Assembly: GCF_000016905.1 (NCBI RefSeq)
Contig: NC_009616.1
Location: 1,364,001 to 1,428,000 of the forward strand
Reading direction: 5' to 3'
DNA from: Thermosipho melanesiensis BI429
GTDB taxonomy: Bacteria > Thermotogota > Thermotogae > Thermotogales > Fervidobacteriaceae
Length of the DNA: 64,000 nucleotides
The notes beneath the pieces were generated by a model, which worked only from the letters and a program-made list of their open reading frames with translations, made no database searches and had not been told where the DNA came from. Both the position numbers and the translations under genes were made by a program. Positions 1-64,000 of the stretch are shown here, piece after piece. Within the stretch, counting starts at the first letter, position 1, and each line of letters opens with the position of its first letter.

Positions 1-111
1 TACAAATATTATAATTTTAACACTCCAAAAGGGTATAACAATACTAAGTATTCCTAATATAATTAGTGCTATGATTTTTGAAGTTATAGGGTATGCTTTC
101 ACAAAGTCCAT
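1..111 (-). CDS. Putative membrane protein, N-terminal fragment (cut by window edge)
   Basis: An open frame of 37 codons starts with ATG at 111-109 and runs off the left end of the window. A near-perfect ribosome site (GGAGGTGAT) lies just upstream of the ATG. The visible residues begin MDFVKAYPITSK and then become a hydrophobic stretch rich in Ile and Leu, which fits a first transmembrane segment. The family cannot be named from this fragment. It has its own extended -10 promoter at 147-155. Confidence 0.6.
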   Translation of the reverse strand, partial: MDFVKAYPITSKIIALIILGILSIVIPFWSVKIIIFV

Positions 112-146
112 AGTATCACCTCCATATTTATATATTGTTCTATATA

Positions 147-155
147 AGTATAACA
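147..155 (-). promoter_or_regulatory. Extended -10 promoter for the left-edge gene
   Basis: On the minus strand the element reads TGTTATACT (TGN followed by a TATACT -10), about 35 bases upstream of the start codon at 111. The -35 position (about 170-175, TTTGTT) is weak. The match to the extended -10 form seen elsewhere in this window supports it. Confidence 0.45.
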
Positions 156-202
156 CATACAAAGAAAAAAACAAATAAAAATTTAAGTAAAATTTGAATA
201 GT

Positions 203-762
203 TCACATATGTACAATCTCAAAATCGTTGTGTAAAATATCAAAAAACAAAATTTTGTTAATTAGTGAGTTTTCAAAGTCATTATTAAGTACTTTCAAAG
301 CTTCTGATCCTTGAATGGAAGCTGTAATAAAAACTGATGGTGGTAGAACTTGCGGAGATTTTGGGAAAGCATATCCAAGAAAAATCTCTCTCAAAGTTTT
401 TGTTTTTCCAGGTTATCAGCACAATCAAATATCAAATCAATTTCTTGATCAAAACTTTTTGTTATCTTTTCATTGAAAATTTCTATATTACATGAAAGGT
501 TAATTTTTAGAAGATTTTCTTTAGAGACAAATACTTTTCTTTTTCCTATATCCTTGCTATTATATAAGACTTGTCTATTTAAATCAGAAAGGTCTATTTC
601 TTTGTAATCATAATAGATAATAATATTTTTAAATCCCAAACGCACAAGATTTTCCAAAACGACACTTCCTAGGCTACCAGCTCCAACAACTAAAATACGT
701 TAGTTATTGATTTTATCTAATATATTTTTAACATGATTTACATGCCGTGGAATATCAAGCAT
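203..762 (-). pseudogene. ThiF/MoeB-like adenylyltransferase, disrupted
   Basis: A ThiF/HesA/MoeB-family E1-like protein is readable in pieces. From ATG at 762 the frame gives MLDIPRHVNHVKNI, then hits an in-frame TAA at 702-700. It resumes with RILVVGAGSLGS (the glycine-rich ATP-binding loop) and continues through a DLSDLNRQVLY motif typical of the family and a D-C-A-D-N segment. At about 391-398 an A-rich run (CAAAAAC) breaks the frame. The C-terminal part continues in the next frame to the stop at 203, ending with an IQGSEALKVL motif. Intact, it would be about 185 residues, a short family member. The usual CxxC zinc pairs are not evident. It overlaps the MoaD-like gene by TAATG, so the two were probably co-translated. 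The two lesions indicate decay, although sequencing error cannot be excluded by eye. Confidence 0.75.
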
Positions 763-1044
763 TAGCTACCACCTACTGGCATGATAATTAATAATTCACC
801 GTCTTCAAGTTTTTCTTTCTTTAAAATATTTTATTGTTGTGTATGACTACAGAAAATCGCGTTTCCTTCCCATCTTCTTTCAATATAATAAAAGTTTTGT
901 TCGTTTCTTTTTCAAGAACAAATTTAATTTTTGCTTTAATTTTGATGCTGATGGATTTAAAAATGTCATCTAATGTACCAAAATCAATCTCAACTTCTTT
1001 TTTACAATTAAATACCTTATTCCACCAACAAAATTAGCCTTCAT
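762..1044 (-). pseudogene. MoaD/ThiS-like ubiquitin-fold sulfur carrier, frameshifted
   Basis: A ribosome site (GAGGTG) precedes ATG at 1044, which reads MKANFVGGIRYL. The frame must then shift to read KKEVEIDFGTLDDIFKSI, a segment typical of MoaD-like proteins. A second shift near 810-830 is needed to reach EKLEDGELLIIMPVGGS and the stop at 764-762. The terminal Gly-Gly (here followed by Ser) is the carrier's expected modification site. At about 93 residues the reconstructed length fits the family. The partner E1-like gene follows with a TAATG overlap. Two frameshifts in 280 bases, next to a gene that is also broken, argue for loss of function. It lies 9 bases after aspA, so it is probably the third gene of the hydF transcript. 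Confidence 0.7.
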
Positions 1045-1053
1045 TTTTTCACC

Positions 1054-2418
1054 TCAAAAACCAAGTTTAGTTAGATTTTGGGGGGTTATTTTTTTCAATA
1101 ATTCTTCTTTAGGCAAGTTATTTTTCTGAGAAAGTATTTCAATTGCTTTGAATAAGTTATAATTTGCTTCTTTTATTGTATTTGATACTTCATCATAGCC
1201 AAATAGATTGATTAAGGGTGTAAGATTAGATATTGATTTTTCGAGATTTTCTTTACATTTTTCTTCATTTGCTTTTATTTTATCTATATAGCTTACTAAA
1301 GCTAAACAAGCGTTTTTTAGAAATTTTAGTGATTTTAGTGTATAATGAACTATAATTGGTGCAAACTGGTTTAGTTCAAGATTTCCTTGAGCACATGCGT
1401 GATTTATTAGACTATCGTGTGCAAAAACGACTAGAGAAAGTTGCATAGCGTATTCAGAAACTACTGGATTAATTTTTCCAGGCATAATGGAGCTTCCAAT
1501 TTGAACTGGAGGAATAATTAATTCTCCAATACCACTATTTGGGCCACTTGAAAGTAGTCTAATATCATTGGAGATTTTGTAAATGTTAACGGCTAAAGAT
1601 TTTAGGAGACCATGAACTTCAGAGAACACGTCCATATTTTGTGTGCAATCTATTAAATTATCTGCTTTTGCTATTTTTACTTTTGAAATCTCTCTTAATG
1701 TGTTTGTTATTTTAAGCACATATTCTTTTGGTGCACCAATTCCAGTTCCAATTGCCGTTCCTCCAATGTTTACATTTCTAATTCTTTCCTCTACTTTGTT
1801 TAGCCTCCATCTATCACGGGCAAGTGCATCGGCAAATGCACCGAATTCTTGTCCAAGCATTATTGGTGGGCCATCCATTAATTGTGTTCTTCCAACTTTT
1901 CTGATTCTATAGAATTCTTTTTCTTTTTGTTGTATGACATCTTGTAAGGTTATAACTTCACCAATAAGTTCTCTGAGCCTTACTATTGTGGCAATCTTGC
2001 CAGCAGTTGTGAATGTGTCGTTTGTTGATTGGTGTAAATTTACGTGTTCTATAGGTTTTACATAACCAAAATCTTTACCCAGTATTTGCGAAGCTCTGTT
2101 TGCGATGACTTCATTTATGTTCATGTTGACCGATGTTCCAGCTCCACCAGATAGTGGATCTACAATTATGTGTTTTTTTAACTCTTCCCATTCATCACAT
2201 GCTTGAATAATGGCATTACCAATTTCTTCATCAAGATATGAAAGTTCTTTATTTAATATTGCTGCAGATTTTTTTATTATGAAATATGCCCAGATGAATT
2301 TTTCATCAAATTTTTCATCTGTAGATGGGAATATCTGAGTTGCTCTTTTTGAAGAAATACCATACAAAGCATTATCTTCTATATCTACCTCTCCAAGGTA
2401 ATCTTTTTCTTTTCGCAT
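1054..2418 (-). CDS. aspA: Aspartate ammonia-lyase (aspartase), hydF-linked
   Basis: A 454-residue member of the aspartase/fumarase superfamily. Aspartase converts L-aspartate to fumarate and ammonia in the cytoplasm. Visible motifs are GGAGTSVNMNINEVIANRA at about 91-109, HQSTNDT at 129-135 and the superfamily signature GSSIMPGKINP at 308-318, which carries the catalytic-loop serine. The STND form, rather than SSND, favours aspartase over fumarase. Length is normal for the family. The start codon lies 4 bases after the hydF stop, so the two are surely co-transcribed. Aspartase genes beside hydrogenase-maturation genes are known in several anaerobes, and an ammonia-supply role is plausible but inferred. 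Confidence 0.85.
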   Translation of the reverse strand: MRKEKDYLGEVDIEDNALYGISSKRATQIFPSTDEKFDEKFIWAYFIIKKSAAILNKELSYLDEEIGNAIIQACDEWEELKKHIIVDPLSGGAGTSVNMNINEVIANRASQILGKDFGYVKPIEHVNLHQSTNDTFTTAGKIATIVRLRELIGEVITLQDVIQQKEKEFYRIRKVGRTQLMDGPPIMLGQEFGAFADALARDRWRLNKVEERIRNVNIGGTAIGTGIGAPKEYVLKITNTLREISKVKIAKADNLIDCTQNMDVFSEVHGLLKSLAVNIYKISNDIRLLSSGPNSGIGELIIPPVQIGSSIMPGKINPVVSEYAMQLSLVVFAHDSLINHACAQGNLELNQFAPIIVHYTLKSLKFLKNACLALVSYIDKIKANEEKCKENLEKSISNLTPLINLFGYDEVSNTIKEANYNLFKAIEILSQKNNLPKEELLKKITPQNLTKLGF

Positions 2419-2422
2419 TTTA

Positions 2423-3652
<1,230 letters not shown>

Positions 3653-3656
3653 TTAT

Positions 3657-3685
3657 ATTATATCAAAAAACAAAGAGTAAGTAAA
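3657..3685 (-). promoter_or_regulatory. hydF operon promoter
   Basis: On the minus strand TATAAT (3657-3662) is preceded by TGA, forming an extended -10. A TTTACT -35 candidate lies at 3680-3685 with a 17-base spacer. A second overlapping TATAAT at 3652-3657 could also serve. The hydF start is about 45 bases downstream. Confidence 0.55.
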
Positions 3686-3690
3686 TTAGA

Positions 3691-3719
3691 TAGAACTAAT
3701 TTATTCGTTGTGATATAAT
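3691..3719 (+). promoter_or_regulatory. Promoter for the 3754-18705 gene series
   Basis: TGATATAAT at 3711-3719 is an extended -10 element. The -35 position (TAGAAC, 3691-3696, 17-base spacer) is a poor match. It is divergent from the hydF promoter within a 140-base gap, and the first gene has an AGGAGG ribosome site. Confidence 0.6.
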
Positions 3720-3753
3720 TATAAGGGTAAAAAGTATTATAGGAGGTTAATTT

Positions 3754-4380
3754 ATGGAGAGGGAAGAATTAATAAAAAGGATTATAGATGAGAAAGGTGA
3801 AAAAGCTGTTGATGATTTAATCAAACTTTTAGATGACGAAGATACTCAGATAAAAGAAATAGTATCTGAAGCATTGTTTAAGTTGGGAGAATATTCAAGG
3901 GGAAAATTAGTTAAAGAGTTTAAAAGAAGACTTTCAAATGGTAAAAAGAATGATATTACCTTGCTTTATATTATAGATCTTTTATCAGATTTGGGTGAGA
4001 AAAGTATTGTGAAAGATTTGTATAGTACGTTATCGTTGTACAGCTTTGAAGAGGCAGAACTAATAATTTATGAAGCGTTGGCAAAGTTAGGGGAAGGTGA
4101 AAAGGTTTACGATATTCTTAAGTATTTTTTGATAGAGGATGCTGAAAAGAAAAAGTTTGGGGTGCAAGCAGCAATTGCACTATCATATATTGATAAACCA
4201 GAAGTTGTTGATGATTTAGTAAAGGCAATAGATAGTGGGGATTATTCTGGAGAGGATTTGGATGTATTGAAAAAAGCGTTATCAAATGTTGTAATGGGTA
4301 ATTCAATTTACTATGGGATTTTAAAAAAATTGGTGGGAGAAGATGTAGAAAAATATTTGGGGGACGAATATGATATTTGA
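3754..4380 (+). CDS. HEAT-repeat-like helical protein
   Basis: A 208-residue acidic protein with no signal peptide or membrane segment. It reads as a series of paired amphipathic helices, with repeats such as AVDDLIKLLDDEDTQIKEIV and ALSYIDKPEVVDDLVKAI. This is the pattern of HEAT or PBS-lyase-type repeats used as protein-binding scaffolds. No catalytic motif is visible. The start is set by AGGAGG 7 bases upstream of ATG. It is the first gene after the promoter at 3711-3719, and its 3' end overlaps the polyprenyl synthase start by 11 bases. The specific partner is unknown. Confidence 0.7.
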   Translation: MEREELIKRIIDEKGEKAVDDLIKLLDDEDTQIKEIVSEALFKLGEYSRGKLVKEFKRRLSNGKKNDITLLYIIDLLSDLGEKSIVKDLYSTLSLYSFEEAELIIYEALAKLGEGEKVYDILKYFLIEDAEKKKFGVQAAIALSYIDKPEVVDDLVKAIDSGDYSGEDLDVLKKALSNVVMGNSIYYGILKKLVGEDVEKYLGDEYDI

Positions 4381-5368
4381 AGAATTTAGGATAAAACATG
4401 TAAAAAAAATTGATGAAGCTATTGGAAAAGTAATTGACGAAAATAGTTTAAACAGTCCAGTAGGAAATTTGGTAGAAGAATTAAAGAAATTTTGTTTAAG
4501 GCCTGGAAAAAGAATTCGACCTTTATTGTTTATTTTAGGGGTAGAGGGATTTGGAGGAAAGGTTGATGAAACAGTATACAAGATTGCCGCAACTATTGAA
4601 ATAATGCATTCTTTTTTGTTGATTCATGATGATATAATGGACCAATCGGAGTTAAGAAGAGGACAACCGTCTATGCATAATTTGCTAGCAAATAAATTCA
4701 AGGATAGGAGTTTTAACCCGAAAATTGGTGAGGATTTGGCTTTAGTACTAGGTGATATATTATTTTTTATTGGTTTAAGGGTTTTAAGTAGGTTAAATAT
4801 ACCTTACTTTTTTTTGGAAAAGTTTTCTGAGTGTTATATTAATACAGGATATGGCCAGATTTTGGATGTGATTTATTCTATGAATAGAAATTATGTGAGA
4901 AGTGAAAAAATATCTTTAGAAATTTCTAAACTGAAAACAGCATATTATACGTTTTTTTATCCATTTTATCTGGGAACGGTTTTTACGGGTGGAAATGTTG
5001 GTAGGAAATTAATTGAAGATATTATGATTCCTGCGGGGATTGCTTTTCAAATTAGAGATGATATTATTAGTACCTTTGATGAAAAATCGGGAAAATCAAA
5101 TCTTTCAGATATTTTGGAAGGTAAAGTAACGGCTTTGATAGATTTTGGGGAATATGACGAAAAATTCTTTGAGATTTATTTTAAGCCTGAAAAAACAATT
5201 GAAGAGATAAATTATATAATTGAATGTATGAAAAAAAGTGGAGCAATTGAAAGTGCGAAAAAAGTTATGGAAGAATTAATAAAAAAAGCATTTAAAAATT
5301 TGGAAAAAATTAACTTTGAAAGGAAGGATGTATTAAAAGACTTAATAGACAGATTAAGGAGAGATTAG
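4370..5368 (+). CDS. Polyprenyl diphosphate synthase family protein
   Basis: This family condenses isopentenyl diphosphate onto allylic diphosphates to build isoprenoid chains. The first aspartate-rich motif is intact (HDDIMDQSELRRGQPSMH, about residues 85-102), as is the N-terminal GKRIRP. The second motif, normally DDxxD, reads DDIIS, so its last acidic residue is missing, although FQIRDD and a downstream GK are present. At 332 residues the length is normal. The product chain length cannot be told from sequence. It overlaps the preceding HEAT-repeat gene and is followed after 1 base by a membrane hydrolase-like gene. Confidence 0.8.
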   Translation: MIFEEFRIKHVKKIDEAIGKVIDENSLNSPVGNLVEELKKFCLRPGKRIRPLLFILGVEGFGGKVDETVYKIAATIEIMHSFLLIHDDIMDQSELRRGQPSMHNLLANKFKDRSFNPKIGEDLALVLGDILFFIGLRVLSRLNIPYFFLEKFSECYINTGYGQILDVIYSMNRNYVRSEKISLEISKLKTAYYTFFYPFYLGTVFTGGNVGRKLIEDIMIPAGIAFQIRDDIISTFDEKSGKSNLSDILEGKVTALIDFGEYDEKFFEIYFKPEKTIEEINYIIECMKKSGAIESAKKVMEELIKKAFKNLEKINFERKDVLKDLIDRLRRD

Positions 5369-5369
5369 C

Positions 5370-5915
5370 ATGCCAAATTTTAATTCCCATGTAAGGGCAG
5401 GTGTATTTTTTTATCCTATTGTTTTGTATATTTACTTATTTATTATTCGTTTAGTTAATTTTGGTATGCCAAGTGAAAAAATTATTGCTTGGGGTTTTTT
5501 TATTTTTGTTTTGTCCTCTGATATGCCGGATATAGACCATAACCACTCATTGTTACACAAATTCGTAAAATTATTGGTTGTATCAAGTGTGGTTTATTTT
5601 GAGTTTACTAGAAAGGTTATTGTTACTTTTTTTGACTTACAGATAGGAGTATATCTGAGATTTTTAATTTCGCTTTTAGTAGGTTTGTTTTCTGGTGTAT
5701 TGTACGAAATATTAATTCCAAGACATAGGGGGCCTTTACACACAATATGGGCCGCTTTAATTTACGGTGGAATAATATTTTCGGGAGTTTACTATTTTGG
5801 ATTTCAGTTAGAAAATGCCATTTTTCTTGGTATAATATCTACAGCAGGATATATACTACATTTGTTAATGGATATTTTTTTGGTTGAAAAGAATGGAAGA
5901 TTAATGAAAAGGTGA
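5370..5915 (+). CDS. Membrane-bound metal-dependent hydrolase-like protein (YdjM/DUF457 type)
   Basis: A 181-residue integral membrane protein with about four hydrophobic segments. The family's His/Asp pattern is visible: an early SHVRAG, SSDMPDIDH in the first third, HRGPLHT in the middle and LHLLMDIF near the C-terminus. These residues are thought to bind metal in YdjM-like (PF04307) proteins, whose substrate is poorly known. It starts 1 base after the polyprenyl synthase stop, and udk follows after 4 bases. A role in envelope lipid metabolism would be only a guess from position. Confidence 0.7.
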   Translation: MPNFNSHVRAGVFFYPIVLYIYLFIIRLVNFGMPSEKIIAWGFFIFVLSSDMPDIDHNHSLLHKFVKLLVVSSVVYFEFTRKVIVTFFDLQIGVYLRFLISLLVGLFSGVLYEILIPRHRGPLHTIWAALIYGGIIFSGVYYFGFQLENAIFLGIISTAGYILHLLMDIFLVEKNGRLMKR

Positions 5916-5919
5916 TAAT

Positions 5920-6534
5920 ATGTTTGTAATTGGGATTGGTGGAGGAACTGGTTCTGGTAAAACAACAGTAGCTCAGAAGATAAATGAGATTATTGGGAAA
6001 GAAAATAGTGTTATTTTACCTATGGATAATTATTATAGGGATATGAGCTACGTTCCGTTAGAAGAAAGGAAGAAATATAATTATGACCATCCTAATATGA
6101 TTGAGGTTTCACTTTTAGAAAAACATTTAAAAAATTTGTTAGAGTTAAAGAGTATAAAGTTACCAGAGTATGATTTTAAGATTTATACAAGAACCGGGAA
6201 ATTTACGATTTTAGAACCAAGACCGGTTATAATTGTGGAAGGAATTTTTGCTTTGTATTATGAGGAATTGAGAAAGATGTATAATCTTTCGATATTTGTT
6301 GATGCCGAAAGTGATGTCAGGTTTATTAGAAGGCTTGAAAGAGATATTAAAGAAAGAGGTCGTTCTCTTGATAGTGTTGTGGAACAATATTTGAATATGG
6401 TAAAACCAATGCACGATGCTTACGTTGAACCTTCGAAAAAATTTGCTGATTTAATAATCCCAAAGGGCGGATTTAATGATAAAGCTATTGATGTTGTTGT
6501 TGAATTTATCTTTAAAAAAATGACAAATAACTGA
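5920..6534 (+). CDS. udk: Uridine kinase
   Basis: Uridine kinase phosphorylates uridine and cytidine in pyrimidine salvage. The 204-residue protein has a Walker A motif (GGGTGSGKTT, residues 7-16), a DNYYRD motif, YNYDHPNMIE substrate-site residues, VEGIFAL (Walker B region) and the lid RRLERDIKERGRS. All are standard for the P-loop uridine kinase/PRK family, and the length is normal. It lies tightly between the membrane hydrolase and the HD phosphohydrolase. Confidence 0.92.
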   Translation: MFVIGIGGGTGSGKTTVAQKINEIIGKENSVILPMDNYYRDMSYVPLEERKKYNYDHPNMIEVSLLEKHLKNLLELKSIKLPEYDFKIYTRTGKFTILEPRPVIIVEGIFALYYEELRKMYNLSIFVDAESDVRFIRRLERDIKERGRSLDSVVEQYLNMVKPMHDAYVEPSKKFADLIIPKGGFNDKAIDVVVEFIFKKMTNN

Positions 6535-6549
6535 AGAGAGGTGTTTTTA

Positions 6550-8055
6550 ATGTATTATAAAGTTTCAAGAGATCCTATACATTCAGAAATTTTCATGTAT
6601 CCGTTAGAAATATTGGCTTCAGATACAAAAGCAATGCAGAGGTTGAGATATTTATCCCAGCTTGTAGGTTCGGAGTATGTTTATCCTTGTGCGACACATA
6701 CTAGATTTGCACATTCACTTGGCGTAATGCATATTTCTGGTATGTATGCAAAACATCTTTTTGGTGAAGAATCAAAAGTTAGGATTTTAAGGTTAGCAGG
6801 GTTATTACACGATATTGGGCATGGACCATTTAGTCACCAATTTGACGAGGTTGTTTATAAAAACATGGGGTTGGAAGATGGTCATGACGAATATAGGAAT
6901 AAAATTTTGCTCGAGTATATGCCTGGTGCAATGGTAAAAGTTTTTGAAAGAGCACCCGAAAAGTTAAAAAATGCAGTTTTAGAGGATGTAGAGTTTGTTT
7001 TAGGTGAAAATACCAATCTTTATGATGATTTTAAGAAGATAATAGAGAAAGTTATAGAAGTTTATGAAGGAGAATTAGAAGGTACAATAGATTTTGCAAT
7101 TATTCAGGGACCTTTGGGCGCAGATAGAATGGACTTTGTGTTAAGAGATTCATATTTTGCAGGTACCAGGGGGTTTGGAACGGGTTCTTTGGATAGACTT
7201 ATTAGAAATTCAATGATAACAGAAAAAGATGGTAAAAAACATTTAGCCTATAACATTAAGGTTATTGATGAAATCTATACAACCCTTTTTGGAAGGTTTA
7301 TGATGTATAAAAACGTTTATTTTCATAAAACGTCGAGAGCAGCTGATCTAATGATACAAGAGCTTTTGGAGTTAAGTTATAAGCCGCTAAAGTTGAAAGA
7401 ACGTGTTAAAAATCTTGAAACCTTTATGGAATTAACAGACCAACGTATAATAAATGAGATAGAGATATATTTTAAAGAAATTGTAGATGAGTATAACATT
7501 TCTTCTTTTGAAGAGACAAAAGAAAAAATTTTAAATTATGAGATAGATTTGCAACCTATGGAACTTGATATAGTTATGGCTTATGAAATTGTGGAAAGAT
7601 TAAGAAACAGAAATTTTTGGAAGACAATTCTTGAAACACCATTTTCTGTTGAAGGAATAGATCCTTTTGTTGCGAGTCAAGGTTTTGCGATGGATATATT
7701 GCAAAAGATAAGATTAAAACTAGAAAAAGCGATAGAAAGTGCAGAAGAAAAGGATAAAAATGAGTTGGTGAGGATTTTATCAAATTTTGATGAAATATTT
7801 AAGGTAGATACTCCATATAAGCTTTCATTAGTTCATCCAGATGAATTTTTAAAAAGTAACATATACATTTATGATTATTGGAAAGATAGTGTGTTGTCTT
7901 TTGATGAGTATGTTAGAGAATATCCTGCATATAAGTTAATGAGTAGTAATTTAATACAAATAGTTAGGGTTTATGTAACGGAAGATATAAGAAGTTTACT
8001 TGAAATGTATAGTATAATTCCGAAAGTTGATATGAGCCTTACTACGAGGTGGTAA
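6550..8055 (+). CDS. HD-domain phosphohydrolase (dGTPase/SAMHD1-like)
   Basis: A 501-residue HD-superfamily protein. The metal site is seen in the pattern H-TRFAHSLGVMH, then LLHDIGHGPFSHQFD and later GADRMDFVLRD. This is the arrangement of dNTP triphosphohydrolase-related proteins. The C-terminal half is helical and variable. I start it at ATG 6550, because AGAGGTG lies 7 bases upstream; GTG at 6541 is part of that ribosome site. Substrate is unproven: dNTPs are likely by family, but other nucleotides are possible. It sits between udk and coaX. Confidence 0.82.
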   Translation: MYYKVSRDPIHSEIFMYPLEILASDTKAMQRLRYLSQLVGSEYVYPCATHTRFAHSLGVMHISGMYAKHLFGEESKVRILRLAGLLHDIGHGPFSHQFDEVVYKNMGLEDGHDEYRNKILLEYMPGAMVKVFERAPEKLKNAVLEDVEFVLGENTNLYDDFKKIIEKVIEVYEGELEGTIDFAIIQGPLGADRMDFVLRDSYFAGTRGFGTGSLDRLIRNSMITEKDGKKHLAYNIKVIDEIYTTLFGRFMMYKNVYFHKTSRAADLMIQELLELSYKPLKLKERVKNLETFMELTDQRIINEIEIYFKEIVDEYNISSFEETKEKILNYEIDLQPMELDIVMAYEIVERLRNRNFWKTILETPFSVEGIDPFVASQGFAMDILQKIRLKLEKAIESAEEKDKNELVRILSNFDEIFKVDTPYKLSLVHPDEFLKSNIYIYDYWKDSVLSFDEYVREYPAYKLMSSNLIQIVRVYVTEDIRSLLEMYSIIPKVDMSLTTRW

Positions 8056-8056
8056 T

Positions 8057-8800
8057 GTGAAAATTTTGTTTGATGTTGGAAATACTCATACTACTGTTGC
8101 TTTAACAGAAAATGGGAAGTTTTTTAAAATCAAGAGAATATCAACCTATTCAATTCAAACGGAAGATGAACTTTATGCATATTTGAAAGTATTTTTTGGT
8201 GAAACATACGATGAAGTTATAGTTTCTTCTGTTGTTCCAAACATTAATCATGTTTTTGAATTTTTTTCTAAAAAGTATGCTGGGAAAAGTGCTATTTTTT
8301 TGAATGCACAAAGTTATAAAGGTATAACTTGGAATGTGAAAATACCTTCTGAAATAGGAGCAGATAGAGTTGCAAATATAATTGCCGCGGAACGAGATTA
8401 TGGAAAAGATGCAATTGTGGTAGATTTTGGGACAGCTATAACAATTGATATTTTGAAGGAAAAATCGTATGAAGGTGGAATTATTATACCGGGTTTTAGT
8501 ATGATGATTAATGCTTTGTTTAAGGGAACTGCAAAGTTACCCAAAGTTGAATTGAAGCCTTTTAACGGATTTATAGGAAAAGATACCGAGTCAAATATTA
8601 GGATAGGTATTATTAATACTGTTGTTGAAGGAATAGGAAGTGTGATTAATAAAATAAAAAATGAAAATTTTAGGGATGTACCTGTAATTTTCACAGGTGG
8701 ACAATCAAAGATAATTATGGATTATAAAAGAGACGTAATCTATGACCTAGAACTAGGTCTTAGGGGGATTTATTACTTTTATGAAAGCGTTGTTAGTTAA
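8057..8800 (+). CDS. coaX: Type III pantothenate kinase
   Basis: CoaX phosphorylates pantothenate, the first step of coenzyme A synthesis, and is an ASKHA-fold enzyme unrelated to E. coli CoaA. Diagnostic motifs are DVGNTHTT at the N-terminus, GADRVANIIAA (about 100-110) and VVDFGTAITID. Length (247) is typical. The start is GTG at 8057, one base after the preceding stop. The 3' end overlaps the radical SAM gene by 20 bases. Confidence 0.93.
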   Translation: MKILFDVGNTHTTVALTENGKFFKIKRISTYSIQTEDELYAYLKVFFGETYDEVIVSSVVPNINHVFEFFSKKYAGKSAIFLNAQSYKGITWNVKIPSEIGADRVANIIAAERDYGKDAIVVDFGTAITIDILKEKSYEGGIIIPGFSMMINALFKGTAKLPKVELKPFNGFIGKDTESNIRIGIINTVVEGIGSVINKIKNENFRDVPVIFTGGQSKIIMDYKRDVIYDLELGLRGIYYFYESVVS

Positions 8801-10130
8801 TCCTTGGATAGAAGATTTTGCCGCATATGATTTTTGGTTAAAACCATTAGGTTTGTTATATGTTGCTGCATATTTGGAAAAATTGGGATTTGAATTACAT
8901 TTAATAGATTTAATGAACAGGCATGATGAAGTTTTAAAAAGATTTGTAAATGTACCTAAGGATAAATTTTATGGAACAGGGAAATTTCCGTATGTTGAAG
9001 TAGAAAAGCCAGATGTGTTAAAATTTGTTCCAAGGAAGTATAAAAGATATGGCGCACCAGAAGAATATTTTTATTATAGGCTAAAACAAATAGGAAAAGT
9101 AGATATAGTATTTGTAACTTCAACATTAACGTATTGGTATCCAGGATATTGGGATACTATAGCGTTTTTAAAGGAATTTTATGGAGAGGATGTACCAATA
9201 GTTTTTGGTGGTTTTTATGTGAGAAATTTGCCTTCTCATGCAAAAAAGACTAGAGTGCATATTTTCCCGAGTAATGATTTAAATAGATTGCCAAGGCTTT
9301 TAGAAGAAGTTTTGAATGTAAGGATTAATAATACTCCAATTGACTGGTTTTTGCTTCCTCCAAAATATGAGCTATATAATAAGCTAGGTTATTTGGTGTT
9401 TATAACCACAATAGGTTGTCCATTTAAATGTTCTTATTGCATTGCGCATAGGATATGGAATGGTATTAGATTTAAACCTTATGAGTTGGTGTTATATGAA
9501 ATTGAAAAATATGTTAAAATGTTCAATGTAAAAGATATAGTTTTTTTTGATGATGCTATTTTGGTTAATTCAAAAAGACATTTTAAATTAATTTTAAAGG
9601 AATTGGTTAAAAAAGGATATTCAAAGTATAGATTTCATTTACCAAATGGTATTCATGCGAAATTAATAGATGAGGAAATTGCAGAACTGATGAAGGAATT
9701 GAATTTTAAAACCATTAAATTAGGGTATGAAACAGCAGGTGAGTTGCAAATAAAAACTGGTGGAAAAGTTGTTGATAAAGATTTAGTAAAAGCTGCAAGG
9801 ATTTTAAGAAAAGTGGGATTTACAGAAAAAGAGGTTTCGGCTTATATAATGGTAAACATACCTGGACAAACTGTAAAGGATGTAAAAGATGCTATAAAAT
9901 TTTGTAAAGAGGAAGGTATAGGGTTTTCCATAAATGAATATACTCCTATAGTAGGTACAGATGATTGGATTGACCTTATAAATGGTGGAAGATTAACGGG
10001 AAGAGAAGATCCTATTTTATTGAATAACACAGTTTTGCCATTTTGGTGGAAGTATGGAATGGATGAAGATACAATACAATATTTAAAGATGCATGCTAGA
10101 AAAGTAAAAGAGGGTGGATCATACGATTGA
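8781..10130 (+). CDS. Radical SAM protein with B12-binding-like N-terminal domain
   Basis: A 449-residue protein. The first ~150 residues (MKALLVNPW, GLLYVAAYLEKLGFELHLIDL, VFGGFYVRNLPS) look like the B12-binding-type Rossmann domain of class B radical SAM enzymes, although a canonical DxHxxG cobalamin motif is not obvious. The radical SAM cluster motif CPFKCSYC (CxxxCxxC) follows at about 214-221, then DIVFFDDAIL and later barrel motifs. The reaction is unknown. It overlaps coaX upstream and the M50-like gene downstream, so translation is likely coupled. Confidence 0.8.
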   Translation: MKALLVNPWIEDFAAYDFWLKPLGLLYVAAYLEKLGFELHLIDLMNRHDEVLKRFVNVPKDKFYGTGKFPYVEVEKPDVLKFVPRKYKRYGAPEEYFYYRLKQIGKVDIVFVTSTLTYWYPGYWDTIAFLKEFYGEDVPIVFGGFYVRNLPSHAKKTRVHIFPSNDLNRLPRLLEEVLNVRINNTPIDWFLLPPKYELYNKLGYLVFITTIGCPFKCSYCIAHRIWNGIRFKPYELVLYEIEKYVKMFNVKDIVFFDDAILVNSKRHFKLILKELVKKGYSKYRFHLPNGIHAKLIDEEIAELMKELNFKTIKLGYETAGELQIKTGGKVVDKDLVKAARILRKVGFTEKEVSAYIMVNIPGQTVKDVKDAIKFCKEEGIGFSINEYTPIVGTDDWIDLINGGRLTGREDPILLNNTVLPFWWKYGMDEDTIQYLKMHARKVKEGGSYD

Positions 10131-10734
10131 TTTACTAGAAAATTTGATGACGGGTTTTTTTGCAGTTTTGTTGGTTGTATTTCCAAGAGAAGTGATAAAA
10201 GCATATTTAGTTGTATTGGCAGGTGATGAAACGCCTAGAAAATTAAAGAGAACCTCATTAAATCCCTTTGTTCATATGGATCCTATAGGAACTATTGCAT
10301 TTATTTTATTTGATTTTGGATGGGCAAGGCCTGTGCCAGTTTTTCCTATGAAAAATAAGAAAATTAGGAAGGTATTGATTTTTTCATCACTAATAGGTCC
10401 AATATTGGGTGGTGGTTTGTTTTTGGCATATGGTTTAATTGCAAGGACATCGTTTTCGCATGATATTATCTTTAAAGTTTTTTACAAAGCGTGTAAATGG
10501 AGTTTAACTTATGCAATATTTTCGCTTTTTCCTGTTCCACCACTTGATGGTTCAAAGATTTTAGGAGCTTTTTTACCAGATGAATATTGGGATTGGTATA
10601 TAAAATATGAAATTTATGGTATACTATTCCTGTTGGGGATTTTGTTATTGTGGATTTTACCGCTAATAATGCAACCATTTGTTTATTTTATAGATAGTTT
10701 GACAAATTTGATTATACTAGGAAAAGGGGGATAG
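10114..10734 (+). CDS. Site-2 protease (M50)-like membrane protein lacking the HExxH motif
   Basis: A 206-residue membrane protein. It aligns by eye with the small M50/S2P family: LNPFVHMDPIGT, FGWARPVPV and FPVPPLDGSK (the LDG motif) are all conserved. The zinc motif HExxH is replaced by RExxK (REVIKAY at about 27-33), so the two zinc histidines are lost while the glutamate remains. Activity as a protease is therefore doubtful. The start is uncertain: GTG at 10114 is used here, and TTG at 10144 or ATG at 10147 are alternatives. It overlaps the radical SAM gene by 17 bases. Confidence 0.75.
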   Translation: MDHTIDLLENLMTGFFAVLLVVFPREVIKAYLVVLAGDETPRKLKRTSLNPFVHMDPIGTIAFILFDFGWARPVPVFPMKNKKIRKVLIFSSLIGPILGGGLFLAYGLIARTSFSHDIIFKVFYKACKWSLTYAIFSLFPVPPLDGSKILGAFLPDEYWDWYIKYEIYGILFLLGILLLWILPLIMQPFVYFIDSLTNLIILGKGG

Positions 10735-10736
10735 TT

Positions 10737-10988
10737 ATGGAAGAAAAACTTAAAGAGTTAGAACAACTTTTTGATGATTTGATAGTAAAGTATGAGGAAT
10801 TAAAAAAGGAAAACAAAGAGCTTTGGAAAGAGTTGAATGCAGCTATTGAAAGAGCAAATCAATTAGAGCAAGAAAACAAATCTCTTAAGGAACAGGTATA
10901 TGGTACTTTTGAAAAATTGATGGGAAAAATAAAAAATGTTGTAGAGGCGTCGTCGGAGATAAATGGTGAAGAAGAAGCTGGAGTTTAA
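10737..10988 (+). CDS. Small coiled-coil protein upstream of ZapA-like gene
   Basis: An 83-residue protein made almost entirely of heptad-like Leu/Glu/Lys helix (EEKLKELEQLFDDLIVKYEE and onward), ending in an acidic tail. It is not recognisable by enzyme motif. Size and position directly before a ZapA-like gene, which it overlaps by 26 bases, suggest a partner in divisome assembly comparable to ZapB, but that is inference from context. It starts 2 bases after the M50-like stop. Confidence 0.7.
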   Translation: MEEKLKELEQLFDDLIVKYEELKKENKELWKELNAAIERANQLEQENKSLKEQVYGTFEKLMGKIKNVVEASSEINGEEEAGV

Positions 10989-11220
10989 TGGAAAGAGGTT
11001 TATTGTTGAATCTGATGTAGAACATGAAGTATTGGATTATATTGAAAAGCGATTGTATGAATTGAACAAAAAATATGAGACTCTTTCATCTTTAGATGAA
11101 AGATTTCTTGCTATATTATGTGAATTAGTTGAAAGGGAATTTGACTATTTAAGAGAAATTTCTAAATTAAGTGAAAAAATTAAAAATTTGGAGGCTCCTA
11201 ATGAAAATAGGTCTGTTTGA
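10963..11220 (+). CDS. ZapA-like cell-division protein
   Basis: An 85-residue protein beginning MVKKKLEFNGKRFIVESD and ending in a long helix. The pattern of a short beta-hairpin (biogenesis of a K-x-E-x-x-G-x-x-F motif), a D-x-E-x-x-V-x-x-Y-I segment and a C-terminal coiled coil resembles ZapA, which cross-links FtsZ filaments at midcell. Similarity is by shape and a few residues, so the name is tentative. Its 3' end overlaps the murI start, and it overlaps the coiled-coil gene before it. Confidence 0.6.
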   Translation: MVKKKLEFNGKRFIVESDVEHEVLDYIEKRLYELNKKYETLSSLDERFLAILCELVEREFDYLREISKLSEKIKNLEAPNENRSV

Positions 11221-11992
11221 TTCAGGGATTGGGGGAATTTCTGTTTTAAAGAAATTAACATATATTAATGGAGCACATTATATATATATTGCCGATACTG
11301 AAAGGGCCCCATATGGGTTGCGTACATCGGAGGCTCTCGAATCCTTTGTTTGGGAATTTGTTGATTTTTTTCATAAAAAGAAGGTTAACGAAATATTTGC
11401 AGCTTGCAATACTACTGACTCGATAATATTGGAAAATAATTTAGATTTGGTGATAAAATATAATAGTATAATACGAGCAGGTGTTTCTGCTGCCAAAAGT
11501 AGCAAGGTTGGAGTAATTGGAACTAATGTAACAATAAAAAATGGAAGTTATAGAAGATATTTAGAAGTTGAAGGGAAGGAAGTTTATCAAAAGGCTACCC
11601 AACTTTTTGTTTCTTTAGTTGAAGAAGGAGTATTTTATGGAAGAATGGTAGAAGCGATTGCAAATTATTATTTACTACCATTAAAAAAAGAAAATGTCAA
11701 AGAACTCATACTTGGTTGTACACATTTTCCATTTTTAAAGGGAATTATTTCTAGGGTTTTACCTAAGGTAAGGATAATTGATCCAGCTGAGGAATTATCA
11801 AAACTTTTGGTAAAGAATAATACTAGAAGACCATTTGTTGAATTTTATGTTACAGGTGATCCAAAAGAATTTGAACGAAAGCTAAAGCGTATAAATTTTA
11901 GAGTAGCGTATACCATTAATAAGTTTAAAATAAGAAAGGTGGTTAGTGTTGAAAAATTTAGTGGTTTTGACGGGGTTGTCAGGAGCGGGTAA
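11201..11992 (+). CDS. murI: Glutamate racemase
   Basis: MurI makes D-glutamate for peptidoglycan. The 263-residue product begins MKIGLFDSGIGGISVLKKL, the family N-terminus, and has both catalytic cysteines in AACNTTDS and LGCTHFPFL. The DTERAPYG motif is the usual D-P/A-x-R-x-P-Y-G. I use ATG 11201 with GGAG 8 bases upstream; a longer frame from 11171 lies inside the preceding gene and lacks support. It overlaps the ZapA-like gene by 20 bases and rapZ by 44 bases. Confidence 0.92.
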   Translation: MKIGLFDSGIGGISVLKKLTYINGAHYIYIADTERAPYGLRTSEALESFVWEFVDFFHKKKVNEIFAACNTTDSIILENNLDLVIKYNSIIRAGVSAAKSSKVGVIGTNVTIKNGSYRRYLEVEGKEVYQKATQLFVSLVEEGVFYGRMVEAIANYYLLPLKKENVKELILGCTHFPFLKGIISRVLPKVRIIDPAEELSKLLVKNNTRRPFVEFYVTGDPKEFERKLKRINFRVAYTINKFKIRKVVSVEKFSGFDGVVRSG

Positions 11993-12782
11993 ATCAACTG
12001 CCTTAGGCTTGTTGGAAGATATGGGATTTTATTGTATAGATAATTTACCGGTAAAAATTATCGATCAGATTTTACCGATAATATCTATAAATATTGAAAG
12101 TTTGGCATTGGTTATAGATTCTAGAAGCGGAGACATTGATGATATAGTTTCAGTTATTGAAAATATGAAGGCAAAATATCCGGTTAAAGTGATCTTTCTA
12201 AATGCCAAAGATGAGGTTTTAATAAATAGGTTTGCACATACAAGAAGAAATCATCCGCTGTTAAAAGAAGAAACTTCCTTGGAAAAGGCGATCTTAGAGG
12301 AACGAAAATTATTTATAAAAATTTTGGAGCTTTCAGATATTGTTGTAGATACTTCAAATTTGAATCCTCATCAATTGAGAGAAAGATTAGTTGGAATTTT
12401 AACTAGTGTAAAGAAAAAGTTTCGCTTACGTATTTTAAGTTTTGGATTCAAATATGGAGTACCATTAGATGTTGATTTTATTTTTGATGTTAGGTTTTTT
12501 CCTAACCCATTTTATGTGGTAGGCCTTAGGCAAAAATCCGGAAAAGATAAAGAGGTAAAAAACTTTTTGTACAATACGCAGGGGGTAAAAGAATTTCTGG
12601 ACTTGATAAAAAAAGTTGTTGATTTTGCTATTCAGAGATATGAAAATGAAGGAAGGACGGAATTGAGTGTTGGGATAGGTTGTACTGGTGGTCAGCATCG
12701 TTCCGTTTTTTTTGCAGAGGAGCTTTTTAAGTTCTATAATGAAAATTGTAAAGTTATATTGGAACATAGGGATGTGAAGTAA
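11949..12782 (+). CDS. rapZ: RapZ/YvcJ-family nucleotide-binding protein
   Basis: A P-loop protein of the RapZ/YvcJ family. It has GLSGAGKST near residue 10, DNLP, an SFGFKYGVP segment, D-VRFFPNP and the C-terminal GIGCTGGQHRS. E. coli RapZ is an RNase adaptor that controls GlmS, and B. subtilis YvcJ affects competence; the role here is unknown. AGGTGG at 11937-11942 favours TTG at 11949; GTG at 11946 is only 3 bases from it. It is the first gene of the widely conserved rapZ-yvcK-whiA trio, and its stop overlaps the yvcK start (TAATG). Confidence 0.9.
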   Translation: MKNLVVLTGLSGAGKSTALGLLEDMGFYCIDNLPVKIIDQILPIISINIESLALVIDSRSGDIDDIVSVIENMKAKYPVKVIFLNAKDEVLINRFAHTRRNHPLLKEETSLEKAILEERKLFIKILELSDIVVDTSNLNPHQLRERLVGILTSVKKKFRLRILSFGFKYGVPLDVDFIFDVRFFPNPFYVVGLRQKSGKDKEVKNFLYNTQGVKEFLDLIKKVVDFAIQRYENEGRTELSVGIGCTGGQHRSVFFAEELFKFYNENCKVILEHRDVK

Positions 12783-13714
12783 TGAATTTTGTTTTGGTAG
12801 GTGGTGGAACAGGAATATCAACATTATTAAAAGGATTGAAATACTTTAAAGATATAGATTTAAAAGCTATTGTTACTGTAACTGATGAAGGTGGAAGTTC
12901 TGGTGTTTTGAGAAAAGAATATAATATAATCCCACCTGGTGATATAAGGAATAATTTAGTTGCACTTGCTAAAGATGAAGAAGTAATAGGTAAGTTGTTT
13001 TCATACAGATTTTCCGAGGGTTTTTTAGCAGGACATACAGTAGGAAATATCATGTTAACAGCTCTAACGAAAATTTTTGGAAGTTTTACAAAGGCGGTTG
13101 AGTATCTTTCTGAAGTTTTGGCAATTAATGGTAAAGTAATACCTGTAACTGAGGATTTGGTTAGACTAATTGCAGTGTATGATGATGGAACGATTGCGTA
13201 TGGTGAAAGTGAAATAATGAATATAAAAATGAAAAGAATAATAAGAATTTTTTTAGATAAAAAATCTAAAATTAATGTTGATGCATCTGAAGCAATTAAA
13301 AAAGCAGATTTTATAATATTTGGGCCAGGTAGCTTGTTTACAAGTATCATTCCAAATTTGCTTGTTGATGGATTTAATGAGAGTTTGGAAGGATCAAAAG
13401 CTAAATTAATATATGTATCAAATTTGATGACTCAACCTTCTGAGTCATATAATTTTACTTTAAAGGAACATGTTGATGAAGTTGAAAAATATATTGGAAG
13501 AAGTGTAGATTATATAATAGCTTCAAATTCTAAGATACCAGAAGATATTTTGAAAAAATATCAGGAAAAAGGCTCCATACCGGTGAAAATTGATTTGATT
13601 GATGAAAGAGTTATAGTGGAAGATCTGGCAGAAGTAAAAACGATTGATGGATTTAATAGAATTAGGCATAACTCTTTAAAACTTGCGAGTGTAATTATAG
13701 GTTTAATTAGGTGA
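12782..13714 (+). CDS. yvcK: YvcK/CofD-like gluconeogenesis factor
   Basis: A 310-residue YvcK-family protein. It begins MNFVLVGGGTGISTLLKGL, followed by TVTDEGGSSGVLRKE and PPGDIRNNLVAL, the conserved nucleotide-sugar-binding motifs. In B. subtilis YvcK is needed for cell shape on gluconeogenic carbon and binds UDP-sugars. The fold is shared with CofD, but the neighbours (rapZ, whiA) settle the assignment. Start ATG overlaps the rapZ stop. Confidence 0.92.
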   Translation: MNFVLVGGGTGISTLLKGLKYFKDIDLKAIVTVTDEGGSSGVLRKEYNIIPPGDIRNNLVALAKDEEVIGKLFSYRFSEGFLAGHTVGNIMLTALTKIFGSFTKAVEYLSEVLAINGKVIPVTEDLVRLIAVYDDGTIAYGESEIMNIKMKRIIRIFLDKKSKINVDASEAIKKADFIIFGPGSLFTSIIPNLLVDGFNESLEGSKAKLIYVSNLMTQPSESYNFTLKEHVDEVEKYIGRSVDYIIASNSKIPEDILKKYQEKGSIPVKIDLIDERVIVEDLAEVKTIDGFNRIRHNSLKLASVIIGLIR

Positions 13715-13718
13715 TAAT

Positions 13719-14630
13719 ATGTTGTATACATTTTCAGAAGATGTAAAAGGAGAGTTATGTCATATAAAAGTTACTGAGATAGAAGCAAAATCTGAACTAT
13801 CTGGTTTTTTAAAGTCTAAAGGTATTTTGATAAAAACCTACAGGGGATTGCATGTTAAATTGGAAATAGGTTTTATCCCTGCTGCAAGAAGGGTAATGAA
13901 TTTAATGGGGATTGTTGAGGTTAACAAGGAAAAGTTGACTTTAATAAAAAATAAATTGAAAAAGAAGAGGGTACAAATTTTTATACCATTCTCTATTTTG
14001 GAAAAGCTCGAAGTAAGTATTCTGAGAGTTCCAAGCTATGTATTTGAAGATTGGAATTGTTTTGCTGCTTTTTTAAGAGGAGTGTTTGTTTCAAGTGGTT
14101 CAATAACGGATCCTGCAAAGAATTATCATTTTGAAATAATATCTCATAATGAAGAGTTTTTAAATACAATTAAAAATTATCTTAGTGAGAATTTAGGGAT
14201 AAATGGTAAGGTGGCAAGATTTAACAACAATTTTAGATTTTATGTTAAAAGAGCAAGGGATATCATTGAATTGTTGAATTTTTTAGGAGCACAAAGAAAT
14301 GCAAATAAGATGGAAAGAATGGTGAGTACAAGAGAGGTAAAAGGGGATTTAAATAGAACAATAAATTTTATCGAGGCTAATGCAAAAAGAGTGGCGGATA
14401 GTAATGCAAAACAAATAAATTTAATAAGTAGTCTAATAGATAAATACGGAATGGATGTTTTACCTGAAGAATTAAAACAGCTTGCGATTTTAAGATTGGA
14501 AAATGAGGATTTAAGCTTGTCTGATTTAGGTAAGAAATTTACTCCACCTCTTAGTAAAAGTATGGTGTATAACAGAATAAGAAAGATCTTTAAAATTTAT
14601 GAAGATTTAGAAGGAAAAAGGTTGGAGTGA
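13719..14630 (+). CDS. whiA: WhiA-family DNA-binding protein
   Basis: A 303-residue protein with the WhiA layout: an N-terminal LAGLIDADG-like homing-endonuclease fold ([28 protein letters not shown]) and a C-terminal helix-turn-helix ([27 protein letters not shown] and onward, then [10 protein letters not shown]). WhiA proteins are non-nucleolytic and act in cell division and sporulation control in Gram-positives. Third gene of the rapZ-yvcK-whiA trio, with a 4-base gap before it. Confidence 0.92.
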
Positions 14631-14634
14631 TGTT

Positions 14635-15090
14635 ATGAGATGTCCATACTGTGGATATGAAGAAACTAGGGTTTTAGATTCTAGAGTAGATTCTTCTGGT
14701 ATGACAGTTAGAAGAAGAAGGGAATGTGTTAAATGTAAAGGTAGATTTACTACCTATGAGAGGTATGAATTTGGGCCTGTGTTTGTTGTGAAAAAAGATG
14801 GAAAAAGAGAAAAATTTGATAGGGCAAAAATTTTAAATGGTGTTATGAAAGCTTGTGAGAAGACAAATGTAACATTGGAAGAAATAGAAAAATTAGTGGA
14901 CGATGTTGTAAACGATGTTCAAAAATCTGGTAACTTAGAAATATTAACTTTAGAAATAGGAAAGCTTGTAATGGAAAAGTTAAAAAAATTAAATGGTGTG
15001 GCTTATGTAAGATTTGCATCGGTGTATAAAGATTTTAGAGAAATTGATCAGTTTTTAGAAGTTGTTGAAGAATTAAAAAAAGAAAAATAA
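14635..15090 (+). CDS. nrdR: Transcriptional repressor NrdR
   Basis: NrdR represses ribonucleotide reductase genes in response to ATP/dATP. The 151-residue protein begins [17 protein letters not shown], a zinc ribbon with CPYC and a second pair in CVKCKGRF. It continues with an ATP-cone domain ([15 protein letters not shown]). Length is standard. No nrd gene or NrdR box was found in the window. Confidence 0.95.
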
Positions 15091-15106
15091 CATTGGAGGT
15101 GTTTTA

Positions 15107-15577
15107 ATGAAAAAAGAGGTAATTTATTTGACAAAAGAAGGGTATGAAAAACTCAAAACTGAACTTGATAATTTAAAACAAAAACTTATGTTTGAAATTG
15201 CAGAAAGGATAAAAGAAGCTAGAGAGTTAGGTGATTTATCTGAAAATTCAGAGTATCAAGAAGCAAAAAATGAACAAGGAAGAATTGCGGCGAGAATTAA
15301 TGAACTTGAAAACATGCTTTCTAAAGCAGAGGTTATAGAAGGATTAGATACAAATGTAATAAATATCGGAAATTGGGTAATAATAAAAAATTTGGAAACA
15401 GGTGAAGAAAAAACTATTCAAATTGTCACACCACATGAAGCAGATGTATTTAACAATAAAATTAGCTTTGAATCGCCCATTGGAAGGATTTTGGTTGGGA
15501 AAAAAGTAGGAGAAGTGGTTAAAATAAAAGCACCCAAGGGTGTATTTAAATATCAAATTTTGGGAATAAAAGTTTAG
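15107..15577 (+). CDS. greA: Transcript cleavage factor GreA
   Basis: GreA binds stalled RNA polymerase and stimulates cleavage of backtracked transcripts. The 156-residue protein has the N-terminal coiled coil, including the catalytic acidic tip in LGDLSENSEYQEAK, and a C-terminal FKBP-like domain with SPIGRILVGKKVGE. A TTGGAGGTG ribosome site precedes ATG. It lies between nrdR and lysS. Confidence 0.95.
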   Translation: MKKEVIYLTKEGYEKLKTELDNLKQKLMFEIAERIKEARELGDLSENSEYQEAKNEQGRIAARINELENMLSKAEVIEGLDTNVINIGNWVIIKNLETGEEKTIQIVTPHEADVFNNKISFESPIGRILVGKKVGEVVKIKAPKGVFKYQILGIKV

Positions 15578-15589
15578 GAGGGATCGGAA

Positions 15590-17098
15590 TTGTTAAGGGA
15601 GTTTAGAGAGCAAAGAATAAAAGAAATTGAACAATTAAAAAGGAAAAACATAAACCCTTATCCGAATAGATTTGATAAAACTCATACTAGTGAAATGATA
15701 AAAAAGGAATTTGAAGGATTAAATCCAGGAGAGGTAAAAGATGATGTGTTTGTATCAACTGCGGGAAGAATAATGTCTTTAAGAAAACATGGTAAGAGTG
15801 CATTTTTCCACATAAAGGATTTTTACGGTAGGATACAAGCGTATATACGAAAAGATGTTGTTGGCGAAGAAGCTTATGAATTTTTTAAAGAACATATTGC
15901 AATTGGAGATATTGTAGGTGTTAAGGGGAATGTTTTTAAGAGTAAAACGGGTGAAATTACTATTTTAATTAAAGAGATAAAGCTTTTAAATAAGCCATTA
16001 AGACCAATGCCTGAAAAGTGGCATGGTATTAAGGATAAAGAGGTTTTGTATAGGCAAAGATATGTTGACATGATAGCAAACGATGATACATTAAATAGAT
16101 TTAAAGTTAGATTTGAGGTTATAAAATTGATAAGGGATTTTTTGAATTCAAAAGGTTTTATAGAAGTTGAAACTCCAATTTTGGAATATGTAACAGGTGG
16201 TGCTTCTGCTAGGCCCTTTGTGACTCATTTAAATGTGTTTGACATTGAAATGTATATGAGAATAGCTACCGAGTTGTATTTAAAAAGGTTTATAGTAGGT
16301 GGTTTTGAAAAGGTTTATGAATTAGGTAAGAATTTCAGAAATGAAGGTTTGTCATATAAACATCATCCTGAGTTTACATCTATAGAAATTTATCAAGCGT
16401 ATGCAGATTATGAGGATATGATGAACCTTACGGAAGAGTTGTTTGTGTATATAGTGGAAAAGTTGTTTGGTACTACAAAGATAAAATATCAAAATGTAGA
16501 ATTGGATTTTTCAAGACCTTGGAGAAGGATTAAGATGAGAGACTTTATTAAGGAACATTTAGGCGTAGATATTTTAGAAGATTCAATGGGAAGAATGATG
16601 GATGTGTTGGAAGAACATGGTGTAGAAGTTGAAATAAGAGATAAGGGTCATATGATTGAGAAACTTTGGGATTTAGTTGAAGATAAGGTAGTTCAACCTA
16701 CTTTTTTACTTGAACATCCTGTGGAAATTTCACCACTTGCAAAGAAACACAGGGAAGATCCACGTGTTACTGAGAGATTTGAGTTGATAATTTATGGCAG
16801 GGAAATGGCCAACGCATTTAGTGAGCTTAATGATCCAGTTGATCAGTATGAGAGGTTTTTAAAGCAAGTAGAGCTTAGAGAAGCAGGTGATGAAGAAGCT
16901 CAAATGATGGATAGGGATTTTGTTAGGGCTTTGGAGTATGGTATGCCACCAACTGGTGGGTTAGGGATAGGCATTGATAGGTTAGTAATGTTACTTACAA
17001 ATTCAGCTACAATTAGGGATGTTATAGCATTTCCGTTGGTAAGGCTAAAATCTTTTGAAGAAGAAGAGCTAGATATAGAAGGGGGTTCGCAAGAATGA
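15590..17098 (+). CDS. lysS: Lysyl-tRNA synthetase (class II)
   Basis: Charges tRNA-Lys. The 502-residue protein has an N-terminal OB-fold anticodon-binding domain (to about 140) and a class II catalytic domain. Motif 2 is [15 protein letters not shown] and motif 3 [14 protein letters not shown]. Start is TTG at 15590 behind AGGAGGG, giving [16 protein letters not shown]. It overlaps the next gene by 4 bases (ATGA). Confidence 0.96.
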
Positions 17099-18705
17099 GA
17101 AAATGGTTTGAAAAAGCGCATGGTGCAATAATATGGACGATAGCTATTGCTTTTGTGGCAGGTATTGTTATATGGTCTTTAACTTCTTATTTTTATTCAA
17201 GAAAAAGTAAAGTGGAATATTCCTTGGATGATACTGTTGCTTATTTAACCAAAGATGGAACGGCGTTAGCATCTGATTTTTGGATTTTTCCTTGGGATTT
17301 AGAACAATCATATAGTCAGGCACTAACATATTATCAGATAACAGAGGTTGATCCCATATTTGAAGAACCAATGCTAAAGACTTCACTTTTAAACGATTTG
17401 ATTGATACAAAAACAGTTTTATACTATGCAGAAGTTAATAATATTAAGCCCGAAAAGACAGAAATAGATTCAGCTATTGAGGAACAAGTGAAAAAGGTTG
17501 AAGAAAATGAGAAATTGCTAAATTACGTAAATCAAAAATTTGGAGGAATAGAAAATTACAAAAAAAGTATAGAACCAGATATTATTAGATATCTTACTAT
17601 AAATAAAGTAAGGAAAAAGGTAGCAAAAATTGATGAGAGTGAAATGAAAGATTATTACGAAGAAAACAGAGATGACCTAATAGTTAAATATGATACTGCA
17701 GATGTTGATTTTGTAAGTTTTTCTAATCAGGCAAGTGCGAATAATTTTATTAATCAAGCTCTTATAAAAGGTTTTGATCAAGCTGCTACTGATTTAGGAC
17801 TATCTGTGCAAAATTATCCAAATTTTAGGAGAGGAATAATTGCACAGGAATTTGAAGATGTTATTTTCTCAAGCACAAATACTTTGGTTGGTCCTGTTCC
17901 ATTAGGAAGTAATTATTTCGTGTTTAAGGTGAATAGTTTTACTAGTGTTGACACCTTTGAAAAGTTTTCACTTTCAAAAGGTTATCAAGAGGTGATGAGT
18001 CAACTTCAAGGTGATAGGTTTAGGGCAGAGATGGAAAAGTTTAAAAATGAAGAAAACATAGGTTCAGTAATTAATAGTGAAATATATCAGGTATGGAACG
18101 ATGTATTGACAAATTCTGGTACAAGTTTGTTGAATGTTTACAAAAAACTAAATGAAATGATTTTTGATTTTAATACCGACACGGTAAAAGATGATATTCC
18201 ATCGGAAATAAAAGCGGCATTTGTGGTATTGGTTGATAAAATTTCTTCAGATGCTTCTTTGGTAAATAATGATATTTTACAAGATGCTGAAAAAGAAGCA
18301 AAAATTGTGTTAGAAAGTGTATACAAAGATTACCCCGATTCTTTTGTAGCAGTCAAGAAGATGAGGGAAAGTTTTCCGGACAGGAAAGATATAATGTATA
18401 ATTATTATACGATGCTTTATTCTAAAATTAAACCTTATATTGAATATGGTATGATTCAAAATATAATGAATGATTTCATTGATTTGTATAGAGGTTTTAC
18501 AACATTATCGGAAGCGACAGATATTACATTAGACCAAAAAGCAGAAGTGTTGTATAACTTATATGAAATAAACAAGATGTTAAAAGATGCAACAACTGCT
18601 TCAAGATATTTAGAAAAGTTAAAAGATGCTACACCAGATTATATGGATTTTGATGCGGCGTTTAATGAATTGGAATTTATGAAAAATGCAACTTCAACAA
18701 ATTAA
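17095..18705 (+). CDS. Membrane-anchored SurA/PpiD-like chaperone
   Basis: A 536-residue protein with one transmembrane anchor at about 10-32 and a large extracytoplasmic part. Residues ~85-200 ([28 protein letters not shown] and [12 protein letters not shown]) match the SurA-N/PpiD pattern of long helices leading to a rotamase-like segment. A clear parvulin active site is not visible, so it may be a chaperone only. The C-terminal 200 residues look like helical, TPR-type repeats. A strong terminator follows at 18718, which ends this gene series. Confidence 0.65.
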
Positions 18706-18717
18706 CGAAAGATTGAA

Positions 18718-18746
18718 TGGCCCCGAAAGGGGTCATTTTTTTTTTT
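18718..18746 (+). terminator. Rho-independent terminator
   Basis: Stem TGGCCCC (18718-18724), loop GAAA, partner GGGGTCA (18729-18735), followed by eleven T residues (18736-18746). It closes the gene series that starts at 3754. Confidence 0.93.
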
Positions 18747-18773
18747 AGCACTACGAACTATTTATGGTATAAT
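18745..18773 (+). promoter_or_regulatory. Promoter for the S4/GAF/ABC gene group
   Basis: TGGTATAAT at 18765-18773 is an extended -10. TTAGCA at 18745-18750 matches the -35 consensus at four of six positions, with a 17-base spacer. It sits directly behind the terminator. Confidence 0.65.
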
Positions 18774-18789
18774 TTTTAGGGGTGAGATT

Positions 18790-19023
18790 TTGAGATTGGA
18801 TAAATTTTTAAAGGAAAGTAGAATTATTAAACGTAGGACAATTGCACAACAAATTGCAAAAAATGGAAAAGTTTTTAGAAATGGATATGTACTTAAGCCT
18901 TCTTCTGAGGTGAAGATGGGAGATATTTTGGATATTTTTTTGAAAAATAGGCATATTAAGGTTAAAGTTTTAAGTGATAAAGAATATGAATTAATAGAAG
19001 AAGAAAAGGGGGAGGATTTATGA
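18790..19023 (+). CDS. S4-domain RNA-binding protein (RqcP/Hsp15-like)
   Basis: A 77-residue single S4 domain: MRLDKFLKESRIIKRRTIAQ, NGKVFRNGYVLKPSSEVKMGD. This is the RqcP/YabO/Hsp15 type, which binds 50S-peptidyl-tRNA complexes in ribosome quality control. Which subtype applies is not settled. Start TTG at 18790 follows GGTGAG. It overlaps the GAF gene by 4 bases. Confidence 0.82.
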   Translation: MRLDKFLKESRIIKRRTIAQQIAKNGKVFRNGYVLKPSSEVKMGDILDIFLKNRHIKVKVLSDKEYELIEEEKGEDL

Positions 19024-19934
19024 GAAACATTGTGGAAAATCATGTGGAAGAATTATTGGAGATTTTAAAATATGATAAATCACAGTGGCAAACTGTTTGG
19101 GATGATTTAAAGAATAGATTTAAGGTATTAAAAAAGCTAGAGGAAAAATTTGGAAAGCCGGATTTTGAAAATTTGGAGAGAAGAAAATTAGATAAGTTTT
19201 TAAATGATTTTAGAGTTTTAGCTAATAATAAGGATAGTGTGGCAACGAAGATTAGAGAACATTCAAATGAATTTGAATTACAAAAAGAAGATTTTATTGT
19301 ATTTTTGGGATTCTATCCAAAAGAAATTGATTGGATTGTCATGGAAAGAAAAGATACTAGTATTATTTTTGAAAATATATATTCGCTATGGTTAAAAAAT
19401 AAGATAGATAAAATTTCCGATGCAGTTTTTCAGTCTGTAGTACATTTTAAAAATGGAGAAAAAGAAGGAAATTTTTACGATAAGGATGAAATTTTCGAAG
19501 AGATTTTAATGGAATTAAATAGTGTTGACGATGAAAGTTATATGAGAAAAGCATGTGAAATTTTGTATGATAAGATCCCATACTATAATTGGGTAGGTTT
19601 TTATATGATAAATGATGAAGGATTACTTGAATTATACGATTTTGTTGGCGAGCCGACTGAACATGTAAAGATAAAAATCGGAGAGGGTATATGTGGCCAA
19701 GCTGCAAATTTAAAAAGAACATTTATTGTCCAGGATGTTTCAAAGGAAACAAATTATCTTTCTTGTAGCCCAAAGGTAAAAAGTGAGATAGTGGTTCCTA
19801 TTTTTAATAATAGTGAAGTTATTGGTGAATTAGATATAGATAGTCATTATATTTCTCCATTTGATTTAAGGGACGATCAGTTTTTGAAAAAAATATGTAT
19901 TAGGGTATCTGAGATTTGGAAAAATAAATATTAA
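19020..19934 (+). CDS. GAF-domain protein related to free-methionine-R-sulfoxide reductase
   Basis: A 304-residue protein. The first ~170 residues are helical, charged and unrecognised. The last ~130 form a GAF domain: YNWVGFYMINDEGLLELYDF, IGEGICGQAA, SCSPKVKSEIVVPI and IGELDIDS. This is the sequence pattern of free-methionine-R-sulfoxide reductase (fRMsr), which repairs oxidised methionine. Of the usual three active-site cysteines, the ones in GICG and SCSP are present; the earlier one is absent. Enzyme activity is possible but unproven, and a sensor role is the alternative. Confidence 0.7.
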   Translation: MRNIVENHVEELLEILKYDKSQWQTVWDDLKNRFKVLKKLEEKFGKPDFENLERRKLDKFLNDFRVLANNKDSVATKIREHSNEFELQKEDFIVFLGFYPKEIDWIVMERKDTSIIFENIYSLWLKNKIDKISDAVFQSVVHFKNGEKEGNFYDKDEIFEEILMELNSVDDESYMRKACEILYDKIPYYNWVGFYMINDEGLLELYDFVGEPTEHVKIKIGEGICGQAANLKRTFIVQDVSKETNYLSCSPKVKSEIVVPIFNNSEVIGELDIDSHYISPFDLRDDQFLKKICIRVSEIWKNKY

Positions 19935-19945
19935 GGGGAGATTTT

Positions 19946-21682
19946 ATGAATTTGATAATGCGTTTGTTAAAATATGCAAAACCGTATAAGTTTTGGTTTA
20001 TTTTAGCTATTGTGGTGGTGATATCACTTACTTTTGTGACTCTTCTACCACCGCAGATTGTTAGATCAGCTGTTAATAATTATATTACAAACGAAAATTT
20101 ATCAACTCAAGAGAGATTTTCAGGAATTTTTAAAATGGCGGTCTATTTTTTGCTTTCCACTACTGCTATTTTTGTTTTGGAATATGTTTCTATAATCATT
20201 ACAACATTTCTTGGGGGAAAAATAGTTTATGATATTAGGAAAGATTTATATCGTCATGTTTTAAGGCTTCCCATGTCATTTTTTGATAATCATCCAAGTG
20301 GACAGATAACTACAAGAATAGCAAATGATACGCAAAATGTAATGGAGTTCTTTACATCTGTTGTAACTAGTGTATTTAACGATGTATTCTTGCTAACAGG
20401 AGTAATAATAATGATGTTAAAGGTTAGTAAAAGTTTATTTGTAAACATTTCTTTTGTATTTCCTGTTTTAATAGTTGCTATGCTTTTATTTAGGTATTTT
20501 GACCTAAAAGCTTACAGGGCGGTTAGAACGAATATTTCTAAAGTAAATGCATATCTTGCGGAACATATTGCTGGGATGCCAGTTGTGAAGCTTTTTAACG
20601 CTGAAGATTTTGAAAGAAGAGAGTTTGATAAGGTAAATAAGTCCTTATATGATGCAAGAATAAAGCAAATGTATGTCTTTGCAGTTTTTAGGCCTACAGT
20701 AAGTACTTTATATAGATTGGCAATTGCTGCAATAATATGGATGGGAGCAAAGTATATAATTGCAAAAACTTTAAATTTCGGAGATTTATATGCATTTGTT
20801 GCATATTTAGAATTATTTATGAAACCTCTTGAAGATTTGTCTGAAAAATATGATGTTATCCAAAATACCACTGCTAGTGCAGAAAAGATATTTACTCTAA
20901 TGGATGAAAATGAAGAACATTTTGGAAAAGAAGATGGGAAAAAGGTTATTGAGAAAGGAGTTGTGGAGTTTAAAAATGTTTGGTTTAGATATACAAAAGA
21001 CAGATGGATTTTAAAAGATATAAACCTAAAATTTGAACCTGGAAAATTGATAGCAGTTGTTGGGGAGACTGGCGCAGGTAAGACTTCAATAATGAATTTG
21101 GTAAATGGAATGTATAGGATACAAAAAGGAGAGATATTGATAGATGGTGTGAATTTGGAAAACTATAATATACACTGTTTGAGGAAAAATATTTCGGCAG
21201 TTCCACAGGATGTTGTTCTATTTTCAGGTACTTTATTAGATAATGTAAGGTTATTTCATGATGAAATTTCTGAGGAAAAGGTTATTGATGCATTAAAAGG
21301 GGTTTATGTGTGGGATTTAATTGAAAGATTACCTGAGGGTTTAAATACAAAGATAATAGAAAGAGGGAAAGGCATTTCTGCAGGAGAAAGGCAGTTGATT
21401 GCGCTTGCACGTTCTGTACTTTTTGATGCGAAAATATTTATTTTGGATGAAGCAACAAGCAATATAGATGTCCAAACTGAGGAGAGAATACAAAAAGCTG
21501 TAAGGGAATTATCTCAAAAGAAGACAGTGGTAATGATAGCGCATAGACTTGCTACAGTTGTGAGTGCCGATGTTATTTATGTTGTACATAACGGAGAATT
21601 GGTTGAAAGTGGAACTCATGAAGAATTAATGAAGAAAAAAGGAGTATATTATAAGCTATATGAAGTGCAATTTGTAAAATAA
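19946..21682 (+). CDS. ABC exporter, fused permease and ATPase (MsbA/MDR-like)
   Basis: A 578-residue half-transporter that would act as a dimer. Residues 1-~310 have six membrane segments and the ABC-exporter motif DNHPSGQITTRIANDT. The ATPase domain has Walker A GETGAGKTS, Q-loop PQDVVLFSG, signature ISAGERQLIALA, Walker B IFILDEATSNID and the switch IAHRL. Substrate is unknown; lipid or drug is typical. Its 3' end abuts the SRP RNA gene, which runs the other way. Confidence 0.92.
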   Translation: MNLIMRLLKYAKPYKFWFILAIVVVISLTFVTLLPPQIVRSAVNNYITNENLSTQERFSGIFKMAVYFLLSTTAIFVLEYVSIIITTFLGGKIVYDIRKDLYRHVLRLPMSFFDNHPSGQITTRIANDTQNVMEFFTSVVTSVFNDVFLLTGVIIMMLKVSKSLFVNISFVFPVLIVAMLLFRYFDLKAYRAVRTNISKVNAYLAEHIAGMPVVKLFNAEDFERREFDKVNKSLYDARIKQMYVFAVFRPTVSTLYRLAIAAIIWMGAKYIIAKTLNFGDLYAFVAYLELFMKPLEDLSEKYDVIQNTTASAEKIFTLMDENEEHFGKEDGKKVIEKGVVEFKNVWFRYTKDRWILKDINLKFEPGKLIAVVGETGAGKTSIMNLVNGMYRIQKGEILIDGVNLENYNIHCLRKNISAVPQDVVLFSGTLLDNVRLFHDEISEEKVIDALKGVYVWDLIERLPEGLNTKIIERGKGISAGERQLIALARSVLFDAKIFILDEATSNIDVQTEERIQKAVRELSQKKTVVMIAHRLATVVSADVIYVVHNGELVESGTHEELMKKKGVYYKLYEVQFVK

Positions 21683-21685
21683 AAA

Positions 21686-21956
21686 GGTGCCGTGCACCCC
21701 TGCTTCGATGGTTCGGGACCCGAGCGTATTTTCACCCCAAGCTCAGATCGAGCACTCCCACGGCACACACTTGCCTGCTTAGGGCTGCTTCCTTCCGGAC
21801 CTGACCCGGTTCACAGGTAGTTGTTGCGTGGGACTCGATCTTCAACGCCCTAGTGAAAACCGTTTTCAGACCCCGAACACCTCGGTAGGGGAATTCAGCC
21901 CTGCTAGGTGGATTTCAGGTACAGGGGACCACCAACCCCCCGCTTAGCACGGCACC
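21686..21956 (-). ncRNA. ffs: Signal recognition particle RNA, long (Alu-containing) form
   Basis: The minus strand carries the invariant SRP domain IV core, GGTCAGGTCCGGAAGGAAGC, at about 21784-21806. The ends pair (GGTGCCGTGC at the 5' end with GCACGGCACC at the 3' end), giving a closed RNA of about 271 bases. That is the long form with an Alu domain, as in Bacillus, not the short 4.5S type. Five T residues follow directly, suggesting termination. A good promoter lies just upstream. High GC compared with its surroundings is expected of a thermophile structured RNA. Confidence 0.95.
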
Positions 21957-21963
21957 AAGTAAT

Positions 21964-21992
21964 ATTTTAACATTATTCCTGTTAGTTGTCAA
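21964..21992 (-). promoter_or_regulatory. SRP RNA promoter
   Basis: On the minus strand TTGACA (21987-21992) is a perfect -35. It is followed after 17 bases by TAAAAT (21964-21969), with TGT before it as an extended -10. The predicted RNA start at 21956 is 7 bases after the -10. Confidence 0.88.
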
Positions 21993-22084
21993 AAATTCTG
22001 TTTTTTTACTTTTAATGAAACTTGATTTTAAGGAATATTATGATATCCTAAATATTTGTAAAACACAAGCGGGAGGATGATAAT

Positions 22085-22684
22085 ATTAGAAGAAATTGGT
22101 ATTTTATTTTTATCATTATTGTAATCACAATTATTGCGTTTTTTTTCAATTTTAATTCCTCAAAGAAGATATATATAAGCGGTGAAAATTATTATGTATC
22201 GAAATTTCTAGATTATTTAACTAGTAATGGAATAAATTACGAATTGGTAGACTTAGATAAAGCAAATATTGTTATTGATTTTGACAAATTAATTGTAGCT
22301 TTATCTAATGGTTTGAGTTTTAGATTGTACTATAGTGATCATACTATTAAAGAAGTTATGAAAATGCTGTTTGATGAAAAATGTGAGTATTTAAAAGAAA
22401 ATAACAACTTTTACTATGTTAATGCTTATTTTTACAAACACTTTACATTTGAAACAAGTTGTGGTATAACTATAATGATATTGCCAGCAGATTATGGAAA
22501 GTTAGAAATGTTTGTCTTCCGAACAATTTTGGATATTGTTAAAGGTGATTATACCTTATTTGAAGATGAATATTTTGTTACGCGAGCAAATATTTACAAA
22601 ATATCTAATAATGAAAGGGAATTTATTGGAAGATATGATCCGATTTTGGATAGTTTGGAGATAATAGCCGATGAAAAAAACTAG
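22085..22684 (+). CDS. Small membrane-anchored protein of unknown function, apparent ATT start
   Basis: The open frame contains no ATG, GTG or TTG before a TTG at 22244, but it is open from the TAA at about 22050 onward. GGGAGG at 22071-22076 is placed 8 bases before an ATT at 22085, so ATT is my preferred start. The product (199 aa) then begins with RRNWYFIFIIIVITIIAFFF, a good membrane anchor, which the shorter 146-aa version from 22244 would lack. The rest is a soluble domain with no recognised motif. It is followed after 19 bases by oppD. The translation start is the weak point; an undetected frameshift or the TTG start are the alternatives. Confidence 0.6.
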   Translation: MRRNWYFIFIIIVITIIAFFFNFNSSKKIYISGENYYVSKFLDYLTSNGINYELVDLDKANIVIDFDKLIVALSNGLSFRLYYSDHTIKEVMKMLFDEKCEYLKENNNFYYVNAYFYKHFTFETSCGITIMILPADYGKLEMFVFRTILDIVKGDYTLFEDEYFVTRANIYKISNNEREFIGRYDPILDSLEIIADEKN

Positions 22685-22703
22685 TTAAGAGAGGTGAAAC
22701 CTT

Positions 22704-23714
22704 TTGGAACCTATACTATCAGTAAAAAACTTACACACATGGTTTTATATGGAAGAGGGCGTTGTAAAAGCTGTTAACGATGTTTCTTTTGATTTGTATG
22801 AAGATGAAGTAGTTGGAATAGTTGGTGAAACTGGTTCTGGGAAGAGTGTTACGGTAAAATCTATTATGAGGCTTATTCACAAGCCAGGTAAAATTGTTTC
22901 GGGGGAGATTATTTATAGAGGAAGAGGAAAAGAGGAAGATATTTTAAAATTATCAAGAGATGAGATGTCGAAAATAAGAGGAAAAGAAATTAGTATGATA
23001 TTCCAAGATCCTCTAACATCATTAAATCCCCTTTATACTATTGGAGATCAGTTAACCGAAACAATAGTTAGACATCAGGATGTCGATAGGAAAACCGCTT
23101 GGGAAATTGGGATTGAAATGCTTAGAAAAGTTCAGATTCCAGAACCTGAAAAAAGAATGTTTGCATATCCGTTTGAGTTTAGTGGTGGAATGAGACAGCG
23201 TGCAATTATTGCAATTGCTTTATCTTGTAATCCGAAAGTGTTGATTGCAGATGAGCCTACAACGGCTTTAGATGTTACAATTCAGGCTCAGATTCTTGAA
23301 TTAATGAAAGAATTGCAAAAAGAATTTAGAACAGGTTTGTTATTTATTACTCATGATTTAGGTGTTATTGCTTCAATGGCTGATAGAATAATAGTGATGT
23401 ATGGAAGTAGACAAATGGAAATTGCAAGTGCGGAAGATATTTTCTACAAGCCATTCCATCCATATACTCACATGTTATTACGTGCAATTCCAAGATTAGA
23501 TAAGAAACAAGATAAGTTAGAAGCAATTCCTGGTCAACCTCCGAGAATGATAGATGTTCCTAATGTCTGTCCATTTGCTCCAAGATGTCCAAGAAGGCTT
23601 GATAAATGTTCGAAAGAATTACCAGAACTTACTGAAATTGAACCAGGGCATTTTGTGAGATGTTTTAATCCGGTATTAGATAAGAAAGAATCGGAGGCGA
23701 TGAAAAATGAATGA
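22704..23714 (+). CDS. oppD: Oligopeptide ABC transporter ATPase OppD
   Basis: A 336-residue ATPase of a peptide-type importer. It has Walker A GETGSGKSV, Q-loop FQDPLTSLNPLYT, signature FSGGMRQRAIIA and Walker B VLIADEPTTALD. The C-terminal oligopeptide-importer extension has the cysteine pattern CPFAPRCPRRLDKC. Start TTG at 22704 follows AGAGGTG. It overlaps oppF by 8 bases. Peptides are likely substrates, but in Thermotogales such systems often carry oligosaccharides. Confidence 0.92.
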   Translation: MEPILSVKNLHTWFYMEEGVVKAVNDVSFDLYEDEVVGIVGETGSGKSVTVKSIMRLIHKPGKIVSGEIIYRGRGKEEDILKLSRDEMSKIRGKEISMIFQDPLTSLNPLYTIGDQLTETIVRHQDVDRKTAWEIGIEMLRKVQIPEPEKRMFAYPFEFSGGMRQRAIIAIALSCNPKVLIADEPTTALDVTIQAQILELMKELQKEFRTGLLFITHDLGVIASMADRIIVMYGSRQMEIASAEDIFYKPFHPYTHMLLRAIPRLDKKQDKLEAIPGQPPRMIDVPNVCPFAPRCPRRLDKCSKELPELTEIEPGHFVRCFNPVLDKKESEAMKNE

Positions 23715-24714
23715 AGCAGTAAAAACTAATCCCATAATAAAAATACAGAATTTGAAAAAGTATTTTCCAATTACAAAAGGATTTCTTGTAAAGAAACACG
23801 TAGGGGATGTTAAGGCGGTTGATGATGTATCTTTTGAAGTTCACAAAAAAGAAACGTTTGCCCTGGTTGGGGAATCTGGGTGTGGTAAAACAACCACAGC
23901 AAGAACAATGTTGAGATTAATAGATCCTACAAGTGGAAGAATAGAAATTTTTGGAAAGGATATTTCAAAACTTAGTAGAAAAGAATTACTTCCATTCAGG
24001 AGGAAAATGCAAATAGTTTTCCAAAATCCAATAGGTTCGTTGAATCCAAGGATGACTATTGGTCAAATATTAACTGAACCGTTGTTGTTTCATAAAATAG
24101 TGAAAGATAAAAATGAAGCTTATGATAGAGCAGTTGAGGTATTGAGAATGGTCGGATTAAAGCCGTATCACATGGATAGATATCCTCACCAATTTAGTGG
24201 AGGACAAAAACAGAGAATTGCGATTGCTAGGGCACTTTCTGTAGGACCAGAGATTTTGTTCTTGGATGAACCAACTTCTGCTTTAGATGTTTCTGTTCAG
24301 GCACAAATTATAAATCTATTTTTGAAATTTCAAGAAGAGTTGAATTTAACTTATATATTTATTTCTCACGACTTGTCTTTAGTTAGGTTTATTAGTGATA
24401 AAGTGGCGGTTATGTATTTGGGTAGAATCGTTGAAATTGGAGACGTAGATGAGGTATTTGAAAATCCAATACATCCATATACAAAAGCTTTGTTGTCAGC
24501 ATCACCAATTCCTGATCCAAAGGTAGAAAAAAGTAGAAAGAAAATTATATTAAGTGGAAATGTTCCGAGTCCAATTGCAAGGCCAAGTGGTTGTTTCTTC
24601 CATCCAAGATGTCCGTATAAGACGGAAAAGTGTGAAAAAGAATATCCAAAGATGTATAAAGTTTCTGAAAATCACCAGGTATCATGTTACCTGGTAGAAA
24701 AAGAGGGGGTGTGA
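23707..24714 (+). CDS. oppF: Oligopeptide ABC transporter ATPase OppF
   Basis: A 335-residue second ATPase. Walker A is GESGCGKTTT, signature FSGGQKQRIAIA, Walker B ILFLDEPTSALD, and the C-terminal CFFHPRCPYKTEKC motif is retained. It pairs with OppD as a heterodimer at the inner face of the membrane. Gap to the binding-protein gene is 4 bases. Confidence 0.92.
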   Translation: MNEAVKTNPIIKIQNLKKYFPITKGFLVKKHVGDVKAVDDVSFEVHKKETFALVGESGCGKTTTARTMLRLIDPTSGRIEIFGKDISKLSRKELLPFRRKMQIVFQNPIGSLNPRMTIGQILTEPLLFHKIVKDKNEAYDRAVEVLRMVGLKPYHMDRYPHQFSGGQKQRIAIARALSVGPEILFLDEPTSALDVSVQAQIINLFLKFQEELNLTYIFISHDLSLVRFISDKVAVMYLGRIVEIGDVDEVFENPIHPYTKALLSASPIPDPKVEKSRKKIILSGNVPSPIARPSGCFFHPRCPYKTEKCEKEYPKMYKVSENHQVSCYLVEKEGV

Positions 24715-24718
24715 GTTT

Positions 24719-26455
24719 ATGAAGAAACTTGCCGTATTTTTGGTTGTACTTGCAGTGGTATTATCTTTTGCTGCTCAACTTCCATATATTGGGGCAGATG
24801 CTAACGGTAAACCAGGTGGTCAGTTTGTGTTGGGAACATTAAGTGGTCCAAAAACTGTAAATGATGTGGCTGCTAAAGAAACTAGTTCTACCGATGTTAT
24901 TGATATGTTTATGGGATATGGAGGTACATTGATTGAAAGACATGGTGTAGATATGAAGTTCTATCCTGCTATTGCTGAAAACTGGGAAGGTCCAAGGCTT
25001 ACAGCAGATGGTGGTATGGAAATTATTTGGCACATTAGAAAAGGTGTAAAGTTCAGTGATGGTAACCCTTTAACAGCAGATGATGTAGTATTTACTTTAA
25101 ATGATATTTATACAAATCCAGATATTCCAAGTTCTATGCAAGATATTTTAAAGAGTACAAATGGATATTTACCAAAGGCCGAAAAAATTGACGATTACAC
25201 AGTAAGGATGTACTACCCAGAACCATTTAGACTTGCGTTTAGATATTTAGGTGGGATGTATATATTCCCAAAACATATTGCTGAAGAATACGTTAAAAAC
25301 GGTACATTCCAGGAATTTTGGACAGTTGAAGCTATTAACGAAGGGAAAATTGTGGGGCTTGGTCCATATATTCCTGTAGAGTATGTTCCAGACCAATACG
25401 TAAGGTTTGTAAAAAATCCATACTATTGGAAAAAAGATGCAAATGGCAATCAACTACCATATTTTGATGAAGTAATTTATAAAATTATTTCCAATCAAGA
25501 TGCAATGAGACTTGCATTTGAAAATGGAGAAATTGATGTATATGTACCAAGAGGAACGGAATTTGCAGAATTAAAAGAAAAAGAGAAGGAATTAAATATC
25601 GTAGTTACAACAGCAGGACCAGCTTATGGTACACTATTTATCACATTTAATTGGAATACACCAGATCCGGTAAAAAGAAAATGGTTTAGAAACGAATATT
25701 TTAGAAAAGCTGTTGCACATGCTATAGACAAACAATCAATTATCGATACTCTTTACAACGGTCTTGCAATTCCACAATGGTCACCAGTATCAATGAGTTC
25801 CCCATATTACAATGAAGATGTAGTAACAAAATATGAATTCGATCTTGACCTTGCAAGAGCAATGCTTGAAATGGGCGGCTTTAGTTGGGACGAAAATGGA
25901 CAACTTATCGACGAAGATGGAAATCCAGTTAAATTCTTACTTACAACAAATGCAGGGAACAGAGTGAGAGAGGGTGCTGCAAATATTATTCAAGATGCTT
26001 TGAAGAAACTTGGAATGGATGTAACATTTACACCAATCGATTTCAATACTTTGGTACAAAAATTGTTGAATACAGGTGATTGGGAGGCAGTAATTATTGG
26101 TATAACTGGTAGTGATGAACCACAAGGTGGAGCAAACACATGGAAAATTGACGGAGGATTACATTTCTGGAACTATTCACCAGAAGTTGCAGAATATGTT
26201 GATGCAAATGATTACTACTTGTCAGATTGGGAGCTTGAAATTGATAAGATATTTAAAGAAAATGTAGCAATATTGGATGAAGATATTGTAAAAGACTACT
26301 TTGCTAGATTCCAACAATTAGTATCCGAACACTTACCATTAATTTACACGGTTAATACATTGAGACTATATGCTTACAAGGCAAACTTGAAAAATGTGAA
26401 GATAGGTCCACTTGGTGGAATGACGTGGAACATTTATGAGGAATGGAAGAAATAA
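24719..26455 (+). CDS. oppA: ABC transporter substrate-binding protein, family 5 (OppA-like)
   Basis: A 578-residue extracytoplasmic binding protein with a clean signal peptide (MKKLAVFLVVLAVVLSFAAQ). No lipobox cysteine follows it, so it is probably not a lipoprotein. SBP_bac_5 features include WHIRKGVKFSDGNPLTADDV at about 103-122 and RKAVAHAIDK. The ligand cannot be told; peptides or short glycans are both possible. It is in the middle of a full importer operon, and a GC-rich hairpin follows it. Confidence 0.9.
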   Translation: MKKLAVFLVVLAVVLSFAAQLPYIGADANGKPGGQFVLGTLSGPKTVNDVAAKETSSTDVIDMFMGYGGTLIERHGVDMKFYPAIAENWEGPRLTADGGMEIIWHIRKGVKFSDGNPLTADDVVFTLNDIYTNPDIPSSMQDILKSTNGYLPKAEKIDDYTVRMYYPEPFRLAFRYLGGMYIFPKHIAEEYVKNGTFQEFWTVEAINEGKIVGLGPYIPVEYVPDQYVRFVKNPYYWKKDANGNQLPYFDEVIYKIISNQDAMRLAFENGEIDVYVPRGTEFAELKEKEKELNIVVTTAGPAYGTLFITFNWNTPDPVKRKWFRNEYFRKAVAHAIDKQSIIDTLYNGLAIPQWSPVSMSSPYYNEDVVTKYEFDLDLARAMLEMGGFSWDENGQLIDEDGNPVKFLLTTNAGNRVREGAANIIQDALKKLGMDVTFTPIDFNTLVQKLLNTGDWEAVIIGITGSDEPQGGANTWKIDGGLHFWNYSPEVAEYVDANDYYLSDWELEIDKIFKENVAILDEDIVKDYFARFQQLVSEHLPLIYTVNTLRLYAYKANLKNVKIGPLGGMTWNIYEEWKK

Positions 26456-26462
26456 TGATTTT

Positions 26463-26489
26463 GCAGGCGCGTCCTGCGCCTGCCTTTTA
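26463..26489 (+). terminator. Intercistronic hairpin after oppA
   Basis: Stem GCAGGCGC (26463-26470), loop GTCCT, partner GCGCCTGC (26476-26483), followed by CTTTTAT. The T-run is short, so partial termination or 3'-end protection of the oppA message is more likely than full stop. That would give more binding protein than permease. Confidence 0.7.
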
Positions 26490-26517
26490 TCCAAATTTAA
26501 AAGCGAGGTGACTGAGA

Positions 26518-27483
26518 TTGCTAAGGTATATAGCACGGAGATTAATAATTTTGATTCCTGAACTTCTTATTATTTCGCTGTTAGTGTTTTTAATTATGCA
26601 AGCAGCCCCAGGTGATTTTTTAGATCAGTATAGAATTGACCCAACTGTTTCAAAAGAATTTATTCAAGCTCTTGAAAAACAGTATGGTCTTGATAAACCT
26701 GTTATGACACAGTATTTTTTATGGTTGAAGGGAATTTTCAAAGGTGATTTCGGATATTCTTTTTACTATAGAAGACCTGTTATGGATTTAATTGGCGAAA
26801 GAGTTCTTGCTACTTTAATTTTGTCACTTTATTCCTTTGTGATTTCTTGGATTGTGGGTATAGTATTGGGAATAGTTTCAGCGTTAAAAAAATATTCCTT
26901 TTGGGATAAATTCTTAACGGTAATTGCGTTTACGGGAATCGCAATTCCAGGCTTTTTCTTAGCATTATTACTACTTTATATGGCAGCAAAAACTGGATGG
27001 CTCCCAGTTGCAGGTATGTACGATGTTAACCACAAGAGCATGACGGTATGGCAAGGGTTTAAAGATATTTTCTGGCATATGCAACTTCCCGCATTTACAT
27101 TAACGTTTGGTGGATTTGCAGGCTTAATGAGATATATGCGTGGAAGCTTATTGGATGTTTTGAATGAGGATTATGTTGAATTTGCAAGGGCAAAAGGTAT
27201 GCCAGAAAGGGTTGTGATATTCAAGCATGCAGTTAGGAATGCAATAAACCCACTAATTACAATGTTTGGTTTTAGTTTGTCATCACTCCTTGGTGGAGCT
27301 GTTATTACCGAAACGATTTTCTCGTGGCCAGGACTTGGAAGACTTGTATACCAAGCATTACAACAACAAGATATGTATGTTGTAATGGCAAGTACGGTGA
27401 TAAGTGTTATCATGTTGGTAGTCGGTAACTTGATAGGTGACATATTGCTAGCAGCAGTTGATCCGAGAATTAGGTTGGAATAG
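26518..27483 (+). CDS. oppB: Oligopeptide ABC transporter permease OppB
   Basis: A 321-residue inner-membrane permease with about six membrane segments. The EAA loop is EFARAKGMPERVVIFKHAVRNA at about 220-240, followed by NPLITMFGF, as expected of OppB/DppB. Start is TTG at 26518 behind GAGGTGA. It works with OppC and the two ATPases. Confidence 0.92.
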   Translation: MLRYIARRLIILIPELLIISLLVFLIMQAAPGDFLDQYRIDPTVSKEFIQALEKQYGLDKPVMTQYFLWLKGIFKGDFGYSFYYRRPVMDLIGERVLATLILSLYSFVISWIVGIVLGIVSALKKYSFWDKFLTVIAFTGIAIPGFFLALLLLYMAAKTGWLPVAGMYDVNHKSMTVWQGFKDIFWHMQLPAFTLTFGGFAGLMRYMRGSLLDVLNEDYVEFARAKGMPERVVIFKHAVRNAINPLITMFGFSLSSLLGGAVITETIFSWPGLGRLVYQALQQQDMYVVMASTVISVIMLVVGNLIGDILLAAVDPRIRLE

Positions 27484-27496
27484 GAGGTAGTAGTTG

Positions 27497-29125
27497 ATGG
27501 CTAAAAAAGAAAAGATTAAAAAGAAAAACAATGAAACTGAAAATATAGATTTTGAGGAAGTATATCTTTCAAGAGGTCAATTAATGTGGCGTGCTTTCAA
27601 GAAAAATAAACTTGCAATGGTTGGTTTATGGACATTGATTGTGTTGTATATCATGATGTTTGCAGCTGATTTTTTGGCACCGTATAACCCATTTGATCAA
27701 AGCTTGAAACACTCCTATGCACCTCCAACTAGTGTTACATCATTATACAAGGTGGGGGATTTTGAAAAAAAGGTAGGATTACATGTATTGCCATATACAA
27801 GCTATGTGGATAAATTGGATTTTACTCGAAAAACAAAAGAATTAATTTTTCCAAGTAGATTAACTGTTGAGTACAAAGGTGAACTTTTAACTTTGGTTAT
27901 GAATGATGCGAAATATTTGCCAAGAAAAAATTTTGAAGGAAAGGTAATCAAAGTAAATTCATTGGAGTTTACCTTAAAAGTTGAAGATTTTGCGTTTATA
28001 AATAACGAATGGAAAAAGGCTTCATCCTCAAGCGAAAAAACACGTTACTTGGTGAAAGGTATAAACGATGATATCTTAGCAAAAGGAGAAGCATTTAATG
28101 AGAATGAAAGTGCAACTGCAAAAAGTGTTTTATTTGGAAAGTATGGTTTTAGACTTGGTATAGCAGATGAAAGGGAAATTGATAAGGTAGGAATGAGATA
28201 TACCATAAATTATATAAAGTATGAAGATGAAAATGGGAAGAAACATATTTTATTTGGAAAAGATTTGAAGATAAGAGATTATGATTATAAATACTATCCT
28301 GTAAAATGGTTTGTAAAGAGTTGGGGACCAAAGAAAAAGGATTATGGTAGAGTAGGTTATATTTTATGGATTATTCCGCTAAAATATCATTTATATGGTG
28401 TTGATAATTACGATAATAATGAATTTGTAAGGTTATATATAATGGGTGGAGATCAATTTGGTAGAGATGTATGGACAAGGTTAATATTTGCATCTAGAAT
28501 TTCACTGTCAATTGGTTTTATTGGATTGGCAATTACATTAACACTCTCGTTATTCTTTGGTGGAATAGCGGGATATTATGGTGGAATTGCCGATGAATTG
28601 TTAATGAGGTTTACTGAGATAATAATGGCAATTCCGGGATTTTATCTGTTAATATTATTGAGATCACTCTTACCACTTGATATACCATCATCACAAGTTT
28701 ATATTTTGCTTATATTTATACTTTCATTTATTGGATGGGCAGGACGTGCAAGGATAATAAGGGGTATGGTATTGTCCATAAAGAGAAATGAATTTGTTGA
28801 AGCGGCGTATGCATTGGGATATCCAGATAGAAAAATCCTTTGGAGGCATGTTATTCCAAATACAATGACATATATGATAGTTACATCAACATTAGCAATT
28901 CCAGGATATATTTTAGGTGAAGCAGGATTATCATTCTTGGGACTTGGAATTAGAGAGCCTTCTGCATCTTGGGGATTAATGATGGCTAGAGCTCAAGATA
29001 TTTACGTTTTGCAGAGTGCACCATGGTTATTGATCCCAGGTATCTTTATATTTGTAACAGTTTTGGCATTTAATTTTGTAGGTGACGGATTAAGAGATGC
29101 ATTTGATCCAAGGGCATTAGGATAA
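27497..29125 (+). CDS. oppC: Oligopeptide ABC transporter permease OppC, with large insertion
   Basis: At 542 residues this is much longer than a usual OppC (~300). Membrane segment 1 is at about 40-60. Then comes a ~200-residue mostly polar, beta-rich stretch (about 75-275) before GGDQFGRDVWTRL and the permease core with EAAYALGYPDRKILWRHVIPN as the EAA loop. The insertion should face outside the membrane. I prefer ATG at 27497 (8 bases after GGAGGT); TTG at 27494 is also possible. The operon ends here with a terminator. Confidence 0.88.
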   Translation: MAKKEKIKKKNNETENIDFEEVYLSRGQLMWRAFKKNKLAMVGLWTLIVLYIMMFAADFLAPYNPFDQSLKHSYAPPTSVTSLYKVGDFEKKVGLHVLPYTSYVDKLDFTRKTKELIFPSRLTVEYKGELLTLVMNDAKYLPRKNFEGKVIKVNSLEFTLKVEDFAFINNEWKKASSSSEKTRYLVKGINDDILAKGEAFNENESATAKSVLFGKYGFRLGIADEREIDKVGMRYTINYIKYEDENGKKHILFGKDLKIRDYDYKYYPVKWFVKSWGPKKKDYGRVGYILWIIPLKYHLYGVDNYDNNEFVRLYIMGGDQFGRDVWTRLIFASRISLSIGFIGLAITLTLSLFFGGIAGYYGGIADELLMRFTEIIMAIPGFYLLILLRSLLPLDIPSSQVYILLIFILSFIGWAGRARIIRGMVLSIKRNEFVEAAYALGYPDRKILWRHVIPNTMTYMIVTSTLAIPGYILGEAGLSFLGLGIREPSASWGLMMARAQDIYVLQSAPWLLIPGIFIFVTVLAFNFVGDGLRDAFDPRALG

Positions 29126-29142
29126 AATTACGAACTAAATAG

Positions 29143-29176
29143 AACGGCTTCGGTACTATACTGAAGCCGTTTTTTT
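29143..29176 (+). terminator. Rho-independent terminator of the opp operon
   Basis: Stem AACGGCTTC (29143-29151) pairs with GAAGCCGTT (29163-29171), with a T-run to 29176. The loop may be shortened by extra G-T/A-C pairing. The 120 bases after it hold no gene that I can see. Confidence 0.9.
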
Positions 29177-29294
29177 ATCATGTTGGATTTTTTGTTTAGA
29201 ATTTGTCTTTATCTATTTTTTAAAGCCGATAATGTTTCATTGTAGAATAAAATAAAGAAGAATAATAACAAGAAATTTTTCAAAATTGGTTAAT

Positions 29295-29325
29295 AAAAAA
29301 AAGGCAGCTTAACAGCTGCCTTTTT
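29295..29325. terminator. Bidirectional terminator after tRNA-Ser(UGA)
   Basis: GGCAGCT (29303-29309), loop TAAC, AGCTGCC (29314-29320). It has five T on the plus side and eight A (T on the minus strand) on the other. On the minus strand it ends the tRNA transcript and hence the long nadE-to-tRNA series. Confidence 0.88.
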
Positions 29326-29328
29326 ACT

Positions 29329-29419
29329 TGGCGGAGGCGGTGGGACTCGAACCCACACGGGGGTGTAACCCCCACCGGTTTTCAAGACCGGCCCCTTAGC
29401 CAATTCGGAACACGCCTCC
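29329..29419 (-). tRNA. tRNA-Ser (anticodon UGA)
   Basis: A 91-base class II tRNA. Acceptor GGAGGCG pairs with CGCCTCC, followed by discriminator G and an encoded CCA (29331-29329). Anticodon stem-loop is CCGGT CTTGAAA ACCGG with TGA as the anticodon. A long variable arm (GGGGG/CCCCC) and the TTCGAGT T-loop complete the serine-type fold. It has its own promoter overlapping the end of yqeG. Confidence 0.97.
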
Positions 29420-29426
29420 GCTAAAG

Positions 29427-29454
29427 ATTATATCATATGTTTGAGAAATTTCAA
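29427..29454 (-). promoter_or_regulatory. tRNA-Ser(UGA) promoter inside yqeG stop
   Basis: On the minus strand TTGAAA (29449-29454), a 16-base spacer, then TGA-TATAAT (-10 at 29427-29432). The TAA stop of yqeG (29430-29428) lies within the -10 hexamer. The tRNA 5' end is 7 bases downstream. Confidence 0.8.
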
Positions 29455-29895
29455 GAGTATTTTTTCAAATTTTCTAAGTATTTTAGTTATAAAGAACTCA
29501 TGAGAAGTATCAATAGGTTCTATTTTTATTCTATATGCATTAATAAAAACACCAAATAACATATCTGTAAAAAGCTGATCTCCTATTATTACAAAGTTAA
29601 ATTTCATATTACCATATTTTTTATGTATATACCTTAAGAATTTAAATGGTAAAGGTTTTTTAGCAAGCCATAAAGTCTCAACAGAAAAATTGAGTATTCT
29701 TGGTTTCCCATTAGAGACAATAAGAATCTTTGAATTGTTTTGAAATAAAAACTTAAAAATTTTAGCTATCTCTTCTGGAATTTCTTCTTTTTTCCAAAGA
29801 TTTATCGTATTGTCAAAGTCAAAAATAAAAAAATTGTATCCTTTATCAATGAGTTTTTTAAAATCAATGTCTGAGACTTTTTTTACAATTTCCAT
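29428..29895 (-). CDS. yqeG: YqeG-type HAD phosphatase
   Basis: A 155-residue HAD-superfamily protein. The nucleophile motif is FDFDNTI (DxDxT form DFDNT), then IVSNG (motif II, Ser/Thr) and GDQLFTD (motif IV region). This matches the YqeG/YkrA short phosphatase group. The substrate is unknown. It is the last protein gene in the nadE-yqeG series and lies 12 bases after the preceding envelope gene. Confidence 0.82.
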   Translation of the reverse strand: MEIVKKVSDIDFKKLIDKGYNFFIFDFDNTINLWKKEEIPEEIAKIFKFLFQNNSKILIVSNGKPRILNFSVETLWLAKKPLPFKFLRYIHKKYGNMKFNFVIIGDQLFTDMLFGVFINAYRIKIEPIDTSHEFFITKILRKFEKILLKFLKHMI

Positions 29896-29907
29896 AAATT
29901 ACCCCCA

Positions 29908-30411
29908 TTAAAAGTGTTCTGCAAGTCCAATACCTAAGAACAGTTGTTGTTTATCATAATTGATAATTAAGAATAAATCATCTTTCCACTTTTTATGTGG
30001 TTCTGGTGGAGGAACAATGTATTTAGCTGATAAATGTAATAAGTTACTGAGAGAAGTCTCTTCATAATTAAATGGATAAGTTACCGATAGAGAAATAAGA
30101 AATCTTTCTTGTGAAAAAGTTAATTTTATTCCCCCTTCAAATTGTGTAAAAGAAAGGTTCTTGGCATTGTATACAAATAACATAGGATAAAAGCTCAAAT
30201 TTTCAATTTTCCAGAAAAAAGCGTCAACGTATATTTTATGTTTATAATTGTCTGAAGGATTAAAAAGCCAATCGAAGTTTAGATAATCACTAGAATACCC
30301 CAAAAGTATTTGATAAGAATTTCCAAATGACCATCCCATTCCAAACTTGATAGAACTTGAGAGTATCAATACAGAAAAGAAAAGGAAGATGAGTAAAAGT
30401 AATTTTTTCAT
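29908..30411 (-). CDS. Secreted or outer-membrane beta-rich protein, unknown
   Basis: A 167-residue product with a signal peptide (MKKLLLLIFLFFSVLILSSS). The rest shows alternating hydrophobic/polar residues and many aromatic residues, as in an outer-membrane beta-barrel, ending in GLAEHF (a terminal Phe is common in such barrels). I do not recognise a family. It shares this architecture with the gene at 53414, which may suggest a set of toga-associated proteins. Its start codon overlaps the previous stop by 1 base. Confidence 0.6.
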   Translation of the reverse strand: MKKLLLLIFLFFSVLILSSSIKFGMGWSFGNSYQILLGYSSDYLNFDWLFNPSDNYKHKIYVDAFFWKIENLSFYPMLFVYNAKNLSFTQFEGGIKLTFSQERFLISLSVTYPFNYEETSLSNLLHLSAKYIVPPPEPHKKWKDDLFLIINYDKQQLFLGIGLAEHF

Positions 30412-30998
30412 TAAAAATCCTCCTTTAATATTTTAAATTTGTTGAATTTTATTAAAATGCTTTCAGTGCTGTTATCAGTGGAAAAAAGAATCTGTTTAAT
30501 GGTAGCACCGTTAAAGCTTACGGTTATTTTTGTTGGTTCTAGACCAAGTCTTTTCAGAAAAGAATATCCTGCAGGAATTAGTGATAGTTTGTCATTTTTA
30601 TCAAAAATTGTAAAAAGGTTAGATGAAAGAAAACTTGAAATAGTTTTAATAATCTCGTATATTAAAGTTATATCAAAGTCTGAGATATTTGAAATTGTAT
30701 AATTGTTATATCTGTAGTAAGTAGCGGAGTTAAGCAAATTAGCTTCGATGGAAATATTATTTAAAAAGTTCGGAGATTTTAATATAATGTCATATTTTTC
30801 TAAATTTACTATAGTTGCTTCAAATGAAATATTACTTTTTAGATTTTTATTTTCATTATTATAGACATCAAAATATATTGAAGTGTCTATGTAAAAATCC
30901 CTTTTTCCAGCTATTTCTTTTACAAAGTTAAAAATACCAGCAAAAGATATGGTGTATGCTAACATAATTAAAAGTATAAATTTCCTTATATTCCTCAC
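30411..30998 (-). CDS. Exported protein of unknown function
   Basis: A 195-residue protein. An N-terminal signal (RKFILLIMLAYTISFAGIF) is followed by a beta-rich domain without cysteine. No lipobox or known motif is seen. It lies between the TPR protein and the beta-rich protein with overlaps at both ends (4 bases and 1 base), so the three form a translationally coupled envelope group downstream of rho. Confidence 0.6.
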   Translation of the reverse strand: MRNIRKFILLIMLAYTISFAGIFNFVKEIAGKRDFYIDTSIYFDVYNNENKNLKSNISFEATIVNLEKYDIILKSPNFLNNISIEANLLNSATYYRYNNYTISNISDFDITLIYEIIKTISSFLSSNLFTIFDKNDKLSLIPAGYSFLKRLGLEPTKITVSFNGATIKQILFSTDNSTESILIKFNKFKILKEDF

Positions 30999-32047
30999 CT
31001 CGTTTCTTCGAGATTTAGCATAAAATTTTTTAATTGGACTGTTATTATCTTTTGGTCAATTTCGTCAAGTTCGTCCTTTTCATCTAACAAATTTAATGCT
31101 TCTTCAGAAGAAAGATTTGAAAATTCTTCAATTCTTTCAATAGGTATTTCTTCTTCTTCTTTTTCAACTTTAATATTTTCAATTTGTTCAATTAGAGAGC
31201 TTTCAACAGTGTTTTTATCTTCCTTAGATGAGGAAACAATTTCTTCTAATTCGTTAATTTCTTCTAGAATTTCTTCTAGATTTTCTTCTGCGTTTTTTTC
31301 AGATTCAACTGTTATTTCCTGTTCCACTTTTTTGGGATTTTTATCCTCTGCAGTATAGTATTCCTCTTTTGGCTGGGAAATTTTTTCTTCAGAACTTTTT
31401 TCATCAAAAAATTCTGAAAGAAATGATAAATCTTTGTTTAACAGGTCTTCAAAATTTATAGTAGCTTTTGCACTTTCAGGGAAAAACTCTTCTGAATTTT
31501 CAAATATAATACTAGAGGTTTTTGGCGTTTCCGGTTTATCAATTTCTTGCGAAGGGATTTGCTTTTTTGCTTTCCAAACTCTCATTTCCATAAATAAAAG
31601 TATAGAGAAAGAAATAGTGAAAGTGGTTAAAAACAAAATAAATTTAAAATTACTTTTAGCTTCTGTAGTTGTTGTAGCTGGAACCTCAACTGGGTGATAT
31701 TTTTGTATCCAATTTTTCCATTCAGATGTTTCTGTAGAATTTTTTTGTATATTCTCAATTAATTTATTAACTATCGGATTGTCTGTATAGCTTGATAGAT
31801 ATGCTTTTGCTTTATCATAATTTCCAATCATGAAAGCACATATACCAGCTTTGAATTTTAACGAAGCATCATATCCTTCGATTGAAGGATCTAAAACCAA
31901 AGCTTTTTCAAAATATTCTAGAGCTTTTTGGTAATTATCTTGTTGATAAGCATTAATGCCAGCTTCATAATATTCAATAGCTTCTTTTACAAATGAAAAA
32001 GAAATGGTAAATATCAAAAGTAAGAAAATAAGTAAATACTTTTTCAT
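30995..32047 (-). CDS. TPR-containing membrane protein with acidic cytoplasmic tail
   Basis: A 350-residue protein. It has a signal-type N-terminus (MKKYLLIFLLLIFTISFSF), then TPR repeats (AIEYYEAGINAYQQDNYQKA, ALEYFEKALVLDP and one more to about 90). A transmembrane helix lies at about 134-154 (FKFILFLTTFTISFSILLF). The C-terminal ~190 residues are very acidic and low-complexity (EEILEEINELEEI). The TPR part is outside and the tail inside, as inferred from signal and helix order. No homologue is named here. It starts 1 base after the rho stop. Confidence 0.65.
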   Translation of the reverse strand: MKKYLLIFLLLIFTISFSFVKEAIEYYEAGINAYQQDNYQKALEYFEKALVLDPSIEGYDASLKFKAGICAFMIGNYDKAKAYLSSYTDNPIVNKLIENIQKNSTETSEWKNWIQKYHPVEVPATTTTEAKSNFKFILFLTTFTISFSILLFMEMRVWKAKKQIPSQEIDKPETPKTSSIIFENSEEFFPESAKATINFEDLLNKDLSFLSEFFDEKSSEEKISQPKEEYYTAEDKNPKKVEQEITVESEKNAEENLEEILEEINELEEIVSSSKEDKNTVESSLIEQIENIKVEKEEEEIPIERIEEFSNLSSEEALNLLDEKDELDEIDQKIITVQLKNFMLNLEETR

Positions 32048-32048
32048 T

Positions 32049-33320
32049 TTAACTTCCTTTCTGGGAATCTATTAGTGCTAAAAAATCGTCATTTGATTTT
32101 GTTTCTTTTAATTTGGTGATAATCAATCGCAATCCTTCTTCTTCATCCATAGAAGATAGCATTTTTCTCAAAAGCCAGATTTTTTTCATGTTTTCAGGTG
32201 AAAATAAAAGTTCTTCTTTTCTTGTGCCAGATAATGTAATGTTAATAGCAGGAAATATTCTTTTATTTGCAAGTTGCCTTGAAAGAACAAGCTCCATGTT
32301 TCCTGTTCCTTTAAATTCTTCAAATATTACCTCATCCATTTTAGACCCAGTTTCAATTAAAGAAGTTGCGATAATTGTTAAACTACCACCTTCTTTGATA
32401 TTTCTTGCTGCACCAAAAAAGTGTTTTGGTTTATACAAAGCTGCAGGATCAACGCCACCACTTAGTAATTTACCACTTGGAGGTACGTTAATATTGTAAA
32501 CTCTTGCAAGTCTAGTTAAACTGTCTAAGAGTATTACGACATCATGTCCGTACTCTACAAGTCTTTTTGCCATTTCAAGTGTTAACTCTGCTTTTTTAAT
32601 TTGTTTATCTGGTGGCATGTCAAATGGTGCGGCTATAACCTTTGCATCTACAGATTCTTTGATATCGGTTACTTCTTCTGGTCTTTCATCAATTAGAAGT
32701 ACTATTCTAACGGTATCAGGATAATTTTTTGCTATACCATTTGCTATTTCCTTTAAAATAGTTGTTTTTCCAGCTTTTGGTGGTGCTACGATCATGCCTC
32801 TTTGTCCTTTGCCAATAGGTGAGAACAAATCTATAATTCTCGTTGATAAGGTATTAGTATCAGTTTCAAGTATATATCGGGTATCCGGATAACAAGGAGT
32901 AAGATTTTCAAAGTTAACTCTTTCGTTTGCAAGTTCGGGGTCTTTATAGTTAATTGCTTCAATTTTTATCATAGCAAAAAATCTTTCTCCTTCTTTTGGA
33001 GGACGAATAACTCCAGATATAATGTCACCGGTGTTAAGATTGAATTTTCTTATTTGAGAATTTGAGATGTAAATATCTTTTGAGCTTGGTAACATACTTT
33101 CCATATTTCGCAAAAAACCAAATCCATCTGGATGAACTTCTAACACACCCTCACCAAAGAAATAGCCTTCTGATTGAGCTCTAGCTTCAAGTATGGCAAA
33201 TATTAAATCTTGCTTTCTCATAGAAGTATATCTGGCTATATCATATTCTTTTGCAAGCTTGTACAACTCTTTTATTGTTTTCTTTTCCAAGTCTTTAATG
33301 TTGAAAGTTTCAACGTTCAA
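32049..33320 (-). CDS. rho: Transcription termination factor Rho
   Basis: Rho is a hexameric RNA helicase that ends transcription. The 423-residue protein has an N-terminal Rho-N helix region (EKKTIKELYKLAKEYDI), a cold-shock-like RNA-binding domain (GFGFLRN) and the ATPase core with GQRGMIVAPPKAGKTT and VILLDSLTRLAR. Length is normal; no large insertion is seen. It follows upp by 11 bases. Confidence 0.96.
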   Translation of the reverse strand: MNVETFNIKDLEKKTIKELYKLAKEYDIARYTSMRKQDLIFAILEARAQSEGYFFGEGVLEVHPDGFGFLRNMESMLPSSKDIYISNSQIRKFNLNTGDIISGVIRPPKEGERFFAMIKIEAINYKDPELANERVNFENLTPCYPDTRYILETDTNTLSTRIIDLFSPIGKGQRGMIVAPPKAGKTTILKEIANGIAKNYPDTVRIVLLIDERPEEVTDIKESVDAKVIAAPFDMPPDKQIKKAELTLEMAKRLVEYGHDVVILLDSLTRLARVYNINVPPSGKLLSGGVDPAALYKPKHFFGAARNIKEGGSLTIIATSLIETGSKMDEVIFEEFKGTGNMELVLSRQLANKRIFPAINITLSGTRKEELLFSPENMKKIWLLRKMLSSMDEEEGLRLIITKLKETKSNDDFLALIDSQKGS

Positions 33321-33331
33321 ATTGACCCCTC

Positions 33332-35005
<1,674 letters not shown>

Positions 35006-35024
<19 letters not shown>

Positions 35025-36073
35025 CCTATCTTTTTAGACACCTCCTCGACGTTTCTAGCATTTTCAAATACAGTTTCTTTTGTGATGTAACCATTTAGAT
35101 ATGCGTTAATTAATGCATCATCAAATAATATATTTCCTTGTTTTTGACTTGTTTGCATTATACCTTCTATTTGATGTAATTTATTTTCTCTAATTAAATT
35201 CTTGATGGCCGATGTTGCAATCATTATTTCATCGATTGCTAAAACACCAAAATCTTTTTTTGGAACTAGTCTTTGGAATATAACGGCAATTAATGTATTT
35301 GCAAGTTGCAAAGCTATTTGTTTTTGTTGATATGCTGGAAAAACATCAATAATTCTTTCAGGTGCAGCGGCAGCTGAATTTGTGTGTATTGTAGCAAATA
35401 CTAAATGACCTGTTTCTGCTGCGGTAAGGGTTAAAGAAATTGTTTCTAAATCCCTCATTTCACCAACTAATATTACATCTGGATCTTGTCTTAAGGCATA
35501 TTTTAAACCATTGTAAAAACTTTCAGTATCGGTTCCTACTTCTCTTTGGTGTATTAAAGATCTTTTTGATTCAAAAACGTATTCAATTGGATCTTCAATG
35601 GTTATTATATGGCTTGCAAATCTTGAATTTATATGTTCAACCATTGCTGCTAAAGTTGTGGATTTTCCGCTTCCAGTGGGACCTGCAACTAATATGAGTC
35701 CATGGTCTTTTTCTGCAAATTCTTTTAAAATTTGTGGTAACCCCAGTTCATCAATTGTTCTTATTTTTTTAGTAATAAGTCTTAGTGCAAGTGTAGGCTT
35801 TTTTCTTTCAAAGTAATAGTTTGCCCTTATTCTTAAATCGTGCATGGAAAATGAAAAATCTATTTCTTTTTTTCCATGAGATATTCCAAGGTCTGAAAAA
35901 AGTTGTTCCACGGTATTTTTAATATCTTGTTCTGTTGGTATTGGAAAATCCTTTAGTGAAACTAAATTTCCATCCACTCTTACCATGATAGGAAAATCCG
36001 ATGTAATATGGATATCAGAAGCTCTTAGTTTTTTCCCCCTTAAGATAATTTCTTCTAAATTTAATCCTAACAC
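35006..36073 (-). CDS. pilT: Type IV pilus retraction ATPase PilT
   Basis: A 355-residue hexameric secretion-type ATPase. It has Walker [10 protein letters not shown] (131-139), an Asp box (IEDPIEY), Walker B region VGEMRD and a His box ATIHTNSAA. PilT powers pilus retraction, twitching and DNA uptake. The other pilus genes are not here, but comEC is 12 kb away. It is 1 base after the dnaX stop. Confidence 0.93.
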
Positions 36074-36074
36074 G

Positions 36075-37457
36075 TTAATCCTCCTCTATTTTAAATTGTT
36101 CACCAAATAGTGTTTTTAATTTTTCTAGTACATCATCTCCTTGAGATTCAGAAATACTAATTTCTATATTTTTTCTTTTGCCAAATTTTTCGTAGTAGAG
36201 CTTTTCAATTTCTCCCTTTTTTTCTTTGATAATTTCATAATGTAATTTCCTATTATCTGGAAATGTAATTTTTATCTTTTCATCATCTTCAAAGATATTT
36301 GCAAAAGAAAGTCCAACAAAAAGTGAAAGATCACCTTTCAATTTTAATTCTTCTAAAAGTTTCTGGAAATTTTTTTCTTCAATTTTTTCAGCCTTTCTTT
36401 CTGCGTTTTTGGAATCATTTTGAGAAATTTCTTTGTTTTTAGGCTGGATATATATTGGTTGTGTTGCAAAAAGGCTTATAAATCCAAGCTTTACTAAAGT
36501 GATTTTTTCTTCTGAATATTTAATATCTTTTAAGATTTCAGAAATTGGTTTTAGAAAATGGATATAATTGTGGTTGTTTTCCTCAACTAGTGATATTAAT
36601 TTTTCAATTGTTTGATATAGAAAAATTTCTAAGTTTTTTCCACTGTAATAGACCTCATCTATTAATTTTAGAGTGCTTTTAATATCATTGTTTTCAAGAT
36701 TTTCCAATAATTTTTCAATTATCGTATCTGGTATTAGTCCTAAAGTTTCCCTTACATCTTCTATTTTAATGTCTTTTCCCGCCGAGTTTATAACTTGCTC
36801 AAGTATAGTTAAAGCATCCCTAAGGCCGCCATTAGCTCTTTTTGAAATTTCCACAATGGCTTCATGAGAGATCTTAATTCCTTCATTTTCACATACAAAT
36901 TCCAGCCTTTTTATTATGTCTTTATTTGAAATGTTTTTAAAGTCAATAACCTGACATCTTGAGATTATTGTCTGTGGTATTTTCTCAGGATTTGTAGTGG
37001 CAAGAATAAAAACAACATTTGACGGTGGTTCTTCCAACGTTTTTAACAAAGCGTTAAATGCTTCTTTTGTAAGCATGTGTGCTTCATCTATTATATATAC
37101 CTTGTATTTTCCTTGTGCTGTATGGTAATTTACAGTTTCCCTTATTTTTCTAATCTCGTCGATACCCCTGTTTGAAGCTGCATCTAATTCCAATACATCC
37201 ATAAAATTTCCTTTATCAATTGAAATACACGCATTACACATGTTGCATGGTTCAATCTCTTGAGGGTTTTCACAGTTTAGCGATTTTGCTAATATTCTTG
37301 CAACAGTTGTTTTACCAGTACCCCTAGGGCCTGCAAATATATATGCATGGGAAATTTCTTTGTTTTTTAACGAATTTACAAAGAGTTTTTTTACATGAGA
37401 TTGTCCCACTAATTCTAAGAATTTTTTTGGTCTATATTTTCTATAAAGTGTTTCCAT
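36075..37457 (-). CDS. dnaX: DNA polymerase III gamma/tau subunit
   Basis: The clamp-loader ATPase. At 460 residues it has Walker A GPRGTGKTT (43-51), a four-cysteine zinc site (CENPQEIEPCNMCNAC), DEAHMLTKEAFNALLKTLEE and sensor SRC. The C-terminal ~130 residues are charged and variable, as usual. I did not find a convincing slippery site for a separate gamma form. It sits between miaA and pilT with 1-2-base gaps. Confidence 0.95.
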   Translation of the reverse strand: METLYRKYRPKKFLELVGQSHVKKLFVNSLKNKEISHAYIFAGPRGTGKTTVARILAKSLNCENPQEIEPCNMCNACISIDKGNFMDVLELDAASNRGIDEIRKIRETVNYHTAQGKYKVYIIDEAHMLTKEAFNALLKTLEEPPSNVVFILATTNPEKIPQTIISRCQVIDFKNISNKDIIKRLEFVCENEGIKISHEAIVEISKRANGGLRDALTILEQVINSAGKDIKIEDVRETLGLIPDTIIEKLLENLENNDIKSTLKLIDEVYYSGKNLEIFLYQTIEKLISLVEENNHNYIHFLKPISEILKDIKYSEEKITLVKLGFISLFATQPIYIQPKNKEISQNDSKNAERKAEKIEEKNFQKLLEELKLKGDLSLFVGLSFANIFEDDEKIKITFPDNRKLHYEIIKEKKGEIEKLYYEKFGKRKNIEISISESQGDDVLEKLKTLFGEQFKIEED

Positions 37458-37459
37458 AA

Positions 37460-38365
37460 TTACACCTCATTTATGATTTTTTCTATTTTTTCAATAGTTT
37501 CCCTTCTAGATATTTCTGAAAGGTTTATCCAGATGGCATTTTTGTATCTTCTTAACCATATCAATTGTCTCCTTGCAAAATGCCTTGTGTTTCTTTTTAT
37601 TAGATGTATAGCAGTTTTTAAGTCATATTTGTTTTCAAAATAATGTATAAGCTCTTTGTAACCAATCGTTTGAAATGCGTTAATATCTTTTGGATAAAGC
37701 TCTAACAACTTTTCAACTTCGTCAATTAATCCCGCTTTTATCATTTTTTCGACACGTGTATTTATCCTTTCGTATAACTCTTGTCTATTGCGTGTTAGAA
37801 CAATAATTTTGTATTTGTTAGATATTTTAGTTTGAGATTGAAGTTCTGATATTTTTTTGCCTGTTTTAAAAAAGACTTCCAAAGCTCTAATGGTTCTTTT
37901 CATATCTGATGGATGAATTTTCAATGCATATTCTGGGTCGTATTTTTGGAGCATGGTTCTTAAAGTCCCAGGTTCTTTTTTTTCAAGTTTATTTAAATGT
38001 TTCCTTATATTTTCATCTTTTGGAGCTCCCTCGAAAAAACCCTTGACCAAAGCATCAATATAGAGACCTGTTCCTCCAACAAACAATGGTATGATTCCTT
38101 TTTTTGTTAGTTGCTTTCTTAGTTTAAGTGCATCTTGCCTAAAATAAAATGCATTGTAATATTCATCTGGGTAGATGTGATCAATTAGGTGATGTTTAAC
38201 TTTTTGTTGTTCTTCTTTAGTAGGTTTTGCAGTTCCAATATCCATTAACTTATATATTTGTCTAGAGTCAAGGGAGATAATTTGAGCACCAATTTTAGTA
38301 GAGATTTCTATTATCAAATCAGTCTTCCCAACAGCGGTTGGACCTGAAATTATCGTGTATTTCAT
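37460..38365 (-). CDS. miaA: tRNA dimethylallyltransferase
   Basis: MiaA adds the isopentenyl group to A37 of tRNAs reading U-starting codons, such as both serine tRNAs here. The 301-residue product has the P-loop GPTAVGKTDL, SLDSRQIYKLMDIGTAKP, a DHIYPDEYYNAFYF segment and GGTGLYIDAL. Length is normal. Confidence 0.95.
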   Translation of the reverse strand: MKYTIISGPTAVGKTDLIIEISTKIGAQIISLDSRQIYKLMDIGTAKPTKEEQQKVKHHLIDHIYPDEYYNAFYFRQDALKLRKQLTKKGIIPLFVGGTGLYIDALVKGFFEGAPKDENIRKHLNKLEKKEPGTLRTMLQKYDPEYALKIHPSDMKRTIRALEVFFKTGKKISELQSQTKISNKYKIIVLTRNRQELYERINTRVEKMIKAGLIDEVEKLLELYPKDINAFQTIGYKELIHYFENKYDLKTAIHLIKRNTRHFARRQLIWLRRYKNAIWINLSEISRRETIEKIEKIINEV

Positions 38366-38368
38366 ATC

Positions 38369-38992
38369 TCACTCCACCAATATTTCAATTTGGACATTTT
38401 CGCCTTTCATATTATTAGTTTCTGTGAAAATAATAATTTTTTTGGCGAGAAGTTTTATTTTTTTATCATCATCTTTTAAATCAACATTTTTTTCCAATAT
38501 TATTTCACCTTTAGCTCTATTATAGTTAAATTTAAAGGCTTTTGCAATAATACTTCCTTTTATAATTGTTATTTTTTTGTCTTTTCCTGTTCCTTCAAAA
38601 GTCTTGTCTTTAAGGTCGAAATTTAGATTTTCACATTTTATGTATATGGTTTCAGAACTTTTTGAATCATGGATTGTAAGAGATGCATTTTTAAGTATTC
38701 CACTTTGGACTTCTATGTTGTATTCTAGATTATCACCTTCAATAATACCATTTTCAAATATTATTTTTACGTTATCTTCAGTTGTCAGTGAGTTCCATTT
38801 ATTATTTGTTTTTTCTATGACCATTTTGTTAGTGTAAAGTTTTAAATTGTCCTCATCAATTTTTAATACGATGTTTCCTTCGTATTTTATCTTGTAATCT
38901 GTTGGTTCAATGTAATCAGAAGATACGTGTATAGTTTTTGAAAACATCAAAAGAGAAAGTGTTAAAAAGAAAATTAGTAGAATTTTTTTCAT
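38369..38992 (-). CDS. LptA/OstA-like exported protein
   Basis: A 207-residue protein with a signal peptide (MKKILLIFFLTLSLLMFSKT). The rest is repeated short beta strands with the OstA/LptA-like pattern (ADxxxYxxxxxxxxxxGNVxI form: SDYIEPTDYKIKYEGNIVL, DNLEYNIEVQSGILKNASL, KGEIILEKNVDLKDD). LptA bridges the periplasm in LPS export. Thermotogales are not known for LPS, so an analogous lipid or envelope role is inferred. It overlaps the patatin-like gene by 4 bases and miaA follows after 3. Confidence 0.65.
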   Translation of the reverse strand: MKKILLIFFLTLSLLMFSKTIHVSSDYIEPTDYKIKYEGNIVLKIDEDNLKLYTNKMVIEKTNNKWNSLTTEDNVKIIFENGIIEGDNLEYNIEVQSGILKNASLTIHDSKSSETIYIKCENLNFDLKDKTFEGTGKDKKITIIKGSIIAKAFKFNYNRAKGEIILEKNVDLKDDDKKIKLLAKKIIIFTETNNMKGENVQIEILVE

Positions 38993-39720
38993 GAAAAGTT
39001 CCTCCTTAAGTATTCCTGCGATAATTTTAGTATTTCTGTTGAAATTTCAAATGGATTTTTTGAATTACTTTTGTATACAATTTTATATTTTGCCGAATTT
39101 ATTCTTTTTTTTGCAATTTCCTTTGTTCTTGTAATGGTTGAAATTATCATATAATCAATTGCATTTTTTAATTCTAAATTTATGTTGGAGTCTATGTAGA
39201 TTAGAAAATCTGCTTCGGGAATTCCATAAACCCAACTTCCAGAAATGTAATTTTCAGATGGACTGAATTCAATAGGAAATGACAAAGTTTTTATTAGTGC
39301 TTCTCTTAAATTACCTTTTAAAATTTCATCGTTAAAAGTTTTAATATTAAATGCGTGTATTTTCATTTTTTCTGGAATTTTTTCATCTGGGAAATATTTT
39401 GTTACAAAGTTTATCAATAATTTTTGTGATTTGAACCCCTCCATACTTTTTGTTGCTTTGTATAAGGTTTTAAGTTGTTCAACCATTCCAAATAAATTTA
39501 GTCCGTATTTAAAATGAAAAATTTTTTGTATTTCTGGATATATTTTTTTTGTTTGAATATATGCCATGTTACTTGAGTTCGTTTTCAAATAAAAATAAAG
39601 AGGGATACATGAAAAACCCGTGCAATGATATTCATTAAATATGTTATAGTTATTTGCTGCGTTAAAAAATGCGGGAATGGATAGGTACAATATAGAATCA
39701 CCACCAAAAGCGATGGTCAA
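38989..39720 (-). CDS. Degenerate patatin-like protein, likely non-catalytic
   Basis: A 243-residue protein whose start (MTIAFGGDSILYLSIPAFFN) and later FSPSENYISGSWVYGIP align by eye with the patatin gene just upstream. The GSSAG nucleophile elbow of that gene is replaced by GFSCI (35-39), so there is a serine but no normal elbow. The DGG aspartate motif is replaced by SGSWVYG. It is 20 residues shorter overall. I infer a tandem duplication with loss of hydrolase activity; function unknown. It overlaps patatin by 23 bases. Confidence 0.6.
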   Translation of the reverse strand: MTIAFGGDSILYLSIPAFFNAANNYNIFNEYHCTGFSCIPLYFYLKTNSSNMAYIQTKKIYPEIQKIFHFKYGLNLFGMVEQLKTLYKATKSMEGFKSQKLLINFVTKYFPDEKIPEKMKIHAFNIKTFNDEILKGNLREALIKTLSFPIEFSPSENYISGSWVYGIPEADFLIYIDSNINLELKNAIDYMIISTITRTKEIAKKRINSAKYKIVYKSNSKNPFEISTEILKLSQEYLRRNFS

Positions 39721-40492
39721 ATTCTTCTCTCCTCTCTTTTAAAAATTTTATTGAAGATTCATAAATTTCTTTATATAAATGAAATTGATACCAATGGTAG
39801 GGAATCCTATAATATATTACCACATTTGCTTTTTCTAAATCAACATACTCTATTTCAATTTCTTTCCAAGTGTCTATATAATACATTAATTCCAGTTGGT
39901 CTTTTGGGAATGTTTTTGGTTTTCTTTCAAAGGTACTAGCTATTACAAAATCAGCTCCGAGTTTTATGGCTTCATTTATTGGAGAGGGAGACAAAACTCC
40001 TCCGTCCGTATTTTGAGTTCCTGCAATCCATAAAGGTGAAAAGACTCCAGGCACAGATGAACTTGCCATTACTGCATCTACTAAAAATCCTTCGGTTATT
40101 AGTAAGGAGTTTCCGTCCAAAGTGTCAAATGTAACAATTCCAATTTTGTATTTTAAGTCACTAAATTTTTTTCTTTCAAATAAGTATTTAAAAAATTTGT
40201 AATACTCATCAATTGGAACTAACGCCCTTTGGAAGATGGACCATAGATTTGATTTTTCTAACTTTTCCGTGTAAATTTTTAGATTTGGGAAGAATTTTTC
40301 AACTGCATTTGAAAATTTTTTGTAGACTATTTTACTGTTGCCGTAGAGACCGTATAATGCAGCAACAATTGCTCCGGCAGAAGAACCGGTAATTATATCT
40401 ACTTTTATATTATTTTCTTCTAAAAAATTTAAAGTTGCAATATGTGAGAATCCCTTTACCCCACCTGCAGCAAGTGATAGACCTATTGTCAT
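39698..40492 (-). CDS. Patatin-like phospholipase family protein
   Basis: A 264-residue cytoplasmic patatin-family lipid acyl hydrolase. The glycine-rich oxyanion motif (AAGGVKG, 8-14), GSSAG nucleophile elbow (36-40, Ser 38) and DGG (163-165) give a complete Ser-Asp dyad. It is like the RssA/YchK group in size. The substrate is unknown. It overlaps nfo by 4 bases and the degenerate copy by 23 bases. Confidence 0.88.
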   Translation of the reverse strand: MTIGLSLAAGGVKGFSHIATLNFLEENNIKVDIITGSSAGAIVAALYGLYGNSKIVYKKFSNAVEKFFPNLKIYTEKLEKSNLWSIFQRALVPIDEYYKFFKYLFERKKFSDLKYKIGIVTFDTLDGNSLLITEGFLVDAVMASSSVPGVFSPLWIAGTQNTDGGVLSPSPINEAIKLGADFVIASTFERKPKTFPKDQLELMYYIDTWKEIEIEYVDLEKANVVIYYRIPYHWYQFHLYKEIYESSIKFLKERREEFDHRFWW

Positions 40493-41340
40493 TGTTTCAC
40501 TCCTAAGATGTTAAATACCTCTTTAATATCATTTTTATGTACCTCATTATCTCCTGGGGTTTCTAAAATCCATGGGATTTTTTGGATAGTTTCATTTGTT
40601 AAGAATGTTTTTAAACCTTTAACTCCTATTTTTCCTTTTCCTATATTTTCATGTCTATCTTTATTTGAACCCAGTTCATTTTTTGAATCATTCAGATGAA
40701 TGAATTTTAACTTTTCAAGTGAAAATAATTTGTCAATCATTTTGAGAAATTTATCCAGCTTTTCTTTATTGGTTATATCATATCCTGCATCAAATGCATG
40801 GCAAGTATCTATTGTTATTCCTATCCTTTCTGGATATTTTACCATTTCTATTATCATTTTTAATTCTTCTAAGGTTGAACCGATGTTTCCACCTTTTTTT
40901 GTTACGTTTTCCAAGAGAATAAAGGTTTCTTTTTCTTTTTCCATAGCAATATTTAGAGCTTTTACTATCTGATTTATTCCCTTTTCCACGCCACTGTTTA
41001 AATGGCTTCCAGGGTGTATATTTAAATATCTTATTCCCAATGTTTTGCAGATATTCATTTCAAGAATTAGAAGTTCAAGCGATTTTTGCCAGATTTCTTC
41101 TTTGGGACTTGCTATGTTTATAAGATAGCCGCTGTGACAGAGCATAGAGTCTTCTGTTAAATTATATTCTTTTACCCTTTTTTTGAATATTTCCACATCA
41201 TCATCTTTTGGAAGTTTTGCCTTCCATTGTCTTGGATTATGTGGAAAAATTTGAAAAGCATTCCCGCCAATTTCGTGTGTTTCTTTTGGTACTCTTTTAA
41301 AACCTCCACTAATTGGCATGTGGGCTCCTATTTTAATCAT
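40489..41340 (-). CDS. nfo: Endonuclease IV (AP endonuclease)
   Basis: Cuts DNA at abasic sites. The 283-residue TIM barrel has the zinc-ligand motifs HSGYLIN, NIHPGSH, LENVTKKG, TIDTCHAFDAGYD and IHLNDSKNELGSNKDRHENIG. All are in family order and the length is typical. It overlaps DUF1622 by 8 bases. Confidence 0.96.
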   Translation of the reverse strand: MIKIGAHMPISGGFKRVPKETHEIGGNAFQIFPHNPRQWKAKLPKDDDVEIFKKRVKEYNLTEDSMLCHSGYLINIASPKEEIWQKSLELLILEMNICKTLGIRYLNIHPGSHLNSGVEKGINQIVKALNIAMEKEKETFILLENVTKKGGNIGSTLEELKMIIEMVKYPERIGITIDTCHAFDAGYDITNKEKLDKFLKMIDKLFSLEKLKFIHLNDSKNELGSNKDRHENIGKGKIGVKGLKTFLTNETIQKIPWILETPGDNEVHKNDIKEVFNILGVKQ

Positions 41341-41668
41341 TATTGTTCATCTCCTTTATGTCCTTTCTTAAGAAGTAATTCAGAAGTGTTCTAATTCCAA
41401 TAATTGCAGCAAGCTGGCCTATATCATTCCAACTAGGAGCAATGGTGGTTTTTAGAATACTCGATCCAATTAGTATACCTAATCCCAAAGAAAAGGAATG
41501 ACCAATCTCTAATCTGCTTTCTTTAATTGCTTCATTGGATTCCTTTTTTAATAGTGCATCTTTTATGAAAATGACAAATGCTTTTATTATTCCAGATGTA
41601 ATAACTATAGTAGCAAGTACTTGGAAAAATGCGCCAAAATATCCTACTATTTCTTCTTGGAAGATCAT
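41333..41668 (-). CDS. DUF1622-type membrane protein
   Basis: A 111-residue protein with three hydrophobic segments and the conserved middle R-LEIGHSFSLGLGILIGSSIL-TTIAPSW-DI pattern of DUF1622 proteins. Function is unknown. It is 4 bases after nadE and overlaps nfo. Confidence 0.85.
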   Translation of the reverse strand: MIFQEEIVGYFGAFFQVLATIVITSGIIKAFVIFIKDALLKKESNEAIKESRLEIGHSFSLGLGILIGSSILKTTIAPSWNDIGQLAAIIGIRTLLNYFLRKDIKEMNNND

Positions 41669-41672
41669 AATT

Positions 41673-43397
41673 TCACCATTCCTTATATTTACTAGTTATT
41701 GGCATTCTTCTATCTTTTCCAAAAGATCTCTCTGATACTTTTACACCAATAACTCCTTGTCTTCTTTTATATTCGTTTTTGTCCACTAATTTTGCAACGT
41801 ATTTTACTGTTTCTTTGTCGAATTTTTCGGATATTTCTTCCACAGATAACTCTTTTTCTATGTAAAGTTTTAGTATTTCATCTAATATTTCATACGGAGG
41901 TAATGTGTCTTGATCTTTTTGATTAGGTCTTAATTCTGCACTTGGTGGTTTTACAAATACATTTTGTGGAATAATCTCTTTTCCTTTAAATTTATTGTAC
42001 CATTTTGCCATTTTATATACATCGGTTTTGTAAACGTCTTTTATTGGTGAAAATCCACCTACCATGTCACCATAAAGTGTTGAATATCCTGTGGCAATTT
42101 CACTTTTATTTCCCGTTGCAAGTACAATATGACCAAATTTATTGGATATAGCCATCAAAATAGTACCTCTTATCCTTGCTTGTAAATTTTCTTCTGTAAT
42201 ATCTTCTTTGGTATTTGAGAAAATTTCTTTTAATTCATTTACAAATGAGTAATAGATATTTTCAATTTTTATTATGTAATATTTTATTCCCAAATTTTCC
42301 GCTAAATTTTTTGCATCTTCTATGCTATGGGAACTACTATACATTGATGGCATGAGTATACCTAAAACGTTATCTTTACCTAATGCTTCTACTGCAATTG
42401 CTGCGACTAATGATGAATCCATTCCTCCGCTAAGACCTATCACAACCTTTTTAAATCCATTTTTAATGATGTAATCTCTTAGCCCAAGTGTTACTGCTTT
42501 GAATATTTCTTCTTCTCTTTTTAAACTGAAATTTTTAGTTGAGACGTTTATTTTGGTTTTTCTTTCTATTTTGTTTGATATTTTGATAATGTTAATATTT
42601 GGGATTTTTGTTGATGATATATGTCTTCTCCTTGGATCTTGGAGGTTTGTTCTAAGATTTTCTTCAATGGGAATATCTAGGGTAACAATTTCTTCTTCGA
42701 AAGGTTTACATTCGTACATAATATTTCCTTCTGAAGTGGTTACAATACTCCCACCGTCAAAAACAACTTCATCTTGTCCTCCAACAAGATTACAATATAC
42801 TATTGGGCAGTGATAATCGTATGATTTTGTTGAAAGGTATTTTTTTCTTAATTTTCTTTTTCCGTAGAAATATGGAGAGGCAGATGAGTTTATAATTAAT
42901 TGTGTTCCGTTTAACACCTGATAATGTAAAGGACCTATAGGGCTCCAGATATCTTCACATATATTTATTCCAATTTTTATGTTGTTATACTCTATTATCG
43001 TAATTTCGTTTCCAGATTTGAAATATCTATGTTCATCAAAGACACTATAGTTTGGTAGTAAGTGTTTATGATATTTTCCAAGGAATTTTCCATTGTGAAT
43101 TATTGCAAGTGAATTAAACGCATCATCTTCAACATCTATGTATCCAATCAAGATAACGGTTTTTTTGTCTTTTGAGTAGGAAACTATTTTGTTTATATAC
43201 TCTATGTTTTTTTTCAAAAAAGAAGTTCTCAATACTAAATCTTCAGGTGGATATCCCGTAAGAAAAAGTTCGGGGAATACAACAAAGTCAGATTGATTTT
43301 TTTCTGCAATATCTATTGCATTGTATATTTTCTTTAAATTACCGTCAAAATCACCTAAGTGAGCATTTAATTGTACGATTGTAACTCTGATTTTCAA
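41673..43397 (-). CDS. nadE: Glutamine-dependent NAD+ synthetase
   Basis: Last step of NAD synthesis. The 574-residue enzyme has an N-terminal nitrilase-fold amidase (FPELFLTGYPPEDL with its Glu, a Lys, and Cys in INICEDIW) that releases ammonia from glutamine. The C-terminal synthetase has GLSGGMDSSLVAAI (PP-loop) and TGNKSEIATGY. Start TTG at 43397 with a GGGAGGGG ribosome site. It is the first gene of the series that runs down to 29329. Confidence 0.95.
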   Translation of the reverse strand: MKIRVTIVQLNAHLGDFDGNLKKIYNAIDIAEKNQSDFVVFPELFLTGYPPEDLVLRTSFLKKNIEYINKIVSYSKDKKTVILIGYIDVEDDAFNSLAIIHNGKFLGKYHKHLLPNYSVFDEHRYFKSGNEITIIEYNNIKIGINICEDIWSPIGPLHYQVLNGTQLIINSSASPYFYGKRKLRKKYLSTKSYDYHCPIVYCNLVGGQDEVVFDGGSIVTTSEGNIMYECKPFEEEIVTLDIPIEENLRTNLQDPRRRHISSTKIPNINIIKISNKIERKTKINVSTKNFSLKREEEIFKAVTLGLRDYIIKNGFKKVVIGLSGGMDSSLVAAIAVEALGKDNVLGILMPSMYSSSHSIEDAKNLAENLGIKYYIIKIENIYYSFVNELKEIFSNTKEDITEENLQARIRGTILMAISNKFGHIVLATGNKSEIATGYSTLYGDMVGGFSPIKDVYKTDVYKMAKWYNKFKGKEIIPQNVFVKPPSAELRPNQKDQDTLPPYEILDEILKLYIEKELSVEEISEKFDKETVKYVAKLVDKNEYKRRQGVIGVKVSERSFGKDRRMPITSKYKEW

Positions 43398-43429
43398 AAT
43401 TTCCCCTCCCTTTTATATGTTTCAGTTTT

Positions 43430-43435
43430 ATTATA
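43430..43435 (-). promoter_or_regulatory. -10 element for the nadE series
   Basis: TATAAT on the minus strand, 33 bases upstream of the nadE start codon. No good -35 is visible. It has TG immediately before it, without the usual spacer base. It is divergent from the promoter at 43459-43467. Confidence 0.5.
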
Positions 43436-43458
43436 CATTATTTTCAGATAAATTTATA

Positions 43459-43467
43459 TGATATAAT
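43459..43467 (+). promoter_or_regulatory. Extended -10 promoter of the 43487 gene series
   Basis: TGATATAAT matches the extended -10 used elsewhere. A -35 is not evident. The start codon is 20 bases downstream, giving a short leader with GGAGGGG as the ribosome site. Confidence 0.55.
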
Positions 43468-43486
43468 TTTTTTGGAGGGGAGAAAG

Positions 43487-44113
43487 ATGATAAGGATCGA
43501 TGCTTTAAAATTTTTTCGGCCAACTCCTGAGTATAGAAAGCTTTTGATTTTGGAAGCACTAAAAGAAAATAGTGATATTTCTCAAAAAGATTTATCTGTG
43601 ATTGTAGGAATAGTGCCTTCACTGATAAATAAGTATCTAAATGAATTTAAAGAACTGGGTTTAATTAAAGTGGAATCCCAAGGGAGAAAAATAAGATATA
43701 TTTTAACAGATGAAGGTGTTTCCGAGCTCTATTATTTAAAATTATCATTTTTTAACGATGTTGTTTCCTTGTCTATAAAAATTGAATCACATCTTGAAAA
43801 TATACTATTAAAGTTAAAATCAAAGAAAAATATAGGTATTTACGGTGCGGGATTGGTTGGAAGAGCATTGGCGCAATTGCTATTAAACAGGGGATTTAAT
43901 GTTGTTGTTTTTTTTGATGATGATGAAAAAAAGATAGGTGATAGGTACTTAGGGATTCCCATAGTAAACATAGCTTCTAAGGCGGGGGTTGATGCATTGA
44001 TTGTTGCATCTATTAAAAATTCTGAAAAAATGGTAAAAATTGCAAAAAATTTTCATTATAGTGATATTTATCTTTTTAATACGGAGGAATTCAAAATAAA
44101 ATGGCATGGATAA
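43487..44113 (+). CDS. Winged-helix/Rossmann-fold protein (Rex-like architecture)
   Basis: A 208-residue protein. Residues ~15-80 form a winged helix (SQKDLSVIVGIVPSLINKYL, then LGLIKVESQGRKIRYILTDEG). The C-terminal half is a Rossmann-like segment: NIGIYGAGLVGRALAQLL, VVVFFDDDEKKIGDRYLGIPI. A DNA-binding domain plus a nucleotide-binding fold suggests a ligand-sensing regulator. It differs from true Rex in detail, so I do not name it. Start ATG 43487 is chosen for its ribosome site. It overlaps the MnhB-like gene by 13 bases. Confidence 0.65.
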   Translation: MIRIDALKFFRPTPEYRKLLILEALKENSDISQKDLSVIVGIVPSLINKYLNEFKELGLIKVESQGRKIRYILTDEGVSELYYLKLSFFNDVVSLSIKIESHLENILLKLKSKKNIGIYGAGLVGRALAQLLLNRGFNVVVFFDDDEKKIGDRYLGIPIVNIASKAGVDALIVASIKNSEKMVKIAKNFHYSDIYLFNTEEFKIKWHG

Positions 44114-44703
44114 AAGTATTGTCTTTGATTTTAATCTCATTGCTATTTTTTTTATTTTTGTTTCAGAGAGGAGATTATGATGTTGATTTTAAAAATTTAG
44201 GAGCTGTTAATAATTTTGTAACAGAGATTTATTTGAGGAATAGATTGTACGATACCATTTTTGAAGTTTTAGTTTTTTCTTTAGCAGCTTTAGGAATTTT
44301 TTTGTTTAATTATTCTATAGAAAAAAAGGAGATTATTTTACACGAAAGTCATATTAGAATGTTTTTAAAGTTTTTAAGTTACTTTGTTATTCTTACATCA
44401 TTTTATCTAGCGTATTTTGGACATAAAACACCTGGTGGAGGATTTTCTGCAGGAGTTGCTGGAGGGACGGGTTTATTATTATATTCGTTAAGTACAACGA
44501 TAAACGAATTTGAGTACATGTTTAATAGGTTTAAGGTAAAAATTATAGAAAAGTGGATTTTGATTGTGATTTATTTAATATCAATTGTTGCACTATTTGG
44601 AAGTTCATATATTGCCATTTTGAATATTCTCATATACCTTAAGGTTATGTTTGGAACGTGGATAATTTTATATAGTTTTGTAAAACATAGGGGAATAATT
44701 TAG
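44101..44703 (+). CDS. MnhB/MrpB-like membrane protein, orphan
   Basis: A 200-residue membrane protein with about five membrane segments. The HKTPGGGFSAGVAGGTGLLL stretch is the MnhB (Na+/H+ antiporter subunit B) signature. The earlier FEVLVFSLAALGIFLF resembles the C-terminal part of MrpA/MbhE-type subunits. No other Mrp/Mbx/Mbh subunits are present, and the flanking genes are unrelated. It may serve a complex encoded elsewhere. Start overlaps the preceding gene. Confidence 0.7.
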   Translation: MAWIKVLSLILISLLFFLFLFQRGDYDVDFKNLGAVNNFVTEIYLRNRLYDTIFEVLVFSLAALGIFLFNYSIEKKEIILHESHIRMFLKFLSYFVILTSFYLAYFGHKTPGGGFSAGVAGGTGLLLYSLSTTINEFEYMFNRFKVKIIEKWILIVIYLISIVALFGSSYIAILNILIYLKVMFGTWIILYSFVKHRGII

Positions 44704-44712
44704 GAGGGGATT

Positions 44713-46017
44713 ATGTATTTTGAAAATCTTATTAAAGGTATTCCGAAAGATTTAGCTAAAGAAGTTTTTAATGCTAAAGTTGAACTGGAAAAGGATTTTA
44801 ATAATTCTAACGCAAAAAGAAAATTTATTAATGCTGTTTGGAAGCTTTATGAGTATCTTTGTGAAAATATCGAAGAAGATTATGAAATTGAAAAGAGACT
44901 TTTTTTAAGATTTGGACTTCTTGAGCCAAAATATTTAAATTCGGAAGATATTCGAAAGATTAAGGAAATACCATTCATCAACCAGGATGAGAATATCTTT
45001 TATGTTGATGAATGGTTACTTGCTGTTAAGAAAGGGATTGTGAATCCGAGTAGTTACATAGAAACTGTTGAAAAAAGGCGAAAGGTTTTATCAAGTAATA
45101 TTACATCATTTCAAAAAGCTTTCGAAGAAAAGATTTTAAAAAGAAAGCGCCTTGAGAGTGAGATTAAGGAGATTGTTAATAATATAAAAGATGAGAATAA
45201 GCCATACAATAAAGCTGTTTTAGGTTTAATAGACGAGGCTGTTGATAGGTTAAAAAAGTTAAAGCAGTTAAATAGAGAAATTGAAATATTATATGAACAA
45301 ATTGGCGATTTAAAAGAAAAGCAAAAAGATGAGAAACTTCCTCAGGAAGAAATCAAATTTACGGAACATTTAGTTGTAAAACAAATGTTAAATAAATCTA
45401 TAGGTAGATTGGGAAATAAATTTTTAGTTTTAACTTCTATATTTTTAACGGGGGTTTCTGAAATAGGAACTAAGGATGTAATTAAAAGAAAGATAGAGAA
45501 AATAGAAAAGATTGATTACAAAGTTTTTTTGAAGAATACAAAAGGTGTAGATATCAGATTTTTACCGTATTTTATACTTGTTCCAGGATATGGTGATTAT
45601 GGTTTTTGTTGGGAACCGTTTGAAGGGTTAAACTTTGTAAGTGGAAGAGGAAGAGTGGTTATACCAATGTTTCCAAAAAACTTGGATATATCAGTGATTT
45701 ATGCATTGGGGGATTATAGATGGAAAGCTGCCAAAGAGCTCTCATTTGGTCATTGGATGGAAGAAGGGTTAACTGGTCAATTTTATAATTACATGCTGGA
45801 TAATAAAATAAAAGAAAGACCAGATGAATATTTTTTAAAAAATTATGTTCTTTGGATTCTAAAAGAATCAAAAGGTGTTCAGAAATTAGAAAAAGAAGTT
45901 AGGGAAATATTTTGGCGATATTTGGAATTTCCAGAGGAGATTAAATCTAGATTGGCAAATTTGAGTTATGTGTATAAAAATCTTTATGAAAAAGATAAAA
46001 GGAGGAAAAAACGTTGA
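44713..46017 (+). CDS. Conserved-looking protein of unknown function, 434 aa
   Basis: No family is recognised. Residues ~130-220 form a charged coiled coil (KRKRLESEIKEIVNNIKDEN and then KKLKQLNREIEILYEQIGDL). The C-terminal half has a distinctive GYGDYGFCWEPFEG segment and FGHWMEEGLTGQFYNY. There is no signal peptide or membrane segment, and no obvious catalytic motif. A ribosome site (AGGAGGGG) supports its start. It lies 9 bases after the MnhB-like gene and overlaps lgt by 4 bases, so it is surely translated. Codon use matches its neighbours. Confidence 0.6.
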   Translation: MYFENLIKGIPKDLAKEVFNAKVELEKDFNNSNAKRKFINAVWKLYEYLCENIEEDYEIEKRLFLRFGLLEPKYLNSEDIRKIKEIPFINQDENIFYVDEWLLAVKKGIVNPSSYIETVEKRRKVLSSNITSFQKAFEEKILKRKRLESEIKEIVNNIKDENKPYNKAVLGLIDEAVDRLKKLKQLNREIEILYEQIGDLKEKQKDEKLPQEEIKFTEHLVVKQMLNKSIGRLGNKFLVLTSIFLTGVSEIGTKDVIKRKIEKIEKIDYKVFLKNTKGVDIRFLPYFILVPGYGDYGFCWEPFEGLNFVSGRGRVVIPMFPKNLDISVIYALGDYRWKAAKELSFGHWMEEGLTGQFYNYMLDNKIKERPDEYFLKNYVLWILKESKGVQKLEKEVREIFWRYLEFPEEIKSRLANLSYVYKNLYEKDKRRKKR

Positions 46018-46883
46018 AAAAAATTAAGTTAGTTCTATTATGTGTTGGAATTTTTATTTTTATGTTTTGGTTTTTGAACAGTGTGTTTTCTGGTAAATTA
46101 ATATTAAAAAGATATATTTTCAAGATTGGGATATTTGAATTACGATGGTACAGTTTTTTGATTGTTATGGGGATAGTGCTTTCGTATTATTTAGTGAGAA
46201 GAAGGTTAAAAAGGTTTAATATAAAAGAAGAACATTTTGACGAAGCAGTGTTTTGGGGTATTGTTTTTTCCATATTAGGAGCAAGAATTTACTATGTGAT
46301 TTTTATGTGGAATGAATTTTATTCTAAATATCCCTCTGAGATAATAAAAATTTGGCACGGAGGCCTTGCAATTCATGGAGCAATTATTGGGGCGCTTTTA
46401 TCTACGTACATTTATACAAAAATAAAAAAAGATTGTTCTTTTACTTTTTTACAAGGAACGGATCTTTTAGCAAGTGTATTACCTTTGGGACAAGCGTTGG
46501 GAAGATGGGGTAACTTTTTTAATTATGAGGCTTATGGAAGGCCTACAAACCTTCCTTGGAAAATGTATGTACCACCCGAGCATAGGCTAAGAGGATTTGT
46601 AAATTTTGAATATTTTCATCCTACATTTCTTTATGAAAGTGTCATTGATTTTATTATATTTCTTTTTCTTTATAACTATGATTTAAAAAAGAAGAGCAAC
46701 GGAGAAACTACTGCATTGTATTTTGTTTTATATTCAATTAACAGATTTTGGATTGAATCATTGAGAACGGATAGTTTGTATTTTGGAAAAATTAGAGTTG
46801 CTCAATTGATAAGTGGTATATTGATTATATTTGGTATAGCTATGTTTATTTATCTTAGAAAACACTCGGAGGTGAGAAAATGA
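46014..46883 (+). CDS. lgt: Prolipoprotein diacylglyceryl transferase
   Basis: Adds diacylglycerol to the lipobox cysteine of prelipoproteins. The 289-residue inner-membrane protein has seven hydrophobic segments. The Lgt signature GRWGNFFNYEAYGRP is at about 165-179 and LAIHGAIIG is in an earlier helix. An extra first membrane segment precedes the conserved RWYSFLIVMG. Confidence 0.93.
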   Translation: MKKIKLVLLCVGIFIFMFWFLNSVFSGKLILKRYIFKIGIFELRWYSFLIVMGIVLSYYLVRRRLKRFNIKEEHFDEAVFWGIVFSILGARIYYVIFMWNEFYSKYPSEIIKIWHGGLAIHGAIIGALLSTYIYTKIKKDCSFTFLQGTDLLASVLPLGQALGRWGNFFNYEAYGRPTNLPWKMYVPPEHRLRGFVNFEYFHPTFLYESVIDFIIFLFLYNYDLKKKSNGETTALYFVLYSINRFWIESLRTDSLYFGKIRVAQLISGILIIFGIAMFIYLRKHSEVRK

Positions 46884-48088
46884 TTGACAGACAACAAATT
46901 TTAAATGAGTTAATTTCGCCGAATAGTTCTAAAATTGTATTGTTAGTTATGGACGGTATTGGAGATATTCCTGGTGAAGATGGCTTAACTCCATTACAGA
47001 AAGCAAACACTCCAAAATTAGATGAATTAGCAAAACAGAGTGATTTAGGGCAAACAATTCCCGTATTGCCTGGGATAACTCCTGGAAGCGGACCTGGACA
47101 TTTAGGAATATTTGGTTATGATCCTTTAAAATATCAGATTGGTAGGGGTATTTTGGAAGCTTTAGGTATTGATGTGGAAGTTGGAGAAAAAGATTTAGTT
47201 GCAAGGGGAAATTTTGCTACTTTAGAGGGAGATATAATTGTTGATAGAAGGGCAGGAAGGCCTTCATCGGAAGAAAGTGCTAAAGTAGTAGAGATTTTAA
47301 ATGAAAATATACATAAAATAGAAGATGTTGAAGTTAAATTTTATCCTGGAAAAGAGCATAGGTTTGTTGTGAAGCTAACTGGTGAAGGATTATATGATAA
47401 ATTGGAAGATGCAGATCCTCAAAAAGAGGGAAAACCAATAAAATACACAAAAGCCTTGGATGAAAGTTCAAAAAAATCAGAAAAAATAATAAATATATTG
47501 ATTGATAGGATAAAAGAAGTTTTGAAAGATCAGCAAAAAATGAATTTTGCATTATTAAGAGGTTTCTCAAAGTATCCAAATCTTCCAAGCTTTGGTGATG
47601 TGTATAAGCTGAGGCCGGCTGCGATAGCAGTATATCCAATGTATAAAGGGCTTGCGAAGTTGGTTGGAATGGAAATTTTAAAAACGGGACAAACAATAGA
47701 AGATGAATTTAAAACAGTCAAAGAAAATTGGGAAAAATATGACTTTTTCTATGTTCATGTTAAAAAAACAGATTCATATGGTGAAGATGGGAATTTTGAA
47801 TCAAAAGTAAAGGTAATTGAAGAAGTAGATAAAAATCTTGGATTGTTGTTAGAATTAAAACCCGATGTTCTAATTGTGACTGGGGACCATTCAACACCAT
47901 GTGCAATGAAAGGTCACTCTTTCCATCCTGTTCCATTAATGATTTATTCAAAATTTACGAGAAAAGGACTTTCAAAATTATACAATGAGTTTGAATGTGC
48001 GCGAGGAACATTGGGAACTATTCCTGCTGTCGATGTAATGTCATTAGCACTTGCATATGCAGGAAGATTAGAAAAATACGGTGCATAA
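46880..48088 (+). CDS. apgM: Cofactor-independent phosphoglycerate mutase, archaeal type
   Basis: Interconverts 3- and 2-phosphoglycerate without 2,3-BPG. The 402-residue protein has VLLVMDGIGDIPG at the metal site, GLTPLQKANTPKLD, PGSGPGHLGIFGYDP (with the nucleophile serine in this region) and TGDHSTP near the end. It is the short archaeal-like aPGAM form, not GpmI. Overlaps lgt by 4 bases. Confidence 0.93.
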   Translation: MIDRQQILNELISPNSSKIVLLVMDGIGDIPGEDGLTPLQKANTPKLDELAKQSDLGQTIPVLPGITPGSGPGHLGIFGYDPLKYQIGRGILEALGIDVEVGEKDLVARGNFATLEGDIIVDRRAGRPSSEESAKVVEILNENIHKIEDVEVKFYPGKEHRFVVKLTGEGLYDKLEDADPQKEGKPIKYTKALDESSKKSEKIINILIDRIKEVLKDQQKMNFALLRGFSKYPNLPSFGDVYKLRPAAIAVYPMYKGLAKLVGMEILKTGQTIEDEFKTVKENWEKYDFFYVHVKKTDSYGEDGNFESKVKVIEEVDKNLGLLLELKPDVLIVTGDHSTPCAMKGHSFHPVPLMIYSKFTRKGLSKLYNEFECARGTLGTIPAVDVMSLALAYAGRLEKYGA

Positions 48089-48089
48089 A

Positions 48090-49304
48090 ATGTTTTTGGT
48101 AATATTTTTCGTAAGTTTAATAGGGGCGTTAATTGCCCCTATTTTTTCTATTTCCAAACTATTTTTATTTCTGCCATTCTTATTTTGGAAAAACAAACGG
48201 TTGTTTTTCACAGTATTTTTGTTTTTAGTTATAAATTTTTATGGAGGAATAAATATTTCCGGAGATTTTGAGTTTGTGGGGAAGGTAATTCAAACAAGTG
48301 ACAGTTATTCACTTGTTTTTGGAAAAGTTTATTACAATGGAAAATGGATTTTTCCAAGAATGTTGGTAGGTGTTAATGAAGAAATACCTTTAGGTGATAT
48401 TGTTTACTATTATGGAGAAATAAATTATGAAAAATTCTCTTACCCAAAAGTAAAGTTAGAAAAAAATAGGGTGATTGTCTCACCCTATTTTTCAGTCTTT
48501 AGAACTATTTATTTAACGTCAGAAAACTTTAGAAAAAAACTTTTGAACTACAATGAAATATATTATGGATTATTTGGTGGAAAGGTAAAGGATAAATATT
48601 TAAAAGAAAGTGGTTTATATCATTTTTTTAGCATATCTGGTCTTCACATATCAATAATTTATGTGTTTCTTGTTTTGCTTTTTTCAAGTTTTAGTTTTCA
48701 GAAATATATTGCACTAATTTTTTCGTTTTTATTTGTTGTTGCTACAGGACTAAACTTGCCAACAATTAGAGCATTCTTGCTTTTATTTTTTTCAAATGTC
48801 CTTGAAAATAAAAAGTACAGTAAAGTTGATATATTGTGTTTAATTGGTATCGTTTTTTTGTTTTTGGAACCGTCTTTGGCATTTTCTCTTTCTTTTTATA
48901 TGAGTTTTTTTAGTACTCTTGGAATTTTGCTTGTTGAAAATAAATTTTTAAAATCAGTTTCTGCTTTTTTAGGTAGTGCACCATTTTTAGCATTATTTTC
49001 AAGTGTAAATATTTTTTCGATCTTAGGGACTTTTTTACTAGTTATTCCATTTCAAATTTTACTTGTAGTTGTATTTGTATCATTTTTTTTGGATCTTTTG
49101 TGTTTGACAACTTTTTCGGAATTTTTGCTTACTTTGTTTAATCCTTTAACAATATTTGTGGAGAATGTTGCTATATTTTTTTCAAAAATGCCAAAAATTC
49201 CCGGTGGTATTTTTGCTTATTTTTTTCTAGAACTTTTTTTCTTTGTCTTTTTGCTACATTTTGGGCATATTCCATATATTTTGAAGTCAAAATCTTCAAA
49301 TTGA
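48090..49304 (+). CDS. comEC: ComEC/Rec2-family competence protein, channel domain only
   Basis: A 404-residue membrane protein. It has two N-terminal helices, a short OB-like segment (FVGKVIQTSDSYSLVFGKVY) and the competence domain with LYHFFSISGLHISIIYVF, LPTIRAFLLLFFSN and LSFYMSFFSTLGILL. The C-terminal metallo-beta-lactamase domain of full ComEC is missing. ComEC carries single-stranded DNA into the cell. I prefer ATG 48090 over GTG 48081, because GGTG lies 8 bases before it. Its last 88 bases overlap the convergent Fur-family gene. Confidence 0.83.
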   Translation: MFLVIFFVSLIGALIAPIFSISKLFLFLPFLFWKNKRLFFTVFLFLVINFYGGINISGDFEFVGKVIQTSDSYSLVFGKVYYNGKWIFPRMLVGVNEEIPLGDIVYYYGEINYEKFSYPKVKLEKNRVIVSPYFSVFRTIYLTSENFRKKLLNYNEIYYGLFGGKVKDKYLKESGLYHFFSISGLHISIIYVFLVLLFSSFSFQKYIALIFSFLFVVATGLNLPTIRAFLLLFFSNVLENKKYSKVDILCLIGIVFLFLEPSLAFSLSFYMSFFSTLGILLVENKFLKSVSAFLGSAPFLALFSSVNIFSILGTFLLVIPFQILLVVVFVSFFLDLLCLTTFSEFLLTLFNPLTIFVENVAIFFSKMPKIPGGIFAYFFLELFFFVFLLHFGHIPYILKSKSSN

Positions 49305-49669
49305 AACCCTTTTTCTGCTAATTCCTTTTTAATTAAGTTAAGATGTTTTTCTTCTATTTCATATATCTTCCCACATACGTTGCAAATAAAATGATGATGC
49401 ATTTTTTCTTTTTTTGCTAATTCATATCTATATATGCCATCGCCAAAGTCTATTTTCTTTAAAAGACCGAAACTTACTAGAAGTTCTATTGTTCTGTAAA
49501 CAGTTGCTTTGCTAACGGTATGTTTATTTGAAAAGAGAATTCTGTACACATCTTCTGCTCCTAAATGTTTAGATTCGTTATCCATAAATACCTTTAAAAC
49601 TAATTCCCTTTGTGGAGTCATTCTATACTTTTTATTTTTTAATTCTTTTTTTAGTGTTTCAATATACAT
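49217..49669 (-). CDS. Fur-family metal- or peroxide-responsive regulator
   Basis: A 150-residue Fur-superfamily protein: RMTPQRELVLKVF, a winged helix (SKATVYRTIELLVSFGLLKKI), and HHHFICNVCGKIYEI plus ICPKC as the structural zinc site (two CxxC pairs). Whether it senses iron, zinc or peroxide cannot be told. The last 29 codons, including ICPKC, overlap the comEC 3' end on the opposite strand. It follows nusA by 15 bases. Confidence 0.9.
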   Translation of the reverse strand: MYIETLKKELKNKKYRMTPQRELVLKVFMDNESKHLGAEDVYRILFSNKHTVSKATVYRTIELLVSFGLLKKIDFGDGIYRYELAKKEKMHHHFICNVCGKIYEIEEKHLNLIKKELAEKGFQFEDFDFKIYGICPKCSKKTKKKSSRKK

Positions 49670-49684
49670 ATTTTTCCTCCTTTG

Positions 49685-50719
49685 TTATACATTCATTAAA
49701 GGTTTTATGTCAATTTTCCAACCAGTTAATTTTGCTGCAAGCCTTGCATTTTGTCCGCCTTTTCCAATAGCAAGAGATAATTGGGTAGGAGGTACAATTA
49801 TCCTTGATGCCTTATTTTCTGGATCGAGAATTTCAACTTCAACAACATTTGCAGGCTGAAGAGCACTAGCAATTAATTCTTTTGGATCGTCTGACCACTT
49901 TATAATATCTAGCTTTTCGCCTTTTAGTTCTCTTAGTATTGCAGCTATTCTCACACCTTCTTCTCCAATACACGCACCTACAGGATCCACTTTTGGGTTG
50001 TTTGATTTTACAGCCACTTTTGTTCTTATACCTGGTTCTCTAACAATTTTTACTATCTCAACTACTTTAGACTCTATCTCAGGCACTTCAAGTTCTAAAA
50101 GGCCTTTTATAAACTCTTCATTTATCCTTGTTACAAGTATTTTTGGACCTTTTTTATCTTTTTTTACGTCTTTTACATAAACTTTTATAAGTGACGCGGG
50201 CTCTATGGTTTCACCAGGAATCCATTCTTTTTTTGGGAGTCGAGTCTCTAATTTTCCAATTCTTATATCAGCCCATTCTTTTGTTATTCTAATAACTTCA
50301 GCTGTTGTAATTTTTCCAGCAAGTTCAGAGTATTTTTCAAATTGTTTTTCTTTTTCGATCTCTCTAATTCTTTGAATTAATACTTGTTTTGCTGTTTGTG
50401 CTGCAATTCTTCCGAATTTTTTAACGTTGATTCTTTTTCTTATAGTATCCCCAATTTTTGCATTAGAGCTTATCTTTAATGCATCTTCTAATGAAATCTG
50501 TGTTGTTTCTTTTTCTACTTTATCAACTACTTCTAAAAGTTGATAAAGTTCAATTTCACCTGTTTGCCTATTAATAGTAATTTCGACGTTTTTTTCACCG
50601 CCAAAATCTTTTTTGTAAGCACTTACTAATGCTTTTTCAATAATGGGAATTATTTCATCAACTTTTATACCTTTTTCTTCCTCAAGTTGTTCTAAAGCTT
50701 GTAAAAAGTCTAAATTCAT
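49685..50719 (-). CDS. nusA: Transcription termination/antitermination protein NusA
   Basis: A 344-residue NusA with N-terminal RNAP-binding domain, S1 domain (GKITTAEVIRITKEWADIRIG) and two KH domains (ARPGVR-type region VREPGIRTKVAVKS, DPVGACIGEEGVRI and AIGKGGQNARLAAKLTGW). It lacks acidic repeats, as in most non-gamma bacteria. It follows rimP by 12 bases. Confidence 0.95.
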   Translation of the reverse strand: MNLDFLQALEQLEEEKGIKVDEIIPIIEKALVSAYKKDFGGEKNVEITINRQTGEIELYQLLEVVDKVEKETTQISLEDALKISSNAKIGDTIRKRINVKKFGRIAAQTAKQVLIQRIREIEKEKQFEKYSELAGKITTAEVIRITKEWADIRIGKLETRLPKKEWIPGETIEPASLIKVYVKDVKKDKKGPKILVTRINEEFIKGLLELEVPEIESKVVEIVKIVREPGIRTKVAVKSNNPKVDPVGACIGEEGVRIAAILRELKGEKLDIIKWSDDPKELIASALQPANVVEVEILDPENKASRIIVPPTQLSLAIGKGGQNARLAAKLTGWKIDIKPLMNV

Positions 50720-50731
50720 ACTTTTCCCCTC

Positions 50732-51175
50732 CTAAATGTCTATTTCTAAATTTGCTTTCTTTATTTCTTCAAATTTAAATTCTATAAACTTTCCGTCAGT
50801 TTCAAATGTTATTATATTATCTACAACATTTTTTATGTAACCGATATAAGTATTTTCCCTTGTTTTAATTTTTGCTTTTTTTCCTGTGAATCTTTCAAAG
50901 TCCTTAACATTTCTAAGTGGTCTATTTAAACCAGGTGAAGACACAGTTAAGTAATACTTATTTGGTATTATATTAATTTTATCTAATTCAAATTCAAGTT
51001 TTCTTGAAACGTTTTCACAATCCTTAGTACTAATGTAATCATAAGGATTATCAATTATTATTTCTAAAAACCATCTTCCGGATTTGTTGTAATATTTGAC
51101 ATCGAATAATTCAAGGTGGAATTCTTCACATATTTTTTGTGCAATATCTTTAACTTGTGATACTATGTCTTTCAT
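50732..51175 (-). CDS. rimP: Ribosome maturation factor RimP
   Basis: Needed for 30S subunit maturation. The 147-residue protein has FHLELFDVKYYNKSGRWFLEIIID, DCENVSRKLEFELD, YYLTVSSPGLNRPL and the C-terminal SH3-like domain. It has GAGGTGAT as its ribosome site. There is no clear promoter between it and the tRNA-Ser gene upstream. Confidence 0.93.
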   Translation of the reverse strand: MKDIVSQVKDIAQKICEEFHLELFDVKYYNKSGRWFLEIIIDNPYDYISTKDCENVSRKLEFELDKINIIPNKYYLTVSSPGLNRPLRNVKDFERFTGKKAKIKTRENTYIGYIKNVVDNIITFETDGKFIEFKFEEIKKANLEIDI

Positions 51176-51201
51176 GTTATCACCTCACCTAAACAAATAT
51201 T

Positions 51202-51227
51202 AAACCGGGACAACAGTGTCCCGGTTT
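51202..51227 (-). terminator. Hairpin between tRNA-Ser(GGA) and rimP
   Basis: An 11-base-pair stem, AAACCGGGACA (51202-51212) with TGTCCCGGTTT (51217-51227), and a loop of 4. On the minus strand it is followed by TTTAATATTTGTTT, a broken T-run, so it may terminate only part of the transcripts and let rimP-nusA be read. The plus side has a cleaner T-run (to 51230), but I see no plus-strand gene that would need it. Confidence 0.7.
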
Positions 51228-51229
51228 TT

Positions 51230-51320
51230 TGGCGGAGAGGGTGGGATTTGAACCCACGGACGCCTTGTGGGCGTCACACGCTCTCCAGGCGTGCGCCTTC
51301 GACCTCTCGGCCACCTCTCC
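51230..51320 (-). tRNA. tRNA-Ser (anticodon GGA)
   Basis: A 91-base serine tRNA. Acceptor GGAGAGG pairs with CCTCTCC, followed by discriminator G and an encoded CCA. The anticodon loop CTGGAGA gives anticodon GGA on a CACGC/GCGTG stem. The long variable arm (GACGCC...GGCGTC) and the TTCAAAT T-loop are as expected. Confidence 0.97.
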
Positions 51321-51338
51321 AAGAAATAACCAATTAGA

Positions 51339-51366
51339 ATTTTATCACAAATTTGAGATTTTGCAA
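51339..51366 (-). promoter_or_regulatory. Promoter of tRNA-Ser(GGA) and likely of rimP-nusA-fur
   Basis: On the minus strand TTGCAA (51361-51366), a 16-base spacer ending in TGA, then TAAAAT (51339-51344). The tRNA 5' end lies 18 bases downstream. It is divergent from the cupin promoter. Confidence 0.75.
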
Positions 51367-51390
51367 TACCCTTTTTGTTTTTGGTTAATG

Positions 51391-51399
51391 TGATATAAT
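51391..51399 (+). promoter_or_regulatory. Extended -10 promoter of the cupin-to-TolB series
   Basis: TGATATAAT at 51391-51399 with weak -35 sequence. The cupin start is 19 bases downstream, with GGAGGTGG as the ribosome site. Confidence 0.6.
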
Positions 51400-51418
51400 A
51401 TTTTTTGGAGGTGGAAAT

Positions 51419-51688
51419 ATGGAAGTTAAGATAAAAAAGCCTTCTTTAGAAGAATTAGAAGAATTAAAAGTAAAAGAATGGCCGATTTGGACTAAAGAAA
51501 AATCGGAGTTTGATTGGTATTACGATGAAACAGAAATTTGTTATTTTTTAGAAGGGGAAGTTGAGGTTGAGACAAAAGAAGGAAAAATATATAAAATTGG
51601 AAAAGGGGATCTTGTGGAGTTTCCAAAAGGTTTATCTTGTACCTGGAGGGTAAAAAAACCTGTTAAAAAACATTATAACTTTATATAA
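51419..51688 (+). CDS. Small cupin protein (TM1112-like)
   Basis: An 89-residue single cupin barrel: KEWPIWTKEKSEFDWYYDE, ICYFLEGEVEVETKEGK and GDLVEFPKGLSCTWRV. It closely resembles T. maritima TM1112, whose structure is known but whose function is not. The usual metal histidines are largely replaced, so metal binding is doubtful. It is the first gene of a long plus-strand series. Confidence 0.85.
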   Translation: MEVKIKKPSLEELEELKVKEWPIWTKEKSEFDWYYDETEICYFLEGEVEVETKEGKIYKIGKGDLVEFPKGLSCTWRVKKPVKKHYNFI

Positions 51689-51710
51689 CTTTCAAAAGGG
51701 GGAGGTTTCT

Positions 51711-54193
<2,483 letters not shown>

Positions 54194-54724
54194 ATGAGAA
54201 AGATTATGGAACAAGATGATATTAGAAGGTCTTTAATGAGAATTTCTCACGAAATTTTGGAAAAAAATAGAGGAGCAAATGATATAGTATTACTTGGAAT
54301 ATTTACAAGAGGGTATTATCTTGCAAAAAGAATAGCTGAAAATATTAAAAAAATAGAAAGTAAGAAGGTTGAGGTTGGTGGACTTGATGTTGGTCCTTTT
54401 AGAGATGATGATAAAAAGACGGAAATTGATAAAAGTGAGATAAATTTTAGTGTAGAAAACAAGGTAGTGGTTTTAGTTGATGATGTTTTATTTACGGGAC
54501 GAACGGTGAGGGCAGCAATGGACGCAATTACAAATAGGGGAAGGCCTAAGCGTATACAACTTTCGGTTCTTGTGGATAGAGGGCATAGGGAATTTCCCAT
54601 TAGACCTGATTATGTGGGAAAGAATATTCCAAGTTCAAAAAAAAGGGAATTGGTTAAGGTAAAGATAAAAGAAGTTGATGGAGAAGATGCTGTATATGTT
54701 TTTAGCAAGGAGGAGATGGCGTGA
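54194..54724 (+). CDS. pyrR: PyrR-family pyrimidine regulator/uracil PRTase
   Basis: A 176-residue type I phosphoribosyltransferase. The PRPP motif is [21 protein letters not shown] at about 93-113. [17 protein letters not shown] is the PyrR-specific motif. PyrR attenuates pyr operons in Gram-positives; no pyr genes are nearby here. It starts immediately after the previous stop and overlaps glmM by 4 bases. Confidence 0.9.
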
Positions 54725-56007
54725 AACTTTTTGGTACAGATGGAATTAGAGGAATTGTAAATGAATTTTTAACGCCTGAGATTGCTTTTAGGCTTGGAAA
54801 TGTGTTAGGAAATATGGTTGATAAGAAGATCTTTATTGCTAAAGATACAAGAGCATCAGGTGATATGTTAGAGGAAGCTTTGGTTGCGGGGATAACTTCT
54901 GCGGGGGTTGATGCATATAAATGTGGAGTGTTAACTACTCCAGCTCTTGCATTAATAACTAGATTGGAAAATGCAGCGGGTGTAATGATTTCTGCATCAC
55001 ATAATCCGCCTGAATATAACGGCTTGAAGGTGTTGATGAGGGGATATAAACTTCCTGATGATATTGAAGAACGTATAGAAAGAGAGATGGAAAAAATAAG
55101 ATACTGCGAGTATAAAAGTGTTGGCAAAGTTATAGAGTATGATTTTGCAAGTGAAGAATATTTTGAGTATATAAAAAAGCAATATAGTTTTCTTGATTTA
55201 AGTGGAATAAAACTGGTAGTTGATGTTGCAAATGGTGCTACATATAAGCTAAATCCACAAATATTGGAATATTTTGGAGCAAAACTTGAAGTAGTGAATG
55301 ATAGACCAGATGGTTTTAACATTAATAGAGATTGTGGTTCAACACATCCTGAAAATGTAAAAAAAAATATTACTGGTAGTAAAATTGCTGTTTTGTACGA
55401 TGGAGATGGAGATAGATGTATATTTGTAGATGAAAAAGGGGAAGAGTTTCATGGAGATAAGATATTGGGGATTACCGCAATAGATTTGAAAAAGGAAAAT
55501 AGATTGAAAAAAAATAATGTTGTTTTAACTATCCTTTCTAATATGGGGCTTGAAGAGTTTTTGAAAAATAACGAAATTAACGTTGTAAGAACAAAAGTAG
55601 GCGATAGATATATTTTAGAAGAAATGTTAAAGAATGATTATACATTAGGCGGAGAAAGAAGTGGACATATTATTTATCGTGACAAGAGTACTACCGGTGA
55701 TGGGTTGATAACTACGTTGGAAGTTTTGAGTTCTTTAGTTAAAAGTGGTTTAACATTGCATGATTTATCCAACAGAATACCAGACTACCCACAGGTGATG
55801 GTTAATGTTGAGGTGAAGAATAAAGAAATTTATAAAAATAAAAAAGTGTTTTCATTAATGAAAAGTATAAAAGATTACAGAGTAATTATTAGACCTTCAG
55901 GCACAGAGCCTGTAATAAGGGTTCTAGTTGAAGGTCCAGACTTAGAAAAAATTACCGATATAGCCAATAAATTCTATGAGTTAATTAAAGAACTAGATAA
56001 GGAGTGA
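54721..56007 (+). CDS. glmM: Phosphoglucosamine mutase
   Basis: Converts GlcN-6-P to GlcN-1-P for UDP-GlcNAc and peptidoglycan. At 428 residues it begins [13 protein letters not shown] and has the phosphoserine loop [12 protein letters not shown], metal site DGDGDR and sugar loop GGERSGHI. The C-terminal [11 protein letters not shown] binds phosphate. Start GTG at 54721. Confidence 0.95.
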
Positions 56008-56011
56008 TAAA

Positions 56012-56317
56012 ATGGCAAAAGTAACTGAAGATATGGTTTGGAATAAACTCAAAGAGGTTATTGATTTTGAAATAGGATTAGATGTTGTTTCACTAGGATT
56101 GGTTTACGAGGTAAAAGTAGATGAGAAAGACAATGTATTTGTATTGATGACTATGACAACCCCTATGTGCCCTTTGGCTGGAATGATTTTACAAGATGCA
56201 GAAGCAAAATTGAGAGAAATAGAAGGAGTAAATGATGTAAAGGTAGAATTAACTTTTGATCCTCCATGGACTCCTGATAGAGTTGATCCAAATGTAAGAG
56301 CTCAACTTGGTATATGA
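56012..56317 (+). CDS. MIP18/SufT-like iron-sulfur assembly protein
   Basis: A 101-residue MIP18-family (DUF59) protein. It has a TTPMCPLAGMI motif with the conserved cysteine and FDPPWTPDRV near the end, like T. maritima TM0487. Family members help Fe-S cluster assembly; here that is inferred. It overlaps prmC by 4 bases. Confidence 0.85.
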   Translation: MAKVTEDMVWNKLKEVIDFEIGLDVVSLGLVYEVKVDEKDNVFVLMTMTTPMCPLAGMILQDAEAKLREIEGVNDVKVELTFDPPWTPDRVDPNVRAQLGI

Positions 56318-57099
56318 AAGTTTTTGAAGTTGTAAGGATTTTTAGAGAAAATGGGCTTCCAGAATCGGAAGCCTATATTGTATTGAAATATTTAACTGGA
56401 AAACCAAAAGAATTTTTTATTGCACACCCTGAATATGAGTTAAAAGAGGTTGGTTTAATTGATTTAATTAATTTAAGATTAAAAAGATATCCCTTGTCTT
56501 ATATAACTAGGGAAAAGGGATTTTTTAAAAGAAATTTTTATGTAGAAGAAGGAGTTTTGATTCCAAGGCCTGAAACTGAAATGTTAGTAGAAATTACAAT
56601 TGATTTGATTAAGAAGAATAAAATAAGGAAAATTGCCGAAGTTGGAGTTGGGAGTGGAGCAATAATTATTTCTATACTTTTGAATACAGATTGTACTGGA
56701 TATGCGACTGATATATCTGAAAAGGCAATAAAAGTTTCTAAAATAAATGCAAAAAGGTATGGTGTCGAAGGTAGATTGAAGATAGTAAAAGGTAGTTATT
56801 TAGAACCATTTTTGAGAAAATGGGATGAAATAGAACTTATTGTTTCTAATCCTCCTTATGTAAGATTAGATGCAACTCTTGATTTGGAGGTTGGATATGA
56901 GCCGAAGGAAGCGTTGTATGGAGGAAAAGATGGGTTAGATTTTTACAGGAATTTTCTGAAAATGTATGATTTCTCTGGTAAAATAGTAGTTATGGAAATT
57001 GGTCATGATCAAGGGGAATGGTTTAAAAGAAAGGGTTGGGAAGTTATTAAAGACTATTCAGGCCAGGATAGAATAGTAATAAAGGATTTTCGGAGGTGA
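56314..57099 (+). CDS. prmC: Release-factor glutamine methyltransferase PrmC
   Basis: Methylates the GGQ glutamine of release factors such as RF1 (prfA, also in this window). The 261-residue enzyme has an N-terminal helical domain, [13 protein letters not shown] motif [14 protein letters not shown] and catalytic NPPYV. It overlaps rplI's upstream region slightly. Confidence 0.92.
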
Positions 57100-57104
57100 A
57101 TGGA

Positions 57105-57560
57105 ATGAAGGTAGTATTGTTAAAGGATGTTTCAAAAATAGGAAAAAAGGGAGAAATAAAAAATGTTTCAGATGGTTATGCGAGAAATTATTTAATTCCT
57201 AAAGGTTTAGCGTTAGAAGCAACACCAAGAGTCTTAAAAAGGTTGGAAGCTGAAAAAAGGAAAAAGGAGGAAGAGAAAATTCAAATTAAAACTCAAAATG
57301 AAGAGCTATTAAAGATGTTAAAAAAGTTTCTATATAAGATACCGGTAAAAGCTGGAGAAAGTGGGAAATTATTTGGGGCATTAACGAATTCCGATATAGC
57401 AAAAGCAGTTGAAAAAATTGCAGATGTTAATATTGACAAGAAGTTTATAGTTTTGGAAAAACCTATAAAGGAAATTGGTATGTATGATGTGTTAGTAAGA
57501 TTGCCTGAAGGTGTTTCTGGAAAAATAAAAGTAGAGGTTATTCAGGAGGGTAAAAATTGA
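57105..57560 (+). CDS. rplI: 50S ribosomal protein L9
   Basis: A 151-residue protein with [17 protein letters not shown] and [15 protein letters not shown] (the L9 signature), a central helix and a C-terminal domain ([16 protein letters not shown]). Start ATG 57105 has GGAGGTG 7 bases before it; GTG at 57096 falls in that site. It is not next to rpsR/rpsF, as it would be in many bacteria. Confidence 0.95.
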
Positions 57561-58396
57561 ACGTAATAGCATATTCAAAGGCATTATATACAACTTGGAT
57601 ATATTATTCACCTGAGCGGATTTTGTTTGATGCAGGTGAAGCTGTATCTACGTTGTTGAATAATAAAGTTTATGCAATTAAGCATGTTTTTTTAACACAT
57701 GGTCACGTTGATCATATTTCTGGATTGTGGTCGCTTGTTAATACAAGAAACAATGCAATGGGGGATAGAGAAAAAGCATTAAATATATATTATCCAAAAG
57801 GAAATAGAAGTATAGAAGAATATTTGAAGTTTATAAAAAAAATGAATTCAGATTTAAAATTTCAGTTGAATACATTTTCTGTTGAAGAGGGAGAAAAAAT
57901 AATATTAAGGGATAAAAATCCCAGAAAGTTTGTTATACCTTTTAGAGTGGCACATACGTATAACGAAAAAAGTTTTGGATATCATCTTTTTGAAGAAAGA
58001 AAGAAATTGAAAAAAGAATTCTTAAGTTTAGAGCAAGATAAACTAGCTTTATTAGCAAAGGAGTACGGTAGTGATTATTTAACAGAAAATATAGAGAAAA
58101 AAATTCTTACTATTTCTGGAGATACGTATCTTTTAAAAAAAGAAGATGTGTTAGATACGGAAATTTTATTTCATGAATGTACTTTTTTCAGGAAAGAAGA
58201 TAGAAAATATAAAAATCATGCGGTGTTAGAGGATATATTAAAGCTTGTAAAAGGAACAAGTATCAAAAAATTGATTTTGTACCATATTTCTGGAAGGTAT
58301 GGGAGAAGACCTGAGAAGTTTTTAGAGGAGTATAAAGAAGAAATAAATGGAATTGAAGTGTTTATAGTAAAACCAGATAAGATTTTCAAATTGTGA
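57557..58396 (+). CDS. rnz: Ribonuclease Z, short Thermotoga type
   Basis: tRNA 3' endonuclease. The 279-residue metallo-beta-lactamase protein has [15 protein letters not shown] as motif II, followed by [20 protein letters not shown] and FHECTF, and ends with YHISGRY. Size and motif fit T. maritima tRNase Z, which cuts after the encoded CCA rather than before it (known from work on that enzyme). Start TTG at 57557 overlaps the rplI stop. Confidence 0.88.
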
Positions 58397-58407
58397 AGGG
58401 ATGCGAT

Positions 58408-59583
58408 ATGGAAAGGTATTTATTCTTAAGTGATTTGCATGTGGGAGACGGTAGAAGAAAGGATGATTTTGAACAAGATTATTATTTTGAAAAGTTAATC
58501 AAGGATTTTTCTGAAAATCCTAATGTTACTTTATTTATAGTGGGTGATGTTTTTGAATTTGTAGAGAGCGAGTTAACTTTGGAAATAGATTTGGATAATT
58601 ATGAAAAGGATGTCGAGAATCTTTCAGCTGATATTATTGATGAATATGAAAAAAGTCATCCGCTTGTTTTTTCCGCACTTAGGAAAATTGGAAAGAGAGG
58701 AAAGATCTATTACATAGTGGGAAACCATGACTATTATATTTTTAAAAATAAAAAACTTTTGGAAAGGTTATTGGAAAAGATACCTAATTTGCAAGTGTTA
58801 CCGTATTATTATAACGAAAAATTGAAATTATTTGTTGTTCATGGTAACCAATTTGATCCGGTAAATAATTTTTCTATTGAAAAAGAGACGGGGAAATTAG
58901 TTCCACCACTTGGAGAGTATATTGTAAAGTATATGATGAAAAATTTTGATTCCAGTGTTAAGGTTCCTAAACAGATAGCAAAGGATTATGATAATGTGAG
59001 ACCAACTTTGGATTTATTTGATTGGTTTGAGGTTATTTCGAAAAAGTATGATATTGGTATTGATTTGTTAAGATTTTGGATAGATGAATTTTTAAATATG
59101 ATGAAAACTAAAGAGGCAAAAAAGTGGATGAAAACTAACTATCCATTTTGGAGTATGTTTTCGAAGATATTTTTAAATAATTTTGGCGGAATAAAGTTTG
59201 GGGAGCTCTTAGTAAGGATTATTATGAACTTTAGAACCTTGAAAAAAACAGATTATTTGTTGAAAAAGGCTAAAAGAATATTGAATAACAAAATAGATTT
59301 GGAAAAGTATATGGTGGGATATAATTTCAAACACGATGTTGGGGGTGTTGATGGAATAATAATGGGACATATTCACAAACATAATTTTAAGGTATTTAAT
59401 ATGCCTGAATCGCCAAAGTTTTATATAAATTGTGGTTCTTGGAAACCAGTTGTTGAAAGAATTAAGGGTAAGGTATTTCATAAGAAAAACGAGTTGTTTT
59501 ATGCGGTTTTAAATGTGGGAAAAGATGTTGAGATAATCACATCAACGGTTAGCATGTTAAAAAAACGGGAAGTGATATTTTGA
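58408..59583 (+). CDS. Metallophosphoesterase (LpxH-like superfamily)
   Basis: A 391-residue calcineurin-like phosphoesterase. It has FLSDLHVGDG, VGDVFE, VGNHDYYIF, VVHGNQFD and MGHIHKHN, a full two-metal site. The central ~100 residues are an extra helical region. LpxH-like proteins act on UDP-diacylglucosamine, but the substrate here is unknown. ATG 58408 with AAGGGATG is preferred over GTG 58393. Confidence 0.85.
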   Translation: MERYLFLSDLHVGDGRRKDDFEQDYYFEKLIKDFSENPNVTLFIVGDVFEFVESELTLEIDLDNYEKDVENLSADIIDEYEKSHPLVFSALRKIGKRGKIYYIVGNHDYYIFKNKKLLERLLEKIPNLQVLPYYYNEKLKLFVVHGNQFDPVNNFSIEKETGKLVPPLGEYIVKYMMKNFDSSVKVPKQIAKDYDNVRPTLDLFDWFEVISKKYDIGIDLLRFWIDEFLNMMKTKEAKKWMKTNYPFWSMFSKIFLNNFGGIKFGELLVRIIMNFRTLKKTDYLLKKAKRILNNKIDLEKYMVGYNFKHDVGGVDGIIMGHIHKHNFKVFNMPESPKFYINCGSWKPVVERIKGKVFHKKNELFYAVLNVGKDVEIITSTVSMLKKREVIF

Positions 59584-62159
59584 AAGTAGTTACTCCGCAT
59601 AAAGTTCCAGATTTTGATGGGTTTGCTGCCGCTTATGCCTTTAAAAAACTTAATCCAGATTTTGAGATAGTAATTAGTGGGAGATTTCAACAGAATTTGG
59701 ATGAGTTTTTACATCTTTTTGAGTTTGAATATTTAAGTGAAAAAGAGATAAAAAGTAAGATTAGTGATTTAGTAATCGTTGATACTGGAAATTTAGAAAG
59801 AATAGGTAAACAAATTTTAAAAAATGTTGATGAAAACACACCAATAGAGGTTTACGATCATCACCCATTTATTAAAAAACATGATGAACAATTAAAGGTA
59901 AATCTTTTTGAATTAGGTTCGATAACAACATATTTTGTTTTAAAAATAAAAGAAAAAAATATTGATATTAATGAAGATGAAGCCACATTATTTGCTATTG
60001 CTATATATGAGGATACGGGAAATTTTTTGTACAGTACTACTAAACCAGAAGATTTGGAGGCAGCGAAATTTTTGATAGAGAAAGGCGCAAAGCTAGATTA
60101 TATACAGGAATTTACAAGTTTAGAAATAAATATGGAGCAGAAAAATTTAATGCATATGCTTAGCGATAATATAGAAATTGTAAAGGTTGGAGATTTGGCT
60201 ATTGCTATAGCAAAAACTGAAATTGAGAAGTTTATAGGTGGTTTGAATATAATTACGACAAAACTATGGGAATTTGAAAATTACGATACATTAATATCGG
60301 TTGTAAGAATGGGTAGAAAAGTATTTTTAGTTGCACGAACCAAAAGTCAAGAAGTAAATATTAAAAAGTTGATGGAAGGATTTGGAGGAGGAGGTCATAT
60401 AAAGGCTGGTTCTGCAACCTTAGAGAATGTTTCTGTAGATGAAGTTGTTTATAAATTAAAGAATATGCTTCCAAAAGTGGTAAAAAAAATGGTTAAAGCA
60501 AAGGATATTATGACTTCACCTGTTAGAACGGTTTTAGCATATGAAACCATTGCCAAGGTTTATGAGCTTATGAAATTAACGGGACATGGTGGTTTTCCTG
60601 TAATTGATGGGAATAAATTAGTGGGAATTGTGACGAGAAAAGCCGTGGATAAAGCAATGAGACATGGTTTTGAGGAAAGACCTATTAAATCTATTATGAA
60701 TACAAAATTAATAACTGTACATGAAAATGACTCAATTTCAAAGGTGAAAAAAATTATGTTAGAAAACGATATTGGTAGAATTCCGGTACTTAATGAAAAT
60801 AATCTTTTAGTTGGAATAATTACAAGAACAGATTTATTAAATGCAGATTTTAAAAATGTATATGAAGAGGTTAGTGTTAATTTCTTTGAAGATGTAAAAC
60901 CGTTGCTAATGAAAAATATACCTAACAGATTTTTGAATTTGTTGAGACTTTTAGGGACTTATGGAGATGATTGTGATATTCCTATATATGTAGTTGGTGG
61001 ATTTGTGAGAGATTTGTTTTTGGGGATAGAAAATTTTGATATTGACTTGGTTGTTGAAGGGAATGGAATGGAATTTGCAAAATATGTTGCAAAACAATTA
61101 GATGTAAAAGTGGTAGAACATGAGAAATTTCTAACTGCTTCTTTGTTTTTTAAAGATGGTTTTAGAATAGATGTTGCAACAGCTAGAACAGAGTACTACG
61201 ATAAGCCAGCGGAACTTCCCAAAGTAGATATAAGTACAATAAAAAAGGATTTGTATAGAAGAGATTTTACAATAAATGCAATGGCAATAAAGCTCAATTC
61301 TAAGGAATTTGGAATGTTATATGATTTTTTTGGTTCTCGTAAAGATTTAGAAGAAGGAATTATACGAGTGCTTCATAAATTGAGTTTTGTTGAAGATCCA
61401 ACTCGTATGGTAAGGGCAGTAAGGTTTGAGCAGAGATTTGACTTTCGAATAGAAGATGAAACATTGGAGATATTAAAGGAAACTTTAGAAGGAGGATATT
61501 TAGAAAGAGTAACAGGTCAGCGAATTAGGCAGGAATTGGAAAAAATACTTCAAGAAAAAGACCCTGTGAAAGGAATTAAAAGACTTTCCGAGTTAAATAT
61601 ATTAAATCGTATATTTCCAAAAACATATTTTACAGTACTAATGGAAAAAAAGTTAAAAAATATGTTTTTGGTATTTAAAAGGTTGAAAAATATTTATTCT
61701 AAAAATAATATCTTTTACGCTGTTCTAAGAATATTTCTTGAATTTTATGATGTTGAAACTTTGAAAAGTGTTATGCAAAGATATGGATTACCAAAGAAAT
61801 TTGTTGAGGAATTGAAAAAGATGGAAAAGAGGATAATACCGGTTATTGAAATGATAAAAATGCGTATAAAATTTTCGGATATTTATAAAATACTTGGGAA
61901 ACCTGTTTTTGAAACGGCAGCTCATATATTGGCGTATTTAGATGATGAAGATTCTAAAAATTATTTTTTTGAATATTTAGAAAGAGTATTTACAGTTAAA
62001 TTAAATTTAAGTGGTAATGTTTTAAAGGAGAAGTTTAAAATAAAATCCAGTCCTGAAATTGGAAAGATTATGGGAGAAATTTTTTGTATGAAGCTTGATA
62101 ATCCTTATATAAACGAAATGGAAAAGTTGAAAGAAATTTTGGGAGGGAGAAATGGATGA
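59580..62159 (+). CDS. cca: DHH-CBS-CCA tRNA nucleotidyltransferase fusion
   Basis: An 859-residue multidomain protein. Residues 1-~310 are a DHH/DHHA1 phosphoesterase (PDFDGFAA, VDTGN, YDHHP, GFGGGGHIKAGSA). About 315-435 are two CBS domains (DIMTSPVRTVL, SIMNTKLITVHE). From about 465 comes a class II nucleotidyltransferase with VVGGFVRDLFLG and FDIDLVVEG, RRDFTINAMAIKL, and a helical tail. This architecture is the known form in Thermotoga and some other thermophiles. It adds or repairs CCA on tRNA; the DHH role is unclear. It starts with TTG overlapping the previous stop. Confidence 0.9.
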   Translation: MKVVTPHKVPDFDGFAAAYAFKKLNPDFEIVISGRFQQNLDEFLHLFEFEYLSEKEIKSKISDLVIVDTGNLERIGKQILKNVDENTPIEVYDHHPFIKKHDEQLKVNLFELGSITTYFVLKIKEKNIDINEDEATLFAIAIYEDTGNFLYSTTKPEDLEAAKFLIEKGAKLDYIQEFTSLEINMEQKNLMHMLSDNIEIVKVGDLAIAIAKTEIEKFIGGLNIITTKLWEFENYDTLISVVRMGRKVFLVARTKSQEVNIKKLMEGFGGGGHIKAGSATLENVSVDEVVYKLKNMLPKVVKKMVKAKDIMTSPVRTVLAYETIAKVYELMKLTGHGGFPVIDGNKLVGIVTRKAVDKAMRHGFEERPIKSIMNTKLITVHENDSISKVKKIMLENDIGRIPVLNENNLLVGIITRTDLLNADFKNVYEEVSVNFFEDVKPLLMKNIPNRFLNLLRLLGTYGDDCDIPIYVVGGFVRDLFLGIENFDIDLVVEGNGMEFAKYVAKQLDVKVVEHEKFLTASLFFKDGFRIDVATARTEYYDKPAELPKVDISTIKKDLYRRDFTINAMAIKLNSKEFGMLYDFFGSRKDLEEGIIRVLHKLSFVEDPTRMVRAVRFEQRFDFRIEDETLEILKETLEGGYLERVTGQRIRQELEKILQEKDPVKGIKRLSELNILNRIFPKTYFTVLMEKKLKNMFLVFKRLKNIYSKNNIFYAVLRIFLEFYDVETLKSVMQRYGLPKKFVEELKKMEKRIIPVIEMIKMRIKFSDIYKILGKPVFETAAHILAYLDDEDSKNYFFEYLERVFTVKLNLSGNVLKEKFKIKSSPEIGKIMGEIFCMKLDNPYINEMEKLKEILGGRNG

Positions 62160-63304
62160 AAAAATTTTTTTTAGTTTTTTTGTTTTTTTCTTCAAGTTTA
62201 TTCGCATTTTCAATTGGTGTTATTACACAATACAGTACAGAAACATACGATATTTTGCTTGATGCAAGTAATCTATTAAACAATTATAAAGACTATGAGA
62301 TCTATTTTTTAACTGATTCTACCACGGCATCTGTTGACTATTACGTAAATCTTTATCTTACATATGATGCTACCGACGATATATATAAGGCAACCTATGA
62401 AGATGGAGAATATTTTGTTAGTACACATTTTTCGTTTAATGGTTATAAAAAGTATAGTACTTTTTTGAAGGAAGTCATCTATTATCCTCTTGAAAAAATT
62501 TCTATTTATAGGTTAAAAACAAAAGACTTTAAAGATTATCTTCAATTAACCTTTTATCCAGGTGTAGATGAATATGGGGATTTTAAAGATGGAAAATACA
62601 TATTTATTACAGATAGATTAGGTGGAAATAGAAATATTGCTTATATAGACCTTTCAAATGAATCTTTAAACATACTTCCAGTTTGGGGAAGTAGTGAATA
62701 TTACCCAAAATTTTCACCTGATTTGAAAAACATAGTATTTCAAGGGTCTTTGCATGGGGCTTGGAATGTTTATGTGATGCCGTTTGAAAGGGATTATGCG
62801 AAAAAAATAAAAAGAATTTCTACTGGTACAGCGTATACCCCTGTATGGTATGATAATGAAAACCTCTTATATATCCAAGATTTAGAAAAGGGGAATTTAT
62901 TGGTAAAGTACAACTTAAAGACAAGAAAGTATGAGGAAATTCATACATTTGGGGATATGGTATTTACACCATTTGCAAGTGGTACAGAAATTTTCTATAC
63001 ATCTTTAAATGGTGCAAATTTTGGTATTTATAAGTATATAGATGGAGAAAATGAAAAGGTGGAAGACACTTTTTACAACGAACATGATCCTGTTATATAC
63101 AACGATAAATTGATATTTACTTCTAATCGTGATGGTATATATAGGATTTGGATGAAGGATTTAAAAACTTCTAGTGTTACTTGCTTAACAAAAGATATAA
63201 ATTATGACGTATTTTATCCTGTTATTTCTAATGGACTTTTGTTTTTTTCTGTTTACAAAGATAATGAGGAACCAGATATTTTTGTTAAAAAATTAGATTT
63301 TTAG
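62156..63304 (+). CDS. TolB-like beta-propeller exported protein
   Basis: A 382-residue exported protein with a signal peptide (KKFFLVFLFFSSSLFAFS). The C-terminal ~250 residues have propeller-type repeats (KYIFITDRLGGNRNIAYIDL, SPDLKNIVFQGSLHGAWNVY, YNDKLIFTSNRDGIYRIWM), as in TolB/WD40-like PD40 proteins. There is no Pal, TolA or TolR nearby. The role is unknown. It is the last gene of the plus-strand series and overlaps the convergent gene by 12 bases. Confidence 0.75.
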   Translation: MKKFFLVFLFFSSSLFAFSIGVITQYSTETYDILLDASNLLNNYKDYEIYFLTDSTTASVDYYVNLYLTYDATDDIYKATYEDGEYFVSTHFSFNGYKKYSTFLKEVIYYPLEKISIYRLKTKDFKDYLQLTFYPGVDEYGDFKDGKYIFITDRLGGNRNIAYIDLSNESLNILPVWGSSEYYPKFSPDLKNIVFQGSLHGAWNVYVMPFERDYAKKIKRISTGTAYTPVWYDNENLLYIQDLEKGNLLVKYNLKTRKYEEIHTFGDMVFTPFASGTEIFYTSLNGANFGIYKYIDGENEKVEDTFYNEHDPVIYNDKLIFTSNRDGIYRIWMKDLKTSSVTCLTKDINYDVFYPVISNGLLFFSVYKDNEEPDIFVKKLDF

Positions 63305-64000
63305 TATGTGCTTTTTTATTTCTTTATCCCAATCTCTAAAGTTATCTTTTGAGATAATTTTTGCCCCTTTAGATTTTGATAGATATATAATAAGTTCATC
63401 AGCAGGTGAATGGAAATATACATTCTGAAAATTTAAAACTTTGCTATTTTTGAATATGTATTTTGCATTTTTGTCAAATACTATGTAATAAGGAAAATAA
63501 AATTTTTTACCTTCCGAAAGTCTATCGAATACCATTAAAATATTTTCCGGATTTGGATGGGATGTCCAATAACAAATATTGTTACCATCAAGAATAACAG
63601 GACATTCTGGTTTTGAAAATATTGCCCTTAGGAGGTATGGATGAATTTTGGAAGAGGATTTGATTTTTTCTTTGCTTATTGGGTCTAGTTCTTTTATAAT
63701 ATCCTTGATCCAGAATATCTTTTCAAAATTGAAAAAAGTTATTTCGTTTATTTCTGTTGTTATATCATTTAAAAAATTTTGTTTTTTAAATGTTTCAAGA
63801 GCATATAGTTCAAGAAAGTTTTCTAGTTGTTTTTTTAAGAGTTTTTTTTCCATTTTTTTTATAAACTTTCTATCGTATTCCTTACAAGGAGAAGGAAAAG
63901 GAAATTTTAAAGGATTTGACCAAAATAGTAATTCAGCGATTTCTTTTGTTTGAATGCCTATTTCTTCGAAAAGCTTTAATCTATTAAAAAGCTTTCCTTT
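63293..64000 (-). CDS. Putative NYN/Zc3h12a-like ribonuclease (5' end outside window)
   Basis: The frame is open to the right edge of the window, so the gene is partial and longer than the 186 residues from the inner ATG at 63853. At least 49 more codons lie before it (LFNRLKLFEEIGIQTKEIAE is part). The C-terminal half has CPVILDGNNICYW and a later KGAKIISKDNFRDW, the Asp-Gly-Asn and Asp-Asn pattern of NYN-domain (PIN-like) RNases related to Zc3h12a. Basic, helical N-terminal part. Activity is inferred. It overlaps the TolB-like gene by 12 bases at 3' ends. Confidence 0.65.
   Translation of the reverse strand, partial: KGKLFNRLKLFEEIGIQTKEIAELLFWSNPLKFPFPSPCKEYDRKFIKKMEKKLLKKQLENFLELYALETFKKQNFLNDITTEINEITFFNFEKIFWIKDIIKELDPISKEKIKSSSKIHPYLLRAIFSKPECPVILDGNNICYWTSHPNPENILMVFDRLSEGKKFYFPYYIVFDKNAKYIFKNSKVLNFQNVYFHSPADELIIYLSKSKGAKIISKDNFRDWDKEIKKHILKI

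Follow-up and report, generated by a model that had tools for sequence, protein, structure and literature searches.

A conserved pair of a predicted patatin phospholipase and a patatin-like pseudoenzyme in the Thermotogota

Results

Two overlapping genes and their neighbor

The window that we analyzed is a stretch of 64,000 nucleotides from Thermosipho melanesiensis BI429 (NC_009616.1, positions 1,364,001 to 1,428,000), whose genome has 1,915,238 bp (1.9 Mb). By "the family" we mean the one that contains Thermosipho and Fervidobacterium. The features at the locus, in coordinates of the window, are as follows.

39698..40492, minus strand: gene A, a single-domain patatin-like phospholipase of 264 amino acids (PF01734, 125 bits)
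40373..40387, minus strand: nucleophile elbow of A, GSSAG (from the sequence; kept in 78 of 78 paired A proteins)
39998..40006, minus strand: DGG motif of A with the putative catalytic Asp (from the sequence; Asp kept in 78 of 78 paired A proteins)
38989..39720, minus strand: gene B, a predicted patatin-fold pseudoenzyme of 243 amino acids, with a TTG start within the 3' end of A (from AlphaFold, structural neighbors, and hhalign)
39698..39720, minus strand: overlap of A and B, 23 bp (from the coordinates of the open reading frames)
39601..39618, minus strand: degenerate elbow of B, GFSCIP, with the Ser kept and the second Gly replaced by Ile, followed by Pro (second Gly gone in 81 of 81 B proteins)
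39217..39243, minus strand: SGSWVYGIP of B, which replaces the DGG region and ends in a B-specific Pro (Asp absent from 80 of 81; placed by an hhalign column match)
39094..39162, minus strand: long C-terminal helix of B with R198 at 39127-39129 (Arg in 77 of 81; predicted secondary structure)
38369..38992, minus strand: LptA/OstA-like gene right downstream of B (Pfam LptD_N, 31.1 bits; the cut-off is 20.4)

The initial annotation had described two open reading frames here with a 23-base overlap, and both the frames and the overlap are as it described them. The overlap is consistent with translational coupling. A good Shine-Dalgarno stretch (GAGAGGAG) lies ahead of the TTG start of B (39720), while the siblings of B start with an ATG that is six codons upstream of this TTG. 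The start of the LptA-like gene overlaps the end of B by 4 bp. Across the 78 adjacent A/B pairs that we found in the phylum, the two genes overlap or are separated by at most 50 bp in every case (78 of 78), and the most common spacing is the -4 (ATGA) overlap, with 31 of 78. In a Thermotoga-like genus (g13; L027, L029, and L030), there is no in-frame ATG, GTG, or TTG before the conserved N-terminus of B, and the likeliest start codon of these genes is CTG.

A is an intact patatin

A matches the Pfam model PF01734 with 125.2 bits (the curated cut-off is 27.7) and is the only patatin in the genome according to this model. Among proteins with solved structures, its best sequence match is PlpD (E = 1.6e-53 for the profile of A), and its AlphaFold model has a pLDDT of 89. 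No signal peptide is evident. The GxSxG and DG[GA] motifs are retained in all 78 paired A proteins, and the A of the window also has the oxyanion GG; judging from these motifs, A is predicted to be a catalytic patatin with an intact Ser-Asp dyad. It scores below the thresholds of the equivalog models for CapV from CBASS (NF041079; 42.5 bits, threshold 200) and for RssA (NF007623; 85.6 bits, threshold 272). With 264 amino acids, it ends after the patatin domain and has no C-terminal Omp85-type barrel, so it is not a PlpD-like (type Vd) autotransporter.

B has a predicted patatin fold without the catalytic site

BLASTP gives only a marginal similarity between A and B (E = 6e-4). Comparing profiles with hhalign gives a probability of 97.5% (E = 8.9e-12) if each profile is built from 29 relatives and 99.6% (E = 3.8e-24, 248 columns) if the profiles are built from diverse sets across the phylum. 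The initial annotation had taken the downstream gene to be a homolog of the upstream gene, and although BLASTP alone is weak evidence for this, the profile-profile alignment spans the whole length. Neither Pfam nor NCBIfam has a model of B, and the B of the window has no family match in either; Pfam's Patatin model weakly picks up 9 of 29 B proteins (best E = 0.00024).

The AlphaFold model of B, which was built from its own alignment, has a mean pLDDT of 89.4 and a pTM of 0.88. Its top neighbor in the PDB is PlpD (VIA Z = 21.2, rmsd 3.0 over 217 residues), other neighbors are CapE, CapV, and potato patatin (Z = 17.3), and the next fold class after the patatins has Z below 7. According to the model, then, B should have a complete patatin fold. 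The initial annotation had allowed for the second gene having another fold, which the neighbors of the AlphaFold model and the profile homology rule out as far as a model can. Both proteins resemble the single-domain bacterial patatins (RssA/YlbK-like proteins and the patatin domain of PlpD), A in its fold, oxyanion GG, GxSxG, and DGG, and B in its fold (by model and profile); unlike them, B has neither the second glycine of the elbow nor the Asp.

The initial annotation reported GFSCI in place of GSSAG and SGSWVYG in place of the DGG region, as we also find in the B of the window, and concluded that the active site was destroyed. As regards catalysis, this holds. In the column match between A and B, the catalytic Asp falls on S160 of the window's B. 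None of the 81 B proteins from the phylum has the second elbow glycine, and 80 lack the Asp; the one B with the Asp (L035) has Gly instead of Ser, and Ser and Asp never occur together. B has neither the GxSxG elbow nor the DG[GA] Asp of a catalytically active patatin. "Destroyed" goes too far for the nucleophile itself: the Ser survives in 39 of the 81 proteins, including the window's, and is otherwise Ala (16), Gly (15), Thr (7), Pro (2), or Phe (2). In the models, a helix starts at G35, ahead of the Ser position, in B and just past the Ser in A, and B seems to have lost the tight nucleophile elbow.

B has conserved residues of its own: G35 (74/81), P149 (75/81), P168 (76/81), and R198, which is the most conserved (77/81). 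Alignment A1 comprises 29 B proteins (from f1, f3, and f9), and C33, G35, and S37 are invariant in all of them, as is the longer pattern Cys-x-Gly-x-Ser-x-x-Pro (39601-39624 in the window); it is unlikely to be catalytic. We considered a salt bridge between R198 of B and D205 of A and dropped it, as unpaired patatins often have the same residue as A at this position and there is no obvious covariation.

A and B are found together across the phylum

A single-sequence search finds B in 29 of 103 genomes of Thermotogota, while successively broader profiles, together with reading of the loci, find it in 77. Very diverged B proteins that single-sequence searches missed include L032, L033, and L035 from f11 and L057, L064, L073, L084, and L091 from f7, and in some of these the Ser is replaced by Gly. 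Similar diverged partners may be annotated as "hypothetical protein" in other genomes.

Adjacent pairs, with B right behind A, occur at 78 loci among the 103 genomes. By genome, 74 have both genes, none has A alone, 3 have B alone, and 26 have neither, where the A-type patatins are counted without secreted and large forms and the three genomes with B alone are drafts of 87-92% completeness. Fisher's test for co-occurrence gives 2e-21; this ignores phylogeny, but the losses are spread over several separate groups. Every f2 genome is among those with neither gene, as are several Mesotoga-like genomes, in which both were lost. In one Mesotoga-like genome (G048, locus L120), A is in three fragments and B is truncated and open for 193 codons, which is a joint decay of the pair.

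A and B are at separate loci in f8 and in genera g10, g11, and g14 of f3. There, B is far from any patatin, and it is found either beside a ddl-like gene (L037, L039, L049, and L111-L113; we identified ddl by eye from its sequence) or a short distance behind a rex-like gene (L114-L119). Most of these genomes have A elsewhere. Since B is kept in trans where the operon has been split, linkage alone does not explain the co-occurrence.

A scan of contigs with A found 14 loci in Thermotogota, with B adjoining in 12 of them, and 66 patatin loci outside the phylum, with B next door in none. We also searched with the profile of B in about 660 genomes from outside the phylum (398 from the phylum of a Clostridia MAG, 251 from the phylum of an Anaerolineae MAG, and 12 mixed genomes) and found no B among these. 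The matches were weak, at 58 bits or less, and those that we inspected (L212-L226) are ordinary GxSxG patatins. The initial annotation had raised the concern that the inactive copy might be present only here, and it is found phylum-wide instead.

One ancient origin is the simplest history

B is intact in all 20 genomes of the family, and its dN/dS between close relatives is 0.07-0.24, which is like that of A and similar to that of the downstream gene. The copies are free of stop codons, all have lost the second glycine, and all but one have lost the Asp. In a joint tree, B forms a single clade (support 100/100) apart from A and other patatins. Some branches are long; nevertheless, this clade favors one origin, and we rejected repeated independent deaths of patatin copies.

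Separate trees of A and of B have two deep clades in common, and the subclades and most of the strongly supported splits match as well. Type I contains the lptA-linked pairs and others, and type II is the NGLAG/ITNG group. The patristic distances for A and B are correlated (Mantel r = 0.82, where the maximum across permutations was 0.20), and this is also true within type I (r = 0.83, maximum 0.30) and within type II (r = 0.92, maximum 0.49). Conflicts between strong splits are confined to f10, and B evolves faster than A by a factor of 1.55. In both trees, the f9 genomes G038 and G040 are nested inside f1, and such cross-family placements, common to both genes, imply that A and B are moved and duplicated together. 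The simplest reading is that B arose once, long ago, and that the pair was then duplicated, transferred, and lost as a unit. The initial annotation called B a stably kept inactive partner, and its phylum-wide presence, purifying selection, single origin, and coinheritance with A strongly support this.

Some pairs lie among envelope genes

In a Thermotoga-like, a Petrotogaceae-like, and a Fervidobacterium-like genome, the gene order is SLH plus coiled-coil gene, A, B, and LptA/LptC-like gene, and the flanks beyond these four genes differ. These neighbors were identified with Pfam's SLH and LptD_N/LptC models, and the SLH match in L208 is just under the cut-off. The genes directly upstream of the pair are as follows.

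L207 (Thermotoga-like), 2344-3582: SLH plus coiled-coil gene, OmpA-like tether (Pfam SLH)
L208 (Petrotogaceae-like), 2595-4646: SLH plus coiled-coil gene, OmpA-like tether (Pfam SLH)
L209 (Fervidobacterium-like), 2111-3394: SLH plus coiled-coil gene, OmpA-like tether (Pfam SLH)

The upstream gene belongs to the OmpA (Omp-alpha) type of tether. Because ompA1 is located in secG-tyrS-ompA-ompB (PMC3387000), the gene beside the pair is probably of the ompA2 type, whose purpose the same paper calls unknown. The pair in the window has an endonuclease IV-like gene beside it and not the tether gene, while the LptA-like gene is present. Two genes upstream of A is a DUF1622 gene (41333-41668, 90.8 bits), which overlaps the endonuclease IV-like gene. 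The Fervidobacterium-like and Petrotogaceae-like relatives of the LptA-like gene also match the LptC model. The Thermotogae have been described as being without nearly all of the outer-membrane genes of a studied set (PMC8871954), and yet an LptD_N-like gene directly follows B. Type II pairs are without the OmpA/LptA context, and the link between the type I pair and the outer envelope is no more than an association.

Discussion

Our favored reading, to which we give a probability of about 0.58, is that A and B are an obligate pair of enzyme and pseudoenzyme that forms a heteromer through the surface that other patatins use to form homodimers, with B as the activating or positioning subunit. 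The initial annotation had suggested an active/inactive heterodimer or a lipid sensor, and of these we consider the heterodimer the likeliest mechanism. Both proteins would be indispensable to a single cytosolic phospholipase system, in which A supplies catalysis with its Ser-Asp dyad, and B, an ancient paralog that kept the patatin fold and lost catalysis, would be its non-catalytic partner. They would most likely pair through the patatin dimer surface with its C-terminal helix. B might order or position the mobile Asp segment of A, present membrane lipid to it, or both, much as prozyme-type dead paralogs act on their partners. In the type I branch, the system would remodel the glycerophospholipids of the envelope.

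We infer a complex of A and B from their coinheritance, from the oligomers of other patatins, and from precedents in which activity requires a partner or dimerization; its geometry, a role of B in activating A instead of restraining it, and the lipid substrate are likewise proposals. PlpD forms a homodimer through its patatin domain, with M249 at the interface (PMC11116518). By our reading of the alignment via the profile of A, M249 falls on the C-terminal helix, close to M201 in A and M191 in B (the offset of 19 between the chain index and PlpD numbering was fixed by S60 and D207), and this is the helix that bears R198 in B. PNPLA9 is predominantly monomeric and inactive, and its Asp segment is thought to require stabilization by a partner or by dimerization (PMC12871566). 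Prozyme is a dead paralog that acts as an activator (PMC5201418), and A and B resemble such pairs in that they are conserved together and B is without catalytic residues.

Some of our results do not favor this reading. Coinheritance would also fit an inhibitor or antidote, or a shared pathway without contact. The lack of the OmpA/LptA context in type II and the faster evolution of B also count against it. And the genomes with B alone are what we would expect if B restrains A, although all three are incomplete drafts.

Restraint is the main rival, and we consider it unlikely but worth taking seriously. B would be an inhibitor, chaperone, or antidote that keeps a dangerous cytosolic phospholipase capped or sequestered until it is needed. 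This would explain why A is found without B in no genome while B is found without A in three, why A is in pieces in the decayed locus L120 while B is still open for 193 codons, and why the tightly coupled genes are in the order A and then B. There is also a precedent: the patatin ExoU is held inactive by SpcU, which is encoded beside it (PMC12871566). SpcU is an unrelated small chaperone rather than a paralog. Against restraint, a full and deeply conserved patatin fold is more than a cap needs, and B is in trans in four groups of genus level or higher, whereas antidotes usually keep stoichiometric coupling.

It is less probable still that B binds or senses lipid on its own, as a member of the same pathway that never touches A. 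The two genes are separable in genomes (L037/L044, L113/L053, and L117/L089), and B retains a fold that binds lipid in the active members. However, the strict co-occurrence, the matched trees, and the repeated duplication of the pair exceed the usual signal of a shared pathway. We think it very improbable that B is an enzyme with a non-canonical site, using the Ser of type I and the conserved Cys four residues before it. Such a site might account for the invariant C33, G35, and S37, but the nucleophile column varies, the one B with an Asp has Gly for its Ser, and the elbow glycine is never present. Finally, despite the lost catalytic residues, the absence of stops, the phylum-wide presence, and a dN/dS of about 0.1 refute the idea that B is a decaying duplicate, and they rule out a pseudogene or a chance open reading frame as well.

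If we return to the reading of an obligate pair, a broader version of it is tentative and, to our minds, just short of an even bet. To be active, the patatin would need a dedicated dead patatin with which it forms a heteromer, the pairing would have arisen once before the radiation of the Thermotogota and been duplicated as a pair, and one branch would serve lipid homeostasis in the outer membrane of the toga, together with the OmpA-like tether and an LptA-like bridge.

Among the closest analogs of the pair that we know of are the prozyme of trypanosomatid AdoMetDC and the dead paralog of deoxyhypusine synthase, which also combine an active enzyme with a dead paralog that is conserved with it (PMC5201418, PMC3663545). 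Those systems are eukaryotic, with another fold and another pathway, and they have been shown to form complexes with activation, which we only propose for A and B; on the other hand, A and B are found across a phylum and usually in one operon. The PlpD homodimer (PMC11116518) and the oligomers of CapV and CapE show that patatin domains associate, and no solved structure matches B better than that of PlpD. Unlike A and B, these are homo-oligomers of active chains, and neither the Omp85 barrel of PlpD nor the CBASS loci of CapV and CapE are found at the A/B locus. We found no description in the open literature of a bacterial patatin that has an inactive paralog as its dedicated partner. Pseudoenzyme partners have been described in several families of enzymes. 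So dead paralogs that regulate enzymes are already known (prozyme; PMC5201418), while the case of a bacterial patatin is new as far as we searched.

As a genomic fact, the pair is well supported, and its mechanism is our inference. Whether and how partners control the activity of patatins is an open question that is relevant to the PNPLA enzymes too, and the dozens of diverged, thermostable A/B couples are a natural system in which to test it. The pair also offers a handle on how lipids are handled in the little-known envelope of the Thermotogota.
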